A DNA stretch of 33,038 nucleotides, from assembly GCA_002839645.1 (NCBI GenBank), contig PGYL01000031.1, positions 1 through 33,038 of the forward strand. The letters run 5' to 3'. A model generated the notes under the pieces. It did not search any database, was not told the DNA's origin, and saw only the letters and a program-made list of their open reading frames with translations. Positions 1 to 33,038 of this stretch are shown here, piece by piece. Source of the stretch: Methanomicrobiales archaeon HGW-Methanomicrobiales-2. GTDB lineage: Archaea; Halobacteriota; Methanomicrobia; Methanomicrobiales; Methanoculleaceae. How positions within the stretch are numbered: position 1 is the first letter of the stretch; each line of letters begins with the position of its first letter. Both the position numbers and the translations under genes were made by a program.

Positions 1-238
1 CTCCCCGTCAGCCCCTCCCCTCGTGGCGATACCACCACGGTCCACTGCACGGGCCTTTTCCTCGCTTAGGTTGGCCGCCTGAGGGCCAGCGTCTCTCAAA
101 ATCCAGTAGCCCGGCGCTGTGCATGCAAAGTCTGGACCATATCCGTACTCCCAGGAAGCGAAAAAACCCCACGCACTGCTACGCGACAAACGTTCAGGAA
201 AAAAAGCGGTTTTGGCCGCTATCCGGCGGTTCCGGAAA
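1..238. other. Region downstream of ndk, no gene recognised
   Basis: No start codon, tRNA or known RNA fold could be recognised here. Two oligo-T runs read on the minus strand (199-205 and 161-166) probably end the ndk operon. Below about 214 the minus strand stays open in one frame to the window edge, but there is no ATG or good ribosome binding site in it. It may be the upstream part of a gene cut off by the window, a decayed element, or simply GC-rich open sequence. infB often follows ndk in related archaea, but its start is not visible. Confidence 0.3.
161..205 (-). terminator. Tandem oligo-T terminator after ndk
   Basis: On the minus strand a T7 run (199-205) lies about 35 bases past the ndk stop and a T6 run (161-166) follows about 30 bases later. 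Archaeal RNA polymerase commonly terminates on such U-rich stretches without needing a strong hairpin. Position fits the end of the rpl7ae-rps28e-rpl24e-ndk transcript. Confidence 0.5.
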
Positions 239-688
239 TTACTCGTAGAGGACGGGTTCGTCGATCTTCGAATAATCCACCAGTTCGCCGGACGCGAAGT
301 GGATGCCGAGTTCACGAGCGGCGCTCTCGGGGGAGTCGGACGCGTGAATCACGTTCCGCCCGATGTCGAGAGCGAAGTCGCCGCGGATGGAACCCGGCGC
401 AGCTTCTGCAGGGTTTGTGGAACCGATCATCCTGCGGACGACCGCGACTGCGCCTTTTCCTTCCCATACCATCAGGAAACAGGGTCCGCTCATGATGTAG
501 GTTTTCAGGCCCGGGAAGAAGGGCTTCTGCAGGTGTTCCCGATACTGCTCGACGACCCGTGCCTCGGGGAGGAGCTCGAGTTTTGCCCCTGCGAGTTTGA
601 GTCCCTTAGCCTCGAACCGGGAGATGATCTCCCCGACGAGTCCGCGCTGGACGCCGTCGGGCTTGACCATCACAAAGGTGCGATCCAT
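239..688 (-). CDS. ndk: Nucleoside diphosphate kinase
   Basis: Cytoplasmic enzyme that moves the gamma phosphate from ATP to other NDPs through a phosphohistidine. The 149-residue length is typical for a single-domain NDK. The N-terminus ([18 protein letters not shown]) and the active-site segment NVIHASDS with catalytic His115 are intact, as is the [17 protein letters not shown] nucleotide-binding stretch. ATG start at 688, six bases after the rpl24e stop. It is the last gene of a ribosomal protein operon, a pairing widespread in archaea. Nothing unusual is seen. Confidence 0.97.
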
Positions 689-694
689 GCCGGA

Positions 695-886
695 TCACTC
701 TTTGCCGCGGGCCTTGCGGCCTGCCGCGGTCCACTCGACGCGGCGCGGCACCCGGCCGAGCCTGTAGTTGTTCTGGCACTTTGTGCTGCAGAAGTAGTAG
801 ATGGTCCCGTCCTTCTTGACAAACATCTTGCCGGTGCCGGGTTCCAGAGCCTCTCCACAGAAACTGCAGACGTATTTATCTACCAT
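695..886 (-). CDS. rpl24e: 50S ribosomal protein L24e
   Basis: Small zinc-ribbon protein of the large ribosomal subunit. The 63 residues carry two cysteine pairs, C7-x2-C10 and C33-x3-C37, within the typical L24e pattern [20 protein letters not shown] followed by YYFCSTKC. The basic C-terminus fits rRNA binding. The ATG at 886 lies two bases after the rps28e TAA stop, so the genes are almost certainly cotranscribed and translationally coupled; the GAGGCGG at the end of rps28e can serve as ribosome binding site. Confidence 0.96.
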
Positions 887-888
887 GA

Positions 889-1098
889 TTACCGCCTCGA
901 GAGTTTCTTGGCCTCACGTTCGGTCTCGAGCAGCGAGAGGATGTCTCCCTCTCTGATAGGCCCCACAGTGTTGCGGGTGATGATCCGCCCCTTGTTCGGG
1001 CCATCAAGAACCCGGCACTTGACCTGCTGGGCTTCGCCATGCATACCGGTCATGCCGATGATCTCGATAACTTCTGCGGGCATTCCGTCGTTTGCCAT
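889..1098 (-). CDS. rps28e: 30S ribosomal protein S28e
   Basis: Archaeal/eukaryotic-type small subunit protein, 69 residues with an OB-like fold. The family signature close to the C-terminus ([14 protein letters not shown]) and the central [12 protein letters not shown] are present. ATG at 1098 is preceded by GAGGAG, which sits directly after the rpl7ae stop. Second gene of the four-gene ribosomal/ndk operon. Confidence 0.96.
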
Positions 1099-1108
1099 GC
1101 TTAACTCC

Positions 1109-1477
1109 TCACGCTCTCAGTGCAGCTATCTGCTTTACAATCTCTTCGACGAGGTCCTTTGCCTTGCCGGACTTGACGATAGCGGCGGCTGCCGAGCCGA
1201 CCTCAAGACCGCTGGCGGAACCGATATCGTTCTGCTTCGTGATGTAGACAAAAGGAATCTGCTTCTCTTCGCAGAGCGGTGGCAGATGCATTACAATTTC
1301 TTCGGGCTCAACGTCTGCACCGATGAGAACCAGCTGGGCGATGTTCCGCTCGACTGCTTTTGTTGCTTCGTTGGATCCTTTCTTAACCTTACCGGTGTCT
1401 CTTGCGATTTCAAGAGCTTCAAGGGCCTTATTCTGGATCTCTTCAGGAATCTCGAATTTTACATATACCTTTGCCAT
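1109..1477 (-). CDS. rpl7ae: 50S ribosomal protein L7Ae
   Basis: Kink-turn binding protein of 122 residues. In archaea it serves the large ribosomal subunit and is also the core protein of C/D and H/ACA guide RNPs and of RNase P. The L7Ae motif region ([20 protein letters not shown], then [19 protein letters not shown]) is intact. ATG at 1477 has a good AGGTGA ribosome binding site (complement of 1481-1486). First gene of the operon rpl7ae-rps28e-rpl24e-ndk, which is the usual archaeal order. Confidence 0.97.
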
Positions 1478-1600
1478 AACTCACCTCTTTCGGGGGCAGC
1501 CTACTGCTGCTCCGTCATCATTCATCAGTAGCGTAGCTGATCGAATGCGCTCTATTATGTCATTAAGAGGAGGGATAAATGTTTGTCATTCGACCCCGTA
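1478..1600 (-). promoter_or_regulatory. Promoter region of the rpl7ae operon
   Basis: Reading the minus strand, a TATA-like ATTTATCC lies at about 1571-1580, roughly 95 bases before the rpl7ae ATG, inside an otherwise unassigned 180-base gap between two minus-strand operons. The ribosome binding site AGGTGA (1481-1486) closes the leader. The TATA assignment is by eye only. Confidence 0.35.
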
Positions 1601-1660
1601 TTGGGGGGTAATGTTCCGCCATTTTCGGGCCTTCCCGCATGAACATGGCCACCGGTGGCA

Positions 1661-3661
1661 TTATGCGGGGATCCGGTAGATCTGGACTCCCTCTGCGTCA
1701 TATATGAGTTCGAGCGCCTCCGTCGGGATCGAAACAGTATAGCGATCGCGCTCTTCGGCACCCACATACAGGAGCGTGGCGTTGTACGCCCGCGAAAGCT
1801 CGATGGTCCGCGACGGCTGCTCATATATTCTCCGCACGTCAGCGCTCCGTTCGCTTATACGTCCCTCGTCTCCCCGCCACATATACTCGTGGAACGGCAT
1901 CCCGATGACTGCCGGGATCCCGGTGAACGACGACACCCGTGAGTAGTAGGTGTAATCTCCGCCCTCTGCCTCGACGATGATATGGTCGCCCGGAAGATCC
2001 CGCAGGAACGCGATTGCTGCCGCATCCCCCGGGTGCGAGCCTTCGAGATAGGCCGCCCCGTCGAGGGTGTGGCTCCCGTACCCAAAGTCGACGTTGATCG
2101 CGAAGGGTGCGGCAAGAAGCAGCGCCACAGCCAGGACGGGCAACAGACGCCCCGCCCGGGCAGGCACGCGCCAGCCGATATCGGCTCTTTCCAGCCACCC
2201 CCCGATGACGGCAAGGCTTGCTGTCCCCATCAGGATCCAGGCGGGGAGGTAGAACTTGAAGACCGTGTTCATCCGGAAGTAGGTCTCCCCCATGTTGTCC
2301 TTGAGATAGACCAGCTCGGTAGCGAGGATGATCAGGAGCCCGAGGATGGCGAGCGTATCGATGGCCGCAAAGCGGCGGCGGGCGAGAAGGTAGATCAGCG
2401 GAACGGCGGCGATGGCCGCGGCCGGGTAGCCGGCGAGCACGAACGGCACCGCGGCGAGCAGAAGGTAGGGGCGCTTCCTGATGTCCGGAGCACAAAAAGC
2501 GACCAGCACCGCGAGGAAGAACCCGTGGACCAGCAGGAACTCCACCGGTTCGGAGGGTATGGGGACGATCGCGATCCCCCCGATGCCGGGGCTGTTGAGC
2601 TGCAGGTAGAACGGGAGATACGTTACGATCGCGAGCGGCGGCACCGCCGCAAGCATCATCCAGGACTTCTTGCTATCCCACGTAAAGTTCCCGTAACGCC
2701 ACCATACGAGGAGGCCGAAGACCAGCGTGACCGGGGCGTAGACCAGCACGTCCCAGGAGTTGAACCCGGGCATGGACCCGAGGGCGAGGGCGGCAAGCCC
2801 GCAGAGGAGTGCCCGCCCCCGCATGGAGATGGTCGCCCATCGCAGGTAGGCAAAGACCAGGAGGAAGAGCAGGAACCCCTGGTTGAAGAGACTCATGACG
2901 TGGGGGTGCACGTCGCCCCAGAGCATCGAGAAGAGGGGATACTCGTTGATGGTGTCCGTGATCGTCCGGGTGCTCCCCCAGAGGACGTCGAACCACGTGT
3001 CCCCGGTAAGGATGTGATAGATCGCAGAGGGGTTTGGAATGAAGAGCGCGAGTACCGGGAGCCACCGGTAGCGATCGAGGAGGAGATGCCCGAGTGCGTA
3101 GAGCGAGACGACGGCAAGCCCGAGCACGGTCGGGAGGACAAGGTTGAATGTTACCGTCGAAGGTACGCCGGATACAAGCCCGAGCACCCCGCTCATCCAG
3201 TAGCCGATGTAGTAGTAGACGTCCAGCGTCCCCCCCGCATACCAGGGGTCGAGCGGCGGAACGATTGGAAGCCGCATGATCGACGCGAGGATGGCGTGGT
3301 CCATGAACTTCTCGGCGTAGGAGATGGTTGGGTTGATCCAGCGCACCTCGAGCATGAAGAGGAAGGGGATCAGGAAGGCGAGGTCCCAGGGGAGTGCTGA
3401 TCGCAGGCGCTCCCTCGTGTAGAACCGCCGCGACCCTGCATAGGCGATTGCCGCGAGAAACGGCAGGAGAGCGAGCGAGATCGGAAGACCCGCGAGACCG
3501 CAGTACCAGGACCCGAGCGTGAGGAGGAGGATCGATGCCGGGTATGCGGCGGCGGCCGAGAGGTTGCCGAGGGTGCGGTCGAGCGCCGGCCAGGTGCCGA
3601 GGTGGAGCAGTTTGATGACGGCAAGCCAGAGCAGCACGGGGACGACGAACTCACCCGCCAA
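1661..3661 (-). CDS. DUF2298 / 'YYY' family polytopic membrane protein
   Basis: A 666-residue, strongly hydrophobic protein with more than ten likely membrane segments. The signature segment PPLDPWYAGGTLDVYYYIGYW (near residue 135) with its YYY run and the EKFMDHAI segment place it in the DUF2298 (Chlor_Arch_YYY) family, distant relatives of membrane glycosyltransferases of the ArnT/PMT type. Enzymatic activity is not established. The start is a TTG at 3661 overlapping the end of the upstream gene by 11 bases, with GGAGGAG five bases before it, implying translational coupling. It ends a four-gene run with an oxidoreductase, a GT2 and a flippase-like protein, so a role in lipid-linked glycan or S-layer glycosylation is likely but inferred. 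Confidence 0.88.
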   Translation of the reverse strand: MAGEFVVPVLLWLAVIKLLHLGTWPALDRTLGNLSAAAAYPASILLLTLGSWYCGLAGLPISLALLPFLAAIAYAGSRRFYTRERLRSALPWDLAFLIPFLFMLEVRWINPTISYAEKFMDHAILASIMRLPIVPPLDPWYAGGTLDVYYYIGYWMSGVLGLVSGVPSTVTFNLVLPTVLGLAVVSLYALGHLLLDRYRWLPVLALFIPNPSAIYHILTGDTWFDVLWGSTRTITDTINEYPLFSMLWGDVHPHVMSLFNQGFLLFLLVFAYLRWATISMRGRALLCGLAALALGSMPGFNSWDVLVYAPVTLVFGLLVWWRYGNFTWDSKKSWMMLAAVPPLAIVTYLPFYLQLNSPGIGGIAIVPIPSEPVEFLLVHGFFLAVLVAFCAPDIRKRPYLLLAAVPFVLAGYPAAAIAAVPLIYLLARRRFAAIDTLAILGLLIILATELVYLKDNMGETYFRMNTVFKFYLPAWILMGTASLAVIGGWLERADIGWRVPARAGRLLPVLAVALLLAAPFAINVDFGYGSHTLDGAAYLEGSHPGDAAAIAFLRDLPGDHIIVEAEGGDYTYYSRVSSFTGIPAVIGMPFHEYMWRGDEGRISERSADVRRIYEQPSRTIELSRAYNATLLYVGAEERDRYTVSIPTEALELIYDAEGVQIYRIPA

Positions 3662-4631
3662 ATGTCTCCTCCTTCTCGATCTCCCTGGAAAAAGCCTTCT
3701 TTAAGAGTTCCATCGACCAGTCGCCGAAGTAGTAGATTGATCCGACGCCCCCGATGAGCGTGACCAGGTTCTTGATCAGGTGGTCGATGACCGCGATCAG
3801 CGTCGCCGTGGCTGCCGGCGTTCCCGCGAGCCCGAAGGTCAGTGCGAGCGCGAGTTCATAGGTCCCCACCCCTCCCGGGGTGAGCGGCACCGCCTTGACG
3901 AGGTTGCCGATGACGATCGCAAGAACGACGATACCGAACGGGACCGGCTCCTGGAACATCAGGACGACCGCGTAGCAGACCAGCACATCGACGAGCCATA
4001 TGAGGAGCGATGAAACGCTGAGCGTAACGAGGGCCCGGGGGTTGAGGGAGGCCCGTTTCACTTCATCGAGCATCCTCTGAACGGCAACGATGACCCGGTT
4101 CTCGGACTTCATCCTGCCCGACCAGAGAAGCATGGCAAAAAAGATGCCGCCTGCGGCGAGGGGGACAATGATAACCGTGATAAACCAGTCGGGGACATCC
4201 AGGACTGCCAGAATGAACGGGAGCGCGACGGCACCGAGCACCGCGATCATCAGGATATCGAAGACGCGTTCGACGATGAGAGACGAGAACCCCTGCGAGT
4301 AGGTGGCGTCGTCCTCGTGCTTGAGGATGAGCATCCGCACAAAGTCGCCGAGGCGTGCGGGAACGATGAGGTTCGCCGTCTGCGAGATGAAGATGCAGGC
4401 AGTCGAGAACCAGAGGCTCTTTTTGACGTCAAGCCCCTGCAGGATGAACTGGTACCGGTACCCCCGGAGGACCCAGGCAACAACGCAGATCCCGACGGCA
4501 GCAAAGAGGAAGGGTATCACGGCGTGTTCGAGCGTCAGCAGGAGGTCGTCCCATACGCGCAAGAGCATGTAAGCGACAATCCCGACCGCGATCAGGGTGG
4601 GGATGACGACCGCGCTAACCTTTTTCCACAT
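3651..4631 (-). CDS. UPF0104 / LPG-synthase-TM flippase-like membrane protein
   Basis: About 326 residues with roughly eight membrane segments. The pattern FISQTANLIVPARLGDFVR and later PGGVGTYELALALTFG are typical of the UPF0104/lysylphosphatidylglycerol synthase TM family, which includes archaeal AglD-associated and MprF N-terminal flippase-like proteins. I chose the ATG at 4631 (MWKKVSAVVIP); the frame is open to a TTG at 4655 that would add eight residues unlike a membrane protein N-terminus. Overlaps the preceding GT2 gene by 17 bases and the following DUF2298 gene by 11. Probable job: moving or handling a polyprenol-linked sugar, in step with the GT2 upstream. Confidence 0.88.
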   Translation of the reverse strand: MWKKVSAVVIPTLIAVGIVAYMLLRVWDDLLLTLEHAVIPFLFAAVGICVVAWVLRGYRYQFILQGLDVKKSLWFSTACIFISQTANLIVPARLGDFVRMLILKHEDDATYSQGFSSLIVERVFDILMIAVLGAVALPFILAVLDVPDWFITVIIVPLAAGGIFFAMLLWSGRMKSENRVIVAVQRMLDEVKRASLNPRALVTLSVSSLLIWLVDVLVCYAVVLMFQEPVPFGIVVLAIVIGNLVKAVPLTPGGVGTYELALALTFGLAGTPAATATLIAVIDHLIKNLVTLIGGVGSIYYFGDWSMELLKKAFSREIEKEETFGG

Positions 4632-5334
4632 GGAGCCGCCACCAGAGTTGCACAATCGCCGATCCCATCTCGATTACGTCGCTTCTACGCACAGTTGTTC
4701 CCTCTCCCTGCTGCCATCGCACGGGAAACTCTCGTATCCGGTACCCGTTCTTCTGTGCCCGCACCAGCACCTCGGTATCCCAGAACCAGTGGTCCGCAGT
4801 CACCGACGGGAGCAGGGAAAGAAGGCGGTCACGACGGAATGCCTTGAACCCGCACTGGTGATCGTGGAGCGAGCTCCCGAGGATCGTCCGTGCGAGCATA
4901 TTGTAGCCCCGGCTCGCGACCTCCCGTCCGCCGCTCCGGGTGATATTACTTTGGGGGAGGAGACGGGAACCTGTTGCGATATCATAGCCGTCACGGATGG
5001 CGCCGATCAGTTCGGCGAGGTGCGGCATGTCGGTGGCCAGGTCGACATCGTAGTAGCAGACGATCGATCCCTCTGCTCCGGCAAACGCGCGGTTGAGCGC
5101 CCGACCCCGCCCGAGCCGCTCGTCGCTGTGGAGGAGGCGAACCCGGGAGTCTTTAGCCTCGTAGTTCCGGACGAACTCGGTGCTTCCGTCAGTGCTCCCG
5201 TCCTCGGCGACGATCAGTTCGAACCTCCCGGGCGCGATCGCCTCGAGCGTCTCAAGTGACCGGGGTATGGCGGTCTTGAGCGCCGAGAGGTCGTTGTAGA
5301 CCGGCAGGACGGCGCTCACCTCGATCTCACGCAT
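4615..5334 (-). CDS. Family 2 glycosyltransferase (dolichyl-phosphate sugar synthase type)
   Basis: A 239-residue soluble GT-A fold enzyme that should transfer a sugar from a nucleotide donor to dolichyl phosphate on the cytoplasmic face. The N-terminus SAVLPVYNDLSAL, the acidic AEDGSTDGS segment, the metal-binding D96-V97-D98 and the DHQCGFKAFRRD loop are those of the DPG-synthase subgroup. No C-terminal membrane anchor is present; the adjacent UPF0104 gene could supply the membrane partner, as in fused AglD-like proteins. ATG at 5334 overlaps the end of the oxidoreductase gene by eight bases. Donor sugar cannot be read from the sequence. Confidence 0.93.
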   Translation of the reverse strand: MREIEVSAVLPVYNDLSALKTAIPRSLETLEAIAPGRFELIVAEDGSTDGSTEFVRNYEAKDSRVRLLHSDERLGRGRALNRAFAGAEGSIVCYYDVDLATDMPHLAELIGAIRDGYDIATGSRLLPQSNITRSGGREVASRGYNMLARTILGSSLHDHQCGFKAFRRDRLLSLLPSVTADHWFWDTEVLVRAQKNGYRIREFPVRWQQGEGTTVRRSDVIEMGSAIVQLWWRLHVEKG

Positions 5335-6559
5335 CTGAAAACCTCGCGAGAACCCTTTTTGCTACTTCCTGCCCGGCGACGACCGAACCGTTCATGCTCC
5401 GTTCCGGGTAGTTTGGGGGGCTGAACATTCCGGCGAGGAAGAGCCCGTGCTCTTCGTAGGCAGGCAGGCGTTTGCGGAGCCCGGTTGTGTAGACAGGGCC
5501 CGCATACGGGTCGACGGCGAGCCGGTGCCAGTGCACCTCGCTCTCGCTGACGGAAAATCGCCGACAAAAGTCCCCGAGCATCGACGCCTCGAAGCCCTCG
5601 GGGAGCCGGTCGGTGAAGTACGACGCAAGGTAAACAATGTGCTCGCCGTACCATGCCAGCGGGGCGAAGTTGGTGTGCGAGACCACCGCACCATAGGGGG
5701 CCGCATCCTTCATATTCAGCCAGTATATGCCGTCGGTCACGTCCCGGTCGAGTGCGAGGGTCATGCAGGCGGCGCCCTGGTAGGGCACCGGGGCGATATT
5801 GAGGCCGGCAAGGTCTGCGGTCACCTGCGGAGGGAGCGTCGATACGACACAGTCATAGACCTCTCCGTTGACGAGCCAGTTGTTGCCCTCCCGCCGGATC
5901 TCCTTGACGGGAGAGTCCGGCATGATCGAGGCGCCCCGTCCCGCCACCTCTTCCTCGAGCCGCGCGATGACCTGCTGGAATCCTCCTTTCAGGTAACCCA
6001 GACGCTCGCCCCCGGCGCCCCGGTCCGACCGGATAGCGATGCGGGATATGAGCCAGGCTGCGGAGGCCTCGCCTGCGCGGTCTCCGAACTTGCTCTTTAA
6101 GAGCGGTTCGAAGAACGATGCGTAGATGCCGGGGCCAAGGTTGTCGAGTATGAAATCCTTCGCGGTGATCCCGTCGAGCACTGCTGCGTCGAGCCGTCGG
6201 GAGCGCAGGGTCAGCAGGCCGAGGCGGGCCTTCTCGGTGAGCGTGAGATGGGGGTAGCGCAGGATCTCGGTCGGGGTGGTAAGCGGGTGGATGGTCCCAT
6301 CGACGTAGTAGCCGGTGCTGCCCTTGAGCCATTCCAGCCGGTCGGTCACCTGCAGTGTATCGAAGAGATCGAGCAGGCTGGTATCGCCGGCAAAGCAATG
6401 GTGGTAATACTCCTCGATCCAGTAATTGCCGATCCGGTACGAACCGAGGCAGCCGCCCAGGGTGGGCCTTCGTTCGAAGAGATCTACCTGGTGTTTTCCG
6501 GCGAGTTCGAGAGCCGAGACCAGACCGGATAGACCTCCCCCCACAACGCAGATCTTCAT
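5327..6559 (-). CDS. FAD-dependent amine oxidase / protoporphyrinogen-oxidase-like protein
   Basis: A 410-residue flavoprotein. The Rossmann motif VVGGGLSG (G7, G9, G12), Glu29 for the adenosine ribose and the following GG pair (35-36) give a complete dinucleotide-binding fold. The C-terminal segment GLFLAGMFSPPNYPERSMNG resembles the conserved FAD-contacting end of the amine oxidase / HemY superfamily. The substrate is unknown: methanogens do not need it for classical haem synthesis, and its place at the head of a GT2-flippase-DUF2298 run suggests oxidation or desaturation of a lipid or sugar intermediate. The ATG at 6559 follows an AT-rich divergent promoter. Confidence 0.87.
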   Translation of the reverse strand: MKICVVGGGLSGLVSALELAGKHQVDLFERRPTLGGCLGSYRIGNYWIEEYYHHCFAGDTSLLDLFDTLQVTDRLEWLKGSTGYYVDGTIHPLTTPTEILRYPHLTLTEKARLGLLTLRSRRLDAAVLDGITAKDFILDNLGPGIYASFFEPLLKSKFGDRAGEASAAWLISRIAIRSDRGAGGERLGYLKGGFQQVIARLEEEVAGRGASIMPDSPVKEIRREGNNWLVNGEVYDCVVSTLPPQVTADLAGLNIAPVPYQGAACMTLALDRDVTDGIYWLNMKDAAPYGAVVSHTNFAPLAWYGEHIVYLASYFTDRLPEGFEASMLGDFCRRFSVSESEVHWHRLAVDPYAGPVYTTGLRKRLPAYEEHGLFLAGMFSPPNYPERSMNGSVVAGQEVAKRVLARFSDA

Positions 6560-6674
6560 CGTTTACCACTACGTTTGAAAATTATAAGAACACTTTTGGG
6601 TTATAAGAATATACAACGTCTTTATACATAAACGTCGATATTAATAATTAGTCAATATGAGGGTGTGAAGCTGA
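6560..6674. promoter_or_regulatory. Divergent promoter region
   Basis: AT-rich gap between divergent genes. For the plus-strand CetZ-like gene a strong TATA-like TTTATACATAAA lies at 6621-6632, about 45 bases before the ATG, with a GAGGGTG ribosome binding site at 6659-6665. On the minus strand TTCTTATAAT (6581-6590) is close enough to the ATG at 6559 for a leaderless transcript, and a second TATATTCTTATAA (6601-6613) would give a short leader. Confidence 0.5.
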
Positions 6675-7841
6675 ATGAGGGTCTTCTTCATAGGATTCGG
6701 TCAGGCGGGGGGCAAAGTTGTCGATATGTTCATGGAACAGGACAAACGAATGCAGACCCAGAGTTTCAGGGGAATCGCAGTTAACACGGCGCGTACCGAC
6801 CTGATGGGGCTTAAAAATATCGAGCTCAAAGACCGGCTCCTGATCGGGCAGACCGTGGTTAAAGGCCACGGTGTCGGGACGGACAACGTAACCGGGGCAC
6901 GGGTGACCGCTGATGAGATTGATGCCATCATCAACGCTATCGACACGAGGGGCACCCACGATGTCGATGCCTTCGTCATCATCGCCGGTCTCGGCGGCGG
7001 GACGGGTTCCGGGGGTTCGCCGGTCCTGGCCCGGCACTTGAAGCGTATCTACCGGGAACCGGTCTACGCGATCGGTATCCTGCCTGCTCCGGAGGAAGGC
7101 CGGCTCTATTCGTATAATGCAGCCCGTTCCCTGAGCACCCTCGTCAATGAGGCGGATAATACCTTCATTTTTGATAACAGTGCCTGGAAGAATGAAGGAG
7201 AGAGCGTCAAGGATGCCTATAACCGGTTAAACGATGAAATTGTCCGCCGGTTCGGCGTGCTCTTCCGTGCAGGCGAAGTCGGGAAGGCGGGTGTCGGTGA
7301 GATGGTCGTGGACTCAAGCGAGGTCATCAACACCCTGCGTGGCGGCGGCATCAGCACCGTCGGATATGCTATCAGCGAGAAGGTCAGCCCCCGGACGAAG
7401 CAGAATCAGGGGTTCCTCTCCGGCCTGATGCGGAAGAAGGAGAAGACCGAGGAGGTGCTGACCGGGGAAGACAAGTCGGCAAAGATCATCGCTCTTGTTC
7501 GGCGTGCCATGCTCGGGCGCCTCACCCTGCCATGCGACTACTCGACGGCGGAGCGGGGGCTTGTTCTCCTCGCGGGCCCACCTGATGAGATGGACAGGAA
7601 GGGCGTTGAGAAGTCGAAGAGCTGGGTGGAGGAGAACATCGCCGGTGTCGAGGTGCGTGGCGGAGATTACCCGGTTCAGAGCGACTACGTCGCTGCGGTG
7701 GTTGTTCTTGCGACGATCGGGAACGCTCCCCGGATCACCGATCTCCTTGAGATTGCAAAGTCCACGAAGGAAGATGTTCTTAAATCGAAGGAAAAGCGTT
7801 CGACCATGTTCGATGACGGCATAGAACCGCTATTTGAGTGA
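6675..7841 (+). CDS. CetZ-like tubulin/FtsZ family GTPase
   Basis: A 388-residue member of the tubulin superfamily. The N-terminal FFIGFGQAGGKVVD and the tubulin signature GLGGGTGSGGSP (GGGTGSG at 107-113) are intact, as is the PAPEEGRLYSYNAARSL segment after it. The overall spacing and NEADNTFIFDN fit the archaeal CetZ (FtsZ3) group rather than bacterial-type FtsZ. CetZ proteins studied in haloarchaea control cell shape and motility; division is carried out by FtsZ1/FtsZ2. A charged tail (KEKRSTMFDDGIEPLFE) may bind partners. The next gene follows nine bases later and is likely in the same operon. Confidence 0.92.
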   Translation: MRVFFIGFGQAGGKVVDMFMEQDKRMQTQSFRGIAVNTARTDLMGLKNIELKDRLLIGQTVVKGHGVGTDNVTGARVTADEIDAIINAIDTRGTHDVDAFVIIAGLGGGTGSGGSPVLARHLKRIYREPVYAIGILPAPEEGRLYSYNAARSLSTLVNEADNTFIFDNSAWKNEGESVKDAYNRLNDEIVRRFGVLFRAGEVGKAGVGEMVVDSSEVINTLRGGGISTVGYAISEKVSPRTKQNQGFLSGLMRKKEKTEEVLTGEDKSAKIIALVRRAMLGRLTLPCDYSTAERGLVLLAGPPDEMDRKGVEKSKSWVEENIAGVEVRGGDYPVQSDYVAAVVVLATIGNAPRITDLLEIAKSTKEDVLKSKEKRSTMFDDGIEPLFE

Positions 7842-7850
7842 GGAGACGTT

Positions 7851-8936
7851 ATGAAAGCAAGCATCAGCAGATGGATCATTCTCCTGCTGGCACTGGTCTG
7901 TGTCGTGCAGGTGGCATCGGCTTTCGACATCAAGACCGAGAAGATCGACCCTGCGAGCGGTGCCCTTGAGCCCGGCCAGCAGGTGACCGCGCGTTACGTG
8001 CTCACCTACGATATGATCACCACTGGCGGTAACGACGAGACATTCGAACTCAGCACCGGATTGCAGAATCCATCCTGGGAGTTCATCGTCTACCGCGACG
8101 GGGTTGCCATCTACACCACCAAGAAGACTGGATTTTACCCGATCCTGACTGAGTTCGAGATCGACTACGGTGATGAGGATGTCGAACTGGACGTGCAGTT
8201 GCGCGGCATCGTCCCCTCGAGCGCGACTACCAAGGTTCTGGTGACCAAGATCGAGCACCTGCGGGATGATGATGTGAAGGACACCCATTCCGTGAGCCGC
8301 GACGTTGTGAGCTCGGCCCAGGTCGAGGGCGATCTCTCTGGCCAGCAGCAGCGCCTCAAGGATCTGAAGGCCGACATGGATGAAAAGACCCGGCAGGGCG
8401 TGGACGTCTCTGCCGCACAGGCCAAGTACAATACCGCGAGCCAGGCGTTGACCAGCGCCGCGTCGGCAGGTCCGTCACAGGCAACGGGTTACATCACCAC
8501 CGCCAAGAAAGATATAGACGAGGCAAATGCGCTCCTTGATAAGGCATGGGCCGAGAAGGAAGTCTCCAATACCGGCGCGACGATCGAGTCTCTCGATGGG
8601 ATGATCACCTACTTCGTCGAGAACCGCTCGATGGCGAGCGACCCGCAGGTGGTTGCCATCATGACCAAGCGCGAGAGCGCCGTCCAGTTCTATTCCCAGG
8701 CACAGGATAACCTGAATGCCAAGAACTATCCGCTGGCACGTTCGAAGGCGGCTGACGGCCTGAGTAAGGCGAACGAGGCTTTGACCGATGCGAACAACCT
8801 GAAGGAGAGGATCGGCGAAGGGTTCAACTTCGGCGGTAACCTCCTCCTCTACATCGGTGTCGGGGTCGTCCTTGTCCTCGTTGTCGTGGGCGTTGTCTTC
8901 TATCGGAAGAAGAGCGGCTGGGACGAGCTTGGATAA
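7851..8936 (+). CDS. Secreted coiled-coil protein with C-terminal membrane anchor
   Basis: Function not recognised. The 361 residues begin with a clear signal peptide (hydrophobic core to about residue 22, likely cleavage near VASA), then an Ig-like beta domain of about 130 residues, a long alanine- and lysine-rich helical region with coiled-coil character (about 155-320), and one transmembrane helix near residues 329-350 followed by a short basic tail. Topology would place the coiled coil outside the membrane. ATG at 7851 with GAGGAG just before it, nine bases after the CetZ-like gene, points to cotranscription and perhaps a link between cytoskeleton and cell surface, which is inference. Confidence 0.85.
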   Translation: MKASISRWIILLLALVCVVQVASAFDIKTEKIDPASGALEPGQQVTARYVLTYDMITTGGNDETFELSTGLQNPSWEFIVYRDGVAIYTTKKTGFYPILTEFEIDYGDEDVELDVQLRGIVPSSATTKVLVTKIEHLRDDDVKDTHSVSRDVVSSAQVEGDLSGQQQRLKDLKADMDEKTRQGVDVSAAQAKYNTASQALTSAASAGPSQATGYITTAKKDIDEANALLDKAWAEKEVSNTGATIESLDGMITYFVENRSMASDPQVVAIMTKRESAVQFYSQAQDNLNAKNYPLARSKAADGLSKANEALTDANNLKERIGEGFNFGGNLLLYIGVGVVLVLVVVGVVFYRKKSGWDELG

Positions 8937-8957
8937 CCCCCCCGGCGACAAACCCTC

Positions 8958-8963
8958 TTTTTT
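8958..8963 (+). terminator. Oligo-T terminator after the CetZ operon
   Basis: A T6 run in a pyrimidine-rich stretch lies about 20 bases past the stop at 8936, in the plus-strand direction. The gap to 9230 between the convergent genes holds no convincing gene. Confidence 0.4.
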
Positions 8964-9172
8964 CACATCTCTCTATTGCTCAATCTTCCCCTGGTGTCGT
9001 GCCTGGTGTACTGCTTCTCCCGGGAACGGCGCTCTATCGTTATCCGGGTCTCCTGAGGTTCTCCTGGCGGGGGCTAACTGCCTCATAACCTTTAGTGCTC
9101 GCGCTCTGATACTCCAGGCGATTAATAGGTTCGGGAAGTTCCCGGTGCTGAGTGACGACGGGCAGGAGGCCC

Positions 9173-9210
9173 CCGCCCCCTCAGCCGGGGGCGGTTGACG
9201 CTGCAAAAAA
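9173..9210 (-). terminator. Oligo-T run and GC hairpin between convergent genes
   Basis: For the minus-strand gene ending at 9231 a T6 run (9205-9210) follows the stop. Just beyond it is a perfect eight-base inverted repeat, CCGCCCCC (9173-9180) and GGGGGCGG (9187-9194), with a six-base loop. The T run precedes the hairpin on this strand, so the two may act separately; the hairpin could stabilise either convergent transcript. Confidence 0.35.
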
Positions 9211-9230
9211 GAATCGCTGGTCCACGCTCT

Positions 9231-10913
9231 CTACGCGGTTGTCCCCGCGGGGACCCTGGAGAAGATCTCGAGGTTTCTGCTCCCCGACTTCCCATCCCGC
9301 AGGAAGTAATACTCGAGCAGCCTCTCTTTGTTCTCCTCGTACGAGAACCAGTAGTTCAGCCGGCTCGTCTCCTTCACGTAGCCCTCCAGGGTCGGGTAGG
9401 TATCGCCATCGTGGGTGATCACGAGGTCGAAGTCTCCTCCGTATATCGTCGGCTCGCTCACCTTCTGGCTGTAGTAACTGAGCTTTGAGGCGCGTTCACC
9501 CCGGTAATACCAGGGCAGCGGCCAGTAGGAGTCTGTCGCTACCGCCACCTTATCCGCGGCATCGATCTTCGCGAAGACCTCTCGCAGGTCTTCGGAGTTC
9601 TGCACCTGCACGATGGGCTCGTTGATGTCTGCAGGGGTGAACGCCACATGGAGCGTCATGACGATCAGGAAGGCACTTGCCGCGACGGCGATGACTGCCT
9701 TCTTTGTCGTCATCGCATAGACCGCGACGAAGATCATGGGCAGGAGCTGGTGGAGGATCAGCCACGGCACCTTCTCGCCGATGTAGGCGTAGGCTGCAAT
9801 CGAGAGGAGCATCCAGAAGATGGCGAACCGTGCGAACTCTTTCTGCCGGTCGACCGGCCGGACTTCTCCGCCACCGGAAACGATCTCGCGGAGCCGGTCC
9901 CTCCAGCCACAGGGCTGGGGGGCGGTGGGAGGAGCCGCAACCTCAGGGACCCCCTCTTCCGATTCCTCGGTCCCTTCTACTTCTTCAAGGGTTCCTGCAT
10001 GACGCATCTTCCGCTCTCTCCAGCGGGAGATACTCCCACGGATATCGATGAACTGCAACGTCCCGATAACGGCGAGGATCAGGATCGGCACCTCGTAGAG
10101 GATGAAGAGCAGCATGTAGAAGTACGGCGGCCCTCCGAGGCGCTGCATCTGGTGCATGGCGGTCCAGTGCTCGATGGCCCGGAGCCACCAGGTCATGATC
10201 ATCTCCGGGTGGGCGCCCAACGACGAGTAGAAGGCGGCCATGATCCCGAAGACTACGAGTGCGCCGAGCGCGAGATCCCGGATCCAGTGTCCCGGGAGCC
10301 GAACCTTTCTCGCCCAGACCAGGTAGAGAAGGTACACTCCGAAGATCAGGACGACGATCGGCATGTTCTCCATCGTGGAAATTCCGAGGCCGATCACGGT
10401 CCCGGCGATGAGTGCATACCTCATCTGGTGCCGCTCAAAGTAATAAAGGAGGGCGACGAGGAGCACCATCGTGAAGAAGATGATGAAGGGATCGTCCCGG
10501 AGGAACCGTGAGAAGTAGACCATGTTCGGCGATATGGCGATGAAAAGCGCCGCTACCAGGGTCTGCTTCCTGTCAAGATAGCCGAGTTTATAGATCGGGT
10601 AGAGCAGCGGGACAAGCAGGGTGCCGAGCAGCGCCGGGATGAGCCTTCCTACGAGATCTGAGTCGCCGAAGAGTGCAAACATCCCGGCTGTGACATAATA
10701 GCGCAACGGCCCGTGATACATGGGGTCGTAGATGTAGGTCCCTTCGGTCAGGAGTTTGTAGGAGAACCACGCGTGGATTGCCTCGTCGTGGTGAAAGAGT
10801 TTTAAATCGAGTGAGTAAAAACGTAGAGCAATTGTGACCAGAAGTATGAGGAGAAAAAGCCCCTCGAATGAGAGTTGTTCACGGGCCCGTGCCGCGAACA
10901 CGGCGGCCTTCAC
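9231..10913 (-). CDS. TIGR03663 / Agl23-type membrane glycosyltransferase-like protein
   Basis: A 560-residue polytopic protein with an N-terminal hydrophobic half. The segment FHHDEAIHAWF (H41-H42-D43-E44 near the first outer loop) and YDPMYHGPLRYY are characteristic of the TIGR03663 family, named flippase-associated Agl23 in current databases and distantly like PMT/ArnT enzymes. A charged glutamate-rich loop lies near residues 300-330 and an extracytoplasmic C-terminal domain follows. GTG start at 10913, twelve bases after the rps10 stop, with GAGGTGA as ribosome binding site. It probably depends on tuf-rps10 transcription. It belongs to the same functional theme as the DUF2298 gene at 1661. 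Confidence 0.86.
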   Translation of the reverse strand: MKAAVFAARAREQLSFEGLFLLILLVTIALRFYSLDLKLFHHDEAIHAWFSYKLLTEGTYIYDPMYHGPLRYYVTAGMFALFGDSDLVGRLIPALLGTLLVPLLYPIYKLGYLDRKQTLVAALFIAISPNMVYFSRFLRDDPFIIFFTMVLLVALLYYFERHQMRYALIAGTVIGLGISTMENMPIVVLIFGVYLLYLVWARKVRLPGHWIRDLALGALVVFGIMAAFYSSLGAHPEMIMTWWLRAIEHWTAMHQMQRLGGPPYFYMLLFILYEVPILILAVIGTLQFIDIRGSISRWRERKMRHAGTLEEVEGTEESEEGVPEVAAPPTAPQPCGWRDRLREIVSGGGEVRPVDRQKEFARFAIFWMLLSIAAYAYIGEKVPWLILHQLLPMIFVAVYAMTTKKAVIAVAASAFLIVMTLHVAFTPADINEPIVQVQNSEDLREVFAKIDAADKVAVATDSYWPLPWYYRGERASKLSYYSQKVSEPTIYGGDFDLVITHDGDTYPTLEGYVKETSRLNYWFSYEENKERLLEYYFLRDGKSGSRNLEIFSRVPAGTTA

Positions 10914-10925
10914 GCCGCTCTCACC

Positions 10926-11234
10926 TCAACTCTCCAGCACAATTTCAATGCCGATGTCTTTTGGAACCTGAATGCGCATCAGCTGGCGCAGTGCACGCTC
11001 GTCGGCATCGATGTCGATGAGTCTCTTGTGCACTCTCATCTGCCAGCGATCCCAGGTTGCGGTACCTTCGCCGTCAGGGCTTTTCCTGGTGGGCACCACG
11101 AGCTTCTTCGTGGGTAGCGGGATCGGACCTGCCAGATTGACGCCGGTGCGCTCTGCTATCTCTTTGATCTTATTACAGACCATCTCGAGTTTTTCGAAGT
11201 CGGTTCCGGAAAGACGTATTCTGGCCTTCTGCAT
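10926..11234 (-). CDS. rps10: 30S ribosomal protein S10
   Basis: A 102-residue uS10 protein of the small subunit. The N-terminus ([13 protein letters not shown]), the [18 protein letters not shown] loop and the C-terminal [13 protein letters not shown] are standard. ATG at 11234 preceded by GGTGG. The 31-base gap to tuf contains a T6 run (11246-11251) that might thin the transcript between the two genes. The tuf-rps10 pair is the usual archaeal order. Confidence 0.97.
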
Positions 11235-11265
11235 GTTAAACCACCAAAAAATTATAGGTACCCTG

Positions 11266-12543
11266 TTATCTCATCTGCTTGGGGGTGATGTTGATGCACA
11301 CACCTGCCGCAATGGTCGATCCCATATCACGGACAGCGAATCGTCCGAGCTGCGGGATCTCTTTGACCTTCTCGATGACCATGGGCTGCGTTGGCTTGAT
11401 CTTGACGATCGCGGCATCGCCGGTCTTGAGGAACGTGGGGTTCTCTTCCTTGACCTGACCGGTACGGGGGTCGAGTTTCTTCTGGAGTTCGACGAAGGTG
11501 CACGCGATCTGGGCGGTGTGGCAGTGGAAGACCGGGGTGTAGCCGACGGTCAGGGCACTGGGGTGGTGAAGCACGACGACCTGCGCGATGAACTCATCTG
11601 CAACGGTCGGCGGCACGTCGGCGGGACCACAGACGTCGCCACGGCGGATGTCACCCTTGCCGATACCACGGACGTTGAACCCGACGTTGTCGCCTGGAAG
11701 CGCCTGTGGGATCTCTTCGTGGTGCATCTCAATGGACTTGATCTCACCCTCTTTGTTGGCGGGCATGAAGCTGACCTTCATTCCCTTCTTCATGATACCG
11801 GTCTCGACACGGCCCACAGGCACGGTTCCGATACCGGAGATGGAGTAGACGTCCTGGATGGGGAGACGCATGGGCAGGGTTGTCGGCTTCTCGGGTTCGG
11901 TGAGCGCGTTGAGTGCAGCGAGTAGCGTCGGTCCCTTGTACCAGGGGGTGTTTGCACTGGGCTTGGCGATGTTGTCCCCAACGAACGAGCTCATCGGGAT
12001 GAAGGAGATAGCGTCGGGCTTGTAGCCGACCATCTTGAGCAGCTGGGAGAGCTGTTCCTTGACCTCGTTGTAGCGCTTCTCGTCGTACTTGGCGGCATCC
12101 ATCTTGTTGATGCCGATGATCAGCTGGTTGATGCCGAGCGTACGGGACAGGAAGACGTGTTCCTTGGTCTGCTCCATCACGCCATCAGGTGCGGCGACGA
12201 CCAGCAGTGCGGCGTCTGCCTGGGATGCGCCCGTGATCATGTTCTTGACGAAGTCACGGTGGCCGGGGCAGTCCACGACGGTGAAGTAGAACTTGTCAGT
12301 GTCGAACCGCTTGTGGGCGATATCGATGGTGATACCACGTTCACGCTCTTCCTTGAGGCTGTCCATAACCCAGGCGAACTCAAACGAGCCCTTACCCTTG
12401 GATTCGGCCTCCTTCCTGAACCCCTCGATGATGTGGGGCGCTACGGCTCCCGTCTCAAAGAGTAACCGACCGACGGTAGTAGACTTCCCGTGGTCGATGT
12501 GTCCGATTACTGCTAAATTCATGTGGGGCTTCTCAGCTGCCAT
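11266..12543 (-). CDS. tuf: Translation elongation factor EF-1 alpha (aEF1A)
   Basis: A 425-residue GTPase that carries aminoacyl-tRNA to the ribosome. G1 GHIDHGKS (14-21), G3 DCPGH (91-95) and G4 NKMD (146-149) are intact, followed by the two beta-barrel domains; the length is normal for archaea. The ATG at 12543 has a strong GGAGG about nine bases upstream. Transcription is driven by a good TATA box at 12623-12630. Genes often found upstream in related genomes (rps12, rps7, fusA) are absent here; tuf heads the operon. Confidence 0.98.
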
Positions 12544-12640
12544 AGTTTGTATCCTCCACTCAAATAGGCCTGTCAGCTCGAACAGCCTGCTTATGCGAGT
12601 AACTTATACGTATGACGTCCTCCATATAAAGCATTTCTAT
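12544..12640 (-). promoter_or_regulatory. tuf promoter and leader
   Basis: On the minus strand a canonical archaeal box A, TTTATATG (complement of 12623-12630), would place the start of transcription near 12598, giving a leader of about 55 bases. GAGTGGAGG upstream of the ATG is the ribosome binding site. The strength of both fits a highly expressed gene. Confidence 0.6.
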
Positions 12641-12721
12641 GCGTGCGAATAGCGTACATTCTCCAAAAACCCCGGGTAATCGACAGAATCTTATTCTCCG
12701 GAAATCTACGTTCTTCGTACC

Positions 12722-13024
12722 ATGAAGACACTTGAGTTTCACCGTGACGATGTGAAGGACCGGGTGACGGTTGCATGCGCAGATCGTGAGGTGTCAGTAC
12801 ACTCCCACTGCAGTTACTGCCGGCACTGCGCGGGTGTCCGGGTGGGCAGGCGGACGATCCCGACGCCGCAGCGCCAGGCTCTCTCCGGGGTGAAGCAGGG
12901 TGCAAACCCGGACGAGAATCTGCTGAATGCTGCCCTCATGTTCAACGCCCTCGTCCGGGACGGGGCCGCAATCGAGTGCGAAGACGATAAGGGCGCAGGA
13001 TTCTGCTCGATGTATCGCCGCTAG
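12722..13024 (+). CDS. Small cysteine-rich protein of unknown function
   Basis: I do not recognise this 100-residue protein. It has six cysteines: C19, C30, C33, C36 in a CSYCRHC cluster with nearby histidines, and C86 and C95 close to the C-terminus, a pattern that suits binding of zinc or an iron-sulfur centre. There is no signal peptide or membrane segment, so it is probably cytoplasmic. It is transcribed divergently from tuf; CTTATTC near 12687-12693 would be a weak TATA element placing the transcript start near the ATG (leaderless). Codon use resembles its neighbours, which supports it as a real gene. Confidence 0.6.
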   Translation: MKTLEFHRDDVKDRVTVACADREVSVHSHCSYCRHCAGVRVGRRTIPTPQRQALSGVKQGANPDENLLNAALMFNALVRDGAAIECEDDKGAGFCSMYRR

Positions 13025-13285
13025 GTGGGGGTGCCTATTCTCCACGGGGCGGTCTGCGGTCGTCGGCAGCGTCCCTCCTCCCTCCGCTCAACTGAGCGGT
13101 TTCAGATCGTTGCCTCTCCCCGTGTGAGGCCGATGAGGTGCGGCCTTTGGGCCCCGCCTGAAGACCCCGACGGCGGCGTTCGGCAGGCGCTCTCGGCACG
13201 GTGGGGCTGCCGTCTCTACTATTACGTGGCCGGATTCTCCTGATCGCTGTCCCCCTCATCCCGGAAAAAAGAGTGTGCGCTCCGT
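13025..13285. other. Intergenic stretch with inverted repeat and terminator
   Basis: No convincing gene. A perfect seven-base inverted repeat with two central bases (13084-13099, CCGCTCAACTGAGCGG) could end the plus-strand gene. On the minus strand a T6 run (13264-13269) lies about 20 bases past the stop of the large surface protein gene and is a probable terminator. A short open plus-strand frame from the GTG at 13025 to 13243 has no ribosome binding site and I do not call it. Confidence 0.4.
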
Positions 13286-16200
13286 TCAAACCAGATTGAA
13301 CGCGCGCTCTGTCATTTCGTATGGCCGGACGGTGACGCCATCCGCTGTCTTGAACGTGGCGTTCCCGACGACCTTCACTTCGTACGTCCCAATCGACATA
13401 TACCGGAAGGTGTGGGGGGTAACCTCGCCGGTGTTCTTGTTGTAGAGATAGATCTGTGCGCCGGCGGGCTCGCTGGTCACGTTCAGGCTGCCGTAGGGGT
13501 AGGCCTCGAGCCGGAACGTGAGGTGTTTATCAGTCTCGGTTTTCGGGTCATCGGTGAGCAGGATCTCCTGCTCGGCCGGCAGGTAACCCTGGCGGGTGAC
13601 GGTGACGACGTGCGGCCCGTCCGAGATGTTCCTGATGAGGTAGGGCGTGCAGAGGCCGGTCCTGAAGCCGTCTACCAGGATCTCGGCGCCCGCTGGGCTC
13701 GACTCCACGAGCAGACCGCAGCAGGTGGCGTCCCCGGGCGTGATCGTGACCGTTTCCCCTGTCTCGGTCACGGTGATCCGATGGGAGAGGTAGCGGTCGC
13801 CGTCATTGACCGTGATGAACGAGTTCCCGCCGGCCACTTCGATCGTCCGGGGCAGCCGGAAGACCGGCCCCTTACCGTTTACGGTACATCCTTTGCCCAC
13901 GTAATCATCCGACGAGAGAGATACCTTCCGAACGATGGTCTGCTCATGCGTTTCTATCAGGACCGGAGTGATGCAGTCTCTCTCTACCCATACCGTCTTT
14001 GTCGGGGTGTTGAATGACTGGCCTTCCTTGACTACCTGCACCGTATGGCTCCCTTCCCTGATGCCCAGGGCGACATGGGGGGTCGTGAATGCCATCTTCT
14101 TCCCGTCGATGCTGATTGTGGCTCCTGATGGCTGGGATGTGATGTATATGCCGCCGGTTCGGTCCTGCTCAGGCTCCGTCTGCGGGTCGCCGAACTTCAG
14201 GCGGTTAAGGACGGTGTAGCCGTCGGCGGGGGGGAGATCCGCGAACAGCGCCGTATCGTCCGGGACCGTGACGGTCGCTTCGTACGGTGCGAACTGCTCC
14301 AGTTCAAGGTGGAGGGTGTGGTCTCCGGGACCTATGGGGCTGATGGTTGCCGGAGTGACTTTCCCGAGGTACGTGTCGTCAAGGTGGATCCGCGCGCCGG
14401 CAGGATTTGAACTGACCGTGAGTGTCGCCGGCAACGGCGTGGCCACCCCGTAGATCCCGAATCTCTCGGGGTATGCCGTCACCGTTCCGTTTGTGAGGTT
14501 GATCGTGGTGGCGACCTGCTGCCAGGCAGCTCCAGCGGCATCGTAGCGGTACCATACCGCGTCAGGGGTTGCCTTTCCGTGCGCCGTCATCACGAATGGC
14601 AGCGATGCCGTTGCATTCTCCGGGCCGATGCGGTACGCCCGCTCCATTGCGGTTCCTGGAACCGGGGGAAGATCTGTTACCGCCCGGATCATCCCCGATG
14701 TCACCGCGGCCGCGGTGCCGTTGATGACCCGGCAGCCTTTCGGGAATATGAGCGATAGGGTTTCATCCCCGGTGCGGTAGCCCAGTTCTTCCTCCAGCAC
14801 GCCTGCGGTGTTGTGGGGCAATACGAACGACCCGATATCCTCTTTTGCAGTCACGGTGTCGGAAGAGATCTCAATCCCGGAGGATCCTTCCTCTCCCCCG
14901 TACCGGACGACCAGGATGGCGTTCCGGTTCTGGAGGTGGTCGCCGGCGGTGCCGACCGGATAACTCTGTACCTCTACGATGTTCTCCGATGCCTTGATGA
15001 AGGGGAGGACATCTAAGGCAGCGGTCCAGACCCCGGCCGGCCCTTCCTGCAGGGGGTTGAGCCAGTCCCAGGTGTTCAGCACCACCCGGTTTCCTATGCC
15101 GCCCCGGTCGGATTCAGCCGTGCTCACGATGTAGAGTCGGGCTGCTGATGCCCGATCGCGATCGATGGTTCCATCGAACGTCGTTTTTGTGGCGGCGTCT
15201 TCTTCGGTCGTCCCCTCCCAGAGGTCTGCGAGGACATCGTCGCACCCTTCCCCGATCCGGTAGTCTATCCGGGGCATGGCGGGGTCGCTGACGACAAGCA
15301 CCAGGAGGGCGGCAGGTATCCGGCAGGTGACCTTCGACTCTCCATCTGCCTGCACCGTCAGTGTATGGTCGCCGTTGGCGAGCATCTCCGGCGGGAGCTC
15401 CAGGGTGAAGGTCCCGGCCATCGAAGCCGTTCCGGTTCCCTGCCGGTCCCACGATGCGGCCGCGGGCGTGACCGGCTTGCCGTCAAACCCGAAAACCGGC
15501 TCGAACTCGGTTCCGGCGCCTGTCTTCGCCTCCGTTGCGTTGCTCACGTAGACGTAGAGGAGGCCGCGGTCGACCGTGGCGCCTTCGGGGACGGCGACGG
15601 GAATCCGTATGGTCGACGGAGACCCGACTGTTAACGGTTCTGTCGGCCCGGATGCGGTGAAGGCGTGGAGGGTGCCGTTGATGGAGCCCGTCGTCGATGC
15701 GTTCAGCGTGCCGCCCCTGATGCCCGACCCCCCGGATGAACCGGCGCTACTTCCGCTGCTGCTGCCTCCGCCGCCGGACCCACCCGTATCGCCGCTACTC
15801 CGGGTGCCCTGGACCGAGTAGCCGCTCACGCCTGTCTCCGCGAAACCGGTGAGGTCGTTCGACCATGAGATTCCCCTGCCCTGGTTGGACTGGTTGCACC
15901 AGCCGTATGCGTTGAAGGCCGCAAACGTCTCCATGTTCTCAAACGAGTACTCGATCTTCGCGCACCCATCGTCAGTCAGCCCGTCAAGGAAACTGTTCGG
16001 GCCCAGCGCGCCGACGCCGAGGTCGATGAACATGATGTGGAACCGGTCTTCCGGATTGTTCCTGCTCATGTCTTGCCCGTAGTAGATCGGGTAATTCGCC
16101 TCCCGGCAGGGCTTCCAGGTCTGCGGCGCGTAGATGAAGTCTTCCCTGGTGAAGACCCGGTCGGTGAAGCCTTCGCTGTACGCGATCTCCTCCATGGCCG

Positions 16201-16621
16201 GAGGCTGGTTCAATACCGGGGTCGGTGTCCACTGGTAGCCGCTTGCTTTGACGTGGAGCTTGAAGTCGTCGGGGACCTCTCCCTGCACCGCCACCATGAG
16301 GATGAGGTCGTCGAAGAACCCTCGCCCTCCCGTGTCGGAGAAGTAGAACGTTCCCGATTGGCTGCTGGTCTCCGTCACCTGACCGTAGCGCTCGGACGGG
16401 TCGGTCGTGATATGGAGGGCGTTGAGTCCTCCGCCGTCGAATTTGATGTAATTATCCCCGCCGTTTGCCATCGTGATATCGATGTGCTTGTAGTCGGGGA
16501 GGGTGATCCCTCCAAAGTCGGCTGCTGCAGCAGGTGCGGCGATGAGCCCGACGAGGAGAGCGAAGACGATGATCGTCTCCCGCCACCCTGCCCGGCGCAT
16601 GTGTGGGTTGTTTTTCATCAC
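13286..16621 (-). CDS. Secreted surface protein: unnamed repeat-family domain, DUF3344-like, four PEGA repeats
   Basis: An exported protein of 1111 residues. After the signal peptide (about 12-34) comes the domain shared by five genes here (about 35-265: GGGLNALHITT, SGTFYFSDTGGRGFFDD, SGYQWTP, PIYYGQD, GISWSN). A Gly/Ser linker (about 267-303) leads to a DUF3344-like region (about 325-580, with IDYRIGEG and AILVVRYGG). Four PEGA-type beta repeats follow near 727-787, 820-883, 965-1025 and 1041-1104. No membrane anchor or sorting tail is seen, so it may be released or held by its PEGA or partner contacts. GTG at 16621 is followed directly by an ATG at 16618; GGAG lies upstream of both. A hairpin sits before the ribosome binding site. 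Confidence 0.9.
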   Translation of the reverse strand: MMKNNPHMRRAGWRETIIVFALLVGLIAAPAAAADFGGITLPDYKHIDITMANGGDNYIKFDGGGLNALHITTDPSERYGQVTETSSQSGTFYFSDTGGRGFFDDLILMVAVQGEVPDDFKLHVKASGYQWTPTPVLNQPPAMEEIAYSEGFTDRVFTREDFIYAPQTWKPCREANYPIYYGQDMSRNNPEDRFHIMFIDLGVGALGPNSFLDGLTDDGCAKIEYSFENMETFAAFNAYGWCNQSNQGRGISWSNDLTGFAETGVSGYSVQGTRSSGDTGGSGGGGSSSGSSAGSSGGSGIRGGTLNASTTGSINGTLHAFTASGPTEPLTVGSPSTIRIPVAVPEGATVDRGLLYVYVSNATEAKTGAGTEFEPVFGFDGKPVTPAAASWDRQGTGTASMAGTFTLELPPEMLANGDHTLTVQADGESKVTCRIPAALLVLVVSDPAMPRIDYRIGEGCDDVLADLWEGTTEEDAATKTTFDGTIDRDRASAARLYIVSTAESDRGGIGNRVVLNTWDWLNPLQEGPAGVWTAALDVLPFIKASENIVEVQSYPVGTAGDHLQNRNAILVVRYGGEEGSSGIEISSDTVTAKEDIGSFVLPHNTAGVLEEELGYRTGDETLSLIFPKGCRVINGTAAAVTSGMIRAVTDLPPVPGTAMERAYRIGPENATASLPFVMTAHGKATPDAVWYRYDAAGAAWQQVATTINLTNGTVTAYPERFGIYGVATPLPATLTVSSNPAGARIHLDDTYLGKVTPATISPIGPGDHTLHLELEQFAPYEATVTVPDDTALFADLPPADGYTVLNRLKFGDPQTEPEQDRTGGIYITSQPSGATISIDGKKMAFTTPHVALGIREGSHTVQVVKEGQSFNTPTKTVWVERDCITPVLIETHEQTIVRKVSLSSDDYVGKGCTVNGKGPVFRLPRTIEVAGGNSFITVNDGDRYLSHRITVTETGETVTITPGDATCCGLLVESSPAGAEILVDGFRTGLCTPYLIRNISDGPHVVTVTRQGYLPAEQEILLTDDPKTETDKHLTFRLEAYPYGSLNVTSEPAGAQIYLYNKNTGEVTPHTFRYMSIGTYEVKVVGNATFKTADGVTVRPYEMTERAFNLV

Positions 16622-16715
16622 AACTGTCTCCTGTGGTCCCGGCCTTCCCGGCCGGGTTCATGTGGTCTGTCTATGCTCGATTCTTGCCGGTGAAGTGCCG
16701 GAGAAAAAAGGGTGT
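16622..16715 (-). promoter_or_regulatory. Terminator and leader hairpin between two surface protein genes
   Basis: A T6 run (16704-16709 on the minus strand) lies a few bases past the upstream gene's stop. Between it and the next start is a seven-base inverted repeat, CCCGGCC (16638-16644) and GGCCGGG (16650-16656), with a five-base loop, just ahead of the AGGAGA ribosome binding site (16628-16633). No clear TATA box is visible, so the downstream gene may depend partly on read-through. Confidence 0.35.
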
Positions 16716-19700
16716 TCAGGTTCTCCTCACGAAGAGGAGGAACCCGAAGGCCAGAATCGCCGCCCAGACCGGGAGCGGGGACGCCTGCGGCGTGGGGGCG
16801 CTTCCGGCCGTCTGAGCCGCTGCTTCTGCCTGGGCCGGTGATCCCGTTGCGGTGGGCTGCGGGGTCACGTCGCCGGTCGCGCCGGTGGCCTCCCCGGTCA
16901 CCGCGATCGCAAAGAGGCCGAACCCGTTGGATGCGGCGGAGAAGACGGCGTTACCGTTCTCCTCACCGAGCGCCTCGACCGGGATCGCCTGCCATGCACT
17001 GTCGGCGTACCGGAACGGGGTGACCTGGTCTGCCGTGCAGCCCTGCGCCGCGAGCCAGGAGGCCGGGACGGCGAACCGGAGCTGGACGGCGGCGAGGTCT
17101 GCCTCAGACGCCTTGTAGAGGGTGGCCTGGACGTACTGGTAGACCGTGCCCGCCGGGGGCTCTGCAGCCTGCGGGAGGGAGCCTTTGGCGACGGTCACCA
17201 TGAGGTCCTTGACCGCGTTGTTTGTCGTCACTGTGACCGCCGAGACTGCCGTCATCCGCATCGGGAGGGTGGCGCTCTCGCCGGGCTTGAGGTTGCTTGC
17301 CGCCCCGACCGCGGTCGAGGTGCCGCTGCTGCTGCCGGACGGCGAGGAGGACCCGTTAGCCTGCGGCGCAGCCGTGGCTGCGGCCAGACCGAAGATCGAG
17401 AGGCCGTTCGGCGAAACCGCCTCAAAGACCAGGTTTCCGTCGGCATCGGTGCCGACGAGCGTCGTCGCGAGGACTTCCTTGGTGCCGTCCTCGGCGGACC
17501 GGATGATCCGGATCGCGTCAACGCCGCCGTGGGCGGTGACCCATGCGGGGCTGACCGCCATCCGGATGGTGGCGCCGGCGATGTCCTGGCCGTTATCGAG
17601 GTTCGTCTTTACGATGTTCAGCGTGTAGGCGACGTCGCCGAGGGCAAGCCCGTCGGCGCTGGCGGCGAGCTGGAAGGCGCTCTGTGCATCGGCGGAGACG
17701 TTCTGCGAGACGGTCGTCGTGAGGCCGGCTCCCTGCGGGATGCCGGTCAGGTTCGCCGAGACGGAGGCGCTGACCGTGCCGACTGAACCGAGCTCGGTGA
17801 CGACCGGGTTCGTGTCGAGCCTGATGTTCGCGATCGTCCCGTTCACGGTGCCGCTCTCATTGGTGGGAGCGCCCTCGGTCTCGATGATGAGAGTGAAGTT
17901 GCCCTCAGCGATCCGGATGGTGTTTCCGGCGACGGTTGCGTTGGCCGCGGTGGTGTTGATGCTGACCTGCGGCCTGCCGTCGTTGCCCGTGGTCACGTTG
18001 CAGCCGGGGATGTCGAGGGGGGTGTCCTGGGTCTGGTCGCCCTGCGGCCGGGTCACGGTGACGACGGCGGTGCCCGTCACGTTGCCGCACGCGGCGGTGA
18101 CGGTCGACGTGCCGACCTTGCGGGCGGTGAAGAGACCGATCTCTGCATCCACCGTGCCGACGGTCTCGTTCGAACTGGTCCAGGTGACGGTGACGTCATC
18201 TATCACGCCCCCGTCGGTGTCGTAGACGGCCGCGGCAAACGCCTGCGTTGCCCCGACTAGGAGTTCCGCTGTCGGCGGGGTGACGACGATGCTGGCGGGC
18301 TGCGGGGTATACGGTTCGGTGACGACGATGTAGCCGGTCTTCACGGCGGAGTCGCTGCCGCCGCCGTTCGTGACTGTGAGGTTGACCGTGTAGTTACCTG
18401 CGTCTGCATACGTGAACGTTGCATTCCGCTCGGTCGAGTCAACAGTGCCGTCGTCCTCGAAGTCCCAGGCCCAGGAGGTTGGGGAACCGCTGGAGGTATC
18501 GGTGAACAGGACCGCGAGGGGAGCGTCGCCGCTGGTGACGTTCGCCGTGAAGTTCGCGATCGGTGCGTCTCCGCCGGATGAACCGTCGCTAACCGTCACC
18601 TCGACGGTATCGGTTGCCCCCCCCGAAGCGGCAGTCACGGTGGTCGTCCCGGCGGCAAGCGCTTCAAAGGACCCGGTGATCTCATTCACGACGCCGACCG
18701 TCGTATTGCTGCTCGACCAGAGTGGCCCGATGTCAGCAAGTTTCTCGCCCTGCGGGTCGAAGAGCTCCGCGGTGAAGATCCGGCTCTCGCCCACGCCGAG
18801 AGTCGCAGAGGACGGCGAGATACTGATGCTCTCCACATCGATGATAGTGAGGACGTGATAGTGTTCCGGCGGGGAGATGAGCGGGTGGTGGTCATAGACA
18901 GTAACCACTTCTCCGGAGGCAATCTTTTCCTCGACAAACGGCGTATCGCCTATGCCGTCGCCGTCGGAATCCGTGCCGGTGTACGTGCTATAGTAATTGC
19001 CGAGGTACCCGGTGTGGGTGGTATTCGCATACGTGTAGGTGACGGGGGTCATGGAATTGAGCGACGGCATCCCCACTTCGACAAGACCCCATTCGGTCGA
19101 CTGGGTTCCCGTGAAATTGTTCAGCCAGACCTTGAAGTAGGTCAGGCGGTACGCATAGAGTCCCGTGCGAGCGCCGGCGATGATCGTGTTTCCCCGTAAG
19201 TCGGCATTACTAACATCACTGGCCTGGATCGCATGCCGGCTGCCCCCGGTGATCCTGTTATCCAGTACCGAGACATTCCGTGTATTAGAAAGCAAGACAG
19301 TTATCTGACCGCCGGAGATCGAATTTCCTTCGATATGCACGTCCTCGATGTTGCTATAAATACGCAGTGAAATGCAATTGGTAGAACTGCCGGTCGACTC
19401 AATGGTATTGCCGATGACGGTCATATTGTTGGAGTTGGTCTGAACGTTGATGCCTATTGATGTAACTGATACGGTATTATTTTCAACGATATCGTCGCTT
19501 GAACCGGTGATCATGACCCCGTTTTTTTGAGAGGTGATCACGTTGCTTTTGATCGCCGAATAGTTCCCGGGATGCAGATAGATACCGTATTTCGTTCCGA
19601 TGCCGGTGATGACATTGTCCTCGATGACGCAATTTTGGTAGCCTGAACAGTCAATTCCGTTCCCATTGGCATTCGCGATGCCGAGGCCTCTGATGGTCAC

Positions 19701-22388
19701 GCCGTCGGATGCGATCGTGAAAACGGGGTTGCTTACGGACGGAGATACGAGAGTGTTCTCCGGACCGTTCGCCGAGATAATGGTCAGCGACCGATTGACG
19801 ACCACGCATTCGGGGTAGGTTCCGTTCCTGACGATGATCGTGTTCCCATCGCCGGCGTGATCCACCGCATCCTGGATCGTCAGGAAGTCACCCGCACCGG
19901 TGGCATCGACGTAATAGGTGCCCTCGGACTGGGACGCCGAGACCGTGATGTAATCCGTTTTTACTTCGGAGTTGCTGCCGCCGCCGTTCGTGACCGTGAG
20001 GTTCACGGTGTAATTACCTGCGGCTGCATACGTGAACGTCGCATTCTGCTCGGTCGAGTCGACAGTGCCGTCGTCCTCGAAGTCCCAGGCCCAGGAGGTC
20101 GGGGAACCGCTGGAGGTATCGGTGAACTGGACCGCGAGCGGGGCTTCCCCGCTGGTGACGTTAGCGGTGAAGTTCGCGATCGGGGAGGTCGACTGCCCGA
20201 GATAAATATGAGTGCTGCTCATCAGGGGAGCATCATCAATCTGATTCGTGACCAGTGAGTAAGAAGTATCGCCTATGCCGTCTCCATCGGCATCCGTACC
20301 ATTGTAGGTATTCCAGTGGTTGCCCAGGGCCTTCGTGTAGGACGAACCCTGGTAGGTATAAGCGATCTCCTGCGGGGTGACCCACGCGAACGCTGCAGCA
20401 GCCGGTCCCTGCAACTTTACGGGAACGACCCCATCCGGCACGACAAAGTCGTTGAGGTAGATTTTGTTACCCGCTTTAATCTGGGATTGGATGAGTATGC
20501 AGGGCATATCATTGTCGCTGAACGAATTATTGCAGATGACGGCACCCCCGCAGGCAGCCATGCGGATGACTCCTCTAAGGGTTGCCGTTGACGTGGTATT
20601 CGTGAAGGTGTTGTTCTCGATGCGGCTGCCCGTACCGCTTGCCATATAGAGCAGGTTGTACACATTGTTGTTTCTGAACGTATTGTCGATCAGCGTGTTG
20701 TTTGTCAGACCCAGGAAGACAGATCCCGCGGCAGTACCCGGATTTTTCATGTTCTCGAAGATGCAGTTCCTCACGGTCACGTTTGTGGGTGGGACAGAAA
20801 CCCCGCCGCTGCTGGAGAAATACAACAGCCCGTTGGTGAACCGCACGCTTTCGACAATCGTCCCATTCCCGCTGATCCGCATCGTGTTTCCACCCAGATC
20901 CAGCGTTACGATCTCCGCTCCTTCACCGGTGATCGAAACGGGCTTGATTACTCCACTGACGGCATAGGTACCATTGTAAACGAAGATGGTGTCTCCCTCG
21001 ACCACCGACGAACTGCCGAGAGCATCGGCCAGCGTTACGAAGTCGCATCCGCTCGCTCCCACGGTCCATGTCCGGGGTTCGGGAGGCCCGGCCGGCTCGG
21101 TGACGGTGATGTAGTCGGTCTTGATCTCGGAGTCGCTGCCGCCTGCGTTGGCGACCGTGAGGTTGACTGTGTAAGTGCCGGCGGTCGTATAGGTGAACGT
21201 GGCGTTCTGCTCGTTGCTGTCGATCATGCCGTCGTCCTCAAAATCCCACGCCCAGGAGGTCGGGTCTCTCGTAGAAGCATCGGTGAACGCGACCGCGAGC
21301 GGAGCGTCGCCGCTGGTGACGTTTGCCGTGAAGTCCGCGACCGGTGCGGAGGACACTCCGGTCACTAGATAACTGCTGGAGTTAGTGCCTGTGACCCGGT
21401 TCGTCCAGGAGATCCCTTCTCCTGAAGATGCCGCGAGGCACCATCCATAGCCGTTAAAGGCAGCCGTGGAGGTCAGGTTGGTGAACGTGAACTCGATCTT
21501 CGCCCCGCCGTTATTGGTCAGGGTCGCGTCTGTAAAACTACCCGGATACATATGCCCGACGTTCAGGTCGATAAACATCAGGTATGCCGCCGTCGTTGTG
21601 TCGTTAATGTCCTGGCCGTAGTAGAGCGGCAGGGATGGGACAACGAGATTTCCCGGCCCCGGTTTCCAGGTCTGCGGGCCGTAGATGAAGTCTTCCTTCG
21701 TGAAGGTCTCATCGACCGCCCCTTCCACATAGGTGTAGTCTGTCGGCAACGCAGTTGCATTCGATGGAGGTGTCCAGGTATAGCCGCTTGACTTGATATG
21801 GAGGGCGAAGTCGTCCGGAATCGTGCCGTTCACCGAGACCAGGAGGATCACATCGTCGTAGAAACCTCGTCCTCCGTTATTGGTGAGCCAGAACACACCT
21901 GACTGGTCGTTGCTGACAGTGACCTGTCCCAGTGGAGTGTCCACGTCGTTTGTGATCCGGAGTTCGTTCAGGCCGCCGCCGTCCGCCTTGATGTAGTAGG
22001 TGCCGTTCGGGCCGCCGTAAGCGGTGCCGTCCAGGTCGTACTTCACGCCGGCGTTGTTAGCGACTTCGAAGAAGATATGCCGGGGTGCCGGGAGGGGCGC
22101 GGATTCTGATGCGCTGATGCCGACAGACTCCGGCAACGGTTCGGTTGCTTCCGGTGTCACCTCTTCCGCGACCGTTTCGGTCGGTGTCGGTTCGGGTGTA
22201 CCGTTTTCCTCCGCACCGAGGCCTGGCGGTATCTCGTCGGGAACCCCAGCAATCGGTTCTGTTGTGTTCAACGTCAGGTCGGTGCCCCCCAGCGCCACCG
22301 CCGGTACGGCGATGAACGCGAGGATCAGCAGCAGGACGGCTATCCGCCCCTGCCACGGGCTGGTTTGAAGAAGTCTATCCCCTGTCAT
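16716..22388 (-). CDS. Giant surface protein: shared domain, PKD, beta-helix, Big_2, PGF-pre-PGF-like, membrane anchor
   Basis: An exported protein of 1890 residues. Order: signal peptide (about 15-33); Thr/Pro/Glu-rich linker (40-95); the shared unnamed domain (about 105-340, ending GISWTN); PKD1 (347-432); beta-helix 1 (438-720); PKD2 (733-815); NosD-like beta-helix 2 (823-1170) ending in a DSDGDGIGD calcium-type loop; Big_2 (1180-1265); PKD3 (1273-1357); Big_2 (1360-1445); a Thr/Asn-rich beta region (1450-1690); a PGF-pre-PGF-like domain (1700-1830, KDLMVTVAKGSLP to FGLFAIAV); a Pro/Thr/Ala linker; and a C-terminal SPLPVWAAILAFGFLLF segment with FVRRT end. The tail looks like an anchoring or sorting signal. 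Many N-x-S/T sites suggest glycosylation. Likely adhesin or S-layer-associated protein; ligand unknown. Confidence 0.9.
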   Translation of the reverse strand: MTGDRLLQTSPWQGRIAVLLLILAFIAVPAVALGGTDLTLNTTEPIAGVPDEIPPGLGAEENGTPEPTPTETVAEEVTPEATEPLPESVGISASESAPLPAPRHIFFEVANNAGVKYDLDGTAYGGPNGTYYIKADGGGLNELRITNDVDTPLGQVTVSNDQSGVFWLTNNGGRGFYDDVILLVSVNGTIPDDFALHIKSSGYTWTPPSNATALPTDYTYVEGAVDETFTKEDFIYGPQTWKPGPGNLVVPSLPLYYGQDINDTTTAAYLMFIDLNVGHMYPGSFTDATLTNNGGAKIEFTFTNLTSTAAFNGYGWCLAASSGEGISWTNRVTGTNSSSYLVTGVSSAPVADFTANVTSGDAPLAVAFTDASTRDPTSWAWDFEDDGMIDSNEQNATFTYTTAGTYTVNLTVANAGGSDSEIKTDYITVTEPAGPPEPRTWTVGASGCDFVTLADALGSSSVVEGDTIFVYNGTYAVSGVIKPVSITGEGAEIVTLDLGGNTMRISGNGTIVESVRFTNGLLYFSSSGGVSVPPTNVTVRNCIFENMKNPGTAAGSVFLGLTNNTLIDNTFRNNNVYNLLYMASGTGSRIENNTFTNTTSTATLRGVIRMAACGGAVICNNSFSDNDMPCILIQSQIKAGNKIYLNDFVVPDGVVPVKLQGPAAAAFAWVTPQEIAYTYQGSSYTKALGNHWNTYNGTDADGDGIGDTSYSLVTNQIDDAPLMSSTHIYLGQSTSPIANFTANVTSGEAPLAVQFTDTSSGSPTSWAWDFEDDGTVDSTEQNATFTYAAAGNYTVNLTVTNGGGSNSEVKTDYITVSASQSEGTYYVDATGAGDFLTIQDAVDHAGDGNTIIVRNGTYPECVVVNRSLTIISANGPENTLVSPSVSNPVFTIASDGVTIRGLGIANANGNGIDCSGYQNCVIEDNVITGIGTKYGIYLHPGNYSAIKSNVITSQKNGVMITGSSDDIVENNTVSVTSIGINVQTNSNNMTVIGNTIESTGSSTNCISLRIYSNIEDVHIEGNSISGGQITVLLSNTRNVSVLDNRITGGSRHAIQASDVSNADLRGNTIIAGARTGLYAYRLTYFKVWLNNFTGTQSTEWGLVEVGMPSLNSMTPVTYTYANTTHTGYLGNYYSTYTGTDSDGDGIGDTPFVEEKIASGEVVTVYDHHPLISPPEHYHVLTIIDVESISISPSSATLGVGESRIFTAELFDPQGEKLADIGPLWSSSNTTVGVVNEITGSFEALAAGTTTVTAASGGATDTVEVTVSDGSSGGDAPIANFTANVTSGDAPLAVLFTDTSSGSPTSWAWDFEDDGTVDSTERNATFTYADAGNYTVNLTVTNGGGSDSAVKTGYIVVTEPYTPQPASIVVTPPTAELLVGATQAFAAAVYDTDGGVIDDVTVTWTSSNETVGTVDAEIGLFTARKVGTSTVTAACGNVTGTAVVTVTRPQGDQTQDTPLDIPGCNVTTGNDGRPQVSINTTAANATVAGNTIRIAEGNFTLIIETEGAPTNESGTVNGTIANIRLDTNPVVTELGSVGTVSASVSANLTGIPQGAGLTTTVSQNVSADAQSAFQLAASADGLALGDVAYTLNIVKTNLDNGQDIAGATIRMAVSPAWVTAHGGVDAIRIIRSAEDGTKEVLATTLVGTDADGNLVFEAVSPNGLSIFGLAAATAAPQANGSSSPSGSSSGTSTAVGAASNLKPGESATLPMRMTAVSAVTVTTNNAVKDLMVTVAKGSLPQAAEPPAGTVYQYVQATLYKASEADLAAVQLRFAVPASWLAAQGCTADQVTPFRYADSAWQAIPVEALGEENGNAVFSAASNGFGLFAIAVTGEATGATGDVTPQPTATGSPAQAEAAAQTAGSAPTPQASPLPVWAAILAFGFLLFVRRT
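18321..18566 (-). repeat. PKD-encoding repeat, copy 3 in protein order
   Basis: Encodes PIANFTANVTSGDAPLAVLF through the end of the third PKD domain. Over about 130 bases of its 3' plus-strand half it differs from the copy at 19941-20186 at about nine positions by eye count, which is closer than expected for unrelated PKD domains. Confidence 0.75.
19941..20186 (-). repeat. PKD-encoding repeat, copy 2 in protein order
   Basis: Encodes the second PKD domain (SWAWDFEDDGTVDS core). Near-identical in DNA to the 18321-18566 copy, suggesting internal duplication or gene conversion. Confidence 0.75.
21101..21345 (-). repeat. PKD-encoding repeat, copy 1 in protein order
   Basis: Encodes the first PKD domain (SWAWDFEDDGMIDS core). 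Shares the same layout and long matching runs with the other two copies but is the most divergent of the three. Confidence 0.7.
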
Positions 22389-22800
22389 AAGATTTCCCTT
22401 TTAAAGCAAGGATTCTCGAAGAAGTTCCTGCGGAACCGGCCCTCTGGATGTCCGCGTCGGCATAACCGCTCTCTGAGAATGAGTAAAGTCTGAACTGTGT
22501 AGTATAAGACCATTACTAAATCGGGTCAAATTAAGTGAATTGAGTTGACATTCCGTAACCATTTTTAAATATATCGCCTGGAGTTGCTCGAACCTAAATA
22601 TTCGGCGATCGGCCGGTCATGTGCAAAAAGATGCTAATTTATCCGGCTTTGTTAAGTTTACAGCATTGATTAATGTACTCCGGTCATGTACGGCCTGCAC
22701 TCTCCCATGAGAGGGTTTGGAGGTTGTTTTCCAAGACTGCCCCTCACTCAACGTCTATCGTCTATTGGGAGATCCCGGACGGCTATACGCTCCCAACAAG
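22389..22800 (-). promoter_or_regulatory. AT-rich leader and promoter region of the giant surface protein gene
   Basis: About 410 bases with no gene. On the minus strand two TATA-like elements stand out: TATATTTAAAAAT (22561-22573), which would give a leader near 150 bases, and CTTATACT (22502-22509), giving about 90 bases. A T5 run at 22625-22629 may end the upstream dockerin-encoding transcript. The low GC content contrasts with the flanking coding sequence. Confidence 0.4.
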
Positions 22801-23025
22801 TCACAGCGCCGCAATCTTCCCGACGAAGTAGTATGCGATCTTTGCCGCATCGCCGATATCGACCGCACCGTTTCCGTTGAAGTCCGCGGCAGGATCGGCA
22901 TCCGTCTTCCCGACGATCATATAGGCGACTTTCGCGACATCGCCGATATCGACGACGCCGTTTTCGTTGAAATCACCCTTTGAGCTCGCCGGAGGTGTGC
23001 CGCAGACATACCAGCCGCTGAGCCA
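22801..23025 (-). pseudogene. Out-of-frame dockerin module of the adjacent surface protein gene
   Basis: Reading the minus strand in the +1 frame relative to the gene at 22973-25288, bases 23025-22801 encode 74 residues plus a TGA stop. They contain WYVCGTPPASSKG followed by two calcium-loop repeats, DFNENGVVDIGD and DFNGNGAVDIGD, each followed by an AYxxVGK helix end. This is a type I dockerin, known from archaea as well as from cellulosomes, where it binds a cohesin. No start codon or ribosome binding site is apparent, so it should be read as the C-terminus of the upstream gene. Skipping one base in the overlap (about 23024-22978) gives a single 828-residue protein ending at 22801. Confidence 0.85.
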
Positions 23026-25288
23026 TCATCGTCTCGAGTTTCTCAATCGTATAGTTCACCCTCACCGGATGGCCGGGAAGAGTACCGGCCTTGAGATCGA
23101 TGAACATCATCCGGAACTGGTTCGATGCGTCGCCGACATCATGGCCGGGATAGATCAGATATGTGGTGCCTGCCGCCGGTCGCCAGGTCTGCGGACCGTA
23201 GCACAGATCGTCTTTCGTGAACCATTCGTCGACCGTCGGATTCACGTAGGTACGATTCTCAGGTGTGGGGATGTTGCGAGGGGCCGGAAGCGGCGTCCAC
23301 TGGTATCCGTCTGCATGGATGTGCAGGCGGAAATCGTCGGGGATGGTTCCGTTCACTGCTACGCACAGGAAGATATTGTCAAAATAACCCCTGCCGCCGG
23401 TCGTGGTGACGTAGAAGGTTCCGGACCGGTTAGGAGTCTGTGTCACCTCGCCGTATTCGGTGCCCGACCCGTTCGAGATGTGCAGGGCGTTCAATCCGCC
23501 GCCGGACCAGAGAATACGGAATGAGTTGTCGCCAAAATCGTCGAACCGGACGCCTGCATCGTTTGCAACCCTGAGGTGGACGTCGTCGACTGCGGGGATG
23601 ACTCCCCCTGTCGGGGTCTCCGCACGCTGGATGGTCACGTGCGCGGTTCCCGACACCCCGCCGCTCGTGGCGCCGACCGTCGCCGTCCCGGCCTTCAGGG
23701 CCGAGAAATACCCGGTTGCATTCACCGTGCCGACCGTCTCGTCGCTGCTCGTCCAGGTGAACTCGGCGCCCGGGATCTCTGCGCCTTCCCTGTCGGACAG
23801 TACGGCGGTGAACTGCAGGCCGTCGCCCGCCGTCAGGGACACGTTGTCCGGGGTGACGGTAACGATGCGGCTGCTCGGTTTGACGATGGGGTAGTAGTCC
23901 ATCTGGGTGCCTTTGACGGTATACGGCTCATCGCCGATCCCATCGCCGTCGGAGTCAGGCCCGACGTACCGGTCCCAGTAGTTTCCGACGTAGCCTGTTC
24001 GGGTGACGTTGTCGAAGACGTAGGTGATCGGCTCCGTCGAGTTCCAGGAGGCGCTCGCGCTGTTTACCACAATATCCCCGGCATTATCCTGGACTGTATT
24101 GAGGTAGAAAAGATTGCCGTAGGTATTCTGCATGAAGATTCCGCTATAGGTGGACTGTTGTTGGATGGTGTTTCCAACGATAGTGTTGTCGCTTGAACCG
24201 TCCGCAAGGAACAGACCGCACGTTCCATTCGTCATCGTATTGTTGACGACTTCGATGTCTTGCGTGCGATATCTCAAAAAGATCGCCCATTCGCATTCGG
24301 TCAGTGTATTACCCAGGATTTTCACACGATAAGAATATTGATTATCTGAATCGGAAATGCGGATTCCGAAGTTGCAGGAAGTGAGAGTATTCCCTGATAC
24401 CAGATCCGATTCCGCCCTCTTCAGGTCGATGCCTGCGTCGGACATTGTATCCAGCGTATTGTTCAGAATCCTGTTTTCTCGGGTATCTGCCATACCGATG
24501 CCGATGTTTGATGTGGAGATGACGTTGTACTCAACAGTGCATCCGCTGACGCCCGACAGAGATACGGGTGCTGCACCTCCGGGAACTCCCCGGATCGTCA
24601 GTCCTGAAATGGTTGATCCGTTTGCCACAAGGGAGAATACCGGAGTACCCTGACCTGTGGGGATTACGATCGTCTCCTCAGGTCCGCTCTCCGAGCGGAT
24701 TGTCAGTGCCTTATCTATGGCGATATTTTCTGCATAATTCCCCTTGCGTACGATGATCGTATCGGATGGTCCTGCAGCGGCCACGGCGGCACCGATGGTC
24801 GTGTAGTCCCCTCCCCCGGAAGCGTCGACGATCCAGGTGTGCGCCTCTGCCGTTATAGTCTCCGTCGACGTTATCGGCTCGGGCATCGAGGTAGTTACGG
24901 TTACATCTGCGGTTCCGAACACCACACTGCCCGGGATGCCGGCGCTGATTGTCGCGAACCCGGGTGCGAGCGCCGTGAAATAGCCGGTCTCGTTCACCGT
25001 TCCGACGGATTCGTTGCTGCACGCCCAGGAAAACGCTACTCCGGGAATGATTGAATCCGATGCATCGTATGCCGTGGCAGTGTATCGTTGCATGCTGCCC
25101 TGCGCCATTTCGGCCGCTGCCGGCGTCACATCGATCCTGGCTACCTCCGGCGTCCCGGCCGATCCGGTTGCGTTTGACGGCAGGTCGGCATCCAGTGCCG
25201 CCGCCGGCCCGGTGCCGAGCACGAGGATCAACAGCACGGGGATGATCCCTCCCCGCAATCTTCCGGTTCGAATACCACTATCTACCAT
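22973..25288 (-). CDS. Surface protein: Big_2, NosD beta-helix, Big_2, shared domain; C-terminus frameshifted before dockerin
   Basis: As it stands 771 residues, exported. Order: signal peptide (about 12-32); Big_2 (48-130); NosD-like beta-helix (155-470) with INNTL/GNTL-type turns and a DSDGDGIGDEPY calcium-type loop; Big_2 (478-560); the shared unnamed domain (575-755) with GGGLNALHIS, GTFYVTTTGGRGYFD, DGYQWTPLP, YGPQTWRP and MMFIDL. The last 16 or so residues (from about LVCLRH to the stop) match nothing in the family, and the +1 frame instead continues the domain as WYVC and runs into a dockerin. The gene is therefore frameshifted, misread or recoded near 23011-23024. ATG at 25288. Intact, it would be a scaffold-docked surface protein. 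Confidence 0.85.
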   Translation of the reverse strand: MVDSGIRTGRLRGGIIPVLLILVLGTGPAAALDADLPSNATGSAGTPEVARIDVTPAAAEMAQGSMQRYTATAYDASDSIIPGVAFSWACSNESVGTVNETGYFTALAPGFATISAGIPGSVVFGTADVTVTTSMPEPITSTETITAEAHTWIVDASGGGDYTTIGAAVAAAGPSDTIIVRKGNYAENIAIDKALTIRSESGPEETIVIPTGQGTPVFSLVANGSTISGLTIRGVPGGAAPVSLSGVSGCTVEYNVISTSNIGIGMADTRENRILNNTLDTMSDAGIDLKRAESDLVSGNTLTSCNFGIRISDSDNQYSYRVKILGNTLTECEWAIFLRYRTQDIEVVNNTMTNGTCGLFLADGSSDNTIVGNTIQQQSTYSGIFMQNTYGNLFYLNTVQDNAGDIVVNSASASWNSTEPITYVFDNVTRTGYVGNYWDRYVGPDSDGDGIGDEPYTVKGTQMDYYPIVKPSSRIVTVTPDNVSLTAGDGLQFTAVLSDREGAEIPGAEFTWTSSDETVGTVNATGYFSALKAGTATVGATSGGVSGTAHVTIQRAETPTGGVIPAVDDVHLRVANDAGVRFDDFGDNSFRILWSGGGLNALHISNGSGTEYGEVTQTPNRSGTFYVTTTGGRGYFDNIFLCVAVNGTIPDDFRLHIHADGYQWTPLPAPRNIPTPENRTYVNPTVDEWFTKDDLCYGPQTWRPAAGTTYLIYPGHDVGDASNQFRMMFIDLKAGTLPGHPVRVNYTIEKLETMMAQRLVCLRHTSGELKG

Positions 25289-25682
25289 CGTTGGACCAAT
25301 CCTTCCATTCAGTGGACGTAGGGGGGAAGTCTACACAAAACCGGGGATCGGGTCGCCTTCATTTGCGTAGAATCTCTCAACCCAATGCGTTACAGTTTAA
25401 TAATGCATTATAAGAAGATGCTGAATTTACGTGGAGTTAATTGGATCTAATTAATATGGTGCTTCTTCCCGGGATAGGGGACTTCCCCGGGCCCGCATTA
25501 CCGCCGGTTCGTCCTGAACTCTCTCGTAAAACCATGCCGGATTTCGGAGCAGATCGACAGGATCGGGCTGGTCGGGGAATCTTGGTAGAGTGAATTCCTG
25601 ATCCGCCCGGTTCCGTACGGCAGGCATGACACAGTACGGGTCCCTTTCGGAACTTGAGAAAAAAGGAGGGTGATTGTTGTGT
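25289..25682 (-). promoter_or_regulatory. Promoter region and terminator between two surface protein genes
   Basis: On the minus strand CTTATAATGC (25402-25412) is a good TATA candidate for the gene starting at 25288, giving a leader near 90 bases. A T6 run (25659-25664) follows the stop of the gene at 25683 and is a probable terminator. An open minus-strand frame of 58 codons (25451-25627, starting MPAVRN) has atypical codons (AGA, CTA, CGA) and no ribosome binding site, so I leave it uncalled. Confidence 0.4.
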
Positions 25683-26498
25683 CTAGATGCTGATCGCCCA
25701 GCCGCTGCTGCCGGTGCCGATAATCCTGTTCGTCCAGGAAATTCCCTGTGCCTGAGCCGACTGGTTGTTCCATGCGTAGGCATCGAAGTAAGCAACGCCC
25801 TCGTCATACCCTGTGAGGCAGTAATCGACCTTTACCGTCCCGCTGTCCACAAGGCCGGTCTGGTTGACCGATCCCGTGTACAGGTCGATGAGCATGATCT
25901 TGAACTGCTCGTTAACGCCCATGTCCTGGCCGTAATATATCGGATAGTCATCAAGAGGTGCAGGTCTCCACGCCGACGTCCCAGGCCGGAAATCGGCGCT
26001 CACAAACGTTTCGCTGAGCGTGAGATCGTGATAATAGCCTCCGTCAAGCACCGGCTTGCTCCCGTCTCCTGTCGGCGCCCACTGGTAGCCTGACGCGTTT
26101 ACCAGCAGATTGAGGTTTGAGTAAGACGCCTCAGCCGGCACCGCAAACAGCAGTATCACGTCGTCGTGGTACTGAGTATCCGTGCTGGTGTCGGAGATGT
26201 AGAGCGTGCCTGAAGCCGACTGGCCGGTGTATACGGCGCCGTTGAGGCTCGATGGGCTGTCGGTGATGTGTATCGCATTCAGTCCGCCGGTAGGCTTTGT
26301 GAAGTTGAAATAGTACGTGTCGTTTCCGAATATGTCGAATCTCGCTCCGGCATTGTTCGACACGGCGGCATATGTCTGGTTGTTGTCCGTGAAGACATCG
26401 TTGTCCGCGGAAACCGGCACGATGCAGACGGCAAGCATCAGCAGAATTGCCGATGCCGTCATTGCACCGAGTCTCATCGTTTTTCCATTGCTCTGCAT
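25683..26498 (-). CDS. Secreted stand-alone copy of the shared unnamed domain
   Basis: A 271-residue protein consisting of a signal peptide (residues 1 to about 31, ending PVSA) and one copy of the shared domain: NNAGARFDIFG, GGLNAIHIT, SGTLYISDTS, HDDVILLFAV, ASGYQWAP, SAWRP, YPIYYGQD, MLIDL, YAWNNQS and GISWTN. It ends soon after the domain, with no anchor, dockerin or sorting tail, so it is the minimal form of the family. I chose ATG at 26498 because it opens directly onto the signal peptide; the frame continues upstream to 26621 but that stretch has no export or domain character. The TATA-like element at about 26629-26637 suits a leader of about 110 bases. Confidence 0.85.
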   Translation of the reverse strand: MQSNGKTMRLGAMTASAILLMLAVCIVPVSADNDVFTDNNQTYAAVSNNAGARFDIFGNDTYYFNFTKPTGGLNAIHITDSPSSLNGAVYTGQSASGTLYISDTSTDTQYHDDVILLFAVPAEASYSNLNLLVNASGYQWAPTGDGSKPVLDGGYYHDLTLSETFVSADFRPGTSAWRPAPLDDYPIYYGQDMGVNEQFKIMLIDLYTGSVNQTGLVDSGTVKVDYCLTGYDEGVAYFDAYAWNNQSAQAQGISWTNRIIGTGSSGWAISI

Positions 26499-27178
26499 GT
26501 CAATCAACTCTTTTCCGTGATTGTAGCCGCGTCGTCTGACGGTCGGGCTACTGCCGACAGAAGCCGGACGAAAAAGGTAACTAACAATCATGAATATTCG
26601 GCCGCTGTCAACACCTTGCATTGGGTGGGTTATAATACAAATACTTTACGTTTATCGATTCGTACCGAATATTCCTGTGATCAGGCCATCTAGATGAAAC
26701 AATATTGAATAACCGGAAAAATATTGGAATATCCTCTGCTTCGAGAGGCAAGGATTCATATATTACAATGATCCGCCGGGTGGAGGATCGCGCACACGCC
26801 GCAATTTGCTGGCACGTGACAGATGCTTGCTATACGGCTCTGTTTCTTCTGCCCGGGTTTTTTTCGCAGCGTGCAGAACAATATTGTCGATGGGGCATGG
26901 CATCGCAAGCCCGGATCAGGTCACCGGACGGCCTCTCATTTTCAGCACCGGATCGGGTGTCATCGCGCCATCTGGTACTTGCCGATAAATACGCCTGTCA
27001 CCGTCGGAAAACCTGTGACGTCCTCAAAACCGATAGATCTCGAAGTGAATATCTTTGGGGTACGGCCGCAGGAGACCGCCCGTATTCGGAGCAGGCGTCG
27101 TTAACCTGTCTTAATTAACTCCTCCTCAACTGACAAGCGTCATATAGCATCCCCGCCCACGTTTTTCCAGGAATCAGC
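26499..27178. other. Divergent intergenic region with possible coding remnant
   Basis: About 680 bases between divergent genes. On the minus side TTGTATTATAACC (26628-26640) is a TATA candidate for the gene at 25683-26498. On the plus side CATATAGC (27141-27148) may serve the MoxR gene, with AGGA just before its ATG. Between them two plus-strand frames look protein-like but are broken: one reads QVTGRPLIFSTGSGVIAPSG up to a stop near 26989, and a second continues NTPVTVGKPVTSSKPIDLEV to a stop at 27104. This could be a decayed gene; I cannot name it. Confidence 0.3.
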
Positions 27179-28177
27179 ATGGCAGGCACGGATACGGAGA
27201 TTTCAGCACTCAACCACCGGGCACGGGAGCATGCGGCCGCTCTCGATGCGGTTCGCTCCGGCATGGAGACGGTGATCATCGGACAGCAGGCGGTTATCGA
27301 CCAGGTGCTCGCGGCGGTGCTTGCCGGCGGCCACGCCCTCCTCGAAGGGGTGCCGGGGATAGCAAAGACGCTCACGATCAGCACCCTCGCGCACTGCCTC
27401 GACTGCACCTTTGCCCGCCTTCAGTTCACCCCTGATCTTCTTCCTGCCGACATCACCGGGACCCGGATCTACGACCGGCATACGGCCGCGTTCCGGACGA
27501 TCCAGGGGCCGATCTTTCACCAGATCATCCTTGCCGACGAGATCAACCGTGCCCCCCCGAAGGTGCAGTCCGCCCTCCTCGAGGCTATGCAGGAGCGGCA
27601 GGTCACCATCCAGGGCGAGACCTACCCGTTGCCGCGCCCGTTCTTCGTCCTCGCCACCCAGAACCCGCTCGAATCGGAGGGCACCTACCCGCTCCCCGAA
27701 GCGCAGCTCGACCGGTTCATGCTCAAGATCCGGATGGATTACCCGAGCCTCGACGAGGAGATCGCCATCCTCGACCGGTTCACGGCGGGGGACCAGCCGG
27801 GCTCCCCGGCGCCGGTGCTCGACGCCGCCGGTCTCGCCGCCCTCAGGTCGTTCGTGCGGTCGGTCTACGCCGACCCGGGCGTGAAACGCTACGCCGCGCA
27901 GCTGGTCGACGCCACCCGGCACCCGGCGGCCTACGGCCTCGACCTCGGCCCCATGATTGCCTCCGGGGCATCCCCGCGGGCATCGCTCGCCCTCCTCCTC
28001 TGCGGCAAGGCGCACGCGGTGCTCGCCGGACGGGGCTACGTCGTCCCCGACGACATCCGTGCGCTGGCCCCCGCCGTCCTCAGGCACCGGGTGCTCCTTA
28101 CCTTCGAGGCAGAGGCGGACGATCTCACCTCAGAAGAGATCGTCCGGCAGATCCTGGCGGTCGTGGAGGTGCCCTGA
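27179..28177 (+). CDS. MoxR-family AAA+ ATPase
   Basis: A 332-residue cytoplasmic AAA+ ATPase. Walker A GVPGIAKT (57-64), Walker B IILADEINR (D120-E121) and sensor 1 ATQNPLE (N162) are intact, followed by the C-terminal lid. MoxR proteins work with von Willebrand A proteins as chaperone-like machines that mature or insert metal into partner complexes. Here it heads a four-gene run with DUF58, vWA and BatD-like proteins, the classic MoxR-associated set. The ATG at 27179 follows AGGAATCAGC. No oddities. Confidence 0.95.
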   Translation: MAGTDTEISALNHRAREHAAALDAVRSGMETVIIGQQAVIDQVLAAVLAGGHALLEGVPGIAKTLTISTLAHCLDCTFARLQFTPDLLPADITGTRIYDRHTAAFRTIQGPIFHQIILADEINRAPPKVQSALLEAMQERQVTIQGETYPLPRPFFVLATQNPLESEGTYPLPEAQLDRFMLKIRMDYPSLDEEIAILDRFTAGDQPGSPAPVLDAAGLAALRSFVRSVYADPGVKRYAAQLVDATRHPAAYGLDLGPMIASGASPRASLALLLCGKAHAVLAGRGYVVPDDIRALAPAVLRHRVLLTFEAEADDLTSEEIVRQILAVVEVP

Positions 28178-28179
28178 CG

Positions 28180-29067
28180 GTGAGCGGCGCCGAAGAGCGG
28201 GCGGATCTCATCAGGCAGATCCGGCGGATCGAACTTAAGACCGCTGCACTGGCCGACGGCTCCTGCCTCGGCCCCAGGCGATCGCCTTTCAAGGGGAGCG
28301 GGATGGCGCTTGCAAACCTCCGCGAGTACCTCCCCGGCGACGACGCCCGGGCGATCGACTGGAAGGCCTCGGCGCGGATGGACCGGCTCGTCGTCAGGGA
28401 GTTCGAGGAGGAACGGAGCCGGACCTACTACCTCGTCCTGGACCGGTCGGGCTCCGCAACGTTCGGGTCCTCGATCAGCAAGGACCGCCGGATACTCGAA
28501 GTTGCCGCGAGCCTCATCTTTGCGGCTCACCGGCAGAACGGGCGGGTGGGCCTCTGCATCGTCACCGACCGCGTCGAGGTGTTCATCCCGGCCCGGCCGG
28601 GCAAAAGCCAGGTCATCAGGCTGGTGCAGGCTCTTGTTTCGCACCGGCCTTCGGGGACGGGCACCAATCTCTCCGCCGCATTCCGGTATCTCTGCACAAG
28701 GGTCCGGCGCAGGTGCTCGGTCATCGTCCTCTCCGACTTCGACGACCCGGGGTTCGCCCGCGACCTCTCGCTCCTGCGCCGGCGGCATGAGGCGACTGCC
28801 GTCAGGGTGACCGACCCCGCGGAGGACTCTCTCCCGGACGTAGGGCACGCGATCCTCGAAGACCCGGAGACCGGGGAGCAGGTGCTTGTAGACACCTCGG
28901 ACCCCGTCTTCCTGAGAGCCTACGCCGATGCCCTGGCCGCGGCGGACCGGCGTATCGAGGGTGATCTGCGCTCGTGTCGTGTCCCTGAGATCCGGGTCTC
29001 CACGGAAGAACCGTATGACCTGCCCCTGCGCCGCTTCTACGCGCACCCGCGCTACCGGAGTGGTTAG
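28180..29067 (+). CDS. DUF58 domain protein
   Basis: A 295-residue protein with the DUF58 hallmark REYLPGDDARAIDW (48-61) followed by SARMDRLVVREFEEERS, then a von Willebrand A-like region with a DRSGS metal-site motif (88-92). DUF58 proteins are regular partners of MoxR ATPases. GTG start at 28180, two bases after the MoxR stop, with GGAGGT inside the end of the MoxR gene as ribosome binding site, so translation is probably coupled. The next gene starts immediately after its TAG stop. Confidence 0.93.
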   Translation: MSGAEERADLIRQIRRIELKTAALADGSCLGPRRSPFKGSGMALANLREYLPGDDARAIDWKASARMDRLVVREFEEERSRTYYLVLDRSGSATFGSSISKDRRILEVAASLIFAAHRQNGRVGLCIVTDRVEVFIPARPGKSQVIRLVQALVSHRPSGTGTNLSAAFRYLCTRVRRRCSVIVLSDFDDPGFARDLSLLRRRHEATAVRVTDPAEDSLPDVGHAILEDPETGEQVLVDTSDPVFLRAYADALAAADRRIEGDLRSCRVPEIRVSTEEPYDLPLRRFYAHPRYRSG

Positions 29068-29997
29068 ATGGCCGGGTTTGCAGAGCCTCTCTGGCTCGTC
29101 GGCCTCGCGGCCATCCCGGTCCTCTGTCTCCTCTACCGGCGCGCTCTCCGGGAACGGTCCTATGCGGCGCTCACCTTCTCCCGGGTCGCGGTCGCCGCAA
29201 AGATCCGGAGCCCGGGCAGGCTCTCGCGTCCGCACGCCCTCTTTGGCCTTGCCCTCCTCGCCCTCGCCCTCATCCTGGTCGGCCTCGCCGACCCGCATAT
29301 CCAGCTCGAAGGGGTTGACGAAGGCGTAAGCGTGGTTTTGGTGCTCGATACCTCCGGGAGCATGCAGGCAACCGACTACCACCCCACCCGTCTCGAGGCC
29401 GCAAAGGCCGCCGCGGAGATCCTGCTCTCCCGGCTCAACCCGGACGATTACGCGGGGATCGTCGTCTTCGAGTCCGGGGCGACGAGCGCCGCCTACCTCT
29501 CCCCCGACCGGGACCGGGTGATCGAGAGGCTCCACGGCATCCGCGGACGGGACGGGCAGACGGCTCTCGGCGACGGGCTTGCCCTCGGCATCGATATGGC
29601 CGATTCCATCCCCAACCGGCACCGGGTGGTGATCCTCCTCTCCGACGGGGTCAGCAACGCCGGCACCTTCTCGCCTGAAGAAGCTGCCGGGTACGCCCGT
29701 GAGCGGAACGTACCGGTCTACACCGTGGGCATCGGCTCGACCAGCCCGATGGCGGGTACGACCGAGTCTGCTGCGCTCGATGAAGAGACACTCCGGGCAA
29801 TCGCCCGCACGACCGGGGGGAAGTACTACGCGGCTGTCGACGAAGGGACGCTTGCGGCGATCTATGCCGGGCTGACCGACGAGATCCCGCGTGAGCCCAA
29901 AGACACGAGCATCCGCGACGTCTTCTTCGCCGGGGCGCTCGGTGTGCTCCTCCTGGAGATGTGCCTCCGCTACGGCTGGGGGAGGATCCTGCCGTGA
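29068..29997 (+). CDS. von Willebrand factor A domain membrane protein (BatA-like)
   Basis: A 309-residue protein: N-terminal membrane segments (about 8-25 and 57-75), then a vWA domain with a complete metal-ion site (DTSGSM at 94-99, the GQTALGDG threonine and the LLSDG aspartate), then a C-terminal membrane helix (about 285-300). This is the BatA/BatB layout, in which the vWA domain faces outward and is held by membrane helices at both ends. ATG at 29068 follows the DUF58 stop with no gap. Its last bases overlap the GTG of the next gene as GTGA. Confidence 0.93.
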   Translation: MAGFAEPLWLVGLAAIPVLCLLYRRALRERSYAALTFSRVAVAAKIRSPGRLSRPHALFGLALLALALILVGLADPHIQLEGVDEGVSVVLVLDTSGSMQATDYHPTRLEAAKAAAEILLSRLNPDDYAGIVVFESGATSAAYLSPDRDRVIERLHGIRGRDGQTALGDGLALGIDMADSIPNRHRVVILLSDGVSNAGTFSPEEAAGYARERNVPVYTVGIGSTSPMAGTTESAALDEETLRAIARTTGGKYYAAVDEGTLAAIYAGLTDEIPREPKDTSIRDVFFAGALGVLLLEMCLRYGWGRILP

Positions 29998-31454
29998 GGC
30001 GGTTCCTGCTCCTTGCCTGCCTCGCCGCCGTCGTGTGCGTGGCGACCGCTGCTGCCGGAGGCATCACCCTCTCGACCGGACAGTCCGACTACACCGTGCA
30101 GGTCGGTGAGGAGGCACTATTTCCCATCGCCGTTGAAAACACGCTCGGCGCCGATACCACGGGAATGCTCGTCCAGGAAGTGCGGTTCGTCCCGGAGGGC
30201 AGCGAAGGGAGCAGTCCGGCATCCCGGTCTCAGTCCCGGACGATCACCATCTTCCGGGATACGACGGAGATAACTGCCGGTGCCGGAACGGCGGCGGTGC
30301 CCGGCACGTTCTCCTTCGATATCGCGTTCGAGTACGGGAACGCCCCGCGCACCCGCGTCGCCCTCCCGGAGATCCGGGTCCACGTCGTCAGTTCGACTGC
30401 AGAAGAGGCGGACCAGCAGAGCCCGCAGGTGAGCTCCGTCTCATCGGTCTCAACCCCGGCAGGGTCAGGCGGGCCGCAGGGGGGGTCCTCATCCTCTTCC
30501 ACGAAACAGCCCGGGCAGATGATGCAGGATATGGGGTCGCTCCGGGAACAGGCGGCACAGGAGCAGGACCGCATGCAGGCGTTGCGGTCCGGACTGCTTG
30601 CCGGGCTTGAGGACGACCCGCTTGTCCGGGAGATCCACGCCGTTCTCACCTCGCACGGGTATACCCGGGCGGCGACGACGATCAACCCCACGGATGAAGG
30701 CACGGGAACGTTCTCGTTCGAGTACCGCGGGGGCACCGGGGACGTGATACGGGCAGGCGGTGCAGTGAACAACGGTTCCGCAACGTACGCGGCATATGCC
30801 TCCGGGAGATCGCTCGTCGTACACCATGCGGTCACGGCAAACGAGACCTACCGGCAGTATGCCGGCGAGCTCGCAGATGCCGGTTTCTTCCCGGTTACCT
30901 CTTCGATGAATGCAACAGTGGGCGCCTCCTCTGCCGGTATAGGGTTTGTCGACGGCCAGAACCGGACGGCAAGAATCGTCGCCACTCTCTCCGGGGGAGA
31001 GGTGCGGGACGTGATGCTCGAGAAGCCGTCCGACTTCGCCTGGCTTGCGGGTGCCGGCGCGCTCTGCATCGTTCTCCTGATCGCCTACCTCATCAGGCGG
31101 GGGGGACCGGAAGCGCCGGCGCCGGCGGTCTCCCCGGTTCCCCGCGACCCCCGCGGCGACGCCCTCCGTCTCCTTGAGGCGGCACGCGGAGAGTTCGAAC
31201 GCGGCGACCGAAAAGAGGCGTACGGAACGGCCGGCAGGGCGCTGCGGTCGTACGTCTCGTCGGCACACTGGACCGGCGCGGAACTTGCGGACGGCGATGT
31301 TCTGCGCCTGCTTAAAGAGAGCGGCCATGAGACCCGGGCGGTCTCTTCGGTCCTTGAACAGTGCGGAGCCGTCTCCTACGCCGGGTCCCTGCCCTGTGAT
31401 GAAGATTTTCAGGCTGTTGCCCGGACGATCGAAGCCCTTATCCGGCAGGATTAA
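29994..31454 (+). CDS. BatD-like membrane protein
   Basis: A 486-residue protein with a signal peptide (about 2-22), an N-terminal beta domain (about 25-140), a Ser/Gly/Gln-rich linker, a second mixed domain (about 190-345), one membrane helix (about 349-368) and a cytoplasmic C-terminal helical domain of about 100 residues. The position after MoxR, DUF58 and BatA-like genes, and the layout of signal, beta domain and membrane helix, match archaeal BatD-like proteins; sequence resemblance to bacterial BatD is weak. GTG at 29994 overlaps the vWA stop by four bases and has GGAGG upstream; the frame extends to an ATG at 29961 but those residues are not export-like. Confidence 0.8.
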   Translation: MRRFLLLACLAAVVCVATAAAGGITLSTGQSDYTVQVGEEALFPIAVENTLGADTTGMLVQEVRFVPEGSEGSSPASRSQSRTITIFRDTTEITAGAGTAAVPGTFSFDIAFEYGNAPRTRVALPEIRVHVVSSTAEEADQQSPQVSSVSSVSTPAGSGGPQGGSSSSSTKQPGQMMQDMGSLREQAAQEQDRMQALRSGLLAGLEDDPLVREIHAVLTSHGYTRAATTINPTDEGTGTFSFEYRGGTGDVIRAGGAVNNGSATYAAYASGRSLVVHHAVTANETYRQYAGELADAGFFPVTSSMNATVGASSAGIGFVDGQNRTARIVATLSGGEVRDVMLEKPSDFAWLAGAGALCIVLLIAYLIRRGGPEAPAPAVSPVPRDPRGDALRLLEAARGEFERGDRKEAYGTAGRALRSYVSSAHWTGAELADGDVLRLLKESGHETRAVSSVLEQCGAVSYAGSLPCDEDFQAVARTIEALIRQD

Positions 31455-31591
31455 TTCAACGGCGCTGAACATGTAAATTAATTAAATGTCGTTTTTAATC
31501 ACTATGTTAATTGAACAAATTTAATTAATATCGGGTTTCAGCACCTTTTTCATCTCCATTCTCCCAGTCTATTCAGGATAAAAGGGATACC
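31455..31591 (+). promoter_or_regulatory. AT-rich terminator and promoter region
   Basis: Strongly AT-rich gap. A T5 run (31492-31496) can end the MoxR operon. TTTAATTAATAT (31520-31531) is a TATA candidate for the next gene, placing the start near 31550 and leaving a leader of about 40 bases with AAAGGG as ribosome binding site. The pair GTTAATTG and TAATTAATAT here recurs with a shorter spacer at 25436-25457. Confidence 0.4.
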
Positions 31592-32296
31592 ATGACTCTG
31601 CTTCTTGCTCTTGACGATACGGACAGCCTGGAATCCCGGGGAACCGGCCGCCTGGCCCGTGCGGTCGCCGACGCGATCGCCGTACACTACCCCGTATGGG
31701 GTGTCACCCGGCACCAGCTCTATGTCCACCCATCGATCCCGTACACGTCCCACAACAGCTGCGCCGTTGTCCAGATCGATGCCGATGGCGGTGAGCCGCT
31801 CAAGACCGCTCTCTCCATAGCCGAGGAGACGATGCTCGACGACTTCGTGGAGGGGAGCGATCCGGGCCTTGCCGGAGCAACTCTCGACCAGGTGGCTCCT
31901 GCCCTGATAGCATTCGGCCGCGATGCCCAGCAGATGGTGCTCACCCAGGAACGTGCCCGGACACTGGCAAGGAACCTCGGCATATGGCTGAAAGGCCTCG
32001 GCGGCACGGAAGATGGCGTGATTGGCTCGATGGCGGGCCTCGGGCTTGCAGCGACATACAACGACGGCAGATTCCTCCAGAAGGGGACCATCCGCAGCCA
32101 CACAGGCCCGACGCCGGTGCATGTCCTTCTCGGAGCAGGGATCGACGAGATCATGACGCTTGACGGCAGAAGGGTTACCGAAGGGACCATCATCCTCAAA
32201 GAAGGCAAAGCTGCCAAAGCCTGCCCCATCAACGGCAGGGCCGTCCTCTTTGTAGATGAGCAGGACGGGGAACTGGTTGCGATAAAAAGGAACTGA
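31592..32296 (+). CDS. Short TiaS-like protein
   Basis: A 234-residue protein resembling the N-terminal part of TiaS, the archaeal enzyme that attaches agmatine to C34 of tRNA-Ile2. Visible parallels are the opening LALDDTDS followed by a glycine/threonine turn, the HPSIPYTSHNSCAVV segment and the GGTEDGVIGSMAGLGL segment. Full TiaS has more than 400 residues with OB-fold and zinc-ribbon domains at the C-terminus; these are missing, so it is a paralogue, not the tRNA enzyme itself, and its substrate is unknown. The ATG at 31592 has AAAGGG upstream. The next gene starts two bases after its stop. Confidence 0.75.
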   Translation: MTLLLALDDTDSLESRGTGRLARAVADAIAVHYPVWGVTRHQLYVHPSIPYTSHNSCAVVQIDADGGEPLKTALSIAEETMLDDFVEGSDPGLAGATLDQVAPALIAFGRDAQQMVLTQERARTLARNLGIWLKGLGGTEDGVIGSMAGLGLAATYNDGRFLQKGTIRSHTGPTPVHVLLGAGIDEIMTLDGRRVTEGTIILKEGKAAKACPINGRAVLFVDEQDGELVAIKRN

Positions 32297-32298
32297 AT

Positions 32299-33038
32299 AT
32301 GGAGTCCGGGAGAAGAGTCGTACTGGCGGTCGTCGTGCTCGCGGCGGTTGTCGCCGTGTCGTTCCTGATCGATACGGCCGTCTCGGGGGCCTATGAGACC
32401 GGTTCGACTGATCATCTCCTGCAGACTGCGGCCATCGATCGCTACGATCTCCGGTATGGTCCCCAGCCCTGGCGGCCCTACGCCACACCAATCGCGATCG
32501 GTCCGGGCGACCTCCCCTCCGGGAGCTGGTACCTCACTTTCGTGAACCTGGGGGTGGTGCCCGTCGGCGGGAACCCGGCCCTCGCGCGGACTGGCTCGGT
32601 CAGGGTCGATTACCGGTTCACGGATCTCGCCGGAACGGCATCGTTTGGCGTCTACGGTCTCCATGCCGGGGATGGCAGGGCATGGACGAACCGGCAGTCC
32701 GGCTACGGCACCTCCGGTTACTACGTCTCCGGGGCCGCTGCATCCGGCGACCCGCCGCAATGGGCGACTCCTCTCCCGGAAGGCGACCGGTATGTCGTTG
32801 AGGTGGCGGGTTCCCCGCGCCCGATCGACGAGGATGCGGCCCGGAATACCCGCACTCTCTGGTTCGAGCGGCTCAAATCTGGCCTGGACGGGCTCCATAT
32901 CACCACTGATCTTGCGGCCCGAAAAGGGCAGGTGACCGAGACTGACGATCTTGAGGGCTCGTTTTATGTTACGTATACCGGCGGCAACCGGGTAGGAGAC
33001 CTCTTTCTGATGGTCGCCGTGGACCGGCCGCAGCCGGA
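32299..33038 (+). CDS. Surface protein with swapped halves of the shared domain (partial, runs off window)
   Basis: At least 246 residues; the 3' end lies beyond the window. It opens with RR and a hydrophobic stretch (about 7-24), a signal peptide or signal anchor. The next part (about 45-145: PQPWRPY, SGSWYLTFVNL, VRVDYRFTDLAGTASFGVYG, GRAWTN) corresponds to the second half of the shared domain. Then come about 65 residues and a segment (about 195-246: SGLDGLHITTD, GQVTETDDLEGSFYVTYTGG, GDLFLMVAV) that corresponds to the first half. The order is the reverse of that in the four other genes. ATG at 32299, two bases after the TiaS-like gene. Confidence 0.8.
   Translation, partial: MESGRRVVLAVVVLAAVVAVSFLIDTAVSGAYETGSTDHLLQTAAIDRYDLRYGPQPWRPYATPIAIGPGDLPSGSWYLTFVNLGVVPVGGNPALARTGSVRVDYRFTDLAGTASFGVYGLHAGDGRAWTNRQSGYGTSGYYVSGAAASGDPPQWATPLPEGDRYVVEVAGSPRPIDEDAARNTRTLWFERLKSGLDGLHITTDLAARKGQVTETDDLEGSFYVTYTGGNRVGDLFLMVAVDRPQP

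Follow-up and report, generated by a model that had tools for sequence, protein, structure and literature searches.

Noncellulosomal cohesin-dockerin modules are known from archaea (Peer et al. 2009, cited in PMC9012536). Archaeal type I dockerins of this kind form the C-terminal part of secreted surface proteins, have two calcium-loop repeats and occur in genomes that also encode cohesin proteins, traits shared by the case described here. The window, a 33,038-nucleotide stretch of contig PGYL01000031.1 from Methanomicrobiales archaeon HGW-Methanomicrobiales-2, contains a surface-protein gene followed by a dockerin in another reading frame. This seemingly striking hidden dockerin looks like the terminal part of a gene whose counterpart in a sister species is intact, i.e., an ordinary frame-broken gene or a draft error. 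The features concerned are as follows.

22973..25288, minus strand: truncated surface-protein open reading frame (ORF) of 771 amino acids, with Pfam matches to NosD, Beta_helix and Big_2
23021..23581, minus strand: first 187 residues of an uncharacterized domain of ~230 residues, in frame (81% identity to the sister-species orthologue over residues 1-187)
23021..23022, minus strand: junction at which 92 bp of the orthologue are absent (DNA alignment, tblastn gap and predicted structure)
22973..22975, minus strand: premature TGA met by the upstream frame
22804..23025, minus strand: open dockerin frame of 74 codons, with stop codon TGA at 22801-22803 and without a start codon ahead of the first repeat
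22831..22980, minus strand: Dockerin_1 module with two calcium-loop repeats, GDFNENGVVDIGD and ADFNGNGAVDIGD (Pfam profile and PDB dockerin matches)

An intact dockerin outside its gene's frame

The 771-amino-acid ORF encodes a signal-like N-terminus, Big_2 domains, NosD/beta-helix repeats, a shortened uncharacterized beta-rich domain and an out-of-frame tail (QRLVCLRHTSGELKG). The truncated product ends in LVCLRHTSGELK at the TGA at 22975-22973, and an earlier note on this DNA had correctly described this end as a nonsense tail. Past this TGA, the +1 frame reads ...SGWYVCGTPPASSKGDFNENGVVDIGDVAKVAYMIVGKTDADPAADFNGNGAVDIGDAAKIAYYFVGKIAAL* and stops at 22803-22801, where the same note had placed the end of the dockerin.

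The Dockerin_1 profile (PF00404, type I) matched this frame with 26.4 bits, compared with a curated cut-off of 22.9 bits, and with 25.2 bits in a genome-wide search. As read from the sequence, both repeats (DFNENGVVDIGD and DFNGNGAVDIGD) have aspartate or asparagine at calcium-loop positions 1, 3, 5, 9 and 12, and the solved structures nearest to the dockerin in a PDB comparison include dockerins. A segment that is 79% identical is found in frame in the sister species. Because of this identity and the Pfam score above the cut-off, the dockerin cannot be attributed to chance, and the proposal of an intact two-repeat type I dockerin lying one frame off a surface gene was borne out. No ATG, GTG or TTG was found ahead of the first calcium loop in the dockerin frame. 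With no start before its first repeat, the dockerin cannot be produced in the ordinary way.

An orthologue with 92 additional base pairs

An orthologue was found in Methanoculleus sp. EBM-46, a sister species, on MPOY01000574.1 (identical in sequence to contig G018:C268 of our genome set). Its 884 codons form one open frame that continues through the same dockerin to the end of the gene. The orthologue has the same domain order as the window gene, is 77% identical to it over residues 321-757 and is flanked on both sides by related neighbor genes, as in the window. It differs in that the 92 bp are present and the frame is intact. Comparison with homologues from related methanogens, which had been proposed as a check, therefore returned a dockerin-bearing gene in one frame, and the view that an intact dockerin forms part of this gene is supported by an orthologue that is whole through the dockerin. 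The ancestral state is based on this one close orthologue, the only one found, and on the wider domain family.

DNA alignment of the window with the orthologue indicated a net loss of 92 bp between 23022 and 23021 and was clean up to both gap edges. The loss corresponds to 30 conserved residues at domain positions 188-217. A single-base indel, as originally suggested, is ruled out by the 92 bases absent from this alignment. The single-base reading looked exact because 92 is 2 modulo 3, and for the same reason the frame is restored when a further base is removed. The resulting count of 829 codons is right when the stop codon is included and the count runs to 22801, but not when it runs to 22803 (25288 to 22801 is 2488 bases). 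Closing the frame in this way would still leave a damaged protein, as the 30 residues, including two predicted strands, are gone. Similarly, the motif WYVC, thought to continue the family domain, matches GWYVYG of the relative, but only past the 30-residue gap. Slippage via the near-repeat TTCAACG/TTCAGCG of the orthologue was rejected, since it would remove 90 bp in frame rather than 92.

The missing 30-residue stretch is kept by the other domain copies compared, i.e., those of relatives and of the window paralogues at 13286-16621, 16716-22388 and 25683-26621. Among tblastn matches in these relatives and paralogues that start near the first residues of the domain, nearly all pass position 210, and only gene 22973-25288 ends at position 187. 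In an AlphaFold model from 15 sequences (mean pLDDT of 71.8, with the dockerin part not confident), the absent residues represent most of a predicted strand at 185-194 and the whole of another at 205-209. A fold search with the truncated domain gave nothing significant in the PDB.

The domain of ~230 amino acids, which has no Pfam family, is common to four neighboring genes (window positions 15803-16447, 21219-22076, 23021-23581 and 25692-26372). A further copy may lie at the edge of the window, where the plus strand gave weak matches (32446-32760 and 32881-33036).

Real deletion, draft error or recoding

We favor, with a probability of about 0.6, a 92-bp deletion ahead of the dockerin that is real and present in the living genome, as judged from one draft of the species. 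The ancestral gene would have encoded a secreted methanogen surface protein with a beta-helix, Ig-like repeats, the beta-rich domain and a C-terminal type I dockerin, probably tethered at the cell surface through a membrane-anchored cohesin. Loss of 92 bp immediately ahead of the dockerin would have taken two predicted strands from the last domain and shifted the frame. The present product would then carry a 15-residue nonsense tail in place of the dockerin and might be released or degraded.

The ratio of nonsynonymous to synonymous substitution (dN/dS) was 0.21 for the dockerin and 0.23 for the in-frame domain, a weak test, as most of the divergence is older than the break. Because constraint on the dockerin equals that on the in-frame domain, the break appears to be recent or a draft error, in agreement with the earlier note, as is the lack of visible decay in the dockerin repeats.

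A draft-assembly error, in which the gene is intact in the living genome and 92 bp were dropped during assembly or gap closing, is the less likely but still plausible alternative. The draft is in 69 contigs and contains short, odd-length N gaps; one of these, a 6-N scaffold gap at C6:33039-33044, marks the end of the window itself. Stretches smeared by homopolymers occur on contigs C4 (at L125:3465) and C19 (at L040 ~2880-2990); the latter breaks a second dockerin gene, with ~30 bases absent compared with relatives. The undecayed dockerin would also fit an error. Nevertheless, the junction itself is clean, without N or smear, and any repeat flanking it is too short to misdirect an assembler. 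Only one homopolymer run of 4 was found in 240 bp there, and the longest exact match between the 45- to 50-base stretches at the two edges, taken from the orthologue, is 4 bp. Misassembly via shared dockerin repeats was rejected, the longest exact match among the genome's modules being 29 bp; between the window dockerin and its two closest C19 modules, exact matches are 16-23 bp. Furthermore, no excess of frame breaks was seen across the draft: the rate among sampled genes (4/86) was not above that of a single-contig relative (6/86), although this comparison rests on a small sample and a noisy method.

The single-contig relative G029 also has a split dockerin gene (L085, 10032-11182), in which a frame-broken body is followed by an intact terminal dockerin, as in the window gene. 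Breaks of this kind therefore occur within the genus. The G029 gene differs in its S-layer/PKD-type body, which has several breaks; its terminal part, comprising PKD and dockerin, is intact.

Other regions of the draft show features of their own. The second out-of-frame dockerin (C19:11007-11156; L040:3008-3157) is out of frame with a preceding short gene; its break zone at L040 ~2880-2990 has dense homopolymer runs and is ~30 bases shorter than in relatives, and this break is probably a sequence error. On C4, L125:3465-3575 contains stretches in which C or G is repeated tens of times; these are almost certainly an assembly artifact and mark the local quality of the draft. A GC-rich repeated element (GGCGGGGGAGGAGGCCGGAGGCCGGGCGGGGTGGGG with a GACAGGGGAGGGGG hairpin) is dispersed in the genome (L127:11660, L132:15785, L134:18810 and 19140, L137:4950, L138:9955 and L146:1155).

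Dockerin-ending surface genes of the lineage might lose and regain the docking module through frame-breaking changes. Out-of-frame dockerins account for two of six in this genome, and another occurs in a relative. This idea of loss and regain is very improbable; if true, such changes would act as a slow on/off switch, gradually remodeling the set of surface-anchored proteins.

Recoding and phase variation, both raised by the earlier note, are not supported by comparison with the relative, which reads straight through, or by inspection of the junction, which lacks a repeat tract. Programmed +1 frameshifting would fuse the two frames into a dockerin-bearing protein. The frames overlap by ~50 bases, and the product of +1 slippage at GGG|TGA would be ...KG-DFNENG, but Gly from both readings of GGGT is a consequence of the code. 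The frame break is not conserved in the sister species, which needs no shift, and a fused product would still lack the 30 conserved residues and two predicted strands, making frameshifting very improbable. In phase variation, a reversible length change would switch the dockerin on and off, as might be imagined from a module that is intact yet in the wrong frame and from the other out-of-frame dockerin gene in this genome. However, the junction has no simple-sequence tract, homopolymer or repeat, and with 92 bp lost and the segment found nowhere else in the draft assembly, reversion is not readily possible; this explanation is extremely unlikely. There is next to no chance that the dockerin frame is expressed on its own as a small gene, since its 74 open codons have neither ATG, GTG or TTG ahead of the first calcium loop nor a signal peptide, and the same segment is the C-terminus of a large protein in the relative. 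Neither a hidden gene nor recoding thus appears to account for the out-of-frame dockerin, as the orthologue reads through and the dockerin frame has no start.

Cohesin partners and known archaeal dockerins

The cohesin partner predicted to lie elsewhere in the genome has two candidates, both matching PF00963 on C19 (41 and 30 bits). One is in a 252-amino-acid protein with a C-terminal hydrophobic segment, predicted to be membrane anchored, and the other is in a 1,965-amino-acid protein, which has a dockerin at its own end. We infer that the window dockerin bound one of these two cohesins. The ancestral role was likely the docking of a beta-helix protein onto a surface cohesin, by analogy with the role reported for such cohesin-dockerin pairs, including those of archaea, in PMC9012536.

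The two cohesin genes are clustered on C19 (L040:3682-15361) with a gene for a 259-amino-acid protein of similar layout but without a Pfam match, and the cluster is preceded by a gene for a subtilisin-like S-layer protein with a terminal dockerin. The region is probably a surface-docking locus.

In Pfam profile searches, 29 of 35 Methanoculleus genomes had a dockerin, whereas a recognizable cohesin was found in 11 of 35. Either divergence has put some cohesins beyond the reach of the Pfam profile, or many dockerins pair with something other than a cohesin. The far wider occurrence of dockerins raises a question for archaeal surface assembly.

The window module differs from other archaeal type I dockerins in being out of frame with its own gene. 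Lacking also a start codon of its own, it is not translated within a secreted protein. The window gene is, nevertheless, a member of the known archaeal dockerin kind, in frame-broken form.
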